Below are positions 1-64,000 of a DNA stretch of 64,000 bases, piece after piece. The notes beneath the pieces are model-generated. The model made no database searches, was not told where the DNA came from, and worked only from the letters and a program-made list of their open reading frames with translations. The DNA is from an uncultured Tolumonas sp. (GTDB lineage: Bacteria; Pseudomonadota; Gammaproteobacteria; Enterobacterales; Aeromonadaceae): NCBI RefSeq assembly GCF_963678185.1, contig NZ_OY782757.1:3438001-3502000 (forward strand), given 5' to 3'. How positions within the stretch are numbered: the stretch's first letter is position 1; every line of letters begins with the position of its first letter. Both the position numbers and the translations under genes were made by a program.

Positions 1-1371
1 CAACAACCTGAGTGGGTGGCGGCCTTATCGGGTAATGAATTATTAGAAGGAATGTCGCCCTTCTCAACTTGCTATGGCGGCCATCAATTTGGCCATTGGG
101 CCGGCCAACTTGGCGATGGTCGTGCTATCAGTCTGGGGGAATTACTGCATAATCAGCAGCGCTGGGAACTGCAACTGAAAGGGGCGGGGCCTACACCTTA
201 TTCGCGCCGTGCCGATGGTCGTGCCGTATTGCGTTCATCGATCCGCGAATTTCTCTGCAGTGAGGCGATGTTCCATCTCGGCGTGCCGACGACCCGGGCA
301 TTGAGCCTGGTGCTGACTGGCGAGCCGATCTGGCGGGACATGTTCTATGATGGCAACCCCAAAGAAGAGCCTGGAGCAATTGTCTGTCGCGTCGCACCTT
401 CTTTTATCCGCTTTGGCCATTTTCAGCTGCCCGCGATGCGTGGCGAACTTGGCCAGTTAAATCAGCTGATCGATTTCACCATCGATCGTGATTTTCCACA
501 TTTGTTAGCTGAACCAGCGGAACAACGCCGTGCATTGTGGTTTCGAGAGATCTGCCGTACCACGGCAAAATTGATGGTGGAATGGACGCGGGTGGGTTTT
601 GTGCATGGCGTCATGAATACCGACAATATGTCGATCTTGGGGTTAACCATTGATTACGGCCCGTATGGCTGGGTCGATAATTTTGATCTGCATTGGACCC
701 CCAACACCACCGATGCCGAAGGCTTACGTTATTGTTTTGGCCGGCAACCGGCGATCGCACGCTGGAACCTACAACGCCTTGCGGAAGCATTAGCGACAGT
801 GATACCCGATCAGGCTATTTTTTCGGAAGGTATCTCTGAGTTTGATGAGGTTTTTGCGCTGGAGATGGGCAACATGCTGGCAGCGAAATTAGGTTGGCAG
901 CAGTGGCGGCCGGAAGACAGTGAATTGGTTAATCGCTTGTTTGATCTATTGCAGCAAGTAGAGGTGGATATGACGTTGTTTTTCCGTCTTCTCGCACATA
1001 TTGATGTGTACACACCGGATTTATCTCTGCTGGCGGAAGCTTTTTATCGCGATGATTTGTGGAACCAATATCAACCGGCTTGCTCGCAATGGCTGGATGA
1101 TTACTGTGTTCGGGTATTAGCGGAAGGTGCGTTGCCAGTCGATCGTGTGGCTCGTATGGAGAAGGTCAACCCGCTGTATGTGTTACGCAATTATCTGGCG
1201 CAACAGGTTATTGATGCGGCTGAACAAGGGGATTATCAGCCGATCGCGGAGTTGTTAGCGGTGCTGCGTCACCCGTATACCGAACAACCAGGAAAAGCAG
1301 CCTATGCGCAAAAACGGCCTGATTGGGCGCGACATAAACCCGGTTGTTCGATGTTGTCCTGCAGCTCTTAA
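1..1371 (+). CDS. selO: SelO family protein AMPylase (YdiU), 5' end cut by window edge
   Basis: SelO is a kinase-fold enzyme that transfers AMP rather than phosphate to Ser/Thr/Tyr of target proteins and takes part in redox homeostasis. The reading frame is open to base 1; the first possible start inside the window (GTG at 16) lies within conserved sequence, so about 20-30 N-terminal residues are missing compared with the ~480-residue family. The stretch KGAGPTPYSRRADGRAVLRS and the catalytic segment NTDNMSILGLTIDYGPYG (Asn/Asp metal ligands) are intact. The C-terminus LSCSS carries Cys where the eukaryotic selenoprotein has selenocysteine. It is convergent with the next gene, 15 bp away. Identification is firm. 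Confidence 0.95.
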   Translation, partial: QQPEWVAALSGNELLEGMSPFSTCYGGHQFGHWAGQLGDGRAISLGELLHNQQRWELQLKGAGPTPYSRRADGRAVLRSSIREFLCSEAMFHLGVPTTRALSLVLTGEPIWRDMFYDGNPKEEPGAIVCRVAPSFIRFGHFQLPAMRGELGQLNQLIDFTIDRDFPHLLAEPAEQRRALWFREICRTTAKLMVEWTRVGFVHGVMNTDNMSILGLTIDYGPYGWVDNFDLHWTPNTTDAEGLRYCFGRQPAIARWNLQRLAEALATVIPDQAIFSEGISEFDEVFALEMGNMLAAKLGWQQWRPEDSELVNRLFDLLQQVEVDMTLFFRLLAHIDVYTPDLSLLAEAFYRDDLWNQYQPACSQWLDDYCVRVLAEGALPVDRVARMEKVNPLYVLRNYLAQQVIDAAEQGDYQPIAELLAVLRHPYTEQPGKAAYAQKRPDWARHKPGCSMLSCSS

Positions 1372-1386
1372 ATTAAGGTTTATCCA

Positions 1387-2625
1387 TCAGGCTAATGGTT
1401 TACTTAATAATTGCGACGATGCCGGGCAAAGTCCGGCAAATTGCGAGGTGGTTCGGATCACATCCGGCGCCTCATTGCGTGGGGTGATCGTATAACCTTG
1501 ACGACTGAAAAATTGCTCGGCAGTTTGCGTTAATAAATACAACGTCTTGATATTTTTATCCCGAGCTTGCTGCTCCAGATACGTCACCAGTTTTTGTCCG
1601 ATCCCCTGCTGACGTTCTGTTTCATGCACGGCCAGAGAGCGTAGTAGACCAATGTCGCCATAACATTCCAGCCCGATGATGCCGGTCAGTTTTTCGCCGG
1701 TGAAATAACCCCATAAGCTAGTTTTAGCTGGTTGTAGATCGGCGCTGTTCAGCCCGGCATCTTGCAACAGTTGGTGGGTGGTATCATCTACCGTGACTGG
1801 GCGAATATTAAAACCAGATTGAATCAGCAGCTGATCCAACGTTTCGATCAGCGTATTTAATAATGATAACAACTCACCCGAACCGCTGGCGGATAACGTC
1901 AGGATCTCGCTGATCTGCGCTTCCATATTGTTGGGCAACAATGCGGCCTGCTGTTTTAACAGCGGCAATATCTTTTTCTCACCAGGGTGTTTTAGCTGGT
2001 TAACTGCAAACAAAATATCGAAATAACTGGCTAGAAAAGCAGCGATCCGATGATTCACGGATACCAGATCATGACGCAGTAACGCTTTCTCAATTTGGCC
2101 AAAATAAGAGGGGATCTTACCGCGCAGCAAGGCCCGATTTTTATCGATGATATTGCGCTGCAGTCGAATCGGATAGGCGACATCATATAGGTGTTGCAGG
2201 TGGGTAAATTGATGATGACGGTCAAACAAGACAATGCTGTTAACGACGTTACTCCAGAAACAAGTGCTGTAGCCGGTCTCCGCCTGACAATCCACCACGG
2301 TGCGTTTTAAGGTATTTTCCAGCCAATCCCAATCACGATAAATCAGCTCAATCTCTTTGCCATTGAGTAAGACACCATCATCCTCTGTTTCCCAATACTG
2401 ATTATTAAACTCCATATAAGAGTAAAGGCCAGCTAAGGCTTGCTTGCGTAGTTCTACATGAATCGGAGTGCTGCTATACACATAAACATCATAATCAGAA
2501 TGATGGTCGGTAGTTTGTGTCGCGTAAGAGCCTGCTAATACTACCGCTTCAACAGCAGGTAATTCCGCTAATCTGCGTACCACGTTTTGCAGTTGTTCAT
2601 CCTGAATCATAGTTATTTCCGTCAT
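1387..2625 (-). CDS. Nucleotidyltransferase-domain protein fused to a GNAT (ArsN2-like) acetyltransferase
   Basis: The protein has 412 residues in two modules. Residues ~1-120 form a nucleotidyltransferase-fold domain with LAGSYATQTTDHHSDYDVYV (GS motif and paired Asp). Residues ~130-265 are helical, as in DUF4037-type proteins. Residues ~272-400 are a GNAT acetyltransferase with the acetyl-CoA loop ERQQGIGQKLV; its ending FAGLCPASSQLL and LRSLAV motif resemble ArsN2-type arsenic-resistance acetyltransferases. No ars gene is nearby. Each module is recognisable but the combined activity is unknown; a small-molecule or antibiotic modifying role is a guess. ATG at 2625 is used; it lies just upstream of a second ATG at 2613. 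Confidence 0.7.
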   Translation of the reverse strand: MTEITMIQDEQLQNVVRRLAELPAVEAVVLAGSYATQTTDHHSDYDVYVYSSTPIHVELRKQALAGLYSYMEFNNQYWETEDDGVLLNGKEIELIYRDWDWLENTLKRTVVDCQAETGYSTCFWSNVVNSIVLFDRHHQFTHLQHLYDVAYPIRLQRNIIDKNRALLRGKIPSYFGQIEKALLRHDLVSVNHRIAAFLASYFDILFAVNQLKHPGEKKILPLLKQQAALLPNNMEAQISEILTLSASGSGELLSLLNTLIETLDQLLIQSGFNIRPVTVDDTTHQLLQDAGLNSADLQPAKTSLWGYFTGEKLTGIIGLECYGDIGLLRSLAVHETERQQGIGQKLVTYLEQQARDKNIKTLYLLTQTAEQFFSRQGYTITPRNEAPDVIRTTSQFAGLCPASSQLLSKPLA

Positions 2626-2830
2626 GTTGTTTGGCTATGCAATTGACGTTTTTTAACACAGAAAGGACTCAAAAAGTGGTGGTTAAATCAAATGCTCGGC
2701 AATATGAGCATCACATAACGTCATCTTCACATTGTTGAAGCAAATTGCCGGAGAGATGGTGTCGCTGATTTGAACAGTGTTTTCAGTATGAACAGAAGAT
2801 GATTTGGCTGGGGAAATGCGGCTAAAGTTT

Positions 2831-2868
2831 GCTTGCCATAACTTCTTTATGAAGGTGATATGGCAAGC
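2831..2868. repeat. Long hairpin downstream of yehS
   Basis: The arms GCTTGCCATA (2831-2840) and TATGGCAAGC (2859-2868) are perfectly complementary, and the loop holds a second short stem (CTTC/GAAG). It lies just past the yehS stop codon. There is no U-tract on the minus strand, so it may be a Rho-dependent or mRNA 3'-end structure rather than a classic terminator. Confidence 0.5.
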
Positions 2869-2880
2869 AATACAGATGCC

Positions 2881-3369
2881 TTATTCGAAGATTTCAGACT
2901 GATCGCCTGGGCGAAGTTTTAGCTGAATACCTTTTAAGAAATTGCGTAAGATCTGATCTTTGCATTCACGGTAATGTTTATGGTCTGGTTTGCGGAAAAA
3001 GGCACTCAGTTCATGTTTACTGATGCGTAAATCAGCCAGATCCATGAGGGCTAAGATGTCATCATCTTTCAGATCTAATGCGATCTTCAGTTTGCGGAAG
3101 ATAATGTTATTGGTCAACGATTGCTCTGGTGCTGGTTGTGCGCCTTCTTTTTTACCGCGTTTTTCGTTGATCAAACCATTCAGGAACAAGGCAAAGGTGG
3201 CGTCATTGCAAGCTTGATAATCAGGATCTGAATCGTTTTTTAACCAGTTACTGACCTGCGCGCGGGTTACCTGATGATCAGCTAAGCCAAATACAGCGAT
3301 CATTTTGGTATCGTTAAAATCGAAGGTGTAGCGGAGGCGGCGCAAAATATCATTATTGGTCACAAACAT
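2881..3369 (-). CDS. yehS: YehS-like DUF1456 protein
   Basis: The 162-residue protein has two repeats of the DUF1456 module. Each starts with an NNDILRRLRY/NNIIFRKLKI-type helix and continues with a segment ending near CNDATFALFLNGL or CKDQILRNFLKG. Length and repeat layout match E. coli YehS (~156 residues). Its molecular function is unknown; the repeated small helical module suggests protein or nucleic-acid binding, which is inference. It is a single gene with over 100 bp on either side. The start at 3369 has only a close-spaced AGGA upstream. Confidence 0.85.
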   Translation of the reverse strand: MFVTNNDILRRLRYTFDFNDTKMIAVFGLADHQVTRAQVSNWLKNDSDPDYQACNDATFALFLNGLINEKRGKKEGAQPAPEQSLTNNIIFRKLKIALDLKDDDILALMDLADLRISKHELSAFFRKPDHKHYRECKDQILRNFLKGIQLKLRPGDQSEIFE

Positions 3370-3478
3370 ATCCTGATTTGAACTGCAGTAGTGTCACCGT
3401 GACCCACTGCTAAAATGTCTGAGAATTTTAACAGATATTCGTGTGGTCGCTGTCAGTTAGATGATGTTTTTTGCAAAC

Positions 3479-3500
3479 AACCGGATGTGGCCATCCGGTT
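3479..3500 (-). terminator. Hairpin terminator candidate after yjdM
   Basis: A 9-bp perfect stem, AACCGGATG / CATCCGGTT, with a 4-nt loop lies 12 bp past the yjdM stop. The minus-strand tail GTTTGC is only weakly U-rich, so termination is likely but not certain. Confidence 0.55.
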
Positions 3501-3512
3501 TGGTATTTAATC

Positions 3513-3851
3513 TTATGCTTTTTTCACAAATTCGGTTTTCAGCTGCATCGCACCAATACCGTCGATTTTGCAGTCGATGTCATGATCACCGTCGATCAGG
3601 CGGATATTTTTTACTTTAGTGCCGATTTTCACGACTAATGACGAGCCTTTCACCTTCAGATCTTTAATGACTGTTACGGTATCGCCATCTTTCAGTTCAT
3701 TGCCATGGGCATCACGGAACACTTTGGTTTCTTCTGCGCTTTCGGCGGCATCTTTAGACCATTCATGCGCACACTCAGGGCAGATGATCATGCTGCCATC
3801 TTCATACGTGTATTCGGAGTTACATTTTGGGCACGGAGGTAAACTGCTCAT
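3513..3851 (-). CDS. yjdM: PhnA/YjdM family zinc-ribbon protein
   Basis: The 112-residue protein begins [19 protein letters not shown] and has a zinc ribbon of two Cys pairs (CPKC, CPEC) at residues ~7-30. A C-terminal SH3-like domain ([18 protein letters not shown]) follows. This is the YjdM (formerly PhnA) layout. Despite the old name it is not part of phosphonate breakdown, and its role is not established. The ATG at 3851 was chosen because it gives the family N-terminus and has AAAGGTG upstream; the reading frame stays open for another 28 codons with no family similarity. Confidence 0.85.
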
Positions 3852-4059
3852 GGGGCACCTTTGCTGATTAATTGACTTGTTGAAAGGCGAGTATCTACCG
3901 CCATTATGAGTTTTTGAGTCACATACTATGTGCATGTTTGCTCAAAGGGGCGACATAATAGCGCCTGTTTTAGTCCAGTTGTACTCAAAATGTGGTGTTA
4001 GTACGGAAAATAAGCAAAAAAGTGCCGAAGTATAGTGCCGATTGATGCAGATAATGTGC

Positions 4060-4359
4060 TTAAACAGATAAACCATATTCTTTTCGTTCGGTCAGACATT
4101 CGTGTTCCGCCATTTCAAAATCTCTGCAAATAGCCGGGCGATGTTCGTAAATCGTGCACATTAACGTTTCCCGATCGAGTGCTGCACACCAGCCATCATC
4201 AAGCCTAGCCATCACTTCACCGCCCCAGGCATCGATGTCAATTAAATGCTCTGGAACGCCAGTATCTGAAATCAGCATGACCTCTAACCGACAACAACAG
4301 GCCTGGCAGTTGGCACAGGTAATTTCTGACGTATTTAAATTCGTTATTTCGATGGACAT
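4060..4359 (-). CDS. YkgJ-family cysteine cluster protein
   Basis: A small 99-residue protein with the N-terminal cluster CANCQACCCRLEV and later Cys residues in WCAALD, MCTIYEHRPAICRDF. This CxxCxxCC...C...RPxxCRxF arrangement is typical of the UPF0153/YkgJ family, thought to bind a metal or Fe-S cluster. Function is unknown. It lies downstream of a VOC gene on the same strand, but a hairpin terminator separates them. Confidence 0.8.
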   Translation of the reverse strand: MSIEITNLNTSEITCANCQACCCRLEVMLISDTGVPEHLIDIDAWGGEVMARLDDGWCAALDRETLMCTIYEHRPAICRDFEMAEHECLTERKEYGLSV

Positions 4360-4462
4360 AAATCTCTGCGATGGGTGAGGTGACTAATCCGATAGTCATG
4401 ACGAGATAGTGTATACGCATTAGGGCGTGGGTCATGAATTTCCTTTGGTTAGTAATAAATAT

Positions 4463-4492
4463 CTCGTTCCCACCGGTATTGATGGGAACGAG
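4463..4492 (-). terminator. Hairpin terminator after the VOC gene
   Basis: A perfect 10-bp inverted repeat, CTCGTTCCCA / TGGGAACGAG, with a 10-nt loop is followed on the minus strand by ATATTTATTA. It sits between the VOC gene and the YkgJ-like gene. Confidence 0.65.
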
Positions 4493-4517
4493 TTGGCATT
4501 AAAAAATGGCCGGCTAA

Positions 4518-4901
4518 TTAGCGTTCCAGACCGGAACAAAACCAGAGCTTGTTACCTTCACTGTCTAAAAAGCTGCCGACATAGAAGCTGGAATCATATA
4601 CTTCTACCGGGTCAGCGATCGTGACCCCGCGTGATTGCAAGAATTCTGCTGTATCAGGTGCGTAATCGCAGGCAAACGTGATCCTTGGGTTAGGCTCTGC
4701 TGTAGGGATGCCATACCAGTTATCGTTGATGTTTTTCAACATTAGGATAGTTTGCCCCAGCGAAAAGCCAACTAAGATGTTCGCTTCATAAGCTGGCTGT
4801 AGGCCGAGTGTTTCACCGTAAAACTGTTCCGCTCTTTTTTGGTCTGCGACAGCCAGCGCAATGACTTTAACGTACTGCAAACCAAGCGAAAGTGTTGCCA
4901 T
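4518..4901 (-). CDS. VOC family (glyoxalase/bleomycin-resistance fold) protein
   Basis: 127 residues with the paired beta-alpha-beta-beta-beta modules of the vicinal oxygen chelate fold. The first is YVKVIALAVADQKRAEQFY with GETLGLQPAYEANILVGFSL; the second is PDTAEFLQSRGVTIADPVEV ending in DSEGNKLWFC. Glu and Asp residues at the strand ends could bind metal. The substrate cannot be read from sequence. AAGGAG lies 7 nt before the ATG, so the start is secure. Confidence 0.8.
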   Translation of the reverse strand: MATLSLGLQYVKVIALAVADQKRAEQFYGETLGLQPAYEANILVGFSLGQTILMLKNINDNWYGIPTAEPNPRITFACDYAPDTAEFLQSRGVTIADPVEVYDSSFYVGSFLDSEGNKLWFCSGLER

Positions 4902-5038
4902 ATCATTGCTCCTTAGAGAACGAGTATAAGCATATTAAGTATAATTCTTATTATCATTTGATGATTGAAATTTAATACGCATACAAACACGATGGCGGCG
5001 GAAGCGGATATATAGCGAAGAAAAGAATAGCTGTAGGG

Positions 5039-6373
5039 CTAGGGCCGAATTCGTTTAGTTTGATACATCGCATCGTCGGCATAACGGATCAATTCATTAC
5101 TGTCAGTGCCGTTTTCTGGATATACAGCCACACCAATGCTGGGGGTTATTTGCAGTGTTGTTTTAGCGAGTTGATAAGGTTCAGATAGGGCCGTGATGAT
5201 TTTTGCTCTGATCCGGTCGGTATCTTCACGTTGTGCTATTTCATCAAGCAAAACAATAAATTCATCGCCACCTAAACGCCCAACTGTGTCGGATTCACGA
5301 ATACAGTTGGTTAAACGACGAGCCACTTCCTGGAGTAAATGATCACCGGTTATATGCCCATAGGTGTCGTTGACTTGTTTGAATTTATCTAAATCAAGAT
5401 ACAAAATGGCCAGTTGAGAATGTCCTCGGTGCGCTCTGGCTAAGGCCGTGTGTAGGCGGTCTAAAAACAGAGCCCGATTCGGTAAATTAGTCAGTTGATC
5501 ATGACGTGCCATGTGTTCTAGCCGAGAATGCATTCTTTTGCGTTCAACCGCCGCCGCCACCTGAATAGCAATAAACTGCAGTAATTCTCTGTCTTGTTCA
5601 GTAAAACCAACATCGTCAGTTGAGCTCAATACAACAAGCGCTCCGATCAAGTCATCGGCTGATTTTAATGGTGCACCAAGCCAGTTTAGTTCATCCAAAT
5701 TGGCGCTAATATCTAACTGTGATAACAGTGATAGCGCATTTTTCGGTGTTAGCAACAGGCTTTGGCTCGTGTTAATAACAGTCGAGGTTAATGCGTGTAA
5801 TATCTGTGCCTTAGGTGTCGATATAACACTTTCTGGATGCGCATAGTAAGGATAATGGAGCTTGTCATTTTGTGCGTCGTAGAGTGCGACAATAAAATTC
5901 GTGGCTAGTAGCAGTTCATCCACTATTTCGTGAATGCGGTGGAACAGTGCCGTTAAGTCGCCTGGGGTATTAGCGGCCTCAGAGATAGCGTAAACGGCCG
6001 CTTGCATGGATTCAGCGCGTTTTCGCTCTGTCACATCGCGAGCTACCGCGACCCTGACTTGCTCTGACTCTGACCAGCGTGCAGACCACATGATATGAGC
6101 TGTTTTACCATCTTTACGCACATAACGGTTTTCAAAGTAAGGTTTTAATTCACCGCCCATAATTTCATTGACGGTATTGAGCGTCTTTTCCTTATCTCCC
6201 GGGTGCACAAACTCGATCATGGCTCTGCCAATCATCTCTTCTGGTTTATAACCAAAAATTTGTTCACTGGCCGCGCTGACGAAAAGAAAATAGCCGTCCC
6301 GATCTACTACGCAGACGGCATCGAGCAGTAAGTCAGTGAAATTATGTGGCGGTGCGTGAGATATTTTTTTCAT
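5039..6373 (-). CDS. PAS-GAF-GGDEF diguanylate cyclase
   Basis: A 444-residue cytosolic signalling protein with no membrane segments. Residues ~10-120 form a PAS domain (LLDAVCVVDRDGYFLFVSAA, ending in a PAC-like RDVTERKRAE). Residues ~125-270 are GAF-like. Residues ~285-444 are a GGDEF domain (HDQLTNLPNRALFLDRL, then GRLGGDEFIVLL). The signature is intact, so c-di-GMP synthesis from two GTP is expected. RESD lies five residues before GGDEF, matching the RxxD inhibitory site, so product feedback is likely. It is one of three GGDEF proteins in the window. The sensed signal is unknown. Confidence 0.9.
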   Translation of the reverse strand: MKKISHAPPHNFTDLLLDAVCVVDRDGYFLFVSAASEQIFGYKPEEMIGRAMIEFVHPGDKEKTLNTVNEIMGGELKPYFENRYVRKDGKTAHIMWSARWSESEQVRVAVARDVTERKRAESMQAAVYAISEAANTPGDLTALFHRIHEIVDELLLATNFIVALYDAQNDKLHYPYYAHPESVISTPKAQILHALTSTVINTSQSLLLTPKNALSLLSQLDISANLDELNWLGAPLKSADDLIGALVVLSSTDDVGFTEQDRELLQFIAIQVAAAVERKRMHSRLEHMARHDQLTNLPNRALFLDRLHTALARAHRGHSQLAILYLDLDKFKQVNDTYGHITGDHLLQEVARRLTNCIRESDTVGRLGGDEFIVLLDEIAQREDTDRIRAKIITALSEPYQLAKTTLQITPSIGVAVYPENGTDSNELIRYADDAMYQTKRIRP

Positions 6374-6494
6374 AAAGTCACTATAGTACTCAATGAGCGA
6401 AATGCGCTAGTGCTGGAATCTTTTGATTTCAACAGAAATTAGGTCATCTGCCATATCGGTTACGGCGTCACTTCTTCTGAGCGTAATACGTAAC

Positions 6495-7475
6495 TTATCT
6501 GTCCGTTATATTGACCACATTTTGTGGATGGCCATTAAAAAAATTAACGACATTTTCAAACGCTGTTTTGAAATACAGCTCATAGCTATTTTTTTCAACA
6601 TAACCCAAATGTGGTGAACAAAGCACATTCGGCATGGTTAGCAGTGGCTCTATTGCTGCATTCATCGGTTCCGTCTCAAAAACATCTAGTGCCGCAAAAC
6701 CGGGTTTTCCTGCCTGCAGTGCACGCAGTAACGCAGATTTTTCTATCAATTCAGCACGACTGACATTAACCAACAATGCATCAGATTTCATCAGTTGTAG
6801 ATCATTAAAACGAACACATTCGCGTGTTGCGTCATTTAATCTCAGGTGTAACGAAACAACATCAGCTTGAGAGAAAAAATCGGATTTTGATGTAGCTGTC
6901 GCAAAGCCATCATGAATGGCCTGCTGTCGGGATGCTTCACTACCCCACACCAAAATATGCATACCAAATGCTTTAGCATATTGTGCGATGCGTTGACCAA
7001 TTCGCCCGTAGCCCCAAATACCGAAGGTGAGCCCGTCTAGCGAACGACCTAAACCTAAACTGCCGGCGTTTTGCCACAAACCCGTCTTAAAATTTTGCGC
7101 ATACAGTACAAGATGCCGGCTTGCGGCTAGCACTAGTGCCCAACATAACTCCGCAGGTGCAATTGCAGAACCCACACCTTCGGTAATAGTCACGCCATGT
7201 TGGTGACAAGCCATAATATCAATATGCTGGCTGATTTTGCCGGTTTGACTGATGAGTTTTAGATTAGGTAATTGCGTTAGTAGCGCGTCTGTGATTGGCG
7301 TGCGTTCGCGGATAAGAACAACCGCATCCATGTCGTAAAGCCGTTGGATCTGAACCTCAGGCGACGTCGGCTTATCCGTAAAAACAAAAACCTCATGCTC
7401 ATTTAGCAAAGAGAAACATGGCAGCGCTTTTACTGCATTTTGATAATCATCAAGAATGGCAATTTTCAATATCAT
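6495..7475 (-). CDS. D-2-hydroxyacid dehydrogenase family protein
   Basis: 326 residues with the two-domain layout of NAD-dependent D-2-hydroxyacid dehydrogenases. The nucleotide-binding motif is GIWGYGRIGQ (~residues 152-161). The catalytic triad is present: Arg in VNVSRAELI (~240), Glu in FETEP (~267) and His in SPHLGYV (~289). It resembles the phosphoglycerate-dehydrogenase-like subgroup but lacks the C-terminal regulatory ACT domain of SerA, so the substrate is open. The ATG at 7475 is preferred over the TTG one codon upstream. It stands alone, 121 bp from the diguanylate cyclase gene. Confidence 0.85.
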   Translation of the reverse strand: MILKIAILDDYQNAVKALPCFSLLNEHEVFVFTDKPTSPEVQIQRLYDMDAVVLIRERTPITDALLTQLPNLKLISQTGKISQHIDIMACHQHGVTITEGVGSAIAPAELCWALVLAASRHLVLYAQNFKTGLWQNAGSLGLGRSLDGLTFGIWGYGRIGQRIAQYAKAFGMHILVWGSEASRQQAIHDGFATATSKSDFFSQADVVSLHLRLNDATRECVRFNDLQLMKSDALLVNVSRAELIEKSALLRALQAGKPGFAALDVFETEPMNAAIEPLLTMPNVLCSPHLGYVEKNSYELYFKTAFENVVNFFNGHPQNVVNITDR

Positions 7476-7644
7476 CAACCTAAGTCGTAGAGTTTTAAAT
7501 TTATCCCGTTCGATATTTATACTATTGGATGCTTATTTTATGAAGACAAGGCAGTGTAAATCCTAAACTTACCGATCTTGCGTCCACAGTTTGTGTTCTG
7601 GCTGGTATAATAAACAATTACTTTTTTACTTGGTTAATCCATTA

Positions 7645-8145
7645 ATGAACGATCCAGTTGGCTATCAGAACAACCCATTACATGGTCTTAGTTTAAAAAA
7701 CTTACTCACTGATATAGTCAATCATTACGGTTTTGAAATTCTTTTTGCCTATCTGAATATCAACTGTTTTAAAAGCAATCCAAGCATTGAATCCAGTATT
7801 AAGTTCCTTAAAAAAACCGACTGGGCCAGAGAAAAGGTTGAAAATTTCTACCTATATCAATTCAAAAGCTTACCTAAAGCATCAGAAGCCCAATTTCAGC
7901 TGCCGCCAAGAGAGCGTATTGTGCCTGCCGATCAGGTTCCAGGCTTGCCTGCTGAACTAAGTTTGGAAGATGCCGAACGGCTACGTGAAAAACGCTCGAG
8001 AAAAGCGGCTTCGCATAATCAGAGTCGTAGTCATAATTCAAATTATGCTGGCCGGTCTTCATCGCCAAAAGAGAATAAATGGTCTTCGCCATATTCTGCA
8101 GCCCCAGCGGTTAGTGATGATCCATGGGCCAAATGGCGTAAATAA
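7645..8145 (+). CDS. VF530 family (DUF2132) putative DNA-binding protein
   Basis: The N-terminal ~75 residues ([20 protein letters not shown] ... [20 protein letters not shown]) match the small VF530/DUF2132 domain, which in Aliivibrio VF530 is reported to bind DNA. The remaining ~90 residues form a Ser/Asn/Lys-rich low-complexity tail ending DDPWAKWRK, much longer than the minimal domain. The first ATG (7645) gives the family start; an upstream TTG at 7591 would add 18 unrelated residues. Role in the cell is unknown. Confidence 0.75.
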
Positions 8146-8182
8146 ATATTTTGTAGATTGTTACAATAAAATAAACAAATTC

Positions 8183-8212
8183 AGCCATCACAGATTTCTG
8201 TGCCGGCTTTTC
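8183..8212 (+). terminator. Hairpin terminator after the VF530 gene
   Basis: The stem AGCC-CACAG / CTGTG-GGCT has a two-base internal mismatch and an ATTT loop, followed by TTTTC. It lies between the VF530 gene and the S4 gene; its 3' side is 26 bp before the S4 start. Confidence 0.6.
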
Positions 8213-8237
8213 ATTGAGATGATGAGGAATCAATATA

Positions 8238-8450
8238 ATGAAAGAAATCGAAATTACACAAGAGCCAGTCGAGCTTTATAAAATTTTAAAATTTGAAAGC
8301 ATTGTATCAAGCGGTGGCGAAGCCAAAGCAGTTATTGATGATGGTCAAGTGCTGGTGAATGGGTTGGTAGAAACCAGAAAACGTAAGAAAATTATTTCTG
8401 GCGATATTATTGAATTCATGGGTAATGAATTTAAGATTGTACTGAAATAA
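8238..8450 (+). CDS. S4-domain RNA-binding protein, YbcJ-like
   Basis: 70 residues that are almost entirely one S4 RNA-binding domain: LYKILKFESIVSSGGEAKAV, then DGQVLVNGLVETRKRKKI and GDIIEFMGNEFKIV. Size and sequence fit the YbcJ family, which is proposed to act in RNA or ribosome metabolism. The start ATG at 8238 follows the weak ribosome site AGGAATCAATATA. It is the last gene before the integron integrase region. Confidence 0.85.
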   Translation: MKEIEITQEPVELYKILKFESIVSSGGEAKAVIDDGQVLVNGLVETRKRKKIISGDIIEFMGNEFKIVLK

Positions 8451-8460
8451 AAATATTTAA

Positions 8461-8492
8461 GCAGGGCAAGATTCGTAAAGAATATGCCCCGC
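8461..8492 (+). terminator. Interrupted hairpin after the S4 gene
   Basis: The outer arms GC-GGGCA / TGCCC-GC and the inner arms ATTC / GAAT with GTAAA loop fold into one interrupted stem, 10 bp past the S4 stop. A short A/T-rich stretch follows but no U-run, so termination strength is uncertain. It is the only structure seen in the gap before intI. Confidence 0.45.
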
Positions 8493-8672
8493 AATCAATT
8501 TACACCGATAACCTCACTGAAACCTCTAAACATTCTTTGGTCAAAGAATCTACCTGTTAACTTTCACGAAATCACAATAAAATCAATTAATTCATGTTGT
8601 TATGTTGTATGAATGGAATCAATTAAATAACGACAGCAGAGCCGCAGTAAAAGTTATAGTAAGATTAGAATA

Positions 8673-8688
8673 CTGTTTTTATATACAG
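8673..8688. promoter_or_regulatory. LexA (SOS) box upstream of intI
   Basis: CTGTTTTTATATACAG fits the LexA consensus CTGT-N8-ACAG at all eight fixed positions with the usual A/T-rich centre. It ends 11 bp before the intI start codon, overlapping the expected promoter or ribosome-binding region. LexA control of integron integrases is known from class 1 integrons and Vibrio, so damage-induced expression is the natural reading. Confidence 0.8.
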
Positions 8689-8699
8689 ATTTATATTGA

Positions 8700-9671
8700 A
8701 TGCAGAAACCTTCTTCGCCGTTTTTAGCCTCAATTTTTGAGTATATGGTTACGCGGCAATATGCTCAAAAAACGATAGAGTCTTATATTTACTGGATACG
8801 TATGTTCATTCGTTTCCATCACAATCAACACCCAACTCAGATGGGAAATATTGAAGTTGAACAGTTTCTCTCTTTTCTAGCCAATGACCGAACTGTGGCA
8901 GTAAAAACACAAGCTTTAGCTTTAAATGCGCTGGCGTTTTTATATAAAGATATTATCGCTGTGCCATTAACACTAACGCTTAATTTTCAACGCAGTGCAA
9001 AACAGCGCAAGTTACCAACAGTATTAACGCCCACAGAAATTCGCGATTTACTGGCCGTGTTACCTGCGCATTTACGTTTACCGGCGCAGTTGATGTATGG
9101 CAGTGGATTACGGGTCATGGAAGCCATGCGTTTACGCGTACAAGATGTCGATTTCAATTATTTATCGTTAATGATTTGGAATGGCAAAGGTGGCAAACAT
9201 CGGCGAGTCACGTTAGCACCGGAGTTGGTGCCCGCGTTAAAAGAACAAATTCGGCAAGTGACGTTCTATCATGAGCAGGATCTGGCGCATCCGAATTATG
9301 CGGGGGTGTGGATGCCGTTTGCATTAGCAGTAAAAACACCGGAAGCGCCAAAGTCTATTTTGTGGCAATTTTTATTTGCTGCTCGCAATTTAAGTCATGA
9401 CCCTGAAAATGGTGCGTTACGGCGTCACCATATCGACCCTAGCTCAATACAAAAAGCCGTGAAACAGGCATCTCGCGAGGCGGGCATTAGTAAGAATGTT
9501 AGCTGTCACACCTTACGACATTCATTCGCTACCCATTTGCTGTCCCGAGGTACCGATATCCGAACCGTACAAGAACAGTTGGGGCACAGTGATGTGAAAA
9601 CCACGCAGATCTATACGCATGTGTTACAGCATGGCGCCAATGGCGTGCGTAGTCCGTTTTCTGATTTATAA
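8700..9671 (+). CDS. intI: Integron integrase (tyrosine recombinase IntI)
   Basis: A full-length 323-residue tyrosine recombinase. Catalytic residues are Arg138 (GSGLRVMEA), a Lys in GKGGKHRR (~163-166), His270 and Arg273 (CHTLRHSFATHLL), His296 (LGHSDVKTT) and Tyr305 (YTHV). Residues ~190-260 carry the extra IntI segment (RRHHIDPSSIQKAVKQAS) that separates integron integrases from XerC/D and recognises folded attC hairpins. The ending GANGVRSPFSDL is also IntI-like. A LexA box precedes the gene. No cassette array or attC-like hairpin with GTTRRRY/RYYYAAC cores was found on either flank, so it looks like a solo integrase or the remnant of a lost or displaced integron. Confidence 0.92.
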   Translation: MQKPSSPFLASIFEYMVTRQYAQKTIESYIYWIRMFIRFHHNQHPTQMGNIEVEQFLSFLANDRTVAVKTQALALNALAFLYKDIIAVPLTLTLNFQRSAKQRKLPTVLTPTEIRDLLAVLPAHLRLPAQLMYGSGLRVMEAMRLRVQDVDFNYLSLMIWNGKGGKHRRVTLAPELVPALKEQIRQVTFYHEQDLAHPNYAGVWMPFALAVKTPEAPKSILWQFLFAARNLSHDPENGALRRHHIDPSSIQKAVKQASREAGISKNVSCHTLRHSFATHLLSRGTDIRTVQEQLGHSDVKTTQIYTHVLQHGANGVRSPFSDL

Positions 9672-9686
9672 GTCTTAAGGCTGTTT

Positions 9687-10094
9687 TTATTCGTTCCCGC
9701 TGCATAATTGGCTTTTGAACTGATTTTCATAAGCCTCGGTGTGCGAAGGAAATAAGCTGGCGTAATCCTGTTTCGGGATACCGGTGATTTCGATTTCGAA
9801 GCTGTCGCTGTCAAAACCTCTGATCGTAGCAACTTCACCAACGATGGGCATGTCTTTCGCATTGAAGATGTTTAACCCACGAATTGATTCGGCATCAATA
9901 AATTTAAAGTCCGGGTAATCCACGTTGATTTGGGATTCGGTTTCTTTGCAGTACACGGAAAAAAAGTCATAACCTGACTCGATATTTTCGAATTCCATTT
10001 TACCGGATACCATGCCAAGCGGCGGATCGGCTTTTTCAAGCGAAGTGTAACCGATCACGACATCGTACAACTTGACCGCGTATCTTTCTGCCAC
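9687..10094 (-). CDS. Hypothetical protein between intI and tRNA-Pro
   Basis: 135 acidic residues (many Asp/Glu), no signal peptide or membrane segment, beginning MAERYAVKLYDVVIGYTSLE. I do not recognise the family. Strand-rich sequence such as GEVATIRGFDSDSFEIEITG suggests a compact beta-rich cytosolic fold. It lies tail-to-tail with intI, 15 bp away, on the side opposite from where a cassette array would normally lie. Its orphan character and position next to a recombinase could mean a captured gene, but it has no recognisable attC and may simply be an uncharacterised chromosomal gene. Confidence 0.6.
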   Translation of the reverse strand: MAERYAVKLYDVVIGYTSLEKADPPLGMVSGKMEFENIESGYDFFSVYCKETESQINVDYPDFKFIDAESIRGLNIFNAKDMPIVGEVATIRGFDSDSFEIEITGIPKQDYASLFPSHTEAYENQFKSQLCSGNE

Positions 10095-10239
10095 CGAAAC
10101 ACCCCTTAAACATCATATCTGACTAATTAGGGCTACAGGTTAAGTGAAACGAATCAGCATTGGCAAATGAAACAGTGGCTAAACTTACGATCCAGATCAA
10201 ATTGCTGAATTGAATTTTGGGTTGCTATCTTGCGAGTAT

Positions 10240-10270
10240 AAAAAAAGCCCACAAATTGTGAGCTTTTTCT
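10240..10270 (-). terminator. Intrinsic terminator of tRNA-Pro
   Basis: On the minus strand AAAAAGCTCACA / TGTGGGCTTTTT pairs over 12 bp, with one U-G wobble and a 3-nt loop, and ends in a run of U. On the plus strand the same wobble becomes a C-A mismatch, which supports minus-strand use. Confidence 0.85.
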
Positions 10271-10285
10271 TTTTGCGGGATATTT

Positions 10286-10362
10286 TGGTCGGCGCGAGAG
10301 GATTTGAACCTCCGACCCCTGACACCCCATGACAGTGCGCTACCTGGCTGCGCTACGCGCCG
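10286..10362 (-). tRNA. tRNA-Pro (anticodon GGG)
   Basis: On the minus strand the 77-nt sequence begins CGGCGCGTAGCGCAGCCAGG and ends CTCTCGCGCCGACCA, so the CCA tail is encoded. The acceptor stem CGGCGCG pairs with CGCGCCG. The T-arm GGAGGTTCAAATCCTC is standard. The anticodon loop ATGGGGT reads GGG, matching E. coli tRNA-Pro(GGG). A consensus promoter and an intrinsic terminator bracket it, making it a one-gene unit. Confidence 0.95.
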
Positions 10363-10396
10363 AATGTTAAACAAAATAACCGCTTAACGGTTGCAG

Positions 10397-10425
10397 AGTC
10401 TATGTGCCGACCTTGACCCTGTCAA
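10397..10425 (-). promoter_or_regulatory. Sigma-70 promoter of tRNA-Pro
   Basis: On the minus strand a perfect -35 TTGACA (10425-10420) is followed after 17 bp by TAGACT (10402-10397), 4 of 6 to the -10 consensus. The predicted start of transcription lies about 28 nt upstream of the mature tRNA 5' end. Confidence 0.75.
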
Positions 10426-10468
10426 CCGTGCTTTGTTTTTCATAGCAATAATTGCAGGTGCTGTGCAA

Positions 10469-11818
10469 TTAACCTCGGTTAAATAACAGACGCTGACCAA
10501 ATTGGCTGGTCTGAATTTGGCCATTTTGATAAGCCACGGTACCGTTAACCAGGGTGGTATGGATCCGGCTACGGAATTGATAACCTTCAAACGGTGACCA
10601 GCCACATAAATACAACGTGTTTTCTGGTGTCACCAGATACGGGCTATTCAAATCAACCAACACCAGATCAGCAAAATAGCCTTCACGGATATAACCACGC
10701 TCGCGGATCTGATAACGTTCAGCCACGGCATGTGAAGTGCGTTTTACGATGGTTTCCAGTGAGAAAATACCGTTATGGTAATGTTCCAATAAAGAAACCA
10801 ACGCATGCTGACACAGTGGTAATCCAGACGGTGCTTTGAAATAGCTATTCTGTTTTTCCTGCCAGGTGTGCGGCGCATGGTCGGTAGCAATGATATCAAT
10901 CACTCCGCTATTTACGGCAGCCAATAAGGCTTGTTGATCGGCGGCTGTTTTGATGGAGGGGTTACACTTAATCAAATGGCCTAAACGATCGTAATCAGCC
11001 TGATTAAAGAACAGATGATGCGCACAAACTTCAGCGGTAATATTTTTGCTGGCCAGTTCGCTTAATGTTTTGCTGGCAGTAAATAGCGCCAGTTCTTTCG
11101 CGGTTGTAATATGCAGCACATGCAATTTGGCATTGTATTTTTTCGCTAGTTCGACCGCCATGCTGGATGAAGCATAACAGGCATCCGCCGAGCGGATATT
11201 GGCATGTTCGCGCGCTGGTACATCTTCCCCAAACCGTTCGCGTGCAGCGTCTTCCAGCACTTTGATCATCGGGGTGTTTTCACAATGTGTGGCAATCAAC
11301 ATCGGCGCTTCATGGAAGATTGCAGCGAGTGTATCGGCATTATCGACCAGCATATTGCCGGTTGATGCGCCCATAAATACTTTGATGCCACAGGTCTGGT
11401 TTGCATCAAGTCGCTTGATCTGATCCAAGTTATCGTTCGTAGCACCAAAATAGAAACTGTGATTGGCGATCGCTTTTTGGCTGGCTAACGCATATTTCGC
11501 CTCCAGCGCTTCGACCGTCACTGTCTGCGGTGTGGTGTTGGGCATTTCCATAAAACTGGTGGTGCCGCCAGCGACCGCCGCGCGAGATTCACTGGCTAAT
11601 GTGCCTTTGTGCGTCAGGCCTGGTTCACGGAAATGCACTTGATCGTCGATCATACCGGGTAAGAGGTGTAAGCCGGTGGCATCAATGAGTTGTGCTTGGC
11701 CATCATGAGGAATATTGGCCGCGATTTTTTCGATCCGCTGATTAACAATCAAGACATCGGCTTGTTGCTGACGATCTTCATTGACCAAGGTGGCATTTTT
11801 GATTAACAGTCTGTTCAT
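10469..11818 (-). CDS. Dihydroorotase (class I-like amidohydrolase)
   Basis: 449 residues of the cyclic amidohydrolase superfamily; the expected reaction is reversible closure of carbamoyl-aspartate to dihydroorotate in pyrimidine synthesis. Metal-site residues: His62 in DDQVHFREPG, carbamylated Lys146 in GIKVFMGASTG, His178 (ATHCEN), His236 (VLHITT), Asp313 (IATDHAPH). The usual first His of the HxH pair is Gln60, as in a known subgroup of class I-type dihydroorotases. It is unlike the short class II PyrC of E. coli. ATG at 11818 was chosen over a GTG three codons upstream; neither has a clear ribosome site. It is divergent from the QueD-like gene, so the 87-bp gap holds both promoters. Confidence 0.82.
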   Translation of the reverse strand: MNRLLIKNATLVNEDRQQQADVLIVNQRIEKIAANIPHDGQAQLIDATGLHLLPGMIDDQVHFREPGLTHKGTLASESRAAVAGGTTSFMEMPNTTPQTVTVEALEAKYALASQKAIANHSFYFGATNDNLDQIKRLDANQTCGIKVFMGASTGNMLVDNADTLAAIFHEAPMLIATHCENTPMIKVLEDAARERFGEDVPAREHANIRSADACYASSSMAVELAKKYNAKLHVLHITTAKELALFTASKTLSELASKNITAEVCAHHLFFNQADYDRLGHLIKCNPSIKTAADQQALLAAVNSGVIDIIATDHAPHTWQEKQNSYFKAPSGLPLCQHALVSLLEHYHNGIFSLETIVKRTSHAVAERYQIRERGYIREGYFADLVLVDLNSPYLVTPENTLYLCGWSPFEGYQFRSRIHTTLVNGTVAYQNGQIQTSQFGQRLLFNRG

Positions 11819-11905
11819 AGAAGTCACATACTTATTAGCAGGAATGTTGTAATAATGATAAACGCAAATGCGCCTGTCAGGTACTTAAGATAATAGGGCT
11901 ATCAC

Positions 11906-12781
11906 ATGATTTTATTTGTACGCGATCTGACCGTCATTGACGCCGCCTATTTATGTCCGCACCGGGGCGTGGTTGGTGAGAGCTGGTTGGTAGATGTTGA
12001 GTTGACCGGTGAGCTAAACGAAATGAGCATGTTGTTTGATTTCGCCCGAGTGAAAAAACAACTGAAAGCGATCATTGATGCGGAAGTCGACCATCGTTTA
12101 CTGGTGCCAAAGCAGGCATCTGAAACCTTAATTGAACCCGCTGCGGCTGGGTATCTGTTCGTGGATTTTCTGGCCGAAGATCACACCATTCATTTGAATT
12201 GCCCGGAACAGGCGTTTGCAATTATCCCGGCGGCTGAAATCAACATTGAAACCGTCACTGACTATTTGCTGACGCTGATCCGTTCACAACTACCGGGTAA
12301 TATTGATGGTCTGAAAATTACATTACGCCATGAAGTGATCCCAACCCCAAGTTATCACTACACGCATGGCTTGAAAAAACATGATGGGAATTGTCAGCGC
12401 ATCGCACATGGCCATCGTTCGATGATTGAGTTGTGGGTTGATGATGTCCGAGATCATGCGTTGGAACAATATTGGGCTACTCGCTGGCAGGATATTTATC
12501 TCGGTACTAAAGAAGATCTGGTGTCTGTAACGGAGTTAGAATTGAGTCAAACCGGACATGAACTGGTGAGTCCGCAGCATTATGGTTTCCGCTACACGTC
12601 GGCACAGGGTGATTTTCAGCTGGCGATCCCGATGGAAAGTTGTGAAATCATTGATACTGATACCACGGTGGAATTATTAGCGACCTACATTGCGCATCAG
12701 CTAAAACCACAGGTCGGTGAAAAAACACTGAAAGTGGTGGCTTATGAAGGAGTAGGGAAAGGCGCTATCGAAGTACTTTGA
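11906..12781 (+). CDS. Tandem 6-carboxytetrahydropterin synthase-like (QueD family) protein
   Basis: 291 residues, about twice the length of QueD (~120), built of two tunnel-fold halves. The N-half has MLFDFARVKKQL and VDHRLLVP, matching the QueD DFxxLK and DHxxLN elements, but its Zn site is degenerate (CPHRGVV). The C-half has the catalytic Cys and Zn ligands (DGNCQRIAHGHRSMIEL) and the late Glu motif. Motifs are thus split between halves, so they may build the active site together. QueD makes 6-carboxytetrahydropterin for queuosine; whether this long form does the same is not shown here. Confidence 0.75.
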   Translation: MILFVRDLTVIDAAYLCPHRGVVGESWLVDVELTGELNEMSMLFDFARVKKQLKAIIDAEVDHRLLVPKQASETLIEPAAAGYLFVDFLAEDHTIHLNCPEQAFAIIPAAEINIETVTDYLLTLIRSQLPGNIDGLKITLRHEVIPTPSYHYTHGLKKHDGNCQRIAHGHRSMIELWVDDVRDHALEQYWATRWQDIYLGTKEDLVSVTELELSQTGHELVSPQHYGFRYTSAQGDFQLAIPMESCEIIDTDTTVELLATYIAHQLKPQVGEKTLKVVAYEGVGKGAIEVL

Positions 12782-12803
12782 ACTCGTTAAGCTATTTATT
12801 GAA

Positions 12804-12840
12804 TAAAAGGCTGTGCCAGAATAGGCGCAGCTTTTCTCTT
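12804..12840 (+). terminator. Intrinsic terminator after the QueD-like gene
   Basis: GCTGTGCC pairs with GGCGCAGC (one U-G), flanked by AAAAG and CTTTT that extend the stem, and a U-rich TTTTCTCTTTT follows. It lies 23 bp past the stop. Confidence 0.8.
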
Positions 12841-12867
12841 TTATCTCAGTCAGACTAAGGGTACATC

Positions 12868-13224
12868 ATGGCCGAAGAAACAATTTTCAGTAAAATCATC
12901 CGTCAGGAAATTCCAGCTCCATTGCTTTATCAGGATGATTTAGTCAGCGCATTCCGAGATATCAGCCCCCAAGCACCGACACACATTCTGATCGTTCCGA
13001 ACAAACTTATTCCCACCGTTAATGATGTAACAACCGAAGATGAAGTCGCATTAGGGCGTTTATTTACAGTGGCCCGCAAACTGGCGGTCGAAGAAGGTAT
13101 TGATGAATCCGGCTATCGTTTAGTGGTGAACTGTAATCGAGATGGTGGTCAGGAAGTTTTCCATTTGCACATGCATTTGTTGGGTGGCAAACGTATTGGT
13201 CGTCTGGTGCAGGCTGACGCATGA
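12868..13224 (+). CDS. hinT: HIT-family purine nucleoside phosphoramidase HinT
   Basis: 118 residues with the histidine triad [10 protein letters not shown] (~residues 98-107) and the HIT N-terminus [19 protein letters not shown]. HinT hydrolyses adenosine 5'-monophosphoramidates and related aminoacyl-adenylates in the cytosol. The stop overlaps the lpoB start (ATGATGATGG), giving translational coupling in a hinT-lpoB-thiK order close to that of E. coli (hinT-ycfL-lpoB-thiK). Confidence 0.95.
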
Positions 13225-13814
13225 TGATGGCATTAACACAATATCGTGTCCGGCAACCCCACTGGCTGTTATGGCTGGTGGCTTTTCTGCTGACGGGTTG
13301 TAATACCACATTATATAAACCCACGGGTAAGAGCCCTGCCGGTCAAACGGTGACTACCGGATCTGCAGGCGTAACACAGCCTCCGCGTCCACTGGATCTG
13401 CAAGCATTAGCGAAACGCACTGCGGCATCGGTCATCAAACGCAGTGATAAAGCGGAGCTGGGGAAATCGCCGACGTTATATGTCGATATGATCCGCAATA
13501 GTACGGGGTCAACGTTAGATACCGCCAAAATAACCAATGTTTTGCACACCGAGCTGGCTCGTTCGGGGCGATTTAAACTGATCCCACTGGAAAAAAATGC
13601 GGCTTTTCAGCAATCACTGGAATACCAGCAAAGTGAAGGTGCGCTCAATCCCTCTACCGCGGTGCAGTTGGGAAAACAAACTGGTGCAGATTTGATGTTA
13701 TACGGGAATGTCAGTCGGGTTAAAAAGAGCCGAACCTATCAATTGACCACCAATATGATGGATCTGAAATCGGGTGAATTGCTGTTTACCGACAAACAAT
13801 CTGTCCGCAAATAA
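13221..13814 (+). CDS. lpoB: Penicillin-binding protein activator LpoB
   Basis: 197-residue outer-membrane lipoprotein. The signal peptide ends in the lipobox LLTGC (Cys at ~27). A Gly/Thr/Pro-rich linker follows, then the TolB-like domain ([20 protein letters not shown] ... [17 protein letters not shown]). LpoB spans the periplasm to stimulate the class A synthase PBP1b, which is encoded here as mrcB at 50605. The start overlaps hinT by 4 bp. Confidence 0.92.
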
Positions 13815-13829
13815 CCATCTATTGGCAAA

Positions 13830-14645
13830 ATGACCATGCTCCCGTTACCTGCACCTTATAATCAGGCAGACGCGGTGTTATTAGCACAAGGGCTGACTAA
13901 TTACACCTACCGTCTGCGACTGAAGCATGAAAGCTATTTCTATCGACAGGGGATTGCCCAACCAGAAAGCTTGTTCATCGATAGAGCACAAGAACGTCAG
14001 GCGCTGTTACTCGCAGAAGAGGCGGGGCTGTTACCAAAAATCCATTATCACTCAGCGGATGGGCAGCAATTGATTCTGGCGTGGTGTGATGAACCATCCT
14101 GGCAAGTGGGCTATTTTTCATCGGCAGCAGGCATAACCCAACTGGGCCAATTGACTGCACGAATACACGCTATTCCTGCCCGATTAAAAATTTTAGATCT
14201 GGCTAATTACTTGCAACAATTGATGGCTGGTTTGCCATCGTTATCTCAAACCGTACGTCAGCGAATTGAGCAACAACAAGCTATGTTGCGTGCGCTGCCA
14301 GTTATATCCCCAGTGTTTTGCCACAACGATATTAATCCAACAAATTTGCTGGGTATGAAACCGTGGTTAGTTGATTGGGAATATGCCGCGTTGGGGGATC
14401 CGGCGTTTGAACTCGCCGGGATCTGCCGTGCCGGTCAGTTCGATCAGCGACAACAACAAACATTAGTTAACCACTATCAGGCTGCTGGCGGATATTGTGA
14501 CGTAAATCGGGTCACCCAAATGCTGGTGGTTGTCGATCTGGTCAGCCTGTTGTGGTGCGAGAAAATGCTACTGTTGCGTTCAGAAGCGCAATATCACGTG
14601 TTACGTCAGCATTTGTATCAGGCTCTTGGCATTGCAGAAGTTTGA
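13830..14645 (+). CDS. thiK: Thiamine kinase-like phosphotransferase (ThiK)
   Basis: 271 residues of the aminoglycoside phosphotransferase/choline kinase fold. The catalytic loop is FCHNDINPTNLLG and the metal-binding segment is LVDWEYAALGDPAFELA. Position after hinT-lpoB matches E. coli thiK (ycfN), which phosphorylates thiamine in salvage. ATG 13830 and 13836 are both possible starts. The gap to lpoB is 15 bp, consistent with one operon. Confidence 0.85.
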   Translation: MTMLPLPAPYNQADAVLLAQGLTNYTYRLRLKHESYFYRQGIAQPESLFIDRAQERQALLLAEEAGLLPKIHYHSADGQQLILAWCDEPSWQVGYFSSAAGITQLGQLTARIHAIPARLKILDLANYLQQLMAGLPSLSQTVRQRIEQQQAMLRALPVISPVFCHNDINPTNLLGMKPWLVDWEYAALGDPAFELAGICRAGQFDQRQQQTLVNHYQAAGGYCDVNRVTQMLVVVDLVSLLWCEKMLLLRSEAQYHVLRQHLYQALGIAEV

Positions 14646-14660
14646 AATAGTATATTTACA

Positions 14661-14690
14661 GCAATAAAAAACGCGCCGTAGAGGCGCGTT
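14661..14690 (-). terminator. Intrinsic terminator of raiA/hpf
   Basis: A 7-bp stem, ACGCGCC / GGCGCGT, with a 5-nt loop. On the minus strand it runs into TTTTTATTGC. It lies between the convergent thiK and raiA genes and may serve both. Confidence 0.8.
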
Positions 14691-14710
14691 GGGTACTTCA
14701 GAGAGAAAAA

Positions 14711-15043
14711 TTAGAACATTGCAGCCATTGAACTTTGGCGTTGTACTTGTCTATTGCGGCGCGCATCTGGACGATGAATGTGTCGAATGATCTGACGTTC
14801 CAGTTTTTGCTCTAAGGCATTAATTGCCGCATAAAGATCGGAGTGCTCCGCTTCGGCAAACAGTTTGCCAAAAGGGATTTGAATTCTAGCTTCTACAACG
14901 TAATGTTCACCTTCCTTGCCAACATACACATGTGGAGAAATCATTGGTATCTGCATGCGTTCCAGCTTCTCAAATTTAGAAGCGATACACTCGCGGATGG
15001 ATGGGGTTACATCAATAATTTTGCTGGTAATTTCGATCAGCAT
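14711..15043 (-). CDS. raiA: Ribosome hibernation factor (RaiA/HPF short form)
   Basis: 110 residues of the ribosome-associated inhibitor fold: MLIEITSKIIDVTPSIRECI, then FEKLERMQIPMISPHVYVGK and LYAAINALEQKLERQIIRH. The C-terminal tail (RRNRQVQRQSSMAAMF) is longer than in short HPF, closer to RaiA/YfiA. It binds the 30S decoding site and silences ribosomes in stationary phase or cold. AGGAGG lies 8 nt before the ATG, a strong ribosome site. Confidence 0.85.
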   Translation of the reverse strand: MLIEITSKIIDVTPSIRECIASKFEKLERMQIPMISPHVYVGKEGEHYVVEARIQIPFGKLFAEAEHSDLYAAINALEQKLERQIIRHIHRPDARRNRQVQRQSSMAAMF

Positions 15044-15297
15044 ATTCGCATCCTCCTGCTTTGTTTCTACAACCCACGTGTTAAGAATAGTGTTTTGAGG
15101 AAGTAAATCTGTGACAGAGATCGTCTAAATGAAGCTCGTAATGTGAGGATTTGCTAATGTGTGATCCCTGCGCATAGCAGGCGGTGTGCGGGCTTGCCAG
15201 ATAAAGAGTATCTATGTCATAGTTCATTGAATGAAATGACTAGTGCCGTGCATTAGTTCCAGTGCTAAATCGTAGAAGAGCAGGCTATAAAGCGAAC

Positions 15298-17949
15298 ATG
15301 ATGTTATCCGCCCCGTTTTCAAGTCTGTTATCTCATAAAAATGCGGATAGTTTGTCGGTAGCTGCTTTTGAGACGCATATCCACCAGCTATGTCAAATGA
15401 TGCAGACCCTATTACATGCTGGAAAGGTGACTTTCTGGTTGCTGCATCCTACCCGTAGTGAAGTGATCTGTTTACAAGATATTCCTCATCCTGAGCGAAT
15501 CGGTCTTTCCATTCCCATTGATGCTATATCTGCGTTGTCTGACGCGTTTAACCATACCTCTGTTTTAGAATTTCCCAACGCTCATTTAGATGCCCGACTG
15601 CGAAATACGCCGATTGGCCATGAACCTGTCGATATCATTATGGTGCGAGTGGTTTGTGATGATGACACGCAAGGGATGTTGGTTTGTAGAAAAGAACAAG
15701 ATCACGATTGGCCGGTAAATAGTCGCGCCTTGGTAAATCATTTTGTCGCATTAGCTGAACAAGCTTTACTCATGCTGCAACCTGATGCGATCGCCTGGCG
15801 ACATCTCTTATGGCAACAACGCCTGCATAAACTTACCTATCAATTAGCCACCAAAACGGGCCGGCTCTTTTTTACCGAGTTGGTTGAGCAACTGGCGACG
15901 GAAATAGGAGCGGATGCCGTTTGGATCGGTGAGTTATTGCAGGTCGGGCACGGTGCAGCGTCTGTGCGTGTTATTGCCGGTTGTGGTGCCACGATTGCAT
16001 TAGAACACCATCGCTATCCGTTACAAGACAGTAGTTGTCGTCTGCTTTATCTGGCCGATGACTGGATCATCCAATCGATGCCTGATGTACCGGCCACGAT
16101 GTTGATCCAACCAAAATGGCTGATTGCGGTACCACTACGGCATAACCAGCAACGAATCATTGGGCATCTCTCATTTACTTTTGCCGATCAGCATCCTGAT
16201 CCGAATGAACTTGTCCGAGCGCTACAACCCTTATTAACACGCATCGAAGCTGAGTTGATCCGTTATCAGGCGGAATCTGAACTGCGTCTTTCCTCGGTTG
16301 CTTTTGATACCAATAAAGGCTGCATCATTACTGATCCGACTTTAACTATCATGCGGGTCAACCAAGCGTTTACCGATATTACCGGGATCAGTGCCGAACA
16401 GGCGATAGGCTGTGAATTAGGTAAAGAAATCTGGTCGCTTTCGGAACAACAAGGTAATGCCTTATTAAACGGGCAGCACTGGCGTGGTGAGATGGAGCGC
16501 AAACGGCTCAACGGTGATCTCTATCCGCAATGGGAAACCTGGACACCAGTACAGGATGAAACCAATCGCTTCAGCCATTATGTCATTAGTATTGATGATC
16601 TGACCGAACGAGTGCGGAGTAGTCAACGGATCCAGGCGCTGGCTTATTACGATGAATTAACCGGGCTGGCTAATCGTCGTCGTTTACTGGAACAAGTTAA
16701 TGTTCTGTTTGAACAGGCTAAAGCGCAAGATGAAGTTGGCGCTTTACTGTTTATCGATTTGGATCATTTTAAGAATATCAACGATTCGCTGGGTCATGCC
16801 GCCGGTGATTGGGTGTTACAGCAAGTTGCTGAACGGCTGAAACCGTTTTTTACTAAAAATGACGAGTTGGCTCGTTTGGGGGGCGATGAGTTTGTCGCCT
16901 TATTACCTGGTTTATCCAGCAACCCTCCGCAGGCAGAAATGCATGCCACCTTATTGGCTGAACAAGTTATCGAAGCTGTTTCTGCGCCTTATTATTATGC
17001 CGGGCAAGTGCTGCATTTAGGTGCCAGCATCGGTATGACCTTATATCCGACTCGTCATCAGACACCGGCCGATTTATTAAAACAAGCTGATACCGCGATG
17101 TATCAGGCGAAAGCCGATGGGCGCAGTACGGTGCGCGCGTTTGATGCCACTATGCAGCGTAAAGTGGATAAACGATTACGCATTCATAACCAATTACGTG
17201 ATGCATTACGGAATAATGAATTGTCGTTGCATTACCAACCACAGCATATGGTTGCAACGGGTGAGCTGATTGGCGCGGAAGCTTTGATCCGTTGGCAAAT
17301 GCCGGAAGGCGGCATGATTAGCCCCATTGAATTTATTCCTATTGCCGAAGAAACAGATCTGATCATCGATATTGGGCAATGGGTTATGGAAGAGGCATGT
17401 CATCAGTACATGCATTGGTATACGCTGGATATTAAGCTGCCGCAATTATCTGTTAACGTAAGTGCTAAACAATTCCACCACTCTAAGTTTACCGAACGTG
17501 TTTATGAAGTGCTGGATAAAACCGGTATGTTACCGGAAGCGCTGAATCTGGAAATTACCGAATCGGTAGTATTGGAAGGGCTGGAAGATACCATTCAAAA
17601 GATGACTGAACTGAAATCGATCGGGATCAGTTTTTCTATTGATGATTTTGGGACCGGATATTCATCATTGGGTTATCTGACCCGGTTACCGGTCAATGAA
17701 CTTAAAATTGATCGAACCTTTATTAAAGGCATTCCGAATGATGTCAGTAATATGGCGATCGCGGAAGCGGTGTTAGCCATGGCGCGTCATCTCGGTTTTA
17801 ATGTCACGGCTGAAGGCGTGGAAACCCGTCAACAGCTGCAATTCCTGAAGCAACAATCTTGTCATTTCTATCAAGGCTATCTGGCAAGTAAGCCATTACC
17901 TGCCGATGTGATGGCTATCTATGCGTCAGATCATCTTCGTAAAAAATAA
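15298..17949 (+). CDS. GAF-PAS-GGDEF-EAL c-di-GMP signalling protein
   Basis: 883 residues, no membrane segments. Residues ~1-155 and ~170-325 are two GAF-like sensory regions, ~340-440 a PAS (VAFDTNKGCIITDPTLTIMR, ending DDLTERV), ~450-615 GGDEF (ARLGGDEFVALL) and ~630-880 EAL. The inhibitory RxxD position before GGDEF reads TKND, so feedback inhibition is unlikely. The EAL half keeps the key residues: GAEALIRW, NLEITESVV, SIDDFGTGYSSLG, LKIDRTFI, AEGVETRQQ, so phosphodiesterase activity is expected. The direction of net activity cannot be told. ATG 15298 was chosen over an upstream GTG at 15262. It stands alone upstream of slt. Confidence 0.9.
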   Translation: MMLSAPFSSLLSHKNADSLSVAAFETHIHQLCQMMQTLLHAGKVTFWLLHPTRSEVICLQDIPHPERIGLSIPIDAISALSDAFNHTSVLEFPNAHLDARLRNTPIGHEPVDIIMVRVVCDDDTQGMLVCRKEQDHDWPVNSRALVNHFVALAEQALLMLQPDAIAWRHLLWQQRLHKLTYQLATKTGRLFFTELVEQLATEIGADAVWIGELLQVGHGAASVRVIAGCGATIALEHHRYPLQDSSCRLLYLADDWIIQSMPDVPATMLIQPKWLIAVPLRHNQQRIIGHLSFTFADQHPDPNELVRALQPLLTRIEAELIRYQAESELRLSSVAFDTNKGCIITDPTLTIMRVNQAFTDITGISAEQAIGCELGKEIWSLSEQQGNALLNGQHWRGEMERKRLNGDLYPQWETWTPVQDETNRFSHYVISIDDLTERVRSSQRIQALAYYDELTGLANRRRLLEQVNVLFEQAKAQDEVGALLFIDLDHFKNINDSLGHAAGDWVLQQVAERLKPFFTKNDELARLGGDEFVALLPGLSSNPPQAEMHATLLAEQVIEAVSAPYYYAGQVLHLGASIGMTLYPTRHQTPADLLKQADTAMYQAKADGRSTVRAFDATMQRKVDKRLRIHNQLRDALRNNELSLHYQPQHMVATGELIGAEALIRWQMPEGGMISPIEFIPIAEETDLIIDIGQWVMEEACHQYMHWYTLDIKLPQLSVNVSAKQFHHSKFTERVYEVLDKTGMLPEALNLEITESVVLEGLEDTIQKMTELKSIGISFSIDDFGTGYSSLGYLTRLPVNELKIDRTFIKGIPNDVSNMAIAEAVLAMARHLGFNVTAEGVETRQQLQFLKQQSCHFYQGYLASKPLPADVMAIYASDHLRKK

Positions 17950-18060
17950 GTCTGCCAGTAAGCAGTAAATTCGCTATCAGCACCCTGAGGCTGAGTTTAT
18001 AATCCTTCGGTTACAGCCGGAGTTGTGCTGTTGTTAATACCCGGAATGGATTGTATTTTC

Positions 18061-19977
18061 ATGAAAACGCGAATAGTTGTGCTATTACTCGGTAGTTTGA
18101 TGGCATTCAATGTCATGGCATCATCTTCTTTGACTGCTGAGCGCACCCGCTTTACGACCATATTGCAACAACTCAAAAATGGCAATTTCAGCTCCCTGGC
18201 TTCTGCTAAAGAAGAGTTAGCTGATTACCCGCTATTACCTTATCTTGATTATTATGCGCTCTCCACTTCACCGGATATCACTCGTTTGAATGAGGTGCAG
18301 CATTTTGTCGCGCAATATCCGCAAAGCTATCTGGCCAGCCGACTGACAGAAAGTTATGCCTATCTGTTGATGCAAAACAATCTGTGGAAAGAGTATTTGC
18401 AATTGCAGCCTAGCGAGCCGCAATCGATGACGTTACGTTGTGCCTGGTATATGGCGCAATATCAAACCGGACAAACGGATAAAGCCGCGGAATTTGCGCG
18501 TAGTATCTGGTTTTACGGTCATTCTCGCCCAGCTACCTGTGACAGCTTATTTTCATTATGGAAACAAGCGGGTGGAATGACAGAAGAAGATATATGGAAG
18601 CGTATGGTCCTCGCTTTTAAATCGGATGACCCACGCTTGATGAATCATCTGCTGCAACAAATGACGAGCAGCAATAATATTTTTTATGCCAGTAAACTGA
18701 TTTCCGTGTATGCGCAGCCAGAAAAGGTTGAAACGTTATTACCCGTTGCCAGTGACAGTAAAACCCGCCAAATTGCCGGTTTAGCGTTACAACGCTGGGC
18801 GGATAACAGCACCGAAGCGGTGTTATCGCGTTATTTGGGCGTGAAAGCACGTTATCAGCTCAGTGAAGCTGATTTGGTGGCAGTTAAAACCCAAATCGCT
18901 CGTGACATGATGTTAGAACGCATCAAAACCTCCCGTTCCTGGCTAGATAACAGTCTGCTGCAATTACGCGATAATTCTTTGCTGGAACTGCGCGTTCGTT
19001 TAGCGCTGGCCGAAATGGACTGGCATGCCATTAAGAAATGGATCAATCTGATGCCTCGGGCCGGACGGGATGATATTCACTGGTCATATTGGTTAGCGCG
19101 CGCTGAACAACAGCTGGGTAATAAAGCGCATGCCAAAGCACTGTTCCAGCAAGCCAGTTATGATCGCAGTTATTACGGTTTTATGGCGGCTATTCAATCA
19201 GGAATGCCGATCCATATTACGGAAGATAATTTGGAACCTGAGTATGGCTGGCGTGAAGCAACCCGCTTATGGCCGGCGTTACTGCGCATTGAAGAGCTGA
19301 TTGCGTTAGATGAAACTGGAATGGCTCGCAATGAATGGTTGTTCTTGCTCGACCAATCACCTTATGAAAACAAACTGCAGTTAGGGCTGGTAGCACAACA
19401 GCGTGGCTGGGCGCACTTGGGCATTCAGGCCAGTATTCGCGCTAAAGCAAAAAATGCACTGTCTTTGCGTTTTCCAACACCGAAACAGTCGATGTTCTCT
19501 CGTTATGCTAAGGCCCGAGATGTTGATGCCAGTTTGTTATATGCATTGGCACGTCAGGAAAGTGCGATGTATGAACGTGCACAGTCACAAGTGGGCGCAT
19601 CTGGTCTGATGCAACTAATGCCGGCAACTGCGGCCCTGACGGCGAAAAAATTAGGTGAAACACCACCATCGCCTTCTTCGTTGACGAATGCTGATACCAA
19701 CGTACGGTTGGGCAGTGCCTATATCAAAGGCTTGCTTGATCAATATGATGGCAACCGTGTATTGGCGGCGGCGGCCTATAATGCTGGGCCGGGTCGGGTG
19801 CGTAAATGGCGTAATCAAAGTAATGGTCAACCGGTAGACTTATGGGTAGAAAATATTCCGTATAAAGAAACCCGTAATTATGTGCAAAACGTGATGGTCT
19901 TTAATGCTATTTATCAGGAACGTCTGAACCAGCCGGTTGATTTTTTGAGCGACAGTGAGCGTCGTCTGCGTTATTAA
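18061..19977 (+). CDS. slt: Soluble lytic murein transglycosylase Slt70
   Basis: 638 residues: a signal peptide (MKTRIVVLLLGSLMAFNVMA), a long helical superhelix domain (~30-450) and a C-terminal lysozyme-like SLT domain. The catalytic Glu500 lies in ALARQESAMYERAQ, followed by GASGLMQLMPATA and AAYNAGPGRVRKW. Length matches E. coli Slt (645). It cleaves periplasmic peptidoglycan to 1,6-anhydromuropeptides, which AmpG (55272) re-imports. The ATG at 18061 gives the signal peptide start; the GTG upstream adds only unrelated residues. Confidence 0.95.
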   Translation: MKTRIVVLLLGSLMAFNVMASSSLTAERTRFTTILQQLKNGNFSSLASAKEELADYPLLPYLDYYALSTSPDITRLNEVQHFVAQYPQSYLASRLTESYAYLLMQNNLWKEYLQLQPSEPQSMTLRCAWYMAQYQTGQTDKAAEFARSIWFYGHSRPATCDSLFSLWKQAGGMTEEDIWKRMVLAFKSDDPRLMNHLLQQMTSSNNIFYASKLISVYAQPEKVETLLPVASDSKTRQIAGLALQRWADNSTEAVLSRYLGVKARYQLSEADLVAVKTQIARDMMLERIKTSRSWLDNSLLQLRDNSLLELRVRLALAEMDWHAIKKWINLMPRAGRDDIHWSYWLARAEQQLGNKAHAKALFQQASYDRSYYGFMAAIQSGMPIHITEDNLEPEYGWREATRLWPALLRIEELIALDETGMARNEWLFLLDQSPYENKLQLGLVAQQRGWAHLGIQASIRAKAKNALSLRFPTPKQSMFSRYAKARDVDASLLYALARQESAMYERAQSQVGASGLMQLMPATAALTAKKLGETPPSPSSLTNADTNVRLGSAYIKGLLDQYDGNRVLAAAAYNAGPGRVRKWRNQSNGQPVDLWVENIPYKETRNYVQNVMVFNAIYQERLNQPVDFLSDSERRLRY

Positions 19978-19993
19978 CCCGTCAGGAGCTAGC

Positions 19994-20806
19994 ATGACTC
20001 GCGATATTTCCATTATTGGTCTTGGCTGGCTCGGGTGGCCACTGGCAAAACAATTGATGGCCAGTGGTTACAACGTACGTGGTTCGGTCACCTCAATTGC
20101 AAAGCAACAGCAATTATTAGCTGAATTACCAGAGATTAATGTGCACTGTTGGCAAGCTGATGAACAGGCTGCATTGCCTGAAGCTTTGCTTGCTCCGGTA
20201 ATGATCATCACCATCCCACCCGGAAAACTCAGTCATTACTTCTTAGCGTTACAGTCGTTGGTTTTACAAGCCAGACAACGCGGGGTAGAGCGACTGATTT
20301 ATATCAGCTCAACCTCGGTTTATGGTGGTACCGGATGTTGTAACGAAACCACGCCATTGCAGCCAGAAACGGCACAGGCAGCCACACTTGTGCAGGTTGA
20401 ACAATGCGTGCAACAAGCCGGATTTATGTGCTGGAACATATTGCGACCATCCGGTCTCATTGGACCCGGTCGTTATCCTGGTCGTTTTCTGAGTGGTAAA
20501 ACACTAGATGCCGGTGGCCGAGTTGTTAATTTAGTACATCAGCGTGATGTTATCGGGGTCATCATGGCCTTATTGGCGCAATCATGTAGCGGTATATTTA
20601 ATCTGGCTGCACCTGATCATCCAACCCGGGCAACCTTTTATCAGCAGGCCTGCCAACTAGCCGGATTACCACTACCGCTGTTTAGTGATATGAACGATGA
20701 CGGCAAAATGATTTGTGCGGATAAAGTGGAAACAGAACTGGGTTACCATTATCAAATTCACGATCTCCTCCAATGGTTGCAACAAGCTGCTGCAGGTGCG
20801 CAATGA
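19994..20806 (+). CDS. yeeZ: YeeZ-like NAD(P)-binding SDR/epimerase family protein
   Basis: 270 residues of the extended SDR fold. The nucleotide-binding start is SIIGLGWLGWPLAKQL, with ISSTSVYG as the Ser/Tyr region but without the usual YxxxK. The match is to E. coli YeeZ. Its substrate is unknown. AGGAGC lies 6 nt before ATG 19994. It follows slt by 16 bp and overlaps the next gene by 4 bp, so the three are probably co-transcribed. Confidence 0.82.
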   Translation: MTRDISIIGLGWLGWPLAKQLMASGYNVRGSVTSIAKQQQLLAELPEINVHCWQADEQAALPEALLAPVMIITIPPGKLSHYFLALQSLVLQARQRGVERLIYISSTSVYGGTGCCNETTPLQPETAQAATLVQVEQCVQQAGFMCWNILRPSGLIGPGRYPGRFLSGKTLDAGGRVVNLVHQRDVIGVIMALLAQSCSGIFNLAAPDHPTRATFYQQACQLAGLPLPLFSDMNDDGKMICADKVETELGYHYQIHDLLQWLQQAAAGAQ

Positions 20807-21648
20807 GATTGCCTTTTGTTGTTATTGCCATCTTTACCGTATGTTTAAGTGGATGTTTAGAGATCCCATCGCAGGAAACCTTATCGACCAATATTGGGCC
20901 ACGGCTGGTTGACCGTTGTCCGCTCGTGGTTCCGGCCACGCGCCAGCAGGTCAATGGTTTTGCTTCAAGCTTTCGGTTAACTACTTGGAATTTGCATAAA
21001 TTTCAGCGTGCAAATTGGCAAAAACAAGCCACGGTTTTAGCACAGCATAGTGACATCTTGTTGTTTCAGGAGGCGATGGAGCGACCTGTGTTAAGCCAGT
21101 TGCTACAACAAGCGCATTTTAACTGGCAGCAAGTGCAGGCATTTCGGTTGGAAGGCGAAGTAACTGGGGTGCTAAATGCTTCATCAGTACCGGCATTATA
21201 TAACTGCTCATTACGTGAATTAGAGCCGGTGAGCCGTATTCCCAAATCTGCATTGGTGACACTCTATCCACTGGCGGAGAGCAGCTATCCGTTACTGACG
21301 ATTAATGTGCATGCTATCAACTTTGAATTATCAATGGCGGCCTATCACCGACAGATGGAACGAATATTCTCACTTGCGAAAGGTTACCTGGGCCCGGTAG
21401 TCTTAGCGGGGGATTTTGCAACTTGGGGCGATAAGCGTACCGAGTATTTGTTAACGCTTGCCAGACAAAGTGGTTTTGATGAGGCGCTACCAAGTCCTGA
21501 TTTACGTGTGTTGGTGATGTCGAAGCCGGTAGATCATATTTTTTACCGCAAATTACAGCTAAAAAAAGTGGGTAATCAAGCGACGAATACTTCTGATCAT
21601 AACCCGTTATGGGCCGAATTTTCAGTGAGTAAAAATCCAGTCAAATAA
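20803..21648 (+). CDS. Lipoprotein of the endonuclease/exonuclease/phosphatase family (YafD-like)
   Basis: 281 residues: a lipoprotein signal (MRLPFVVIAIFTVCLSGC) followed by an EEP-fold domain. EEP motifs seen: LTTWNLHKFQ (Asn), LLFQEA (catalytic Glu), VVLAGDFATW (Asp; Asn replaced by Phe-Ala) and SDHNPLWAEF (Asp-His pair). The DFATW form instead of GDFN is also found in YafD relatives. The putative lipidation site means it is exported, unlike DNA repair members of this fold. Substrate unknown. The start codon overlaps the yeeZ stop (ATGA). Confidence 0.75.
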   Translation: MRLPFVVIAIFTVCLSGCLEIPSQETLSTNIGPRLVDRCPLVVPATRQQVNGFASSFRLTTWNLHKFQRANWQKQATVLAQHSDILLFQEAMERPVLSQLLQQAHFNWQQVQAFRLEGEVTGVLNASSVPALYNCSLRELEPVSRIPKSALVTLYPLAESSYPLLTINVHAINFELSMAAYHRQMERIFSLAKGYLGPVVLAGDFATWGDKRTEYLLTLARQSGFDEALPSPDLRVLVMSKPVDHIFYRKLQLKKVGNQATNTSDHNPLWAEFSVSKNPVK

Positions 21649-21693
21649 GCGGCTATCAATATCCTCTTACTCTATATGGTTAAAAAATAACCA

Positions 21694-21722
21694 TCGCCAA
21701 GGCGGGTTACACGGGCTATAAT
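21694..21722 (+). promoter_or_regulatory. Putative sigma-70 promoter of ygiQ
   Basis: A perfect -10 TATAAT (21717-21722) lies 17 bp after TCGCCA (4 of 6 to the -35 consensus). Transcription would start about 30 bp before the ygiQ ATG. A small hairpin (ATGGTTA/TAACCAT, 21676-21694) lies just upstream and may end the previous transcript. Confidence 0.55.
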
Positions 21723-21756
21723 CCGCCGCCATTTTTCTCTGTGATGTAAATAGAAT

Positions 21757-24105
21757 ATGACCCAACCAGAAACCTTACTGTTTGATTATCCGAAATATTG
21801 GGCGGAATGCTTCGGGCCTGCGCCCTTTCTGCCAATGTCCCGCAGTGAGATGGATCAACTTGGTTGGGACAGCTGCGACATTATTGTGGTTTGCGGTGAT
21901 GCCTATGTCGATCATCCGAGTTTCGGTATGGCGATTGTTGGCCGTTTTCTGGAAGCACAGGGGTTCCGCGTTGGTTTGATCTGTCAGCCGGACTGGAACA
22001 ATAAAAACGATTTCATGAAGCTGGGCAAACCGAATCTGTTTTTCGGGGTTAGCGCCGGCAATATGGATTCGATGATCAACCGTTATACCGCCGATAAAAA
22101 ATTACGTCATGACGATGCGTATACACCAAATAACGAAGGTGGTAAGCGCCCAGATCGTGCCACACTGGTCTATTCTCAGCGCTGTAAAGAAGCCTATAAA
22201 GATGTGCCGGTGGTGTTAGGGGGCATTGAAGCCTCGCTGCGCCGTATTGGTCATTACGATTACTGGTCGGAAACGATCCGCCGTTCGGTGCTGGTGGATG
22301 CTAAAGCCGATCTGCTGGTATTCGGTAACGCAGAACGTCCGTTAACTGAAATTGCGCATCGTTTTGCCCGCGGTGAAACTGTGACCGATATGCAGGATAT
22401 TCGTGGCACTGCAGTGATCAGAAAAGGGCCATTGCCGGAATGGAAGGGCGTCGACTCTTCGCGGTTAGATCAAATTGGCCATATCGATCCGATCCCGAAT
22501 CCGTATATGGAAAATGCGCCTTGCGCGACCGAGGCGACGGTCGAGCCGGAAAAGCCGAAGGCAGTTATTGTGCAGCCACCGAAACCAAAGCCATGGGAGA
22601 AAACCTATGTGCTGCTGCCTTCGTATGAAAAAGTAAAAGCCGATCGTGTGTTGTACGCCCACACCTCACGTATTTTGCATCATGAAACTAATCCGGGTTG
22701 TGCACGAGCGCTGTTGCAGCAGCATGGCGATAAAACGCTGTGGGTGAACCCGCCTGCATTACCGCTGAATACCGAAGAGATGGACTGGGTGTTTGCCTTG
22801 CCATTCCAGCGTGTGCCGCATCCATCGTATAAAGGCGCGAAAATTCCCGCCTACGACATGATCAAAACTTCCGTGAATATCATGCGTGGTTGTTTTGGCG
22901 GTTGTTCATTCTGTTCAATTACCGAACATGAAGGGCGTCAGATCCAAAGCCGTTCGCATGAATCGATTTTGACTGAGATTGAAGAGATCCGCGATAAAGT
23001 GCCCGGTTTTACCGGTGTTATTTCCGATCTGGGTGGCCCGACTGCCAACATGTATAAGCTGCGTTGTAAGAGCCCACGCGCGGAAGAAACGTGCCGTCGT
23101 GCCTCGTGTGTATTCCCAAGTATCTGTCCGCATATGGACACCGACCACACGCCAACGATTGAACTGTACCGCAAAGCACGTGATCTGAAAGGCATCAAGA
23201 AGATCCTGATCGCGTCTGGTGTCCGTTACGATTTAGCGGTGCAAGATCCGCGTTATGTGCGTGAGTTGGTAAAACACCACGTCGGTGGTTATCTGAAAAT
23301 TGCCCCAGAACATACCGAAGAAGGTCCATTATCGAAGATGATGAAGCCGGGTATGGGCAGCTATTACAAATTCAAAGAGTTGTTTGATAAATATTCTAAG
23401 GAAGCAGGAAAAGAACAGTTCCTGATCCCTTATTTTATTGCTGCCCACCCAGGCACTACCGATGAAGACATGGTGAATCTGGCGTTGTGGTTAAAGCAAA
23501 ATAACTTCCGTCTGGATCAGGTGCAAAACTTCTATCCATCGCCGCTGGCGAACGCCACGACCATGTATTACACCGAACTGGATCCGCTGCATAAGATCGA
23601 CTACAAGTCGGACAAAATGTTTGTGGCGAAAGGCGAGATCCGTCGTCGTTTCCATAAAGCGGTGCTGCGTTATCACGACCCGGCGAACTGGCCGAAACTA
23701 CGTGAAGAGTTCATGGCGCGCGGTTGGGGTCATCTGATTGGTAAAGGGCCGGCGTGTTTGATCCCGGAGGAGAGCAAAACACCAAGCCGTCAGCGCAAAG
23801 TAGCCACCATGCAGAAAACCGGACAGATCGCACTGACTCGTCATTTACCGATGGAGCAGCAACGTCGTTCACCGGAAGAAAGTAACAAACCGAAACCGGC
23901 TACGAGCGGTAAACGCCCGGCGAGTAATAAAAAACCGGTATTGGCGAAACCTGTTGCTGGTGTATCTCAAGGTAAGCCAGCACAGGGGAAAGCTGCTCAC
24001 GGTAAACCAGCACAAGGTAAACCATCTGTGGGTGGAAAACCGACAGCTCGTGCTCCAGTGGCTAGCCAACGCCAACAAGGCGGTGGGGCTTCACGCGCCC
24101 GTTAA
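21757..24105 (+). CDS. ygiQ: YgiQ family radical SAM protein
   Basis: 782 residues. An N-terminal B12-binding-like region precedes the radical SAM domain, whose Fe-S cluster Cys residues are 379, 383 and 386 ([16 protein letters not shown]). A UPF0313 C-terminal domain follows ([20 protein letters not shown]). The last ~110 residues are a basic, low-complexity tail with repeats such as GKPAQGK. The reaction is not known. The gene is monocistronic with its own promoter. Confidence 0.9.
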
Positions 24106-24148
24106 TGGGCGCTATGCTGGCAGGCGGGTATTCAGATAGGTCATTAAT

Positions 24149-24604
24149 ATGCGTATAGGGATCAACTGCCTGCTGCTGTTAGCCAGTTTTGTTAGTGTAA
24201 GTGTTTGGGCTGCCACGGAAGATAGTGCGCTGACACTGGCTGATCTGATTGGTGGCAAACAGCAATTCAATCTGTTCAGTCATCAGGTATTGAATAAGAT
24301 GATCCGTCAGCAACCCGAACTGGCGCGTTATCAACCTGTGGTACAGAAATGGGGCAAGGAAAATCTGACCTGGGCGCGTATGCGTACTGAGTTAGCTACT
24401 ACCTACCATGCCCATTTTACGGAGCAGGAGATCCAACAGATGATCCTGTTTTTCCGTACGGCAGCTGGGCAGAAATATCTGCGTTATTCTCCGTTATTGC
24501 AGGAAGAAACGGTGACTATCGGTCAACGTATTGCGCATGAACAACAGCCGAAATTACTGGAAATGTTGCAGCAGGCCAGACAAAATTCTTCATCCGGCCA
24601 CTGA
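24149..24604 (+). CDS. Exported DUF2059-domain protein
   Basis: 151 residues with a signal peptide (MRIGINCLLLLASFVSVSVWAA) and a DUF2059 domain: WARMRTELATTYHAHFTEQE, IQQMILFFRTAAGQKYLRY. Periplasmic; function unknown. It starts 43 bp after ygiQ. Its last 15 bp overlap the 3' end of the EAL gene on the other strand. Confidence 0.8.
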   Translation: MRIGINCLLLLASFVSVSVWAATEDSALTLADLIGGKQQFNLFSHQVLNKMIRQQPELARYQPVVQKWGKENLTWARMRTELATTYHAHFTEQEIQQMILFFRTAAGQKYLRYSPLLQEETVTIGQRIAHEQQPKLLEMLQQARQNSSSGH

Positions 24605-26371
24605 GCAGAACTCCGGTGCCGAGCATTCGGATTCTGATACGGCAGAAAAATCAAACCGCTGATTATCAAGACAATAGAGGTGTCCCGGTGTGCCTTTGGC
24701 GCGATGTTTGGCGGTGCTGAGCGTGGTACTCACCTGGCTTGCTGTCAGAGACAGATCCGGCGTGTAAGGGAAAACACCAACTGATAAGTCAACCAGTGGG
24801 AATTTCCGCGGATTACCATCCCGATCTTTACTGTAAATACCGTTATTGATGACGTCTTCATTGCGATAATAGTGCAGACGTTGCCGGCGGAACTCTGCTT
24901 GCAGTTCTTTTATGGGCGTGATCCATTCATCTTGTTGTAATAACAAAATAAAATCGTCACCACCCAGATGGCCGATGAAATTATGCTGCTGGCCAAAGTA
25001 CTGTCGCAATAATCTGGCGACTAACTTGATCATCATATCGCCGCGTTCATAGCCACAAACATCATTGTAGGGTTTGAAATCATTCAGATCACAATAGGCC
25101 AGCAGGAAAGGTTTATTTTCCTGTAAGCCTTTTTCGATGGCGCGCTGGATCGGCACATTGCCCGGTAACAAAGTCAGCGGGTTGGCATAACGTGCCATAG
25201 TAAGCTTGTATTGGGTCAGTTTACGCATCAGATCGCGTAAGCGTCCCAGACCCAAATATTTACCGTCTTCACAAATGACGAACCAGGCGTCTAATTCCTC
25301 TTCTTCTTCATGCTCGACCAGTAATTGGCTGACTTTCAGTAACGATTGATTCACATCGACCATGATGGGTTTATCCATCAATTTGGAAACTGGTGCTTTG
25401 GCATACAGTGAATGGCCAAACTGCTCGGCAAAATGACGCAGTAAGGTATGGCGTTTCAAGATGCCTAATGGTGTACCTTGCGCATCTAACACGGGGTAGC
25501 AGTTAGCGTCGGGTTGTTTACGAAACAACTCCATGGCATTCATGCCATTTACATCCGGTGAGATAGGCGGGATATGCACCACTAACTCACGTAAAGGGGC
25601 TGTCGCCTGACGTGATTCCTCACTGTCGACCAGTAACTCTGCCGGGAATGGTGCGGGAATAACGGCGGGTTTGCCAAACAGATAACCCTGACAATACTGG
25701 ATGCCAATTTGACGGGCGACCTGATATTCCTCTTTGCGCTCAACGCCTTCCAAAATCATCTTGCAGCCGAGTTTACCGGCCAGATCACACAGACTAGCGA
25801 CGAACTGACGTTTAGTACCATCGCTATCAATGTTCGCGGCAAAATAAATATCCAGTTTGACAAAATCCGGGCGTAATTCTGACCATAAACGTAAGCCCGA
25901 ATTACCTGCACCCAAATCATCAATCGCGACCATAAAGCCATTTTCTTTTAATGACTTAACCATCTCGATAATATCGTCACCAGAGGCAGCAGGGTGATTT
26001 TCAGTCAACTCAATGACGACTAAGCTTGGCGATAAGCGAGCTTGTTGGGTTGCCTGCAACAGTGGATCAATACCGAGTGTGAGCAATACCGAAGGGGAAA
26101 TATTAACAAATAATTTGCCGTTCAGTTGTTGCGTTACAAAGCGTTTCATTGCCAATGAGACACACAGCAGCTCAAGTTCGGCTTGCCGCCCTTCTAATTC
26201 TGATTGGCGAAATAGTTCCAAAGGCGAATGTAATAAACTATCTGATGGCCCGCGGCTTAATGCCTCATAACCGAGCACCTGACGTTGTACATTATCAAAA
26301 ATAGGCTGAAACAAAGTTTGGATCTGACACCGCGCCATAATGACGTCGAGTTCGGTAATCACTATGATCAT
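24590..26371 (-). CDS. EAL-CBS-GGDEF c-di-GMP protein
   Basis: 593 residues in reverse domain order: EAL (~12-245), a CBS pair (~270-395) and GGDEF (~410-575). EAL motifs: GYEALSRGP, NISPSVL, ELTENH, AIDDLGAGNSGL, ILEGVERKEEY, so catalysis looks possible. The cyclase signature is GGDDF (GHLGGDDFILLL), an allowed variant. CBS domains usually bind adenine nucleotides, hinting at energy-linked control. AGGA abuts the ATG at 26371 but is 9 nt from an in-frame GTG at 26362, which may be the true start. Confidence 0.88.
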   Translation of the reverse strand: MIIVITELDVIMARCQIQTLFQPIFDNVQRQVLGYEALSRGPSDSLLHSPLELFRQSELEGRQAELELLCVSLAMKRFVTQQLNGKLFVNISPSVLLTLGIDPLLQATQQARLSPSLVVIELTENHPAASGDDIIEMVKSLKENGFMVAIDDLGAGNSGLRLWSELRPDFVKLDIYFAANIDSDGTKRQFVASLCDLAGKLGCKMILEGVERKEEYQVARQIGIQYCQGYLFGKPAVIPAPFPAELLVDSEESRQATAPLRELVVHIPPISPDVNGMNAMELFRKQPDANCYPVLDAQGTPLGILKRHTLLRHFAEQFGHSLYAKAPVSKLMDKPIMVDVNQSLLKVSQLLVEHEEEEELDAWFVICEDGKYLGLGRLRDLMRKLTQYKLTMARYANPLTLLPGNVPIQRAIEKGLQENKPFLLAYCDLNDFKPYNDVCGYERGDMMIKLVARLLRQYFGQQHNFIGHLGGDDFILLLQQDEWITPIKELQAEFRRQRLHYYRNEDVINNGIYSKDRDGNPRKFPLVDLSVGVFPYTPDLSLTASQVSTTLSTAKHRAKGTPGHLYCLDNQRFDFSAVSESECSAPEFCSVAG

Positions 26372-26516
26372 TCCTGATTAAATAGTGTGATGCCGGTCAT
26401 GCTAACGCGGGTGTATGACAATTTTATTGCTGCTTTCTGGTTCACCATATTTTGCAAGCAATGCCTCATGCTCTCTGTTAAAATGCGCGCCAGTTTAGTG
26501 AGTACAGGGAGTTCAT

Positions 26517-26999
26517 GTGGTCTGGATTGATTACGCAATTCTGGCGGTGATTGGTTTATCATCCCTGATCAGTCTGATCCGTGGTTTCGTTAAAGAAGCC
26601 CTTTCTCTCGTCACCTGGTTTGCTGCTTTCTTTGTCGCCAGTCGTTTCTTTGGCGATCTTGCCGTCTTTTTCACCTCTGTTTCCGATAGCATGGTTCGTA
26701 ATGGTATGGCGATTGCCGTGCTGTTCGTGGCAACACTGATTGTGGGTGCCATCGTTAACTATGTTGTTAGTGTGCTGGTGAATAAGACGGGATTATCAGG
26801 CACTGATCGCGTGCTTGGTATTTGTTTCGGCGCAATTCGTGGCGTATTAATTGTTAGTGCGTTGCTGTTCTTTATGGATACTTTTACCAGTGCTCATGAT
26901 GCAATTTGGTGGAAGCAATCCATACTTATTCCAGAATTTGGTGTAGTGGTGAACTGGTTCTTTGAGTTCATGAAACACTCATCCAGTTTTATTAAGTGA
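26517..26999 (+). CDS. cvpA: CvpA family membrane protein
   Basis: 160 residues with four predicted membrane helices ([65 protein letters not shown]). This is CvpA, needed for colicin V production in E. coli and linked to envelope homeostasis. The start is GTG (AGGGA 6 nt upstream); an overlapping ATG two bases earlier is in the wrong frame. purF follows by 27 bp, the conserved cvpA-purF operon. Confidence 0.93.
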
Positions 27000-27026
27000 T
27001 TATTGGCATTTCGAGGAAGAGAAGAG

Positions 27027-28550
27027 ATGTGTGGTATTGTCGGCATTGTTGGCACCAGCCCTGTCAACCAGGCCTTATATGATTCACTGACGGTGTTACA
27101 ACACCGCGGGCAGGACGCCGCAGGGATCGTGACTATCAGTGATAACACGTTCAAGCAGCGTAAAGCCAATGGCCTCGTGAAAGACGTATTCGAAACACGT
27201 CATATGCAACGTCTGAAAGGCAACATCGGTATTGGTCATGTGCGTTATCCGACTGCCGGTAGCTCCAGTGCTGCAGAAGCACAGCCATTTTACGTCAACT
27301 CTCCATTTGGTATTGCGCTGGCCCATAACGGTAACCTGACCAATGCTAAAGAACTGCGCGATTTGCAAACCCAACAAACTCGCCGTCACATCAACACCAC
27401 GTCTGATTCTGAAGTTCTGCTGAATACCTTTGCGTATGAGCTGGATAAAACAGTAGGTACCGATTTATCTGCGGAAGAGGTTTTTGCGGCGGTCAGCCGT
27501 GTGCATGCGCAGATCCGTGGTGCATATGCGGTAGTTGCTGTGATTATCGGTCATGGTCTGCTGGCATTCCGCGATCCAAACGGCATTCGTCCGTTGGTGC
27601 TGGGCCGTCGTGCCTCGGAAGAAACTGGCCGTTACGAATACATGGTCGCTTCTGAAAGCGTGGCGCTGGATGTGCAAGGTTTTGAAATCATGCGTGATGT
27701 GGCACCGGGTGAAGCGGTGTACATTTCCGCGAAAGGCGAACTGTCGACCAAACAGTGTGCGCATAATCCTGATCATTGCCCATGTATTTTCGAATACGTC
27801 TATTTTGCCCGTCCTGATTCGTTCATCGACAAAGTTTCTGTGTATGCCGCTCGTGTGCATATGGGTCAGAAACTGGGTGCGAAAATTGCTCGCGACTGGA
27901 AAGATTTGGATATCGATGTTGTTATCCCGATCCCAGAAACTTCTTGCGATATCGCGCTGGAAATTGCGCAGATCCTGAACAAACCATACCGTCAGGGTTT
28001 TGTGAAAAACCGTTATATCGGTCGTACTTTCATCATGCCAGGCCAGACGCAGCGTAAAAAATCAGTGCGTAATAAGCTGAACGCGATCTCGTCTGAATTC
28101 AAAGGCAAGAATGTGTTACTGGTGGATGACTCGATTGTGCGCGGTACAACCTCGGCGCAGATCGTGGATATGGCACGTGAAGCCGGTGCAGAGAAAGTTT
28201 ACTTTGCTTCAGCCGCGCCGGAGATTCGTTTCCCGAACGTGTACGGTATCGACATGCCAGTCGCCAGTGAACTGATTGCTTATGGTCGTGAAGTGAATGA
28301 GATCTGTCAGCTGATCCGTGCTGATGGGCTGATTTTCCAAGACTTAAGTGATTTGGAAGCGGCAGTGCGTGAATGTAATCCGGAAATCAAACAATTTGAA
28401 ACATCGGTGTTTAATGGCAAATACATTACCGGTGATATCAATGATGATTATCTGGCATTCCTGAACAATCTGCGTAATGACGATGCCAAAGCCGATCGCG
28501 AGTGGAGTGAAGCCACTGCAGATTTAGAGCTGTATAACGGCGAAAATTAA
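27027..28550 (+). CDS. purF: Amidophosphoribosyltransferase PurF
   Basis: 507 residues. The start MCGIVGIVG puts the nucleophilic Cys at residue 2, to be exposed by Met removal for glutamine hydrolysis. The PRPP-binding motif [13 protein letters not shown] is near residue 365. It catalyses the first committed step of purine synthesis, PRPP to phosphoribosylamine. AGGAAGAGAAGAG precedes ATG 27027; the reading frame extends 8 codons further upstream but the Cys2 requirement fixes the start. Confidence 0.97.
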
Positions 28551-28557
28551 GCTTAAA

Positions 28558-28590
28558 ACAAAGCCCCAGTGATGGGGCTTTGTTGTTTTA
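28558..28590. terminator. Bidirectional terminator between purF and cowN
   Basis: A perfect 11-bp stem, ACAAAGCCCCA / TGGGGCTTTGT, with a GTGA loop. T-runs lie on both sides (TGTTTTA on plus, TTTTAAGC on minus), and the flanking genes converge here. Confidence 0.88.
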
Positions 28591-28905
28591 GCAGCACTCA
28601 ATTTCAACGATATCTAATAATGCCAGTGCTTCATCATCTTCGTATAACTCAAATAACTCTCTGATCTGATTAAGATTACTGTGAATTAAAAACAGATCGT
28701 CGGGTTTCGGCCCATTTCCGCCCAATGCTTTTTGCTTAAAATATTCCCAGAATTTATTGGTTTTTTCCGGCAGATCAATGTGTCTGTGGATACAAGACAT
28801 CAACAGGCGGGCATTACCGTCACAATCAATGCCATCAAAAGTGACATACCGATCTGTTGTGGCTACGGCGGGGGCATTTTTTTTCTGTTTACAGCTGCAG
28901 GGCAT
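28588..28905 (-). CDS. cowN: N2-fixation sustaining protein CowN
   Basis: 105 residues. The core DRYVTFDGIDCDGNARLLMS, KPDDLFLIHSNLNQIRELFE and the ending ALLDIVEIECC match CowN, which protects nitrogenase from carbon monoxide in diazotrophs such as Rhodobacter and Azospirillum. The N-terminal CSCKQKKN stretch is an extra. ATG 28905 has GAGG 10 nt upstream and is preferred over a TTG five codons earlier. No nif gene lies in the window; the gene implies that the genome encodes nitrogenase elsewhere. Confidence 0.82.
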   Translation of the reverse strand: MPCSCKQKKNAPAVATTDRYVTFDGIDCDGNARLLMSCIHRHIDLPEKTNKFWEYFKQKALGGNGPKPDDLFLIHSNLNQIRELFELYEDDEALALLDIVEIECC

Positions 28906-29015
28906 CGGCAAATTCCTCAAGATTCAAGTGAAGGATCGACCAGCCGGAGTAAAAGGAATTGTTGTATTACGGCAGAATTGCAGCAAAACATACAATTAAA
29001 AGTAAACAAAACGGG

Positions 29016-29057
29016 CTGGCACAAGCTAACGCATTATCTTTGCGCAAACTGTGCCAG
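29016..29057 (-). terminator. Terminator candidate of dps
   Basis: CTGGCACA / TGTGCCAG arms with an inner TGCG/CGCA pairing. On the minus strand they are followed by CCCGTTTTGTTTACTTTT. It lies 27 bp past the dps stop. Confidence 0.55.
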
Positions 29058-29083
29058 TTTCGGACGATGTACTTGTGCCTAAA

Positions 29084-29560
29084 TTATTCCAGCAGACTGC
29101 GCAGCATCCACGCGGTTTTTTCGTGTAACTGAATGCGTTGTGTCAACAGATCTGCAGATGCTTCGTCACTGGCTTTATCAAGCAGCGGGAACAGAGAACG
29201 CGCGGTACGCACCACGGCTTCCTGACCAGCCACCAGATTTTTAATCATATCCTGCGCTTTCGGTACGCTGGTGTCTTCCGGGATCACCGTCAGTTTAGCG
29301 AATTCTTTATAAGTGCCTGGCGCATACACGCCCAGTGCACGGATACGTTCTGCAATCAAATCAACTGCCAGAGACAGTTCGGTATATTGGGTTTCAAACA
29401 TCAGGTGCAATGTATTAAACATCGGGCCGGTGACGTTCCAGTGGTAATAATGGGTTTTCAGATACAGCGTGTAACTGTCAGCAAGAAAGCGTGAAAGACC
29501 TGCTGCAATTTCCAGACGATCATTTTCAGCAATCCCGATATCAATAGGTTGATGTGACAT
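29084..29560 (-). CDS. dps: Dps-family DNA-protecting ferritin
   Basis: 158 residues. The ferroxidase-site segments are [20 protein letters not shown] and [18 protein letters not shown], with the His and Glu/Asp ligands in place. Dps forms a 12-mer that oxidises Fe(II) with peroxide and shields DNA in starvation. The basic N-terminal tail used for DNA binding by E. coli Dps is replaced by a short acidic stretch, so direct DNA binding is doubtful. AAGGAGCG precedes the ATG. Confidence 0.9.
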
Positions 29561-29715
29561 AATTCGCTCCTTGGTAGGTGATGATTTTCCGTATTACAAA
29601 CAGGCATGTTCGCCTTGCTATGTATGTATATTAGGCACAACCGAGGAGCATCGCCAATTGGAAATATGTAATATTGTAATAGGTTATAACTATTGATGTG
29701 CGGAGTTTAATCGTT

Positions 29716-29751
29716 GGCAGTGACAGGGTTGTACTAAACACAGTCACTGCC
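29716..29751 (-). terminator. Hairpin downstream of psiE
   Basis: GGCAGTGAC / GTCACTGCC form a perfect 9-bp stem with an 18-nt loop, starting 9 bp past the psiE stop. No U-run follows, so the terminator role is tentative. Confidence 0.4.
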
Positions 29752-29759
29752 GAGGGCGC

Positions 29760-30173
29760 TTACAGATCGGTATGTTTATCCTGATGATCGTTGTCATAAG
29801 GTAATTTGAGATGACCATAGCGGATCACCAAGACGGTGATAGCCAGTAAAAACGCACTGGCGGAGACACCAACCAGCTGCCAGGCATCCATCGATTTCAT
29901 ATCCAAAATCAGATAACGTGCCAGCGCGACGATCGCAATATAAAGTGGAATGCGGATCGGCATTTTGCCGGACTCCAGATACATCGAAATCATGGCTAAC
30001 ACTTCCAGATAGATAAACATTAGCAACAGATCAGCCAGGGCTACTTTTTGTAAACTGATCATCGAAACGACTTCGGTGCCAATGGCAAAAATACTGGCAA
30101 TCGCAATGATCACTAAGCCAATGTTTTGCGCCCATTCCAGAAATGTTCTGATAAGGAGATTTATTCGGTTCAT
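29760..30173 (-). CDS. psiE: Phosphate-starvation-inducible protein PsiE
   Basis: 137 residues with four membrane helices (IGLVIIAIASIFAIGTEVV, ALADLLLMFIYLEVLAMISM, IPLYIAIVALARYLILD, VGVSASAFLLAITVLVIRYG). It matches the PsiE family of inner-membrane proteins of unknown function. It is divergent from gntR. The CRP-like site at 30187 lies close to its start, and E. coli psiE is known to be under cAMP-CRP and PhoB control. No clear Pho box was seen. Confidence 0.85.
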   Translation of the reverse strand: MNRINLLIRTFLEWAQNIGLVIIAIASIFAIGTEVVSMISLQKVALADLLLMFIYLEVLAMISMYLESGKMPIRIPLYIAIVALARYLILDMKSMDAWQLVGVSASAFLLAITVLVIRYGHLKLPYDNDHQDKHTDL

Positions 30174-30186
30174 AGTTAGACCTGTT

Positions 30187-30208
30187 TTTTGTTACTCAGA
30201 TCACAATA
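30187..30208. promoter_or_regulatory. Putative CRP site between psiE and gntR
   Basis: TGTTA-CTCAGA-TCACA matches 9 of 10 core positions of the CRP consensus TGTGA-N6-TCACA. It lies 14 bp upstream of the psiE start and ~130 bp upstream of gntR. Confidence 0.5.
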
Positions 30209-30301
30209 TAACCTTGATTTACGCTTTTTGTTAATAATTTGTAACATTAACAGCTGGTTTGTTTACTGTAATCTTTATGGCGGTAGTCGCTTGGGTTTGT
30301 T

Positions 30302-30316
30302 ATGTTACTGTAACAT
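30302..30316. promoter_or_regulatory. GntR operator at the gntR promoter
   Basis: ATGTTACTGTAACAT is a perfect odd-length palindrome whose half-sites ATGTTAC/GTAACAT equal those of the two operators before gntT. It lies 20 bp before the gntR start and so suits autorepression. Confidence 0.7.
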
Positions 30317-30336
30317 TGTCTTACTGGATAAAGTTG

Positions 30337-31338
30337 ATGAGTCAAAAACCCCGCCGCCCGACGTTACAGGATGTGGCCGATCTTGTGGGTATCACCAAAA
30401 TGACGGTGAGCCGTTATTTAAAAGATCCTGCGTTAGTTTCTGCTGCTGTGCAGGAGAAAATAGCCGTCGCGTTAGATACGCTTGGCTACATTCCCAATCG
30501 GGCGCCGGATCTGCTGTCGAATGCCAAAAGCAAAGCGATCGGCGTCTTACTGCCATCATTGACTAACCAAGTATTTGCCGAAGTGATCCGTGGCATCGAG
30601 TCGGTTACAGAGCCGGCGGGCTATCAGACTATGCTGGCGCACTACGGTTACAGCTCAGAGGTAGAGCAAGAACGTATTGCTTCGCTGCTGTCTTATCATG
30701 TCGATGGTTTGATCTTATCAGAAAGTTATCACACCGAACGCACGTTACGGATGATCCAAACTGCGGGTATTCCGGTCATTGAGGTGATGGATTCCCGTTC
30801 GCCCGTTGTGGAACAAGCGGTTGGTTTTGATAATGCGGCGGCCAGTTATGCCATGACCGAATTGATGCTGCAAAAGGGCTATCGACGAATTGTTTATCTT
30901 GGCGCGCGGATGGACGTGCGAACCCGGCTTAAAATGGAAGGTTATGCTGCCACGATGCAAGCGCATGGGCTTGAGCCATTAACGATGACCACCGATGCTG
31001 CATCGTCATTTTCACTGGGTGCTAAATTGTTATCGGAAGCCCGTATGCGGTACCCCGACATGGATGGGGTGATCTGTACCAACGATGACTTGGCCGTCGG
31101 GGCCATTTTTGAGTGCCAACGACAGAATATTGCAGTGCCTGATGAGATTGGGGTCGCGGGTTTCCATGGTCATGACATTGGTCAGGCAATGGTGCCAAAA
31201 TTGGCCAGCGTGATCACGCCACGCGAAGCGATTGGCCGCGTAGCCGCTGAACAATTGTTAGCGAGGATCAATGGGGTGGCATTAACGGAACCGGTGATTG
31301 ATTTGGGTTTTGAGTTGTCGGCGGGACAGAGTATTTAG
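30337..31338 (+). CDS. gntR: LacI-family gluconate repressor GntR
   Basis: 333 residues. Helix-turn-helix LQDVADLVGITKMTVSRYL at the N-terminus, hinge YIPNRAPDLLSNAKSKAIG, then a periplasmic-binding-like effector domain (FHGHDIGQAM near the C-terminus). It closely follows E. coli GntR, which represses gluconate uptake and catabolism and is released by gluconate. ATG 30337 was chosen on family alignment; upstream GGATAAAG can act as a ribosome site. Operators for it lie before gntR and before gntK/gntT. Confidence 0.94.
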   Translation: MSQKPRRPTLQDVADLVGITKMTVSRYLKDPALVSAAVQEKIAVALDTLGYIPNRAPDLLSNAKSKAIGVLLPSLTNQVFAEVIRGIESVTEPAGYQTMLAHYGYSSEVEQERIASLLSYHVDGLILSESYHTERTLRMIQTAGIPVIEVMDSRSPVVEQAVGFDNAAASYAMTELMLQKGYRRIVYLGARMDVRTRLKMEGYAATMQAHGLEPLTMTTDAASSFSLGAKLLSEARMRYPDMDGVICTNDDLAVGAIFECQRQNIAVPDEIGVAGFHGHDIGQAMVPKLASVITPREAIGRVAAEQLLARINGVALTEPVIDLGFELSAGQSI

Positions 31339-31352
31339 TCTGTTGTTGGCTA

Positions 31353-31458
31353 GAGAGGACTGACAATAAAACGCAGACTCGCTGTAAATCCGTCCATGGA
31401 CGCTCGGGCGGCGGCATCCTTGCCGCCGACGGTCTGCTTATTTATTACCAGTCCTCTC
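31353..31458. repeat. Foldback palindromic element, copy 1
   Basis: A ~106-bp element between convergent gntR and eda. The outer arms GAGAGGACTG (31353-31362) and CAGTCCTCTC (31449-31458) pair perfectly and continue into AATAAA..GCAGAC / GTCTGC..TTTATT. Inside are the palindrome CGTCCATGGACG and the hairpin CGGCGGC-ATCCTT-GCCGCCG (31409-31428). Its core (31371-31442) aligns with copy 2 at 52938-53007. The whole unit can fold into one long stem and may act as a two-way transcript end. Confidence 0.8.
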
Positions 31459-31469
31459 ATTAACGTGTA

Positions 31470-32117
31470 CTATTTTTTCAGGCCGTTGATCAGCGCAACC
31501 GCTTCTGCTGACAGCGTAGTAATTCCCGCCCAATCGCCGGCTTTGACTTTATCCGCCGGGATCATCCAAGAACCACCCACGGTTGCAACGCATTTCAGTG
31601 CCAGATAAGCGGCGACGTTTTTCGGGCCAATACCGCCAGTTGGGCAGAATTTTACCTGTGTTAATGGTGCAGAAATGGCCTGTAACGCTGGTGCTCCACC
31701 ATTGGCTTCCGCTGGGAAGAATTTCAGATGCGTGTAACCCAGATCCAGTGCGGTCATTACTTCTGACGGCGTGCTGACACCGGGGATCAACGGCACGGCA
31801 TTGGCAGCAGCATGTGCCAGCAGTTTGTCGGTAAAGCCCGGAGAGATAATAAACTGCGCACCGGCTGCTACGGCATCATCATATTGTTGTGGGTTCAGAA
31901 TCGTACCAGCACCCACTAAGGCATCAGGCATCGCTTCACGAATGGCGCGAATAGCATCTAAAGCAACGGGTGTACGTAATGTAATTTCAAAAACGGTAAT
32001 CCCGCCTGCAGCCAAGGCTTTGGCCATCGGTACGGCATGCGCCAGATCGTCAATGACCATCACAGGTACAACTGGTGAGGCGGCAAATACAGTAGCAGGA
32101 GAAAGTGTCCAATTCAT
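31470..32117 (-). CDS. eda: KHG/KDPG aldolase Eda
   Basis: 215 residues of the class I aldolase barrel. Key segments: VFEITLRTP (catalytic Glu), GAGTILNP, FKFFPAEAN equivalent LKFFPAEANGG (Schiff-base Lys) and FCPTGGI. It splits 2-keto-3-deoxy-6-phosphogluconate into pyruvate and glyceraldehyde-3-phosphate. ATG 32117 (AAGGA 10 nt upstream) gives the family start MNWTLSPATVF; an ATG at 32135 overlapping the edd stop is also possible. Confidence 0.95.
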   Translation of the reverse strand: MNWTLSPATVFAASPVVPVMVIDDLAHAVPMAKALAAGGITVFEITLRTPVALDAIRAIREAMPDALVGAGTILNPQQYDDAVAAGAQFIISPGFTDKLLAHAAANAVPLIPGVSTPSEVMTALDLGYTHLKFFPAEANGGAPALQAISAPLTQVKFCPTGGIGPKNVAAYLALKCVATVGGSWMIPADKVKAGDWAGITTLSAEAVALINGLKK

Positions 32118-32134
32118 GTTGCTGTTATCCTTCA

Positions 32135-33943
32135 TTAAAAATCGTTGTCGGAAAATAAGATCGAAGCACCTTGTTCCGCGCTGGAAACAATGCGACGGAA
32201 TGAGCCGAACAATTCGCGGCCTAAACCATGGTGTTGCGCGGACAGATTCGATTTAGCTAATGGGCGCTGACGAATATCGTCGAGGACATGTAACGTGCCA
32301 TGAGTAGCATCTAGACGAATGCGATCGCCGTTTTGCAGTTGTGCCAGTGGGCCACCTTTGGCGGCTTCTGGTGTTACATGGATGGCGGCCGGGATCTTGC
32401 CGGAAGCACCGGATAGACGACCATCGGTCACTAATGCAACTTTATGCCCGGCTTTTTGCAGATTACCGAGGATCGGCATCAGCTTGTGCAACTCCGGCAT
32501 GCCATTGGCGGCGGGGCCATTGAAACGCACCACGATGATGGCATCACGATTTAATTCACCGGCTTTATAAGCAGCCTCCACATCATGCTGAGAATCGAAC
32601 ACTGCCGCTTCTGCATCGATATAGTGGTATTGCTCGGCCACTGCACTGACTTTCATGACACAACGGCCTAAATTGCCCGACAGCACTTTCAAGCCACCGG
32701 TTTGATTAAAGACCGCATCGTCATCGGAGAGTACGGCTTTATCCTGACTCACGGTCGTTGGCTGCCATGTCAGTTGCTTGTCGTTAAGCAGCGGATGTTG
32801 CAGATAATCTTCCATGTTGCCCGTCAGTGGTGTGGTATCCATATGCAACAAACCACGCTTCGCTAAACCACGTAACAACAATGGAACACCGCCCGCCTGA
32901 TGGAAAGCATTGATATCAGCTGGGCCATTCGGATAAACCTTGGCCAGCAGTGGCACCGCATCTGACAGATCGCGGAAATCATCCCACGTCAAAATCAGAC
33001 CCGCCGCACGGGCTATTGCCACCATGTGCATGGTGTGATTGGTACTACCACCCGATGCCAAAAGCGCAACCAGACCGTTCACCAGTGATTTTTCATCGAC
33101 CAGTTTATACAGCGGACGATATTGGCTGGAACCGGACACCAGTGTTGGCATTAAAGCCGTTACTTCATTCGTTAATGCCTGACGCAATTCGCTATTAGGC
33201 GCAATAAATGCGGAACCCGGCAACATCAAACCCATAGCTTCGAACACCAGCTGATTGGTGTTAGCCGTGCCATAGAAAGTGCAGGTGCCGGCGCTGTGAT
33301 AAGCCTGATTTTCCATCTGTTGCAGTGCATCACGGCCGAGTTCGCCGGCCGCATATTGCTGACGAATGCGCGTTTTTTCATCATTACTGATGCCGGTGCT
33401 CATCGGTCCGGCGGGCACAAACGCGGTGGGCAGATGACCAAACGAGAGGGCGCCGATCAACTGACCGGGGGCGATCTTGTCGCAGATCCCCAGCAATAAA
33501 GTAGCATCAAAGGCATTGTGGCTGAGCGAAACGGCCGTCGCCTGCGCGATCACGTCACGCGAGAACAGTGACAGATCCATGCCGGCCTGACCTTGCGTGA
33601 CACCATCACACATCGCTGGAACGCCACCGGCGACCTGCGCACTGTGACCGGCGGCCGACAGCACGGCTTTGATCTGCTCCGGATAATGTTCATACGGCTG
33701 ATGCGCACTGAGCAGATCGTTATACGCGGTGACGATGGCGACGTTAACGCGCGTCATATCCAGCAATGTATTTTTTTGCGCATGCGAACATGCGGCAATG
33801 ACATGCGCTAAATTTCCGCAAGCCAGTGTGCCGCGAGGGCGACCGGCTGCAGCCTGTGCTTGCATGCGTGTTACGTAGTCAGCTCGGAGGTCAGCGCTAC
33901 GTTCGCGAATACGCTCTGTTACCTGTTGGATCACTGGATGCAT
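32135..33943 (-). CDS. edd: 6-phosphogluconate dehydratase Edd
   Basis: 602 residues of the IlvD/Edd family. Fe-S cluster Cys residues occur in [27 protein letters not shown] and LLLGICDK. It converts 6-phosphogluconate to 2-keto-3-deoxy-6-phosphogluconate in the Entner-Doudoroff pathway. The ATG at 33943 follows GGAGA and starts one base after the gntK stop codon, so the two are coupled; its stop touches the eda reading frame. Order gntK-edd-eda makes one operon. Confidence 0.96.
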
Positions 33944-33944
33944 G

Positions 33945-34454
33945 TTATTCTCCCTGTAACGCGGCCACACAACGGTTGACCACAGTGTTTAAATCACCAT
34001 CAATATTGACATGATAGACATCGGGTTCTTCGGCGTTCGGTTCTTCTAATGCGTCAAACTGGCTTTTTAGCAAGCCAGAGGGCATAAAATGACCGGCACG
34101 AGCCATCATTCTGGCTTCAATTAATTCGTAGCTGCCATGCAGATAAATAAAACGCATGGTTGGGTTGCCTTCGCGCAAGCGATCGCGATAACGACGCTTC
34201 AGCGCTGAGCAGACAATGATGCCGGTCTCGTTCTTATGGCACAGGCTATAAGCGGCATCGCTGAGACGCTCCAGCCATGGCGCGCGATCATCATCGTTTA
34301 AAGGATTTCCACCGGCCATCTTCTGAATATTGGCGCGCGGATGCAGATCGTCGCCATCGATAAATTTTGCATTTATTGCGCGACTCAATGCTGCGCCAAC
34401 GGATGATTTACCACATCCGGATACTCCCATCAGAATAATGCTCTGTCCTGCCAT
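33945..34454 (-). CDS. gntK: Gluconokinase GntK
   Basis: 169 residues with P-loop GVSGCGKSSVG at the N-terminus and the shikimate-kinase-like fold (FIDGDDLHPRANIQKMAGG). It phosphorylates gluconate to 6-phosphogluconate, feeding Edd. It is the first gene of the leftward operon and is divergent from gntT; the shared 245-bp region holds two GntR operators and a CRP site. Confidence 0.95.
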   Translation of the reverse strand: MAGQSIILMGVSGCGKSSVGAALSRAINAKFIDGDDLHPRANIQKMAGGNPLNDDDRAPWLERLSDAAYSLCHKNETGIIVCSALKRRYRDRLREGNPTMRFIYLHGSYELIEARMMARAGHFMPSGLLKSQFDALEEPNAEEPDVYHVNIDGDLNTVVNRCVAALQGE

Positions 34455-34512
34455 AATTTGACCTCAGTCTCAAATTTGATAATTGCCAGTGGTTGATGGT
34501 TTTTACTTTATC

Positions 34513-34528
34513 ATGTTACCGGTATCAT
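34513..34528. promoter_or_regulatory. GntR operator 1 (gntK/gntT)
   Basis: ATGTTACCGGTATCAT matches the GntR operator palindrome with one mismatch between half-sites. It overlaps operator 2 by 2 bp; the centres are 14 bp apart. Confidence 0.8.
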
Positions 34529-34542
34529 GTTACCGGTAACAA
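34527..34542. promoter_or_regulatory. GntR operator 2 (gntK/gntT)
   Basis: ATGTTACCGGTAACAA has a perfect 14-bp palindromic core (TGTTACCGGTAACA). With operator 1 it forms a tandem site between gntK and gntT, as two operators do in front of E. coli gntT. Confidence 0.82.
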
Positions 34543-34546
34543 GTTG

Positions 34547-34568
34547 ATTTGTGAAGCGCGCCACAAAT
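34547..34568. promoter_or_regulatory. CRP site before gntT
   Basis: The 22-mer has ATTTGTG at one end and CACAAAT at the other. Its core TGTGA-AGCGCG-CCACA matches 9 of 10 CRP positions. It lies 4 bp from GntR operator 2, suggesting joint catabolite and gluconate control. Confidence 0.68.
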
Positions 34569-34601
34569 TGAAACCGAACCATCACCATAAGAGAGACAAC
34601 T

Positions 34602-34709
34602 ATGTTTGCAGCCACCTTCATTATGCCAATATCACCACCGCTGTGCATCCTGAGCTCTAATTCAGTGTGTTCAATCAGCGCGTTTACAGGAGTTTCATCA
34701 TGCCGTTAA
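34602..34709 (+). CDS. Putative 35-residue leader ORF overlapping the gntT start
   Basis: An ATG at 34602, with GAGAGACAAC just upstream, opens a 35-codon frame (starting MFAATFIMPISPPLCILSS) that ends with TAA at 34707-34709, 10 bp inside gntT in another frame. Its translation would bring ribosomes to the gntT start. There is no family support; it could be chance. Confidence 0.35.
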   Translation: MFAATFIMPISPPLCILSSNSVCSISAFTGVSSCR

Positions 34710-36016
34710 TCATTGTTGCTGTTGGGGTAGCGCTGCTGCTCTTATTGATGTTGCGCTTTAAATTAAATGGATTTTTGTCGCTGATCTTAGTGGCGTTAGC
34801 CGTTGGTCTGATGGAAGGAATGCCGATCGCAAAGGTAATGGCATCGGTTAAAACTGGTGTCGGTGGCACCTTAGGTAGTCTGGCGCTGGTACTGGCATTT
34901 GGTGCCATGCTGGGTAAGTTAATGGCCGATAGCGGTGGTGCACAACGCATAGCAACCACGCTGATTGCCTGGTTTGGTGTGAAACGGATCCAATGGGCGG
35001 TGGTGATCACCGGGTTTGTGGTTGGTTTTGCGCTGTTTTATGAAGTTGGCTTCGTGTTGATGATCCCGCTAGTGTTTACCATTGCTGCATCAGCGCGTAT
35101 TCCGTTGTTGTATATCGGCGTGCCAATGGCAGCAGCCTTGTCTGTGACCCACGGCTTCTTACCACCACACCCAGGCCCAACCGCAATTGCGGCTGTCTAT
35201 GGCGCGGATATGGGCAAAACGCTGCTGTACGGCATTATTCTGGCTGTGCCGACCGTTATTATCGCCGGCCCACTGTTTGCGATGACACTGAAAAAAATGG
35301 ATAAACCGATCCCAACCGGTTTGTACAACCCGAAAGTATTTTCTGAAGAGGAAATGCCAGGCTTTGGTGTCAGCGTATTTACGGCGTTGATCCCAGTGAT
35401 TTTGATGGCTGTGCAGGCGATTGCCAAAATGACGCTGCCAGCAGGCTCTGCGGTTTTGGGTTATACCGGTTTCTTTGGTGACCCGGTGATTGCTACTATG
35501 CTGTCGGTGTTAGTGGCCATTTACACGTTTGGCCTGCAACGTGGCAAAGAGATGAAAGAGGTCATGACTACGATTACCGAATCAATCAGTGCTATTGCGA
35601 TGATTATTCTGGTGATCGGTGGTGGTGGTGCGTTTAAACAAGTGCTGGTTGATAGCGGCGTTGATAAATACATTGCTGCCATGATGCACGGCAGTGGAAT
35701 TTCTCCGCTGGTATTGGCGTGGGGGGTGGCTTCTGCACTGCGTTTGGCATTAGGTTCTGCTACGGTTGCTGCCATGACTACCGCAGGTATTGTGGCGCCA
35801 ATTATCGCCACTACCGGTGTCAGCCCTGAGCTAATGGTGATTGCCACCGGTGCTGGCAGCGTGATTTTCTCTCATGTAAACGATCCAGGATTTTGGATCT
35901 TCAAAGAGTACTTCAACCTGTCTATTCCGGAAACTTTCAAGTCCTGGTCAATTCTGGAAACCCTGATTGCCCTTTGTGGTCTGGCCGGAACACTGATTTT
36001 GAGCAATATGATCTAA
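34700..36016 (+). CDS. gntT: High-affinity gluconate permease GntT
   Basis: 438 residues with about 12-14 membrane helices. Strong match to E. coli GntT: MPLIIVAVGVALLLLLM, FGAMLGKLMADSGGAQRIAT, SVTHGFLPPHPGPTAIA, IFSHVNDPGFWIFKEYF. It imports gluconate with protons. ACAGGAG lies 8 nt before ATG 34700. It is divergent from gntK, controlled by the shared operators. Confidence 0.95.
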   Translation: MPLIIVAVGVALLLLLMLRFKLNGFLSLILVALAVGLMEGMPIAKVMASVKTGVGGTLGSLALVLAFGAMLGKLMADSGGAQRIATTLIAWFGVKRIQWAVVITGFVVGFALFYEVGFVLMIPLVFTIAASARIPLLYIGVPMAAALSVTHGFLPPHPGPTAIAAVYGADMGKTLLYGIILAVPTVIIAGPLFAMTLKKMDKPIPTGLYNPKVFSEEEMPGFGVSVFTALIPVILMAVQAIAKMTLPAGSAVLGYTGFFGDPVIATMLSVLVAIYTFGLQRGKEMKEVMTTITESISAIAMIILVIGGGGAFKQVLVDSGVDKYIAAMMHGSGISPLVLAWGVASALRLALGSATVAAMTTAGIVAPIIATTGVSPELMVIATGAGSVIFSHVNDPGFWIFKEYFNLSIPETFKSWSILETLIALCGLAGTLILSNMI

Positions 36017-36031
36017 TTTACCGCATATTTT

Positions 36032-36060
36032 GGAGCATCCCAGCTGGATGCTCCTTCTCT
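36032..36060 (+). terminator. Intrinsic terminator of gntT
   Basis: A 9-bp perfect stem GGAGCATCC / GGATGCTCC with a CAGCT loop is followed by TTCTCTT, 16 bp past the gntT stop. Confidence 0.78.
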
Positions 36061-36123
36061 TGCTTGACCCGCACCGGTTCTGCCAATACGCTAGAGCCGT
36101 CTGGTTAACCAATGAGGCCCTAT

Positions 36124-36297
36124 ATGGACGATAGCAGTCGCCACTCTGACTACTATTCAGCTAAGTTTTGTTTTTCTTGTTCTTTTCCCCGCTATTTAGG
36201 TGTTTCAGCCGTAGAGTCTGAATTACCGTCAGATGTCGATCATCTGTCTGTAAAACTGAGCGCTTATTCTGCCAATCCGGAGGCGCAAAATGTTTGA
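36124..36297 (+). CDS. 57-residue upstream ORF overlapping the yoaE start
   Basis: ATG 36124 has GAGG 6 nt upstream and opens a 57-codon frame ([19 protein letters not shown], rich in Ser, Asp and aromatics) ending with TGA at 36295-36297, 8 bp inside yoaE. The overlap suggests coupling of yoaE translation to this ORF. Bases 36163-36190 are a T-rich tract in which slippage would change frame. A 6-bp hairpin (CAGATG/CATCTG) lies at ~36230-36246. From memory, a small ORF before E. coli yoaE has been described; I could not check this. Confidence 0.55.
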
Positions 36298-37840
36298 ATG
36301 GATGATGGATCCCACCGCATGGTTGGGCTTATTAACGCTGGTTGTGCTTGAGATCATTCTCGGCATCGACAACTTGTTATTTATTGCCATATTGGCGGAA
36401 AAACTTCCCCCTGAGCAACGTGACCGGGCCCGTTATTATGGTCTGGCGTTAGCATTGTTTATGCGCTTTGGCCTGCTGGCCAGCTTGTCGCATATGGTGA
36501 GTTTTACCCAGCCTTTATTCACGATCTGGTCTCTGCCGTTATCCGGGCGCGATCTGATCTTGCTGATTGGTGGTTTTTTCCTGCTGTTTAAAGCAACCCG
36601 TGAATTACACGGCCGCATTGAAGGCGTATTACACAGCGACGATAAGAAAATCGTCTATCTGGGCTTTTGGGTCGTAGTGACACAGATTGTCGTGTTAGAT
36701 GCCGTCTTTTCGCTGGATGCGGTTATTACGGCGGTTGGGATGTCCGATCATCTGACTGTCATGATGCTGGCTGTTACCATTGCGATCGCCATCATGATGT
36801 GGGCCAGTAAACCACTGACGCTGTTTATCAACCGTCATCCGACGTTGGTGATCCTCTGTCTGGGTTTCCTGCTGATGATTGGTTTTAGTCTGATGGCCGA
36901 TGGTCTGGGTTTCCATGTGCCGAAAGGTTACCTGTATGCCGCTATCGGTTTCTCTATTTTGATCGAGTTTTTCAACCAATTGGCGCGAGCTAACCACGAA
37001 AAACTGTTTAAAGGTAAGATCCGTCGTCGTGAGCGCACCGCAGAAATGGTGATGAGTTTGCTGGGTGCCAAACAAGAAATATCGACCCACCAGGATGATG
37101 AACCAACCCATGTATCGAAACGTCCGGATGCCGTGTTCAGCGAAGAAGAAAAAGACATGGTTTCGCGGGTGTTGCAATTGTCATCGCTACCAATCCGTGC
37201 CGTGATGACAGTGCGTCGTGATATTGAAATGCTGGATTTAACATCACCTCAGCAGGATATTTTGCAGTTACTGGCGCAGACGCCCCATTCTCGTTTGGTT
37301 GTCACGCGCGACAATAACCGTGATGCGCCACTGGGTATTATTCGTAAACGGGATGTGCTGGCGCAATTGCTGGAAGATAAAAGCCTACGGATAGAGTCAT
37401 TGATCCAGCCCGCGTTGTGTTTACCGGAAACCATCTCAGTATTGAATGCGTTGGAACAATTCCGTCTGGCGAAAAATTATCTGGCGTTTGTGGTCGATGA
37501 ATTCGGTAATTTTGAAGGGCTGGTGTCGATCCGCGATATTATGGAAGAGATCGCCGGTAACTTACCGGAAACTGGCGAAGAGTCGGAATATGTCATGTTG
37601 GCACCCGGTAGTTACCGTGTCAGTGGTGATATGTTACTGACCGAATTACAACGTGAACTGGCTTTCCCTGCCGCGGCGACAGAACATTATCATACGGTGG
37701 CCGGTTGGTTACTGGAGTGGTTACAACGCCTGCCAACGATTGATGAGGTGATTGAATATGAAGGCTGGCAAATTACCGTGACGGACATTCGGGCACACCG
37801 TATTGAGTCGGTCTGGCTCACGCGTCAACCAACAGAATAA
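36290..37840 (+). CDS. yoaE: TerC family membrane protein with CBS and CorC/HlyC domains (YoaE-like)
   Basis: 516 residues. Residues ~1-235 are a seven-helix TerC domain with the acidic motifs [13 protein letters not shown] and [16 protein letters not shown] that likely bind metal in the membrane. A linker, a CBS pair (~300-425) and a CorC/HlyC-like C-terminal domain (~430-515) follow. This is the layout of E. coli YoaE and YegH. TerC proteins are linked to Mn export and metal loading of secreted proteins; the exact role here is unknown. GGAGG lies 7 nt before the ATG. Confidence 0.9.
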
Positions 37841-37859
37841 AAACAGCAAACTTGGAATA

Positions 37860-39632
37860 ATGATGATGCAACTAATGCAACGCTGGCAACAAGCCAGTCA
37901 ATATCTGGCCGATTGGCGTGATAGTTTGCTGGCAGCTGAAACATCTCTGCAGCAGCACGACAAAGCTTATAGCTGGCGAGCATGGTCACTGCCTACGCTA
38001 TTGGCGTTATTGTTCGCCCTGCAAAACCCACTGCTATTCGGTATGGCGCCGGCTTACGACGCCTCATTGTTCGCGACAATGGGCAAAATGTGGGCCGATG
38101 GCGGCGTGATATATCGGGATATGATCGATATAAAAGGGCCGGTTATTTTCCTGTTGGATGCGGTGGGGTATGCCATCGGTGGTTTCCAGGGTATCTGGTT
38201 GTTAGAAACGGTACTGCTGATCTGGGGGCTGAATGCGCTCTATCGTACGCTGGCCTTATGGGGCATTGCGCCGTTAAGTCGATTGACTGGTATGTTGGCG
38301 TGGATGTTTCTGTACGCCTATCGCTATTACTACGGCAACATGACCGAAGACTACACGTTCTGCTTTAGTCTGATCGCGCAGTATTATTTTGTCCATATGT
38401 TATTGGCGACGCATTTTCGTTGGCAAGATGCGGTGATCCCGGCTGTAACCTTTGGTTTGATTGCGATGCTGCGCATGAACAATGCGGCCATGTGGTGCGG
38501 TTATTATCTGGCGTTGTTTGTTTACTGGGCATGGCAGCGCCGTTGGTTGGATGCACTCAAACTGACCATCAGTGGTGTGGCAGGTTTACTGTGCGTCACC
38601 TTACCGCTGCTGGCTTATTTTGTCTGGCACGGTGTGTTAGCTGATTTTTGGTTTTACTCGTTTGGCATTTTCTTTGGTAACAGCTACGGCAACGGCCACT
38701 CGTTGATGGTGGGTTTCCTGGGGTTAGCGAGAACGGGTTTGCTGATTTTGTTACCTGTCTTCATTGGCTTAGTATGGCAGCAACTGCGTCAGCCTGAACA
38801 TAAGCGTCCGTGGGGTGCTTTATTCGGCATGCAATTGAGCGGTATTGTGCTGGGTATTGTGGCTAACTCGGTGTCGGGCCACACCTATGAACACTATGAA
38901 ATCTTGTTCTTCAGCTTTGCCATATTACTGTTACCGATGGTTATTCAGGCTGCTCGTAGTGGCGGTTTAGCGGGTCAAATTGGTTGCCGTCACATGCAAT
39001 GGGCCGGTTGCGTGACTTTACTGGTTTTGCTGGGTTATTTGCTGGCGCAACACATTATCTTCACTTGGTCGCGTTTTGAATCACCGATTCCAAGACTGAC
39101 TTACGAATTATTGGTAAGTTTTACCGCTGGGGTAATTGCAACACTGCTGTTGATCGGGGTTTGGTTTATCACGCGTAGCCGTCAGTTATATTTGCCTGCG
39201 ATGTCGTTGCTGGTGGGGCTAGCCGTGCTGATGGTGGTATTGCCAATCGGACGTGGGTTAACGAAAGGCCGTCCGTTTGATGAAGCTTCTGCACAAATGG
39301 TGGATTACGTTCGTCAAAATTCCAGTTATAACGATCTGTTGTGGGTCGATGGTGTCATTCCGCAATATTACGTTTGGACTGAGCGCCGTCCGGCTTCTGC
39401 ATATCTGTTCTTTGATAACGTGACACCACCATATGATGTGCGGGAACGGATGATGAACGATCTGAAGCAAAACAAGCCTAAGTTCATTATCGTGAAACTG
39501 ACGCGAATGGAAAAAGTGTTGGGTGGAAAAGATAAAGACAGTACGCCGTCATTTATCGCGTATTACAACTACATTAATGAAGCCTATCAGCCGGTATCAC
39601 CTGAGTTACCAAGGTTATATCAGCGAAAATAG
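37860..39632 (+). CDS. Multi-pass membrane protein, putative GT-C-type glycosyltransferase
   Basis: 590 residues with ~11-13 membrane helices and a C-terminal soluble domain (~490-590). The first loop has Asp in PAYDASLFATMGKM and later DMIDIKGPVI, reminiscent of the acidic loop motif of ArnT/PMT-type (GT-C) transferases using lipid-linked sugars. No close family is recognised and the acceptor is unknown. ATG 37860 is preceded by TTGGAATA; the frame is open further upstream into yoaE. It follows yoaE by 19 bp, so they may be co-transcribed. Confidence 0.6.
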   Translation: MMMQLMQRWQQASQYLADWRDSLLAAETSLQQHDKAYSWRAWSLPTLLALLFALQNPLLFGMAPAYDASLFATMGKMWADGGVIYRDMIDIKGPVIFLLDAVGYAIGGFQGIWLLETVLLIWGLNALYRTLALWGIAPLSRLTGMLAWMFLYAYRYYYGNMTEDYTFCFSLIAQYYFVHMLLATHFRWQDAVIPAVTFGLIAMLRMNNAAMWCGYYLALFVYWAWQRRWLDALKLTISGVAGLLCVTLPLLAYFVWHGVLADFWFYSFGIFFGNSYGNGHSLMVGFLGLARTGLLILLPVFIGLVWQQLRQPEHKRPWGALFGMQLSGIVLGIVANSVSGHTYEHYEILFFSFAILLLPMVIQAARSGGLAGQIGCRHMQWAGCVTLLVLLGYLLAQHIIFTWSRFESPIPRLTYELLVSFTAGVIATLLLIGVWFITRSRQLYLPAMSLLVGLAVLMVVLPIGRGLTKGRPFDEASAQMVDYVRQNSSYNDLLWVDGVIPQYYVWTERRPASAYLFFDNVTPPYDVRERMMNDLKQNKPKFIIVKLTRMEKVLGGKDKDSTPSFIAYYNYINEAYQPVSPELPRLYQRK

Positions 39633-39648
39633 TTATTCCGCAGCAAGT

Positions 39649-39680
39649 AAAACGGCCCTAAAAAGGGCCGTTTTGTTTCG
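39649..39680. terminator. Bidirectional terminator
   Basis: A perfect 11-bp stem AAAACGGCCCT / AGGGCCGTTTT with a 4-A loop and T-runs on both strands, between convergent genes. Confidence 0.9.
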
Positions 39681-39702
39681 TTATCTTTAACAAGCAACAG
39701 GC

Positions 39703-40677
39703 TTATGGTTTGAATACACCAAAGTTATCCATGGCATATTTCGCGCGTTCCGCCACACTCATCTTTTTGATATCACTGTCAGCCATCTTTTCTACTTTAC
39801 GCAGACGCGGCAATAAACCGGCGCCGTTCGCAATTTGAATCGACAAGCCCGGACGGGCATTCAGTTCCAGCAGCAATGGCCCGCGTTTTTTATCCAACAC
39901 GATATCGGTACCGATGTAACCAAGGCCTGACATTTCAAAGCAAGCAGCAGACAAATTCAGCAACTTTTCCCAGTGTGGTACCTGCAAATCATACAGGTCG
40001 CGACCAGTATCGGGGTGGTAACGCATCGGGCTGTTGTATTGCACAGCACGCAGTGCTTTACCGGTACGCAGGCAAAGCCCCACGCCAACGGCGCCTTGGT
40101 GCAAATTCGCTTTACCATCCGATGAGGCAGTGGAAAGACGCATCATCGCCATTACCGGAAAACCTTTGAAAATGATAACGCGGGTATCAGGAACCCCTTC
40201 ATAAGAGTAACCGTCAAACACATCATCAAATTGGATCAGATCTTCCACCAGTACAAAGTCTGGCTTGCCGCCTAAAGAAAACAGACCGGCCAGAATGTTG
40301 GTGATATGGCGTTCCAGATCAGTTGCGGTACAAGAGCTGCCATTCGGTTTGTAATACAGGCCATTTTCATGGCGCATGATCACCAGAATGCCTTTACCAC
40401 CGGAACCACGCGCCGGTTTAATACAAAAACCCGGCCATTCTTTAACCATTTCCGAAATCTTGGTTACTTCATGCTGATGTTGCACGGTGCCAATTAGTTT
40501 TGGCACAGTAACACCAGCATCAACCGCGATACGTTTGGTTTTCAGCTTGTTATCTACTAACGGGTATAACGAGCGCGGATTATAGCGCCCGATATAACTG
40601 ACGTTACGCTGGTTCATGCCCATAATACCGAGCTGAGCCAGTTTAAAAGGTGAGGTGTACTTCTCTAAAAGCCACAT
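39703..40677 (-). CDS. Alpha-L-glutamate ligase-like ATP-grasp protein
   Basis: 324 residues of the RimK-type ATP-grasp fold: FCIKPARGSGGKGILVIM (ATP loop), VEDLIQFDD, and LLLELNARPGLSIQIANGAG (metal site). It is last in a three-gene operon with a 7TM inactive transglutaminase-like protein (5 bp away) and a periplasmic aspartic protease-like protein. The same trio is conserved in many gammaproteobacteria and, from memory, has been tied to osmotic stress tolerance in Pseudomonas (rlo genes). Substrate unknown. Confidence 0.8.
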   Translation of the reverse strand: MWLLEKYTSPFKLAQLGIMGMNQRNVSYIGRYNPRSLYPLVDNKLKTKRIAVDAGVTVPKLIGTVQHQHEVTKISEMVKEWPGFCIKPARGSGGKGILVIMRHENGLYYKPNGSSCTATDLERHITNILAGLFSLGGKPDFVLVEDLIQFDDVFDGYSYEGVPDTRVIIFKGFPVMAMMRLSTASSDGKANLHQGAVGVGLCLRTGKALRAVQYNSPMRYHPDTGRDLYDLQVPHWEKLLNLSAACFEMSGLGYIGTDIVLDKKRGPLLLELNARPGLSIQIANGAGLLPRLRKVEKMADSDIKKMSVAERAKYAMDNFGVFKP

Positions 40678-40682
40678 GGCAT

Positions 40683-42194
40683 TTACTTCTTATGCAGTTC
40701 ATCAGCTAACGGCTTGAACCGTTTAAGCTCAGACAGACGGTAGCCAGTGTAGTTACCCATCACCAATACGGTTGCCATGATGATCAGCTGTAACCCAAGG
40801 AAGTTAAAGGTCAGATGCTGGATCATGCCGCTACTCATTGCCAGATAAGCCAACACTGCAACTAACAGCGAGCCGCCACCTTGCTTGAATACTTCTTTCG
40901 GACCTTCTTCTTCCCATAAGATCGACATACGTTCGATAGTCCAGGAAAGAATGATCATGGGGAAGAATGTGATCCGCATACCCTGAGTGATACCCAGTTT
41001 ATACGTCAGCACTGACAAACCACCGATGATGCAAATAACGGTAATGATGATGGCCGAAATACGGGCAACCAACAGCAAGTTCAGTTTCGATAGCCACGAT
41101 CGAATAACTAAACCGACCCCGACAATACTGAGGAACCCGACCAATCCGGTGAGTAACTGTGTTTGCAGAAATGCCACGGCAATCAACACTGGCATGAAGG
41201 TACCAGAGGTTTTCAGGCCACAGATAACTCGGAGGAACACCACTACCATGACGCCGATTGGGATCAGCAGGATGCCTTTGAACAGCGATTGTTCTTCAAC
41301 TGGCAGCATATCAACCGAGAAGTTAAACATATCAGTGTGTTCAAATTTTGCCTTCAGGGCTTTATTAACTGGTACCAGTTTTTTAAGCACAGAGAAGGTA
41401 ACCTGAGAATTGTTGGCACCGGTAACATCGAGCAGTGGTGTGGAGTTGTATTCCCACAATAACAGGTTGTCAGGGCGACCTTGAACACCGGTTACCGGGT
41501 CAAACAAGTCATATTTATCGCTGTTGAACACCTGAACATAATCAACGGTACGTTGACGGCGGCGACCATCTTCCAGATTTACCGCGCGTACAACACGGGC
41601 TGGAATATCGGCTTGGTTCAGAATTTCAACCAACAGATAAGCTGGTTTTTTATGTTTAGTCAGTAAAGCTGCATTTTGTTCCTGATTTTTGAACTCTTTA
41701 ATGATTTCGCGAGTCAGGGTAAATGCATCTGCGGAATGAGTTTTTGCGGCATTCAGGATCTGATTGATCGCTGAAGCGATAGGCTCTTTTTCCAGTGACT
41801 TATCAATTGTCGGCACAACAACAGGCAATGCTTTGGCGTAAGGGTCACTTAACATATCGGTACGATAGTAAAGTTCCTGATGACCAGTTGCGCTGCTTAT
41901 TGACCATTCAGCATGGGATACGCCATCTTTATTGACAAATGAAAGCCCATAACCCGGGCTGGCAGCATTTTCGTCAACGTGGGTAAAACCTTCCTGCGTA
42001 TCGGGTAATGCCAATGAGGCCATAACCGGGCCGCCATTTGCATCAAATTCTACTTTGGCCTCTGCAGACCAGACGTTGCGATATTCCCCTGGCAACAGAG
42101 GAACATCAAATGCGATATGACGATACAGAACGAGTGCAATACCCAGAATATAGAGCAGTGCAACTACGATATAAAACGGACGGCGTGAGACCAT
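40683..42194 (-). CDS. Inactive transglutaminase-like 7TM membrane protein
   Basis: 503 residues: an N-terminal membrane anchor (RRPFYIVVALLYILGIALVL), a periplasmic region (~30-280) with a degenerate transglutaminase-like part (KKPAYLLVEILNQADIPARV), and seven C-terminal helices (~305-490). It lacks the Cys-His-Asp triad, matching the family called inactive transglutaminase fused to 7 transmembrane helices. It is the middle gene of the operon, 5 bp from each neighbour, and probably links the periplasmic protease with the cytosolic ligase. Confidence 0.82.
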   Translation of the reverse strand: MVSRRPFYIVVALLYILGIALVLYRHIAFDVPLLPGEYRNVWSAEAKVEFDANGGPVMASLALPDTQEGFTHVDENAASPGYGLSFVNKDGVSHAEWSISSATGHQELYYRTDMLSDPYAKALPVVVPTIDKSLEKEPIASAINQILNAAKTHSADAFTLTREIIKEFKNQEQNAALLTKHKKPAYLLVEILNQADIPARVVRAVNLEDGRRRQRTVDYVQVFNSDKYDLFDPVTGVQGRPDNLLLWEYNSTPLLDVTGANNSQVTFSVLKKLVPVNKALKAKFEHTDMFNFSVDMLPVEEQSLFKGILLIPIGVMVVVFLRVICGLKTSGTFMPVLIAVAFLQTQLLTGLVGFLSIVGVGLVIRSWLSKLNLLLVARISAIIITVICIIGGLSVLTYKLGITQGMRITFFPMIILSWTIERMSILWEEEGPKEVFKQGGGSLLVAVLAYLAMSSGMIQHLTFNFLGLQLIIMATVLVMGNYTGYRLSELKRFKPLADELHKK

Positions 42195-42199
42195 GATGA

Positions 42200-43216
42200 T
42201 TACTTCTTATCCTTGTTATCAGTCGAAGTAGCTTCAGACGCAGCTGGCGCTACTTTTACTGGTTGAGCATCGGCCGGAATTGCTGTTTTAACAGGCTTTT
42301 TAACCGGCTTTTCGATGTCAGCAGTTGGTTGTACTGCTGGTTTGGTTTCATCTTTGATTGGCACTTTTTTCACAACAATAACTTTATCGCCTTCTTTCAC
42401 TGTTTCAGTGGCAGCTTTCGGTTTTGACGAATCAGTTGTGCTATCGGTTTTATTGGCTTTTTTCTGCACAGATGCTTGTACTGCACCGGCTATCTGCGGT
42501 TTACCTTGTACGTTTTCACGTGCCACATCAACGACGGCAACATCTTTTATAAATTCACGCCCCATCAACACAGGGAAGTCCATGTTGGAACGGTCAGTTA
42601 AGCTGAAATCCGCTTTCTCGGTAACAGTACCGATACGAATAGTCATACGAACAATCGGGCGATCTTCTAAACCGTTAGCCTGACGAATTCGGATGTACTT
42701 AACAAACGGAGCTTCGACGTTAACTTCTTTGCCGCCATCAATTGGCATAATAAATTTAACCCAGCGGCGGCCTTCGCGTTCAAACACGGTGACATCGTGC
42801 GCACTGATAGAAGAAGTTGTGGCGCCGGTATCAATACGGCTCATGAAGTTACCGTTGGCTTCTTCAACATAAATCCATTCGGTTTCACCTAAGATCATTT
42901 TACCGTCAGGCGTGGTTTTACCTGGTTCGGCTGGAATGCAAAGATCGGAGGTGTCTTTTTTGGAGGATTTTTTATAAACCGGAGGCTGCGATTGTGGAGT
43001 CAGCTGTTTTCCGAGTTGTTGTTGCAAACTTTTCAGCTCATTCAGCTGTTTTGTTGTATGGCCTTGCTGATCAAGCAACATGCTCAGACGAGTATTTAAT
43101 TCAGTTTGTTGCTTCAGTAATTGTTGTACGGCGGCATCATTGTTGCCTTCTGCAGCGGAATATCCTGAAAACAGACTCAAGGTGAGCAAGGCAAAACCCG
43201 GTAATACTTTAGTCAT
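42200..43216 (-). CDS. Periplasmic retropepsin-like aspartic protease (RimB/ATP-dependent zinc protease family)
   Basis: 338 residues: signal peptide (MTKVLPGFALLTLSLFSGYSAAE), a coiled-coil segment (~25-75, Gln/Leu-rich), the retropepsin-like domain with catalytic motif RIDTGATTSSISA (~130) and flap/second-half motif FPVLMGREFI (~215), then a Lys/Pro/Thr-rich tail to the end. The single DTG suggests a homodimeric protease. The old name ATP-dependent zinc protease is not supported by motifs. First gene of the three-gene operon. Confidence 0.8.
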   Translation of the reverse strand: MTKVLPGFALLTLSLFSGYSAAEGNNDAAVQQLLKQQTELNTRLSMLLDQQGHTTKQLNELKSLQQQLGKQLTPQSQPPVYKKSSKKDTSDLCIPAEPGKTTPDGKMILGETEWIYVEEANGNFMSRIDTGATTSSISAHDVTVFEREGRRWVKFIMPIDGGKEVNVEAPFVKYIRIRQANGLEDRPIVRMTIRIGTVTEKADFSLTDRSNMDFPVLMGREFIKDVAVVDVARENVQGKPQIAGAVQASVQKKANKTDSTTDSSKPKAATETVKEGDKVIVVKKVPIKDETKPAVQPTADIEKPVKKPVKTAIPADAQPVKVAPAASEATSTDNKDKK

Positions 43217-43283
43217 GATGATATCGATTCGATGTGGTTAACAAAAAATTGCTGTAAGTTTATATCAGATAACGATTGAGGCA

Positions 43284-45136
<1,853 letters not shown>

Positions 45137-45140
45137 TCAT

Positions 45141-46334
45141 GTGCACAAAACAAACGAAAACCAAGAAAGAACACAATTTGACATCATTGTCGTCGGTGGC
45201 GGCATGGTCGGCGCTGCAGCCGCCTGTTTGTTAGCGCAACAAGGTTGGCAGATCGCGGTGGTGGAGCAAACAGAACCGGAAGTCTATGCGCCAGCGCAAG
45301 CCATGGATCTGCGAGTCTCTGCCATCAGCCCGGCATCGGTGGCTTTATTGCAGCAAGCCGGTGTTTGGGATGCCATTTTGGCAATGCGGGTACGCGCCTA
45401 TACTGAATTGGCTACTTGGGAAGTGAGCGGGTTGGAAACGCACTTCCATGCACATGAAGCGGGTGTTAATGAGCTTGGGTATATCATTGAAAACCGGCTG
45501 CTCCAGCTGGCGTTATGGCAAAAACTGCAAACATTACCGAATGTGCGATTGTATTGTCCGGCACAGATAAACACGCTGATACAAACGGATGAACAAGCAA
45601 CAATAACGTTAAATAATGGTCAGGTGCTGTCAGCCAGCTGGTTGCTGGCAGCAGACGGTGCGAATTCTAAAATTCGGGCCTTGGCTAAGATTGGCGTTAA
45701 TAGTTGGGATTACCGGCAAGATTGTTTGTTGATCAATGTTGATCTGGAGGACGAGGCGCCTGCCATCACTTGGCAGCAGTTTTATCCGTCTGGTCCACGT
45801 TCATTTTTACCGCTGGCGGGGAACAAAGCCTCGTTGGTTTGGTATGACACACCGGCTCGGATCGCACAGTTAACGGCTATGACGCCAGCGATGTTGGAGC
45901 GGGAAGTGAAACGCCATTTTCCTGAACAGTTACCAGCTTGCAAGGTAACTCATTTTGGCAGTTTCCCTTTGACGCGCCGACATGCGCAACACTATTACCA
46001 AGGGCGGGTGATTTTACTGGGGGATGCGGCGCACACCATTCACCCGTTGGCTGGGCAGGGCGTAAATCTGGGCTTTAAGGACGTTGCCTGTTTAGTCGAT
46101 CTTTGGCATTCCGTGCAGCAAAAACAACAAGATTTTGGCCAAAAGCAACTGCAGCAATATGAACGTCAACGCCTGTGCGATAACACTTTGATGCAATCAA
46201 CGATGGATCTGTTTTATGCAGGGTTTAGTTCATCACACATGCCGTTGAAAGTGCTGCGCAATATCGCGTTGCTGGCAGCGGAAAACGCCGGCTGGTTGAA
46301 GCAAAAAGCCCTGCGTTATGCACTCGGGTTGTAA
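45141..46334 (+). CDS. ubiF: 3-demethoxyubiquinol 3-hydroxylase UbiF
   Basis: 397 residues of the UbiH/UbiF/Coq6 flavin monooxygenases: FAD dinucleotide motif IIVVGGGMVGAAAACLLAQQ, later GDAAHTIHPLAGQGVNLGF. Sequence such as DLRVSAISPASVALLQQAGV, WQQFYPSGPRSFLPL and YAGFSSSHMPL fits UbiF rather than UbiH/UbiI. It adds the last hydroxyl in ubiquinone synthesis. Start is GTG with GGAG 7 nt upstream. Its 3' end overlaps yeiE by 19 bp. Confidence 0.9.
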   Translation: MHKTNENQERTQFDIIVVGGGMVGAAAACLLAQQGWQIAVVEQTEPEVYAPAQAMDLRVSAISPASVALLQQAGVWDAILAMRVRAYTELATWEVSGLETHFHAHEAGVNELGYIIENRLLQLALWQKLQTLPNVRLYCPAQINTLIQTDEQATITLNNGQVLSASWLLAADGANSKIRALAKIGVNSWDYRQDCLLINVDLEDEAPAITWQQFYPSGPRSFLPLAGNKASLVWYDTPARIAQLTAMTPAMLEREVKRHFPEQLPACKVTHFGSFPLTRRHAQHYYQGRVILLGDAAHTIHPLAGQGVNLGFKDVACLVDLWHSVQQKQQDFGQKQLQQYERQRLCDNTLMQSTMDLFYAGFSSSHMPLKVLRNIALLAAENAGWLKQKALRYALGL

Positions 46335-47215
46335 TTGTATTGTTTGACCTGCTGTTCCACATCCAGAAACACTTTCAGACTGCGCGATAAGTGTTTCTGC
46401 TTGTGACGGATCAAATACAGTGGGCGTACGATATTGTTCATGCCTTGCAGTTGTAAAGTACTCAGGCGGCCACTTTCCAGTTGTTCTGCAATGACGGCCT
46501 GGGATAAACAACTAACGGTCTGGCTGTGGCTGACCGCGTGTTTGATGGCTTCCGAGTTACCTAATTCCATTACCAGATTAAAGTGGTGGAGTTGCGGTAA
46601 CAGTAGTTGTTCGACCACTTCGCGCGTGCCAGAACCAGCTTCACGTAAGATCCACTGACACTCGGCCAGTTGTTCTGCACTGACGGTTTTTCCTGCTAAC
46701 GGATGGGTGGCCGCACAAAACAGCAGCAGCTCATCTTGCCGCCAGAGCTGGCTTTCCAGTTCCATGCGATGACAAGGGCCTTCAATAAAGCCAATATCCA
46801 CGTCGAAATTCGCTACCGCTTCCGCAATGTCAGCACTGTTCGCGACTCTTAATTCCAGCTGGATACCGGGAAATTTTTCCCGATAACGGGCGATCACCGC
46901 CGGTAATAGATAATTCCCAATTGTAGTGCTGGCACCAATTTTTAACACACTGCGACCATCAGCAAATAGGTTTTCCAGCTCTTGCGCTTGTTCCAGTAAC
47001 GCCTGCGCACGCGGGAAAAGTAACCGGGCATTTTCATTGACAATCAAACGTTTGCCTGCGCGTTCAAACAGTTGCACACCCAGCTGATTTTCGAGATCAG
47101 CCAGCGCACTGCTGACAGCAGATTGAGATAACGAGAGTTTCTCTGCCCCGCGCGTGGTGGACTGAGTGTCGATAACGGCCAGAAAAACTTCTAATTGACG
47201 CAGCGTGATGTTCAC
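46316..47215 (-). CDS. yeiE: LysR-family regulator YeiE
   Basis: 299 residues. N-terminal winged helix (ITLRQLEVFLAVIDTQSTTR, LSQSAVSSALADLENQLG) and a substrate-binding domain with IGFIEGPCH, ILREAGSGTREVV and LGNSEAIKHAV. These match E. coli YeiE (CysB-like subgroup). In enterics YeiE has been linked to iron homeostasis and sulfite response; regulation targets here are unknown. It is divergent from the glutathione transferase gene, a possible target. Confidence 0.87.
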   Translation of the reverse strand: MNITLRQLEVFLAVIDTQSTTRGAEKLSLSQSAVSSALADLENQLGVQLFERAGKRLIVNENARLLFPRAQALLEQAQELENLFADGRSVLKIGASTTIGNYLLPAVIARYREKFPGIQLELRVANSADIAEAVANFDVDIGFIEGPCHRMELESQLWRQDELLLFCAATHPLAGKTVSAEQLAECQWILREAGSGTREVVEQLLLPQLHHFNLVMELGNSEAIKHAVSHSQTVSCLSQAVIAEQLESGRLSTLQLQGMNNIVRPLYLIRHKQKHLSRSLKVFLDVEQQVKQYNYNPSA

Positions 47216-47402
47216 AGTGATATCATTTTTTTGGATTGATTATTCAAATATAATCATTTTTAGTAATTAATTCATCTTTATTCTTTGTTTAGCTATTTTT
47301 CGGGTTTAGCACGTAATGATATTCGAGGAATGATTGACGGGAATAGTCAACCATTCCATTATCAACAGCGACGGGTAATCTCGCCTTCATTAAGGAGAAA
47401 CG

Positions 47403-48005
47403 ATGAAACTGTACTACGCTCCCGGTGCCTGTTCTCAGGCTTCCCACATTGCATTACGCGAATCAGGTTTAGATTTTCAGCTGGAAAAAGTCGATTTACG
47501 CCAGAAAGTCACTGCGTCAGGCGAAGATTATCGCACTATTAATCCACTAGGTTATGTGCCAGCGCTACAACTGGACACCGGTGATGTGATCACCGAAGGC
47601 CCAGCGATCATGCAATTTATTGCTGATCAGGCGCCGGCCTCAGGCTTGTTGCCGGCAGCCGGTGTTGCACGTTATCGTGCGATTGGCTGGTTAAATTTTA
47701 TCGCGACTGAATTGCATAAAACCTGTTCACCGCTGTTTTCCCCAACTATCACCGAAGAACAACGTAAACCTATTATTGAGCGTTTATCGTTGCGTCTGGA
47801 TGCTATCGAGCACAAGTTTGCAGCCGGCGGTTATTTAATGGGTGCGAATTACTGTGTTGCTGATATTTATCTGTTTGTTGTGACTGGCTGGTTTGGTCGG
47901 TTACAGATCCCATTAAAAAAATGGCCACACATCGAGCGTTTCCGCGAAGTGGTGGCAACACGCCCAGCAGTACAAGCCGCATTAGAAGCCGAAGGGTTGA
48001 TTTAA
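47403..48005 (+). CDS. gstA: Glutathione S-transferase, beta class (GstA-like)
   Basis: 200 residues: thioredoxin-like N-domain (MKLYYAPGACSQASHIALRE with Cys10) and helical C-domain. ATELHKTCSPLFSP holds the His typical of the beta-class glutathione site, and YLMGANYCVADIYLFV is the N-capping box. It conjugates or reduces electrophiles with glutathione. TAAGGAG precedes the ATG; the divergent 187-bp gap to yeiE holds the promoters. Confidence 0.9.
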   Translation: MKLYYAPGACSQASHIALRESGLDFQLEKVDLRQKVTASGEDYRTINPLGYVPALQLDTGDVITEGPAIMQFIADQAPASGLLPAAGVARYRAIGWLNFIATELHKTCSPLFSPTITEEQRKPIIERLSLRLDAIEHKFAAGGYLMGANYCVADIYLFVVTGWFGRLQIPLKKWPHIERFREVVATRPAVQAALEAEGLI

Positions 48006-48024
48006 CTCATCGCTTATTTGTATG

Positions 48025-48050
48025 AAAGCCCGCTTTGCGGGCTTTTTTGT
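48025..48050 (+). terminator. Intrinsic terminator of gstA
   Basis: A 9-bp stem AAAGCCCGC / GCGGGCTTT with a 3-nt loop and a T-run (TTTTTTG), 20 bp past the stop. Confidence 0.9.
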
Positions 48051-48147
48051 TTTGGCTTGCGCGTTTTAATGTCATGAAAGCTTTGGCACAATGCCGACGA
48101 GCATAACCTCGATGCCATTTGCCGAGGCATTATTACGGAGAGTTCTT

Positions 48148-50598
48148 TTGTCGCAATTACCCATCCACGATCTGTTGCCACAACTTGCGCAGGCGTGCCA
48201 TTCGCACAATCAGGTGATCCTGCAGGCATCGCCGGGGGCGGGTAAGTCGACGGTGGTGCCCTTATTCCTGTTACAACAATTAGCAGGTAGTGGTCGTATT
48301 ATCATGCTGGAACCGCGCCGCTTGGCTGCGCGAAATATTGCACTGTATCTGGCGCAGCAACTTGGTGAACCGGTCGGGCAGCAAGTGGGTTATCGCGTGC
48401 GTGGTGAGCAGAAAACCAGTAAAGCCACGCGGCTGGAAATTGTCACCGAAGGCATTTTGACGCGCATGCTGCAGCAAGATCCGGAGCTAAATGGTGTCGA
48501 TCTGCTGATTTTTGATGAGTTTCATGAACGTAGTTTACAAGCCGATACGGCACTGGCGTTTGCGTTAGAAAGTCAGGCGGCATTACGACCTGAGCTGAAA
48601 TTACTGGTGATGTCAGCCACACTCGATGGTTTACCGCTACCACAACTGCTGCCTGATGCTGTGGTGCTGAATTGCCCCGGTCGCAGTTATCCGATCACTT
48701 ACCACTATCAGCCGGTAAACCGACAACAACCGTTAGTGCCGCAATGGGGTTCGGTGATTATTGATGCTATTTCAAATGAGCAAGGCAGCTTATTAGTTTT
48801 TCTGCCCGGAGCCGGTGAAATTGATCGTTTGGCTGAATGGCTGCAAGCACGCTTATCCGACACTATTGCTGTGTTACGTTTACATGGCCGATTACCATTT
48901 GCCGAACAACAGAAGGCAATTTTGCCTTGTGCAGCAGGGCAACGCAAAGTCGTGCTGGCGACCAATGTAGCGGAAACCTCGCTGACCATAGAAGGTATTC
49001 AGGTTGTCATTGATAGTGGTCTGGAGCGTCGCAGCAGCTTTGATTTAAAAAGTGGAGTGACACGACTAGAGACCAAACAGATCGCCAAAGCGTCAGCCAC
49101 CCAACGTGCGGGGCGTGCTGGTCGTTTAGGCCCCGGTGTTTGTTATCGGTTGTGGAGCCAGGAAGCGCAAGAACGTCTGGAAGAACAGGCGCCGGCAGAG
49201 ATCCTGTGCAGTGACCTGTCATCATTGTTACTGGAAGCCGCGCTTTGGGGCAGTACGCCGGAACAATTACCTTTGCTAGACCCACCACCGGCTGCGGCAT
49301 TGGCGGCAGGCCGGCAGTTGTTGCAATGGTTGGAAGTCTTTGATGCGCAGCATAAATTGACGGATAAAGGCCATCAGCTTGCCGCCTTACCTTGTGAACC
49401 ACGCTTGGGGCATTTGTTATTAGGTGCGCAGGCGCTGGAACAGCAAGGTTATGCTGATTTACTGGTCGCAGCTTGTTATCTGGTCGCGTTACAAGAAGAG
49501 CGCGTGTTGGGTAATGATCCTGTCTCTGTGCAGTTGCAGCGTTTAAGTCATAGTCTACGCCCGACAGCACAACGCTGGTGGCAACGGTTAAACGGCGAAG
49601 CTGCTTTACCGGCTTGTTCGGTGGCGCAAATCGATCTGTTGTGTGCGCTGGCGTGGCCTGATCGCATTGCGAAAAACAGTGGTGAATTGCGGTATCAATT
49701 GGCAAATGGTCAGCGTGCCGATCTGCTGTTTGATCATCCTTGTCAGGGCAAAGAGTGGCTGGTGGCCGTCTCACTGCAACAAACGGAACAAGGCTTACGC
49801 ATCTATACCGCCGAGCCACTGGACATCGTGACGCTGCAGACTATGCAACCACAGCTGTTTCGTGAAACAACACATCTGGGCTGGGATAGCAAAGCCGAGC
49901 GAGTACGTGCAGAAAAACAAGCCTGCCTGGGTGCTATTGTGCTGAAACGTCAGCCACTCACTGATCTGAGTGCCGAGCAAAAAACACAATGTTTGCTGGA
50001 AGGGATCCGCTTACATGGTCTGGCGTGTTTACCCTGGAATGAAGAGAGCGAGCAGTGGTTGCAACGCTGGCGTTGTGCCGCTGATTGGCTGCCAGAGTTA
50101 GCATTGCCTGCGGCTGACGATACGACGTTATTAGCGAGTCTGGAGCAATGGCTATTACCACATCTGGATGGAATGTCGCGCTTGGACGATCTGCGACGAT
50201 TATCATTCCCAACCATTTTGAAAGGGAACTTAAGCTGGGCACAGCAGCAAAAATTAGATGAGTTATTACCCACCCATTTTACCGCGCCAACCGGAAGCCG
50301 TATTCCATTACGCTATGCCGCAGGGCGCGCTCCGGTGCTGGCGGTACGTATTCAGGAGATGTTTGGTCAACGCGACACACCGAAAGTGGCGCATGGCAAA
50401 ATAGCATTACAGATCGAGTTGTTATCGCCGGCGAAGCGCCCGCTACAGATCACGCAAGATCTGGTGGCCTTCTGGCAAGGGGCGTATAACGATGTAAAAA
50501 AAGAGGGCAGAGGGCGTTACCCGAAACATTTTTGGCCCGATGATCCACTAGAAGCAATGCCGACAAAAACAGTGAAACGACTGATGCAAAAGGATTAA
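48148..50598 (+). CDS. hrpB: ATP-dependent RNA helicase HrpB
   Basis: 816 residues of the DEAH-box family: Walker A SPGAGKSTVVPL (~30), IFDEFHERSLQAD (~125, DEFH variant of DEAH), MSATLDG, VLATNVAETSLTIEGI, QRAGRAGRLGPG and the C-terminal HrpB domain (GRGRYPKHFWPDDP). Length fits E. coli HrpB (~809). The start is uncertain: TTG 48148 has GGAG 7 nt upstream and gives the family N-terminus; ATG 48112 and 48091 lie upstream in frame. Cellular RNA target unknown. mrcB follows after 6 bp, the conserved order. Confidence 0.92.
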   Translation: MSQLPIHDLLPQLAQACHSHNQVILQASPGAGKSTVVPLFLLQQLAGSGRIIMLEPRRLAARNIALYLAQQLGEPVGQQVGYRVRGEQKTSKATRLEIVTEGILTRMLQQDPELNGVDLLIFDEFHERSLQADTALAFALESQAALRPELKLLVMSATLDGLPLPQLLPDAVVLNCPGRSYPITYHYQPVNRQQPLVPQWGSVIIDAISNEQGSLLVFLPGAGEIDRLAEWLQARLSDTIAVLRLHGRLPFAEQQKAILPCAAGQRKVVLATNVAETSLTIEGIQVVIDSGLERRSSFDLKSGVTRLETKQIAKASATQRAGRAGRLGPGVCYRLWSQEAQERLEEQAPAEILCSDLSSLLLEAALWGSTPEQLPLLDPPPAAALAAGRQLLQWLEVFDAQHKLTDKGHQLAALPCEPRLGHLLLGAQALEQQGYADLLVAACYLVALQEERVLGNDPVSVQLQRLSHSLRPTAQRWWQRLNGEAALPACSVAQIDLLCALAWPDRIAKNSGELRYQLANGQRADLLFDHPCQGKEWLVAVSLQQTEQGLRIYTAEPLDIVTLQTMQPQLFRETTHLGWDSKAERVRAEKQACLGAIVLKRQPLTDLSAEQKTQCLLEGIRLHGLACLPWNEESEQWLQRWRCAADWLPELALPAADDTTLLASLEQWLLPHLDGMSRLDDLRRLSFPTILKGNLSWAQQQKLDELLPTHFTAPTGSRIPLRYAAGRAPVLAVRIQEMFGQRDTPKVAHGKIALQIELLSPAKRPLQITQDLVAFWQGAYNDVKKEGRGRYPKHFWPDDPLEAMPTKTVKRLMQKD

Positions 50599-50604
50599 TT
50601 CATT

Positions 50605-52905
50605 TTGGCAAAGAAACCGGTAACAAAAAAAGTAACAAGCTATCCATTCTGGCATTGGCGCCGCTGGATAAGTTTTGCCATCAAGCTGAGCTTGGTTGGT
50701 ATTGCCTTCATGGTAATGTTTGGTATCTATCTCGACAGCCTGATCCACAGCAAGTTTGATGGCCAGAAATGGCAGCTTCCGGCTGTGGTATATAGCCGTC
50801 CATTGGAGTTGTTTCCAGGGCAGCGTTTATCGGTGCAGCAGATGTTGCATGAGCTGAAGTTACTGAATTACCGCGAAAGTGCTCGCCCACAGGGGCCGGG
50901 GCAATATGCGGTGAATGGTCAGCGAATGCTGGTGATCCGTCGTTCGTTTGATTTTGCCGATGGCACTGAAAAGATGCGTCCGTTGTTGCTGAGTTTTAGC
51001 GGTCAGCGTCTGGCGAGTATTCAAAGTGCCGATAATCAGCATGAACTGGCCTATGTCCGCATGGATCCGGTCTTACTCGACCGCCTGAGCGGCGATGAGA
51101 TCGAAGATCGAATTTTGCTACGCATTAATCAGGTGCCGCAAACGTTCGTTAACATGCTGTTGCTGGTGGAAGACCGCGATTTTTACAGCCATGGCGGCGT
51201 GTCGATTCTTTCGATTGGCCGTGCGTTTCTGGCTAATTTACGCGCTGGTCATGCGGTACAGGGCGGCAGTACGCTGACCCAGCAGCTGGCGAAAAACTAT
51301 TTCCTCACGCGTGAACGCAGTCTGATGCGTAAAGTGCAGGAAGCCTACATGGCGGTGATCATCGATTACCGTTATGAGAAAAACCAGATCCTCGAAACCT
51401 ACATGAACGAGATCTACCTCGGTCAGAACTATGCACAAGGCGTATATGGTTTTGGTCTGGCGTCATATTTCTATTTTGGTATGCCACTCAATGAGCTGGA
51501 GCCAGATCAAATGGCGTTGCTGGTCACCATGGTGCGTGGCCCCTCTTATTACGACCCGTGGCGTTATCCAGAACGGGCACAGCAGCGTCGCGACATGATT
51601 TTGCGGTTGATGCTGGAAAATCAGCAGTTGTCACCGGAGCAGTTCCAGTTGTATGCCTCGCGGCCTTTAGGGTTACTGGAACGTGGGCAGATGACTTTTG
51701 GTCGCACCCCAGCCTTTATGAATTTGTTGCGTCGTGAATTACGCCAACGATTTGGTGAGGGTTTCCTGAAACAGTCTGGCCTGAAGATTTTTACCAGTCT
51801 GGACCCGGTGGCACAACAAGCTGCGGAAGAGTCGGTGTCCTCGCAACTGGATAGCATTGAAAAACGCCTGAATCGCAAGGAACTACAAGGTGCGATGGTG
51901 GTGACTAACCGCCATTCCGGTGAAGTGTCTGCGTTAGTTGGCGGACGGGATACCAATTATGCCGGCTTAAATCGTGCACTGGATGCGCGCCGTCCGATTG
52001 GTTCTCAGGTTAAACCGGCTGTTTATCTGACTGCACTGGATCAGGGTTATCAGTTGGCAACGCCGTTGAAAGATGAACCGTTGCAACTGCGTAATCAGGG
52101 CGGTAAAACCTGGGCGCCGCAAAACTACGATAAAACCTATCGTGGGAATGTGCCGCTATATGCGGCGATGGCCAATTCACTGAACGTACCGACCGTTCGT
52201 TTAGGTATGGCGGTTGGTATTCCGGCGGTGGCGGAAACGCTGAAAAAACTGGGAGTGACGCAGGATATTCCTCTTTTCCCGTCCCTGTTTTTGGGCATTC
52301 TGGAGTTATCGCCATTTGAGGTTAATCAGTTCTATCTGACATTAGCGACACAAGGCTTATATCAGCCATTAACCGCGATCCGCACCATTCAGGATAGTGA
52401 CGGCAAAGTGTTGTATCAACGTGCCGAGAAAGCCGAGCGCCGTATTGACAGCCAGTCTGCCTATCTGACGTTATTTACCATGACCAAAGTTGCCAGTCAG
52501 GGTACGGCGCGAGTGCTGGCATCGCAGTTCCCCGGTGCTGTGTTGGCGGGTAAAACGGGTACGACGGATAACCTGCGTGACGCCTGGTTTACAGGGATGG
52601 ATAACGACGAGTTGATCACCACCTGGGTCGGTCGGGATGATAACCAGCCCGCTGGTCTAACTGGCGCCAATGGTGCATTGCCATTATTTAGTAATTATAT
52701 GCAACGACGGGGCGTGAATTCGCTGAAATTGCAGGTACCACAAGGTATTTCCATGGTGAACTTCAATGTCGATGGTAAACCGGTGGCCAGTGGTTGTGGC
52801 GGAGCGCTGATGTTACCGGCCCGAACCGATAAACTACCACCAGAAGAAAGTTGCAGCAGTACGCCGGTGGATTGGATTAAAAATATGTTCTCTAGTGGAG
52901 AGTAA
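50605..52905 (+). CDS. mrcB: Penicillin-binding protein 1B (bifunctional class A PBP)
   Basis: 766 residues: short cytoplasmic tail, one membrane helix (~22-45), UB2H domain (~60-140) that binds LpoB, GT51 glycosyltransferase (catalytic Glu189 in VEDRDFYSHGG; GGSTLTQQLAKN) and transpeptidase (Ser467-x-x-Lys470 in IGSQVKP; SLN in ANSLNVPT; Lys650-Thr-Gly). It polymerises and cross-links peptidoglycan. Start is TTG, with AAGGA about 10 nt upstream; no ATG fits the family start. Its C-terminal tail is shorter than in E. coli but ends with the matching WIKNMF motif. Confidence 0.96.
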   Translation: MAKKPVTKKVTSYPFWHWRRWISFAIKLSLVGIAFMVMFGIYLDSLIHSKFDGQKWQLPAVVYSRPLELFPGQRLSVQQMLHELKLLNYRESARPQGPGQYAVNGQRMLVIRRSFDFADGTEKMRPLLLSFSGQRLASIQSADNQHELAYVRMDPVLLDRLSGDEIEDRILLRINQVPQTFVNMLLLVEDRDFYSHGGVSILSIGRAFLANLRAGHAVQGGSTLTQQLAKNYFLTRERSLMRKVQEAYMAVIIDYRYEKNQILETYMNEIYLGQNYAQGVYGFGLASYFYFGMPLNELEPDQMALLVTMVRGPSYYDPWRYPERAQQRRDMILRLMLENQQLSPEQFQLYASRPLGLLERGQMTFGRTPAFMNLLRRELRQRFGEGFLKQSGLKIFTSLDPVAQQAAEESVSSQLDSIEKRLNRKELQGAMVVTNRHSGEVSALVGGRDTNYAGLNRALDARRPIGSQVKPAVYLTALDQGYQLATPLKDEPLQLRNQGGKTWAPQNYDKTYRGNVPLYAAMANSLNVPTVRLGMAVGIPAVAETLKKLGVTQDIPLFPSLFLGILELSPFEVNQFYLTLATQGLYQPLTAIRTIQDSDGKVLYQRAEKAERRIDSQSAYLTLFTMTKVASQGTARVLASQFPGAVLAGKTGTTDNLRDAWFTGMDNDELITTWVGRDDNQPAGLTGANGALPLFSNYMQRRGVNSLKLQVPQGISMVNFNVDGKPVASGCGGALMLPARTDKLPPEESCSSTPVDWIKNMFSSGE

Positions 52906-52919
52906 GTCGCTGAAATATT

Positions 52920-53022
52920 GCGCAGGTCATCAACTCAACGCTGACATGCCGTAAATCCATCCATGGAGGCTTGGGCGCCGCATCCTTGCGGCGCACAGTC
53001 GACTTATGAGTTGGTGACCCGC
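52920..53022. repeat. Foldback palindromic element, copy 2
   Basis: A ~103-bp element between convergent mrcB and yajL. Outer arms GTCATCAACTCA (52926-52937) and TGAGTTGGTGAC (53007-53018) pair over 12 bp with one G-T. Inside are TCCATGGA and the hairpin GCGCCGC-ATCCTT-GCGGCGC (52975-52994). The core 52938-53007 aligns with copy 1 (31371-31442). A second small palindrome (CCTCTCAGCTGAGGGG, 53025-53040) follows. Confidence 0.8.
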
Positions 53023-53053
53023 GGCCTCTCAGCTGAGGGGCAAAGGCTACCTA

Positions 53054-53620
53054 TTAAGCCAACATATCCTTACGCACCTGCGCTGCTATTTCTTTGCCTT
53101 GTAACTCCGCAACAATTGCCAACGCAAAATCAATACTGGTGGCCGGGCCTTGGCTGGTGATCAGCTTATTGGGCTTATCCACCACGACGCGATCTTGGCG
53201 GAGTTGCTTGGCGGGTAACTGACTTTGCGTACCGGGGTAACCCGTGACCAAAGCATCGCCAATCAGATCATGATGAGCTAAAACGAATGCTGGCGTGGCG
53301 CAAATTGCTGCGCGCCATAATTCGTTGGCGCGTTGTTTTTTCAGCAGCTCAATGACCATCGGGTTATCGCGCAGATATTCAGCACCCGGCAAACCGCCGG
53401 GTAATACGATCACATCGAACATCTCATGTGCTACTTCTTCCAGCAAATGATCGGCTACCAGATGTACACCACGAGAGGCGACGACTTCGCGCTGTTTGTT
53501 GGGGTTGATCGATGCGACCGTGACTTTGATTCCGCCGCGTACCAGCGTATCAATGCTGGTTACCGCTTCAATCTCTTCACAACCAGGGGCAATAATAACC
53601 AGTGCTCTTTTGCTCATCAT
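53054..53620 (-). CDS. yajL: DJ-1/PfpI family protein YajL
   Basis: 188 residues with the DJ-1 fold: ALVIIAPGCEEIEAV (Glu of the elbow), VLPGGLPGAEYLRDN and the reactive Cys in AAICATPAFVLAHH. It matches E. coli YajL, reported to act as chaperone/deglycase in oxidative stress, though the deglycase claim is debated. AAGG is 7 nt before ATG 53620; the ATG at 53626 sits too close to it. It follows panE by 8 bp, the same order as E. coli. Confidence 0.92.
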   Translation of the reverse strand: MMSKRALVIIAPGCEEIEAVTSIDTLVRGGIKVTVASINPNKQREVVASRGVHLVADHLLEEVAHEMFDVIVLPGGLPGAEYLRDNPMVIELLKKQRANELWRAAICATPAFVLAHHDLIGDALVTGYPGTQSQLPAKQLRQDRVVVDKPNKLITSQGPATSIDFALAIVAELQGKEIAAQVRKDMLA

Positions 53621-53628
53621 GTTCATCC

Positions 53629-54534
53629 TTATGCGGTGACAAATTGTGATTCTAATGCTTTGATTTTTAGGTATAGCGCACGGTGTCGTGGTAATTCAAG
53701 CCCGTTTCGTTCGGCTTGCTGCAACAGATAACCGGTAATGTAGTCAATTTCCGTTCGGCGTCGATTAGCGAGATCTTGTTGCATCGATGAGTAATTTTGC
53801 GCAGTACGATCGATCACCTGCAAAACCAGCGCTTGCCATTCACTAGCCGTCTTTGTTAGACCGTTTTGTAATAATAATGGTTGTAACTCCAGACACAATT
53901 CGGCGATCTCATCTTGATGCTGTAACAGGATGCCATTGGACTGATCATAAACTGCTGATAGTGGATTAATGACCGCATTCACCACCAGTTTTTGCCACTG
54001 TCGTTCCTGTATATGCTCGCTCCAGGCGGTATGTCCTAAGGCATCAACCAATGGCGACACTAATGTTTGCCACTGTTCCCCAGCTGAATTCAGTGCTCCC
54101 AGCCAGGTTTCACCAAAGCCGGTGTGTTTAATATGACGGGCGTCGGTTTTCAGGGCGCCACAACTGGTGACGCCGGCTAACAACGGATTATGCGGGAAAT
54201 GTTCGGTCAGCCATTCAGCCGTGCCCATACCGTTATGCAACAGCACAATCGGGCAAGATTCCGGCAATAAACCGATCAGCGGTTGTAAGGCATGGGTGAC
54301 TTGCCAGACTTTGGTGGTGACCAGCAAACAACCAATCTGCGTCAGATCCTGATAGCCGATACAATCAAGTTCACACATGCAAATTGAACCATCCAACTGT
54401 TCCAACAACATAGGTTTAGTTTGTTGCCGGTGTGGCTGACGTGTGTCGAGCAGGTTAACTTTCTGGCCGCTGCGTTGCAGGTGGGTGGCAAACAAAGAAC
54501 CCACGGCGCCGGCTCCTAAAATGGTCCATTGCAT
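53629..54534 (-). CDS. panE: 2-dehydropantoate 2-reductase PanE
   Basis: 301 residues: NADP-binding start TILGAGAVGSLFATHLQ, then VLLHNGMGTAEWL and KLVVNAVINPLSAVYDQSNG (catalytic Lys and substrate-binding Asn/Ser). It reduces ketopantoate to pantoate in CoA synthesis. It forms a panE-yajL operon divergent from yajQ, as in E. coli. Confidence 0.94.
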   Translation of the reverse strand: MQWTILGAGAVGSLFATHLQRSGQKVNLLDTRQPHRQQTKPMLLEQLDGSICMCELDCIGYQDLTQIGCLLVTTKVWQVTHALQPLIGLLPESCPIVLLHNGMGTAEWLTEHFPHNPLLAGVTSCGALKTDARHIKHTGFGETWLGALNSAGEQWQTLVSPLVDALGHTAWSEHIQERQWQKLVVNAVINPLSAVYDQSNGILLQHQDEIAELCLELQPLLLQNGLTKTASEWQALVLQVIDRTAQNYSSMQQDLANRRRTEIDYITGYLLQQAERNGLELPRHRALYLKIKALESQFVTA

Positions 54535-54719
54535 AAACAGGTTAACTCGCTGTCAGATATAATAATTAATTGTACGATGTCGGACATGAATTGGCAGTTT
54601 TATCTCCAGCGTACTTGAAGTTACAACGCTAATTACTTCGGATATCGCTGTAGATTACCTTCATTCAGATGCTGATTTCTGCTAGATTTAGCGCCAATTT
54701 GGAATGAGGAGAATTTACT

Positions 54720-55202
54720 ATGCCGTCTTTTGACATTGTATCTGAAGTCGCGATGAACGAAGTTCAGAACGCAGTAGAAAACGCGAATCGCGAATTGCAG
54801 ACCCGTTTTGATTTTCGTGGTGTTGAGGCCTCCTTTGAGCTGAACAAAGAAGAGATCAAAATGGCTGCCGACGCTGATTTCCAGCTCAAACAGATGATCG
54901 AAATCCTGCGTGATAAAATTGTGAAACGTGGTATGGATGTCAGCTGTCTGGATATCGGCGAGATCGAACATTCTGGCCGCCGTTATTTTCAGGTCATCAA
55001 ACTGAAACAGGGTATCGAAACGGATGTGGCGAAAAAGCTCATCAAGATCATCAAAGATGCCAAGATCAAAGTGCAGACCGCGATCCAGGGTGATGAAATT
55101 CGCGTGACTGGCAAAAAACGTGACGATCTGCAGGAAGCGATGGCGCTGGTGCGTCAGGCGGAGTTGGGGCAATCGTTCCAGTTTACCAATTTCCGTGACT
55201 AA
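54720..55202 (+). CDS. yajQ: YajQ family nucleotide-binding protein
   Basis: 160 residues beginning [20 protein letters not shown], with [20 protein letters not shown] and the ending FQFTNFRD. YajQ proteins bind nucleotides; the Xanthomonas homologue binds c-di-GMP and controls transcription. With three c-di-GMP enzymes in the same window, a receptor role is a reasonable but unproven idea. GAGGAGA precedes the ATG. Confidence 0.95.
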
Positions 55203-55223
55203 CCTGCGTTAGCGCTGTGTCTG

Positions 55224-55262
55224 GCCTCCCGAGCGCATCTGCCTCCGGAGGCTTTATTTTTT
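55224..55262 (+). terminator. Terminator between yajQ and ampG
   Basis: GCCTCC (55224-55229) or an adjacent second GCCTCC (55241-55246) can pair with GGAGGC (55247-55252), and TTTATTTTTT follows. The ampG ribosome site (TTGGAG) starts directly after. Confidence 0.65.
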
Positions 55263-55271
55263 GGAGTTGTC

Positions 55272-56510
55272 ATGCCGCAAAAGCACTGGTATCAACAGCT
55301 GTTTACCCGCCGGATGCTGATCTGTGTTTTCACCGGGTTCAGCTCAGGTTTGCCGCTTTATCTGTTACTCAATTTGGTACCGGCCTGGCTGAAAACGGAA
55401 CAGATTGATTTGAAATCGATCGGGTTGTTATCGCTGGTGCAATTTCCTTATACCTGGAAATTTATCTGGTCACCGCTGATCGATCGTTATCCCATTTTTA
55501 ATTTAGGGCGTCGCCGTGGCTGGATGCTGTTATCACAACTGGCGTTGATTATCGCCATTGCTTCACTGGGCTTTTTCTCGCCACAAACCTCACTGTGGAC
55601 GATTGCGTATCTGGCCTTTGGCGTCGCCTTTTTTAGTGCCAGTCAGGATATTGTGCTGGATGCCTACCGCCGAGAGATCTTATCAGATCACGAGCTGGGG
55701 TTAGGCAATTCGGTGCATGTGAATGCCTACCGGATTGCGGGTTTAGTGCCGGGTTCGTTATCGTTGATTCTGGCTGATCATCTGCCATGGCATTGGGTGT
55801 TCCCGATCACCGCCTTGTTTATGTTACCGGGCCTGATGCTGACATTAATGTGCAAAGAGCCGGCCTCGTCGCTGGTGCCGCGAACCTTGCGGGAAGCAGT
55901 GATTGAACCATTCCATGAGTTTATTCAGCGCCAAGGTGTGCAGAATGCACTGCTCATTCTGGCATTTATTTTCCTGTATAAACTGGGTGATAGCATGGCG
56001 ACATCGCTGGCAACGCCGTTTTATCAAGACATCGGTTTCAGCAAAACCGAGATTGGTCTGATCGCCAAACATGCGGGGCTTTGGCCGAGTGTGATCGGCG
56101 GCATGCTGGGCGGGATCTGGATGTTGCAGCTTGGCATCAACCGCGCACTTTGGTTGTTTGGTATTGTGCAGATCTTGGCGATTTTCGGCTTTTATTGGCT
56201 GGCTGGTGTCGGTCACGATCGTGTGGCACTGGGTTTTGCGATTGGTTTTGAAGCGTTTGGGGTTGGAATCGGTACTGCCGCTTTTATTGCTTTCATTGCC
56301 CGCACTACAGACCCACGTTATACCGCCACCCAGTTTGCGTTATTTACCAGTCTGGCCGCCGTACCGCGCACTTTCTTTAATGCCAGCACGGGTTGGTTGG
56401 TCGAATCCATGGGCTGGCAAAACTTCTTTCTGCTTTGTGCCTTATTGGCGGTTCCTGGCATGTTGTTGTTATTTAAAGTTGCACCGTGGCAAAGCGAAAA
56501 AGCAGAGTAA
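55272..56510 (+). CDS. ampG: Muropeptide permease AmpG
   Basis: 412 residues with 12 membrane helices of the MFS type: VFTGFSSGLPLYLLLNLVPA, SLVQFPYTWKFIWSPLIDRY, SQDIVLDAYRREIL. It imports GlcNAc-anhydromuropeptides released by lytic transglycosylases such as Slt (18061) for recycling. The ATG at 55272 has GGAG upstream. The gene is convergent with ppiA. Confidence 0.94.
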   Translation: MPQKHWYQQLFTRRMLICVFTGFSSGLPLYLLLNLVPAWLKTEQIDLKSIGLLSLVQFPYTWKFIWSPLIDRYPIFNLGRRRGWMLLSQLALIIAIASLGFFSPQTSLWTIAYLAFGVAFFSASQDIVLDAYRREILSDHELGLGNSVHVNAYRIAGLVPGSLSLILADHLPWHWVFPITALFMLPGLMLTLMCKEPASSLVPRTLREAVIEPFHEFIQRQGVQNALLILAFIFLYKLGDSMATSLATPFYQDIGFSKTEIGLIAKHAGLWPSVIGGMLGGIWMLQLGINRALWLFGIVQILAIFGFYWLAGVGHDRVALGFAIGFEAFGVGIGTAAFIAFIARTTDPRYTATQFALFTSLAAVPRTFFNASTGWLVESMGWQNFFLLCALLAVPGMLLLFKVAPWQSEKAE

Positions 56511-56511
56511 T

Positions 56512-56547
56512 AAAAAACCGGCAGGGTTCGCCTAGCCGGTTTTTTTT
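56512..56547 (+). terminator. Terminator of ampG (bidirectional)
   Basis: AAAAAACCGGC / GCCGGTTTTTTTT with a 12-nt loop: a strong stem with T-runs on both strands between convergent ampG and ppiA. Confidence 0.9.
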
Positions 56548-56567
56548 AATGCGATTACATGCAGAAT

Positions 56568-57122
56568 TTAGTCTAACCGCGTGACCTTGGTGATCACAAT
56601 CGGGTTAGTCGGTACATCACTGGCCCGTAATTTTGGATCAACACTGGTTGGTTCATCCGCAATTTTTTCCAGCACATCTAAACCGGATACGACGGAACCA
56701 AACACGGTGTAACCGGGTTGTACGTTCGCGTCCAACGAGGTGTTGTCGTTCAGATTAAAATAGAACTGGCGCGTGGCACTATTCGGATCACTCATGCGTG
56801 CCATCGCTAACGTACCGCGACGGTTAGACAATCCATTGCTGGATTCATTTTCTACCGGAGAGTGCGTTGGCAGCGGGTCAAAACCAGCCGTATAACCGCC
56901 GGCTTGTGCGACAAACCCGGGGATCACGCGATGGAACAGCGAATTGTTATAGCTACCGTCGTCGACATAACTTAAAAAGTTAGCCACCGTTTTCGGTGCT
57001 TTTTCTGCTTCCAATTCGACAACAATTTTGCCGAGGTTGGTTTGCATTTCTACACGCGGGCCGCTGGCCCAGACTAAACCGGGTAATAAGGCTAGCAGCG
57101 CTAATTTACGCAACTTCATCAT
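56568..57122 (-). CDS. ppiA: Periplasmic peptidyl-prolyl cis-trans isomerase A (cyclophilin)
   Basis: 184 residues: signal peptide (MMKLRKLALLALLPGLVWAS) and a cyclophilin domain with FHRVIPGFVAQAGGYT (catalytic Arg) and ATRQFYFNLNDN. It catalyses proline isomerisation in folding of exported proteins. Its ATG shares one base with the yajG stop (TAATG), so it is coupled to yajG. Confidence 0.94.
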   Translation of the reverse strand: MMKLRKLALLALLPGLVWASGPRVEMQTNLGKIVVELEAEKAPKTVANFLSYVDDGSYNNSLFHRVIPGFVAQAGGYTAGFDPLPTHSPVENESSNGLSNRRGTLAMARMSDPNSATRQFYFNLNDNTSLDANVQPGYTVFGSVVSGLDVLEKIADEPTSVDPKLRASDVPTNPIVITKVTRLD

Positions 57123-57694
57123 TAAAATTGACCTTTGATGGCACCACGGATCTGATTATCAGACAGCGCCTGAGCCATGATTTCAGACAGCTGTTCATTC
57201 AGCAGCACTTCCAGATCATGAATATCCGGACGAGTTATGCTGTCCTGTGAAGAAGCACGGTTATATTCTTTGGTCAGAACATTACCGTTGTTGGATACAG
57301 TCAGTTTAATGCGGCTTTTCGCATTGGCATTAAACATCACACCCGGTTTGGTCAATGTCGCCTGTAACTCCTCAACGACGACACCGATATTGATATTGGA
57401 TTGGCTGCCACGAGCCAAACCTTGTTGCTGGAAACCATCTTGCAGACGCTCTGCCAGCATAACATGTGGTGATACCTGGTTCGGGATCAAGGTCACAGGA
57501 GTATCAGGCAGAGCGATTTTAATGATCTGGCTGCCCGCACGCTCATCCTGACCATTCACTGAAACATCAACACCTGGCTGATAGAGCCCATCCAGCTGAT
57601 CATCGACGACTGGGTTCAGATTAGCTTTTTGTGGCCAAGAAGCGGCACAACCAACAAACAGCAGCACGCTGAGGAGTAACATTAACTTTTTCAT
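57122..57694 (-). CDS. yajG: YajG family lipoprotein
   Basis: 190 residues; signal peptide MKKLMLLLSVLLFVGC gives the lipidated Cys16. The domain (LAERLQDGFQQQGLARGSQS, VVVEELQATL, ALSDNQIRGAI) matches E. coli YajG, which also neighbours ampG. Function unknown. GGAGG lies before the ATG; it is 8 bp after rlmG. Confidence 0.88.
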   Translation of the reverse strand: MKKLMLLLSVLLFVGCAASWPQKANLNPVVDDQLDGLYQPGVDVSVNGQDERAGSQIIKIALPDTPVTLIPNQVSPHVMLAERLQDGFQQQGLARGSQSNINIGVVVEELQATLTKPGVMFNANAKSRIKLTVSNNGNVLTKEYNRASSQDSITRPDIHDLEVLLNEQLSEIMAQALSDNQIRGAIKGQF

Positions 57695-57702
57695 GGAGGC
57701 TC

Positions 57703-58839
57703 CTATCGATTTATTGAGCGTAAAATAACAAATTTACTGTTGCTGGCAATACATTCTGCGCCACCAAAGAGACGTTTTAATTTGATGTGATAATCCAAAT
57801 GTCGGTTACCGACGATCCACAGTTCACCACCGCGTTTCAGACAACGTTTGGCATCGCGAAACATTTGCCAAGCAATGTCATCAGTGATGGTTTGCAGTTG
57901 ATGAAATGGCGGATTACAAATAATGACATCAAGGCTGTTGCTGTCGATGCCATTTAGCGAATGACCAACCTGAAAGCGGCTACGCACCAGATCTTGCGGG
58001 CGATTTTTTTCGACGTTGAGTTGGCTCGATGCTACCGCCATATACGACTCATCGAGGAATAACAGTTCGGCTTCTGGGTTATATTCCAGCGCCATTAAAC
58101 CCAGCACGCCGTTACCGCAACCTAAATCAGCAATCAGGCCACGCTTTTGGCGAGGCAGATTTTCCAGCAGGAAACGTGCACCAATATCCAGACTAGCACG
58201 GGCGAAGACATTGGCATGGTTGGCGATCTGATAGTCAGTATTATCCAGCGGCCAGACGGTTGGATAAGGGTTAGCCATAACAGGGCGATCTTCCACTTGT
58301 GTGTAGATCAAGCGGGCTTTTTTCCATGCCAACGAGGTTTTTGTGCTGCCCAGGATCTGTTCAAACAACGTCAGCGTCGAGTTATGGATCTCTTTCACTT
58401 TACCTGCGGCAATGATGCGGGTTTCAGCTGTCACTACCTCACGCAGACGTAGTAGCTGATATTCCAGCATTGCCAGTGTCTTTGGTACTTTGATCAGCAC
58501 CAGTGATGGTGCTGTCGGTAACGGCGCTAGCGCATCTTGCAGGTGTAGTGGCAGTTCTTCCAACTCATTGGTTTGCCAGTTACGGCGCGTGGCTTCCTGA
58601 CTTAACAGTGAATCGCTGATCGCAATCGGCTCATAATGCGCCAGCCCGCAGGTGAGTGCGCCAAAGCTATCATTTAAAATCAGGATCGGACCTTGGCTGG
58701 CGGCGCTTTGCAGTTGTTCTGCGGTGAGTTCCCGCAGCAGATATTCATCGGCAGCGTCCCATGCTTGCAGATTGGGATCATTGGTAGAAGGGTAGCGGTG
58801 CAGCGTTAGCTCACTCGTTTCCAGGGTCAACAGGTTCAT
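57703..58839 (-). CDS. rlmG: 23S rRNA (guanine-1835-N2)-methyltransferase RlmG
   Basis: 378 residues, two related methyltransferase-like halves. The active C-half has IADLGCGNGVLGLMALEYNP and the N2-guanine motif IICNPPFHQL. It methylates G1835 of 23S rRNA using SAM. First gene of a likely rlmG-yajG-ppiA run. Divergent from alkB; the start codons are 73 bp apart when the alkB start at 58913 is used. Confidence 0.92.
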   Translation of the reverse strand: MNLLTLETSELTLHRYPSTNDPNLQAWDAADEYLLRELTAEQLQSAASQGPILILNDSFGALTCGLAHYEPIAISDSLLSQEATRRNWQTNELEELPLHLQDALAPLPTAPSLVLIKVPKTLAMLEYQLLRLREVVTAETRIIAAGKVKEIHNSTLTLFEQILGSTKTSLAWKKARLIYTQVEDRPVMANPYPTVWPLDNTDYQIANHANVFARASLDIGARFLLENLPRQKRGLIADLGCGNGVLGLMALEYNPEAELLFLDESYMAVASSQLNVEKNRPQDLVRSRFQVGHSLNGIDSNSLDVIICNPPFHQLQTITDDIAWQMFRDAKRCLKRGGELWIVGNRHLDYHIKLKRLFGGAECIASNSKFVILRSINR

Positions 58840-58912
58840 GCCGTTTCCATCTCATAATAATGTGGCTATTCTACCTGTCATCCTCGTTCAGACCAATGCA
58901 CCGGAGCAGAAA

Positions 58913-59497
58913 ATGCCACTAGAACGTCAGTTACTTACCGATGCGGAGTTGTGGTGGCAGGCCGATTTTTTACCGACACCGGTTGCGCAGCATTGGTATG
59001 CGTTATTACAGCAACAAGTTAACTGGCAACAATTACCGATCCGGATGTTTGGTCGGGTGCTGTTACAGCCACGATTGCTGTGTTGGTATGGCGATGCCAG
59101 TTACACCTACTCCAAATTGACGCTCCCGGCCACGCCCTGGCCGGCCTGGTTCATTCCCTTAAAGCAGCAAGTGGAACAGGCTGTTGGTGCCAGTTTCAAC
59201 GGTGTATTACTCAATTATTATCGTGACGGACAAGATTCGATGGGCTGGCACAGCGATGATGAACCAGAGCTGGGGCATGACCCGCTGATTGCATCGCTCA
59301 GTTTGGGGGCCGCACGGCGATTTACGCTGAAACATAAACAGCAACCATTGAAACACGAATTATTGTTAACCGAGGGTAGTTTATTGGTGATGGCGGGACA
59401 CATGCAGCATCATTGGCTGCATGCGTTACCAAAAATGGCGCGCGTTCAGGATGGGCGGATCAACCTGACGTTCCGTCAGATTATTTCTGGTGCATAG
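58913..59497 (+). CDS. alkB: AlkB-type Fe(II)/2-oxoglutarate dioxygenase
   Basis: 194 residues: Fe ligands His113 and Asp115 in WHSDDEPELG and His170 in HWLHALPK; 2-oxoglutarate contacts in LLNYYRDGQDSMG and the Arg residues of GRINLTFR. It resembles the short AlkB/ALKBH2-3 branch that repairs alkylated DNA or RNA. ATG 58913 has GGAG 7 nt upstream; the ATG at 58838 overlaps the rlmG start codon and gives a non-family extension. No LexA or Ada box was seen. Confidence 0.88.
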   Translation: MPLERQLLTDAELWWQADFLPTPVAQHWYALLQQQVNWQQLPIRMFGRVLLQPRLLCWYGDASYTYSKLTLPATPWPAWFIPLKQQVEQAVGASFNGVLLNYYRDGQDSMGWHSDDEPELGHDPLIASLSLGAARRFTLKHKQQPLKHELLLTEGSLLVMAGHMQHHWLHALPKMARVQDGRINLTFRQIISGA

Positions 59498-61659
59498 CGT
59501 TGCACCAAGGCCTGACTGACTTCATTAATGACACTTTGCCAGTCGCCCAGCACTGGCTGGCGAAATAAACGTGCTGAGTGATACCAGGGCGAGTCAGCCC
59601 GCTCGGTCAACCAGCGCCAATCATTGTTATAGGCCAGCAATATCCACACGGTTTTGCCCATCGCTCCAGCCAGATGCGCCACTGCCGTATCCACCGTGAT
59701 CACGAGATCCAACCCCGCAATAATGGCTGCCGTGGCTGTAAAATCACTCGGTGTTGCATCAGGAAAGTGAACATTAGCGGCGGCGATGGTTTGTCTGACA
59801 TGCTCCGGCAGCGGTTGCTGCAGGCAAATATAATCAGCTGGCAGCACCGATAATAATGGCTGAAACGTCGCTAAGGGTATAGAGCGAGCACGATCGTTGT
59901 GATGTTTGGCATTGCCAGCCCAGACAAAACCTATTTGCGGGTTCTTGCTGTTGGCTACTCGTTTAGTGGGAATAGTTAAATAACCTGCTGCAGCGGGAAT
60001 TGATGTCAGCGTTGTGGCAAACGCCAGTGGCAGACTCATTAATGAACATTGCCAGTCATGCGCGGGCAGGTTATCTCCACGTACAATAATTTGTTCAATG
60101 CCAGGTAATTCACTTAGCAGACGATGTAATACTTCTGGCGCTTCAAAAATAACGCGAACTCCACGCTTGGCGACGAGAGTGACGTAACGACAAAATTGGA
60201 TGGTATCGCCGTAACCTTGTTCTGCATGCAATAAAATCGTTTGTCCGGGTAAAAACGCTTCTCCGCGCCATTGTGGTTTTTGCCACTGCCGTTGTTTTGC
60301 GTTTTCACTGAGCCAGTTTTTTCGCCATTCATATAATTGCCAGCCCAGTAACATGTGCCCTTGTATTAAATGACAATGCGCCTGATTCCAGTAGGTTTCT
60401 GACAGGTTAGGATCTAACTCCCGGGCGCGTTTAAAATCTGCTTGCGCATCATCAAATTGACGTAACTCATATAACATCATGCCGTGTGTATTCAGTGCAC
60501 TGGCAAAGTGAGGGCGCAATTGAATTGCCCGCCATAAGCAGCTGAGTGCCAACCAGTGACGTTGCATATCACGTAAGACAATCGCACAGTCGTGCCATAA
60601 TTCAGCGCTATTGGGTGATAGCATCAGCGCACGGCGATAACAGCCTAAGGCATTATTTAATCGGCGTTGTTTCAGCAATACACCCGCTAGCCCATGCCAA
60701 GCGTTAATGTGATGGGGTTGTTCATGCGTGAGTTGCTGATAACGTTGCCGTGCTTGTTCCCATAAGCCGCATTTTTCCAAACTGACAGCGAAATTAAACA
60801 GCGCATCAGTGTGCCGCAGATGTTTTTTGAGGGCTTGCTGATAATAGTGCTGTGCCTCTTTATGTTGTTTTAAATCATCGAGGATCACGCCGCAGTTATT
60901 ATCAGCATCGGCATTGTTGGGCTCCATGTCGGCGACTTGGTGATAGCACTGGAATGCATCTTTATAGCGATGCAGTTGTCGTAAAATTGCACCTTGTTCG
61001 GTCAGACAATCGGTACAATTCGGGGATAATTGCAGTGCTTGTTGAATATAATGTAAGGCCTGCTCGTATAACCCAGTTTGTGATAAAGCTTTAGCGGTGA
61101 CGCGCCAACTGATGGCCTCTTGCGGATAATGCTGTAAGAGCTGACCAAACAGATCTAAGGCTTCCGCATTTTTCCCCTGCTCATAAAATAAATTACCGAG
61201 ATTAATCAATGCATCCCGGTGCTCAGGTTTTAATGCTAAAACTTGCTGCCAACATTGTTCGGCTTGTTCCAAACGCTGCAGATGTTGGTATGTCACTCCC
61301 AGATTATTCCAAGCTGCAGACATTGCCGGCTCAATCGCGAGAGCTCGTTCAAAACAAGCTAATGCCGCCAGGTAATCTTCTTTTGCCAACAAAACCAAAC
61401 CGCGGTCAGATAATAGATCGCAATCGTCAGGGGCTAATTCCTGTGCTTGTTGCAACACATACTCTGATTCGGCGTAACGGGTTTGCTGATATAACGAAAT
61501 ACCAAACAGGTGCAGGGCGATGCGGTGGCGAGGATGCTGCTGCAAAATATGGATATAACATTGTTGCGCATCGTCGAGCTGCCCCTGTTCATGCAGCCAT
61601 TGTCCGTGTAACAGGTGTTGTTCTGATGTCGATGGCTGCTGAAGATCGGTTGTAAGCAT
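59476..61659 (-). CDS. TPR-repeat protein with C-terminal glycosyltransferase-like domain
   Basis: 727 residues. About 12 tetratricopeptide repeats fill residues ~10-430 (for example AAWNNLGVTYQHLQRLEQAE). The C-terminal ~250 residues form a glycosyltransferase GT-B-like half: LLHAEQGYGDTIQFCRYVTL, IGFVWAGNAKHHNDRARSIP and GLDLVITVDTAVAHLAGAMG, as in GT9/GT41-like TPR proteins. Acceptor and sugar are unknown; protein O-glycosylation is one possibility. The 3' end overlaps alkB by 22 bp on the opposite strand. Confidence 0.78.
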   Translation of the reverse strand: MLTTDLQQPSTSEQHLLHGQWLHEQGQLDDAQQCYIHILQQHPRHRIALHLFGISLYQQTRYAESEYVLQQAQELAPDDCDLLSDRGLVLLAKEDYLAALACFERALAIEPAMSAAWNNLGVTYQHLQRLEQAEQCWQQVLALKPEHRDALINLGNLFYEQGKNAEALDLFGQLLQHYPQEAISWRVTAKALSQTGLYEQALHYIQQALQLSPNCTDCLTEQGAILRQLHRYKDAFQCYHQVADMEPNNADADNNCGVILDDLKQHKEAQHYYQQALKKHLRHTDALFNFAVSLEKCGLWEQARQRYQQLTHEQPHHINAWHGLAGVLLKQRRLNNALGCYRRALMLSPNSAELWHDCAIVLRDMQRHWLALSCLWRAIQLRPHFASALNTHGMMLYELRQFDDAQADFKRARELDPNLSETYWNQAHCHLIQGHMLLGWQLYEWRKNWLSENAKQRQWQKPQWRGEAFLPGQTILLHAEQGYGDTIQFCRYVTLVAKRGVRVIFEAPEVLHRLLSELPGIEQIIVRGDNLPAHDWQCSLMSLPLAFATTLTSIPAAAGYLTIPTKRVANSKNPQIGFVWAGNAKHHNDRARSIPLATFQPLLSVLPADYICLQQPLPEHVRQTIAAANVHFPDATPSDFTATAAIIAGLDLVITVDTAVAHLAGAMGKTVWILLAYNNDWRWLTERADSPWYHSARLFRQPVLGDWQSVINEVSQALVQRYAPEII

Positions 61660-61813
61660 AGTAACTACTGGCTGTGCTGATGGCCGTCATTCGATGGGGA
61701 TAGAATGCGAGACTGGCCTTGATTTGATAGCGCCACTATAACGAGCAACGAATAGCTACAACCAGCCAGTACGGTGAAAAGATTAAAAAATGATCGTTAA
61801 AGATTGTAAGTTT

Positions 61814-61828
61814 TGAGAGCGATTCTCA
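61814..61828. promoter_or_regulatory. Fur-like palindrome before bolA-apbE
   Basis: TGAGAGC-G-ATTCTCA has the 7-1-7 shape of a Fur site, with TGAGAAT-type half-sites. It lies 90 bp before bolA and 155 bp before the divergent TPR gene. It could equally be a simple hairpin. Confidence 0.35.
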
Positions 61829-61918
61829 ATAATGGAAATGACCTTATTTGTGATCGGGTTGTTTGTCTGGGCTGACACGTTATGCTGTGAGTTTGAAAAT
61901 CACGGCGGAGGATAAATT

Positions 61919-62230
61919 ATGTCGATGCAACAGCATATTGAACAAACCTTACAACAAGGGTTGGAACCAACCTGGTTGTCAGTAATCAACGAAAGTCATA
62001 TGCATCGATCTTCCGGGCCGGATGCGGAAAGTCACTTTAAAGTGGTCGTTGTGAGTGCGTTATTTGACGGTGAACGACTGGTTGCCCGTCACCGCCGAGT
62101 GAATACACTGTTGGCGCAGGCTTTGCAAAGTGGGGTGCATGCGTTGGCGTTACATACCTACACGCCGGCAGAGTGGCAAGCACGTGCAGCACTGGCACCC
62201 GATTCGCCAAATTGTGCCGGGCACAAATAA
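61919..62230 (+). CDS. bolA: BolA family protein
   Basis: 103 residues: INESHMHRSSGPDAESHFKV is the typical BolA sequence with the His that can bind an Fe-S cluster with a monothiol glutaredoxin, then RLVARHRRVNTLLAQAL. BolA proteins act in iron-sulfur handling and stationary-phase control. GGAGGATAAATT precedes the ATG. apbE follows after 25 bp. Confidence 0.92.
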   Translation: MSMQQHIEQTLQQGLEPTWLSVINESHMHRSSGPDAESHFKVVVVSALFDGERLVARHRRVNTLLAQALQSGVHALALHTYTPAEWQARAALAPDSPNCAGHK

Positions 62231-62255
62231 TTAATAAACGGCAGGAGAGAGCAGT

Positions 62256-63296
62256 ATGTCGTGGAGTAAACAGAGTGTCGGTTTGTTGATGCTGGCAATG
62301 GTAGCTGGTTGTGATAAGCCGCCAGCTGCGGAGCATCCGATGCTGGAAATTCATGGCCGCACGATGGGCACTTTCTATGGTGTCAAAGTGGTGGGTGATT
62401 TCCCGGGTGGGCAACAGGCGTTGCAAATGCAGGTCGATAGCTTACTGAAACACTATAACGATGAAATCTCCACGTATGATCCGAACTCTTCTTTGTCGAA
62501 GTTTAATCAACAACAAACTACTGCGCCGTTTTCTGTTTCTCAGGATATGGCGGATATCGTGATCAGTGCGGTACGTGTTGGTCAGCGTACGCAGGGTGTA
62601 TTGGATGTCACGGTCGGACCTTTGGTGAATTTATGGGGCTTTGGGCCGGATAAGCGCCCGGTGAAAATACCAACCGATGCGCAAATTGCCACCGCGCGTC
62701 AGCGCGTGGGCATTCAGCGTCTGCATGTCGATGTTAGTGCTGATCATGCGGAACTTCGTAAAGACATTCCCAACATGTATGTGGATCTGTCGACGGTTGG
62801 CGAAGGTTTTGGTGCCGATAAAGTTGCCGACTTTCTGGAGTCACGCGGTGTGCACAATTATCTGGTGGAAATCGCTGGTGCTTCCCGTAGTCGGGGTGTG
62901 AATGCTAAAGGCGAACCGTGGAAGCTGGCGATCCAGAAACCAACCGATGAGTTGGATGAAGTGCAAGCAATCGTCAAACCTGATGGCCGGGCGATCAGCA
63001 CCTCGGGCAGCTATCGTAATTATTATGAACTCAATGGTCAGCGTTATTCACATATCATCGATCCGGCAACAGGGAAACCGATCACGCATCGTCTGGTTTC
63101 AGCCACCGTGATCACGCCAACCGCGCTGGAAGCCGATGGTTTAGATACCGCGCTGATGGTGATGGGACCAGAGAAAGCAATGGCATTTGCCAAGCAACAA
63201 CATCTGGCAATTTATCTGGTAATCAAAACCGATAAAGGCTTTAAAGCGCAATATTCAGAATCCTTTGAACCCTATCTGGTGAAACCGGGTTCCTGA
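62256..63296 (+). CDS. apbE: FAD:protein FMN transferase ApbE (lipoprotein)
   Basis: 346 residues; signal peptide with lipobox MVAGC (Cys ~19). The ApbE domain has GRTMGTFYGVKV, STYDPNSSLSKFN, VDLSTVGEGFGADKV and the metal-binding ISTSGSYRNYY with HIIDPATGKP. It attaches FMN to Thr of periplasmic flavoproteins such as NqrC or RnfG. It is likely co-transcribed with bolA. Confidence 0.93.
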   Translation: MSWSKQSVGLLMLAMVAGCDKPPAAEHPMLEIHGRTMGTFYGVKVVGDFPGGQQALQMQVDSLLKHYNDEISTYDPNSSLSKFNQQQTTAPFSVSQDMADIVISAVRVGQRTQGVLDVTVGPLVNLWGFGPDKRPVKIPTDAQIATARQRVGIQRLHVDVSADHAELRKDIPNMYVDLSTVGEGFGADKVADFLESRGVHNYLVEIAGASRSRGVNAKGEPWKLAIQKPTDELDEVQAIVKPDGRAISTSGSYRNYYELNGQRYSHIIDPATGKPITHRLVSATVITPTALEADGLDTALMVMGPEKAMAFAKQQHLAIYLVIKTDKGFKAQYSESFEPYLVKPGS

Positions 63297-63331
63297 TTTT
63301 TTATCCGCCTTGTGGCAGCGTTCATATATTT

Positions 63332-63398
63332 ACCGTCTGACAGAAAAAATTAGCTGTTGTCAGGCGGTTATCTCCTTAGGATGTTGATCCTAATTTTT
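63332..63398. repeat. Two successive hairpins between apbE and the ydhF-like gene
   Basis: ACCGTCTGAC (63332-63341) pairs with GTCAGGCGGT (63359-63368) over 10 bp with one wobble. Then TTAGGAT-GTTG-ATCCTAA (63376-63393) is followed by TTTTT, a small intrinsic-terminator-like unit. One or both may end the apbE transcript or act in the leader of the next gene. Confidence 0.5.
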
Positions 63399-63417
63399 AA
63401 TGTTATGGGTAACAATT

Positions 63418-64000
63418 ATGATTTCACGTGTCGAAGCAGCCCCCGGTGGTTTTCAATTATCCGAGTTTATTCAAGGTTACTGGCGACTGGCGGAATGGAA
63501 TATGTCTGCCCAACAGCGACTGGATTTTCTCAAACAACATCTGGAGCTGGGCATTACTTCGGTTGACCATGCGGATATCTATGGCGGTTACAGTTGCGAA
63601 CAATTGTTTGGTGAAGCGTTAGTACTGGAACCTGCGCTGCGTCAGCAATTGGAAATTGTGAGTAAATGCGATATTAAATTGCTGTCGGCGAAATATCCTG
63701 AGCGGACTGTGAAACATTACGACACCTCTGCCGCGCACATTGCCTATTCCGTAGATAATTCACTGCAGAATTTAGGCACCGATTATCTCGATCTACTACT
63801 GATCCACCGTCCTGATCCACTGATGAATGCGGATGAAGTAGCCGATGCGTTTTTGCAGCTGAAACAAAGTGGCAAGGTACGTCATTTTGGCGTGTCAAAC
63901 TTCACGCCGTATCAGTTCGATCTGTTGCAATCGCGCCTGGATTTCGCGCTGGTGACCAATCAGGTGGAAGTAAACCCGGTTAATATTTTTGCTTTGCATG
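63418..64000 (+). CDS. Aldo/keto reductase, YdhF-like (3' end beyond window)
   Basis: The frame opens at ATG 63418 and is still open at base 64000 (194 codons). AKR motifs: GITSVDHADIYGGYSCEQLFG (Asp and Tyr of the active site), IVSKCDIKL (Lys), LLLIHRPDPLM (His) and GKVRHFGVSNFTPYQ, with TNQVEVNPVN next. It closely follows E. coli YdhF. Substrate unknown; an NADPH-dependent reductase by family. About a third of the protein is missing. Confidence 0.9.
   Translation, partial: MISRVEAAPGGFQLSEFIQGYWRLAEWNMSAQQRLDFLKQHLELGITSVDHADIYGGYSCEQLFGEALVLEPALRQQLEIVSKCDIKLLSAKYPERTVKHYDTSAAHIAYSVDNSLQNLGTDYLDLLLIHRPDPLMNADEVADAFLQLKQSGKVRHFGVSNFTPYQFDLLQSRLDFALVTNQVEVNPVNIFALH

Follow-up and report, generated by a model that had tools for sequence, protein, structure and literature searches.

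The window analyzed here is a 64,000-nucleotide stretch of the genome of an uncultured Tolumonas sp. (NCBI RefSeq assembly GCF_963678185.1, contig NZ_OY782757.1, positions 3,438,001 to 3,502,000). It holds two copies of an intergenic foldback element, both between convergent genes, as a sequence-only reading of this DNA had noted. Copy 1 (106 bp) lies between gntR and eda, and copy 2 (about 95 bp) lies between the gene for penicillin-binding protein 1B (PBP1B) and a DJ-1 family gene (Table 1). The position of copy 1, its 10-bp outer arms, and its 7-bp hairpin with an ATCCTT loop had all been read correctly: GAGAGGACTG (31353-31362) pairs perfectly with CAGTCCTCTC (31449-31458) over 10 bp. Copy 1 folds at -51.2 kcal/mol on the plus strand (z = -6.85) and at -55.0 kcal/mol on the minus strand (z = -7.79), and on neither strand did any of 200 shuffles match it. 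The 22-nt core pattern matches exactly at 31384 and with one mismatch at 52951, against an expectation of no match in the window. The arms of copy 2 are GGTCATCAACTC (52925-52936) and GAGTTGGTGACC (53008-53019), and its plus strand folds slightly better than its minus strand (-46.1 versus -44.5).

Table 1. Features of the two element copies and their neighboring genes (window coordinates).
Feature	Position	Strand	Basis or remark
gntR, gluconate operon repressor, left of copy 1	30259-31338	+	Start codon position as called
Copy 1, entire foldback element	31353-31458	- (strand that appears to be kept foldable)	Arms, fold energy; covariance-model match 31370-31441 (-), 79.1 bits, copy among the 56 rows used to build the model
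Copy 1, P1 closing stem, left arm	31353-31378	.	Outer 10 bp (31353-31362) perfect
Copy 1, hairpin P2	31381-31403	-	Bulge TTTAC at 31384-31388; model match, column counts
Copy 1, hairpin P3	31405-31431	-	7-bp hairpin of the sequence-only reading at 31409-31428; model match, column counts
Copy 1, P1 closing stem, right arm	31432-31458	.	Arms, fold, model match
eda, KDPG aldolase, right of copy 1	31470-32135	-	Its mRNA would carry the GGA-loop sense of copy 1
PBP1B gene, left of copy 2	50605-52905	+	
Copy 2, entire foldback element	52925-53019	-	22-nt core, arms; model match 52937-53007 (-), 78.0 bits, copy among the 56 rows used to build the model
Copy 2, P2 tip	52957-52966	-	Loop 52959-52964, C-ATGGAT-G on the minus strand
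Copy 2, P3 core	52975-52994	-	GCGCCGC-ATCCTT-GCGGCGC; loop 52982-52987, C-AAGGAT-G on the minus strand
DJ-1 family gene, right of copy 2	53054-53626	-	Its mRNA would carry the GGA-loop sense of copy 2

The outer arms pair in both copies and look unrelated between them, as the sequence-only reading had it. However, the arms seem by eye to be the element's own, because some copies within this genome share diverged arms; TTTTATTGTC is common to an arm of copy 1 and an arm of another copy in the same genome (L252, by eye). That arms are preexisting host palindromes is thus not supported as a general rule. There is one contrary case: in a viral contig (L339, 6150-6360), a near-identical YPAL (Yersinia palindromic sequence) sits at a duplicated hairpin dyad, with flanking 18-bp direct repeats that are the dyad itself (by eye).

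On the complement of the strand that had been described, both hairpin loops read CANGGANG; strand and loops had been overlooked. We call this complement, the minus strand for both window copies, the GGA strand, and the other the forward strand. The GGA strand is predicted to fold as a three-way junction with two hairpins, in the order P1, P3, one A, P2 with a UUUAC bulge, two nucleotides, and P1. P3 is the 7-bp hairpin already described, extended, and the UUUAC bulge of P2 is conserved among copies. In copy 1, the P3 loop (31416-31421) is C-AAGGAT-G on the minus strand (ATCCTT on the plus strand) and the P2 loop (31392-31397) is C-ATGGAC-G on the minus strand; TCCATGGA occupies 31393-31400.

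Selection on the folded structure, which the sequence-only reading had proposed, is supported because covariation is strong across 56 diverse copies and arm changes are compensated at the copy 2 site. Pairing among the 56 copies holds in 90.3% of cells, and cells with both sides changed number 303 against 94.3 in shuffles (SD 7.4). The covariation score is 0.628, compared with 0.175 for shuffles and at most 0.131 for slid structures. Two further counts are less striking: 17 pairs changed on both sides versus 15.8 (reached by 91 of 500 shuffles), and 52 further pair types versus 48.2 (reached by 24 of 500). Note that invariance in part of P2 and in the P3 loop is partly by construction, because the selection pattern fixes the former and a filter demands a clear P3 loop; no such constraint applied to P1 or to the P3 stem. 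Within P3, every pair but the closing C-G varies. At the copy 2 site, six copies from different genomes of the genus show compensated arm changes (C-G to T-A; A-T, T-A, and C-G at one column), along with some single mismatches. One of the seven copy 1 rows (L160) was unmatched in this comparison.

From the 56 pattern-picked copies, we built a covariance model, R1, and searched the genome and its relatives, both of which the sequence-only reading had suggested. Its counts cover the candidates scored by the search, and totals are limited accordingly: 17 matches in the window's own genome, matches in 21 of 37 genomes (own genome included), up to 89 matches in one relative, and, in a sample of the gammaproteobacterial class, matches in 79 of 369 genomes compared with 16 of 369 having the exact pattern. 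The four genomes of one genus (g4) had none. An exact 20-mer was found in at least 120 stretches of named genome contigs, including Stenotrophomonas, Xanthomonas, Halomonas, Marinobacter, Alteromonas, and Tolumonas. A few of these stretches fall in other groups; two of those few lie inside genes and are likely chance matches. The window copies matched neither annotated phages and plasmids nor E. coli genomes. Of 5426 E. coli genomes, 5 do carry RU-2-like copies, four of the five on plasmids, and two such loci score 56.5 bits with R1. Among viral contigs, the exact 20-mer was absent, a degenerate core was present in eight, and the full element was present in one of those eight. Three contigs labeled Bacillus subtilis SK7B5 (L105, L113, and L146) hold Stenotrophomonas-like elements, probably through contamination.

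We are close to certain, from comparing sequences, that the element is dispersed, that its structure is under selection, and that it is related to YPAL, also known as RU-2 (Rfam RF02770, Ysr224). The alternative offered earlier, a mobile repeat family, also holds: the element shares its core with YPAL/RU-2 (by-eye comparison), and there are many dispersed copies. The published Yersinia sequence holds the core on its complement, and the printed strand of the RU-2 sequence in the cited portion of PMC2759123 includes both hairpins, their loops being AAGGAT and ATGGAT. Like the window element, YPAL/RU-2 is intergenic, multicopy, and reported to be mobile. It differs in its arms and in its length of 167 to 168 bp. 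Its described range, as far as the cited accounts extend, is Yersinia, Erwinia carotovora, and a few E. coli matches, whereas the relative in the window is found through the Gammaproteobacteria. The Ysr224 model gave 38.1 and 35.4 bits for the two window copies on the forward strand at a relaxed threshold (below the gathering score of 70) and 72.4 bits for an E. coli RU-2-like copy. Ysr224 is modeled on the strand opposite to the GGA strand, and RNA of this family has been seen on the modeled strand, since expression is reported in Yersinia. In the portions of the reports cited, it is temperature-responsive in Y. pseudotuberculosis (PMC9029176), and several copies in Y. ruckeri have differing expression profiles (PMC12112432). 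YPAL appears in the parts of the published accounts cited here without a settled function or a demonstrated mobilizer.

A second Rfam family, TwoAYGGAY (RF01731), shares with the element a closing stem, two C-AYGGAY-G hairpins, and 1-nt and 2-nt joints. The loop base that is Y in TwoAYGGAY is N at the second loop position of the element, and the second hairpin of the element carries the UUUAC bulge, unlike TwoAYGGAY. Against the minus strand of copy 1, this model scored 20.5 bits (E of 0.4 to 0.6), with an end-to-end alignment and both loops in register. Scores were higher at two other loci, L129 (38.6 bits) and L284 (37.5 bits), both below the gathering score of 43. An Rfam search of 20 loci at E up to 0.05 returned TwoAYGGAY only in L284 and Ysr224 in two loci, and no family was returned for 15 loci at the gathering threshold. 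TwoAYGGAY has been proposed, by motif matching, to bind CsrA (PMC4333381, cited portion).

The pattern of mismatches in the outer arms indicates which strand is kept foldable. On the forward strand, A.C outnumbers G.T by 97.2 to 27.2 (weighted), and, of 113 arm clusters, 54 favor A.C, 7 favor G.T, and 52 are ties. These clusters come from 157 copies and positions more than 14 nt from the core; 23 of 180 copies were dropped for want of a clear second hairpin. This trimmed count replaces an untrimmed first one (A.C 338 versus G.T 253). An A.C on the forward strand is a G.U on its complement, and the complement is therefore the strand kept foldable. A second set of 70 arm clusters, drawn from model matches in genomes that partly overlap the first set, gave G.T 59.1 versus A.C 18.8 on the GGA strand (31 versus 5 clusters, 34 ties), and the GGA strand folds better in 57 of these 70 clusters. 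No gene context reverses the wobble excess, which is weakest in the -- context (11 versus 5). In the hp2 stem alone, the bias is not significant (15 versus 8 clusters, 90 ties, P = 0.21). Across the set, although not from copy 2 alone, it is well supported by these arm comparisons that the GGA strand is the one kept foldable.

Placement between genes is also oriented. With the forward strand as +, codon-scored gene calls gave both neighbors for 152 of 173 copies, and the contexts were ++ 56, +- 55, -- 26, and -+ 15, with convergent genes making up over a third. These calls replaced a first set (n = 160: +- 31, ++ 28, -- 16, -+ 10, one neighbor 15, inside an open reading frame 60). The left gene points toward the element in 111 cases versus 41, and the right gene in 81 versus 71. 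A second set, made up of 89 of 99 distinct model matches, showed the same left-gene lean (60 versus 29); in 53 of these, a gene upstream with respect to the GGA strand runs in the same sense as that strand. For the 152 copies, 98 of the nearest genes (73 + 25) run antisense to the GGA strand and 54 share its strand. This antisense arrangement, found in about two-thirds of copies, means either that transcripts from facing genes or antisense transcripts are important or that the hairpins work for the spread of the element. Inverted pairs (37 paired copies) occur as -- 11, ++ 10, +- 8, and -+ 4, with 4 inside a called gene.

Individual sites differ among genomes of the genus. At the copy 2 site, six of nine genomes carry the element, and the others have a degraded remnant (G002), other sequence (G005), or a terminator-like hairpin (G008). 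An element or pair lies at gntR/eda in 9 of 10 genomes with a gntR match; gntR has other neighbors in G008. In several genomes, by eye, both facing genes have a copy or remnant of their own. The window's own genome has five transaldolase/transketolase paralogue pairs (L254 to L258), with an element in each gap; gene families were checked in one pair, L256. In L254, the element is inverted and has other arms, and the paralogue flanks are 84 to 90% identical.

A hexaloop CANGGANG closed by C-G, as in CsrA/RsmA-binding RNA, is found at both hairpin tips (C-A-N-G-G-A-N-G on the GGA strand) in 102 model matches, with single exceptions. These matches (E up to 1e-4, 82 loci) are nonindependent and come from a model of pattern-picked copies; R1 leans toward its own consensus, yet it admitted matches down to 32 bits. 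The closing C and G are present in 102 of 102 at both tips; for the two tips, the counts are 101 and 102 for A, 102 and 102 for the first G, 101 and 101 for the second G, and 101 and 102 for the next A. Every base occurs at each N position (P3: G41 A29 T28 C1 and T88 C7 G4 A2; P2: T73 A12 G10 C7 and T81 G10 C7 A4). The two GGAs are 23 nt apart in 61, 24 nt in 11, and 22 nt in 1 of 73 representatives, which were selected for a clear loop. Because the pattern behind the compensated-change set fixed most loop bases, we take loop constancy from the printed copies at the window sites in genus genomes. Among these intact copies, own copies counted (six at the copy 2 site and nine at gntR/eda), loops vary only at N positions (by eye).

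Both the loops and their spacing agree with what is published for CsrA and its RsmA-type relatives. The Rsm motif is CANGGANG, and the RsmE consensus is A/UCANGGANGU/A (PMC6849547, in part). For CsrA, the cited portion of PMC7652899 gives the SELEX consensus RUACARGGAUGU, mostly in hexaloops with AC/GU pairing, which the loops of the element fit except for the base at R. One CsrA dimer bridges sites separated by 10 to 63 nt, best by more than 18 (same source, in part), a range that includes the 22- to 24-nt spacing of the element; the SELEX data there also suggest that CsrA may disfavor very stable stems. The CsrB/CsrC and RsmX/Y/Z sponges similarly present GGA in hairpin loops, with CAGGA(U/A/C)G in CsrB (same source, in part). 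In contrast to these sponges, the element has two sites, no promoter of its own that we could see, and many dispersed copies. A -10-like motif is not enriched beside the GGA strand (25 of 84 versus 23 of 84), and we rejected a small RNA with its own promoter on this basis. No paper combining YPAL and CsrA was found in one collection of open-license papers.

The csrA gene is present in the window's genome and in 313 of the 369 sampled genomes. It occurs in 74 of 79 element-bearing genomes versus 239 of 290 others (Fisher P = 0.013), a co-occurrence that is confounded by small symbionts and by reduced and incomplete genomes. Five genomes have the element without csrA, four of them less than 90% complete, and 51 have neither. 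Among good genomes only, the numbers with and without csrA are 64 and 1 for element bearers versus 216 and 33 for the others (P = 0.006). CsrB-like loci were found in 12 of 20 genomes searched. Two lie in the window's genome (G000:C1:2323923-2324278 and 2316719-2316953); their scores, 69.3 and 28 bits, fall short of the gathering score of 71.

The comparisons across copies establish, at the level of sequence, the family, its strand bias, its covariation, the two invariant loops, and their spacing. Because both loops and their spacing match the published consensus, we propose, at what we judge to be even odds, that the element is a putative dispersed, bivalent CsrA/RsmA docking module. In this view, the shorter relative of YPAL/RU-2, dispersed between genes, has as its working form the complement of the strand originally described. 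On that strand, a long closing stem, free to change in sequence, is predicted to hold two hairpins that each present a closed hexaloop C-ANGGAN-G, about 23 nt apart. The GGA strand would be transcribed as the 3' part of the mRNA of a facing gene (for example, eda) or in antisense or read-through RNA, and one CsrA/RsmA dimer could then grip both loops of that RNA. Such a docking site might alter the fate of the RNA or draw CsrA away, and mobility would spread sites around the genome. If the GGA strand is a two-site CsrA module, then repeats seen as genomic clutter become regulator docking sites in many genera, and some of these sites adjoin central carbon genes here (eda; transaldolase/transketolase). 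More tentatively, mobile foldback repeats may have scattered up to dozens of bivalent CsrA/RsmA sites through gammaproteobacterial genomes and so created a layer of posttranscriptional control that can transpose. YPAL/RU-2, Ysr224, and TwoAYGGAY would then be one superfamily of CsrA-binding mobile RNAs, and the annotation of Ysr224 would follow the opposite strand.

The main rival, which we consider rather unlikely, is that the two hairpins are a recognition signal for an enzyme that moves the element in trans in single-stranded form, as DNA or RNA. Pairing and loops would be kept because only foldable copies move, and insertion would favor terminators or stop-codon ends, in one direction oftener. 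The many dispersed copies are as expected under this explanation, as is their placement, with its left-gene and antisense lean. The wobble bias seen in every gene context would also fit a signal for the element's own spread. Direct repeats of at least 8 bp flank 9 of 97 copies versus 2.1 expected, although two of the nine are tandem copies at one locus (L042). The YPAL between 18-bp repeats of a hairpin dyad in the viral contig points the same way, as do the YPAL target duplications of 3 to 26 bp, at or near dyads, in the cited portion of PMC2229807. However, no mobilizer was found, and among the neighbor clusters listed, no transposase family is shared near copies. The element resembles REP/REPIN sequences in being a short intergenic palindrome and in forming inverted pairs, but it is without a link to Y1 transposase genes. 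REPs are marked by GTAG/CGTC tags (PMC3733652, in part). A REP/RAYT system is not supported: Y1 transposase was not found in four copy-bearing genomes (G000, G007, G011, and G017, with 17, 19, 44, and 47 matches), and none of 22 Y1 transposase loci (about 3 kb each) holds the element. Reverse transcriptase, considered as the mobilizer, was not found in five genomes (G000, G011, G015, G017, and G021). Two points weigh against a purely mobile signal: compensated changes accumulated at a site common to six genomes, and the identity of the loops with the CsrA consensus would go unexplained. A clean empty site for copy 1 or copy 2 was not seen among the genus genomes compared.

We doubt still more that the element is a two-way transcript end, as the sequence-only reading had suggested, with the stem protecting or ending the mRNAs of facing genes in the manner of REPs or terminators. 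That proposal draws on the convergent context of over a third of copies, on the terminator-like hairpin that replaces the element at the copy 2 site in G008, and on the copy or remnant for each facing gene at gntR/eda. Against it, neither window copy shows, by eye, the GC stem followed by a T-run of an intrinsic terminator, there being no T-run beside the arms. Wobble is tolerated on one strand only, and generic end protection would need no invariant CANGGANG loops. The element also lies between transaldolase and transketolase genes that run in the same direction, and inverted pairs are mostly between same-direction genes. Quasi-palindrome correction during replication, which could yield compensated changes without selection on the fold, is already disfavored and very improbable: template switching does give long, near-perfect arms that change together, but arm copying is not expected to favor G.U over A.C on one strand or to preserve two loops, the UUUAC bulge, and their spacing.

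Several copies outside the window are unusual in arrangement. At L042, two copies 178 bp apart (3724 and 3902) have nearly the same arms and different cores (TCCATGGA versus an ACATGT type). One genome, G308, has 30 pattern matches, many of them nearly identical and with TATACC...GGTATA ends. These look like capture by a TA-targeting transposon, which we take to be IS630-like. In several G308 copies (L182, L186, L189, and others), the right arm, downstream of the core, encloses a second repeat, which has hairpins such as CGCCATGGATGGCG and TTTTGCAGGAGCAAAA (by eye); GGA again occurs in its hairpin loops, in the sense opposite to the GGA strand of the core. In two genomes of the genus, a Molybdenum-cofactor riboswitch (88 to 92 bits; L259, 1201-1335, and L262, 1205-1339) lies near an inverted pair of elements.
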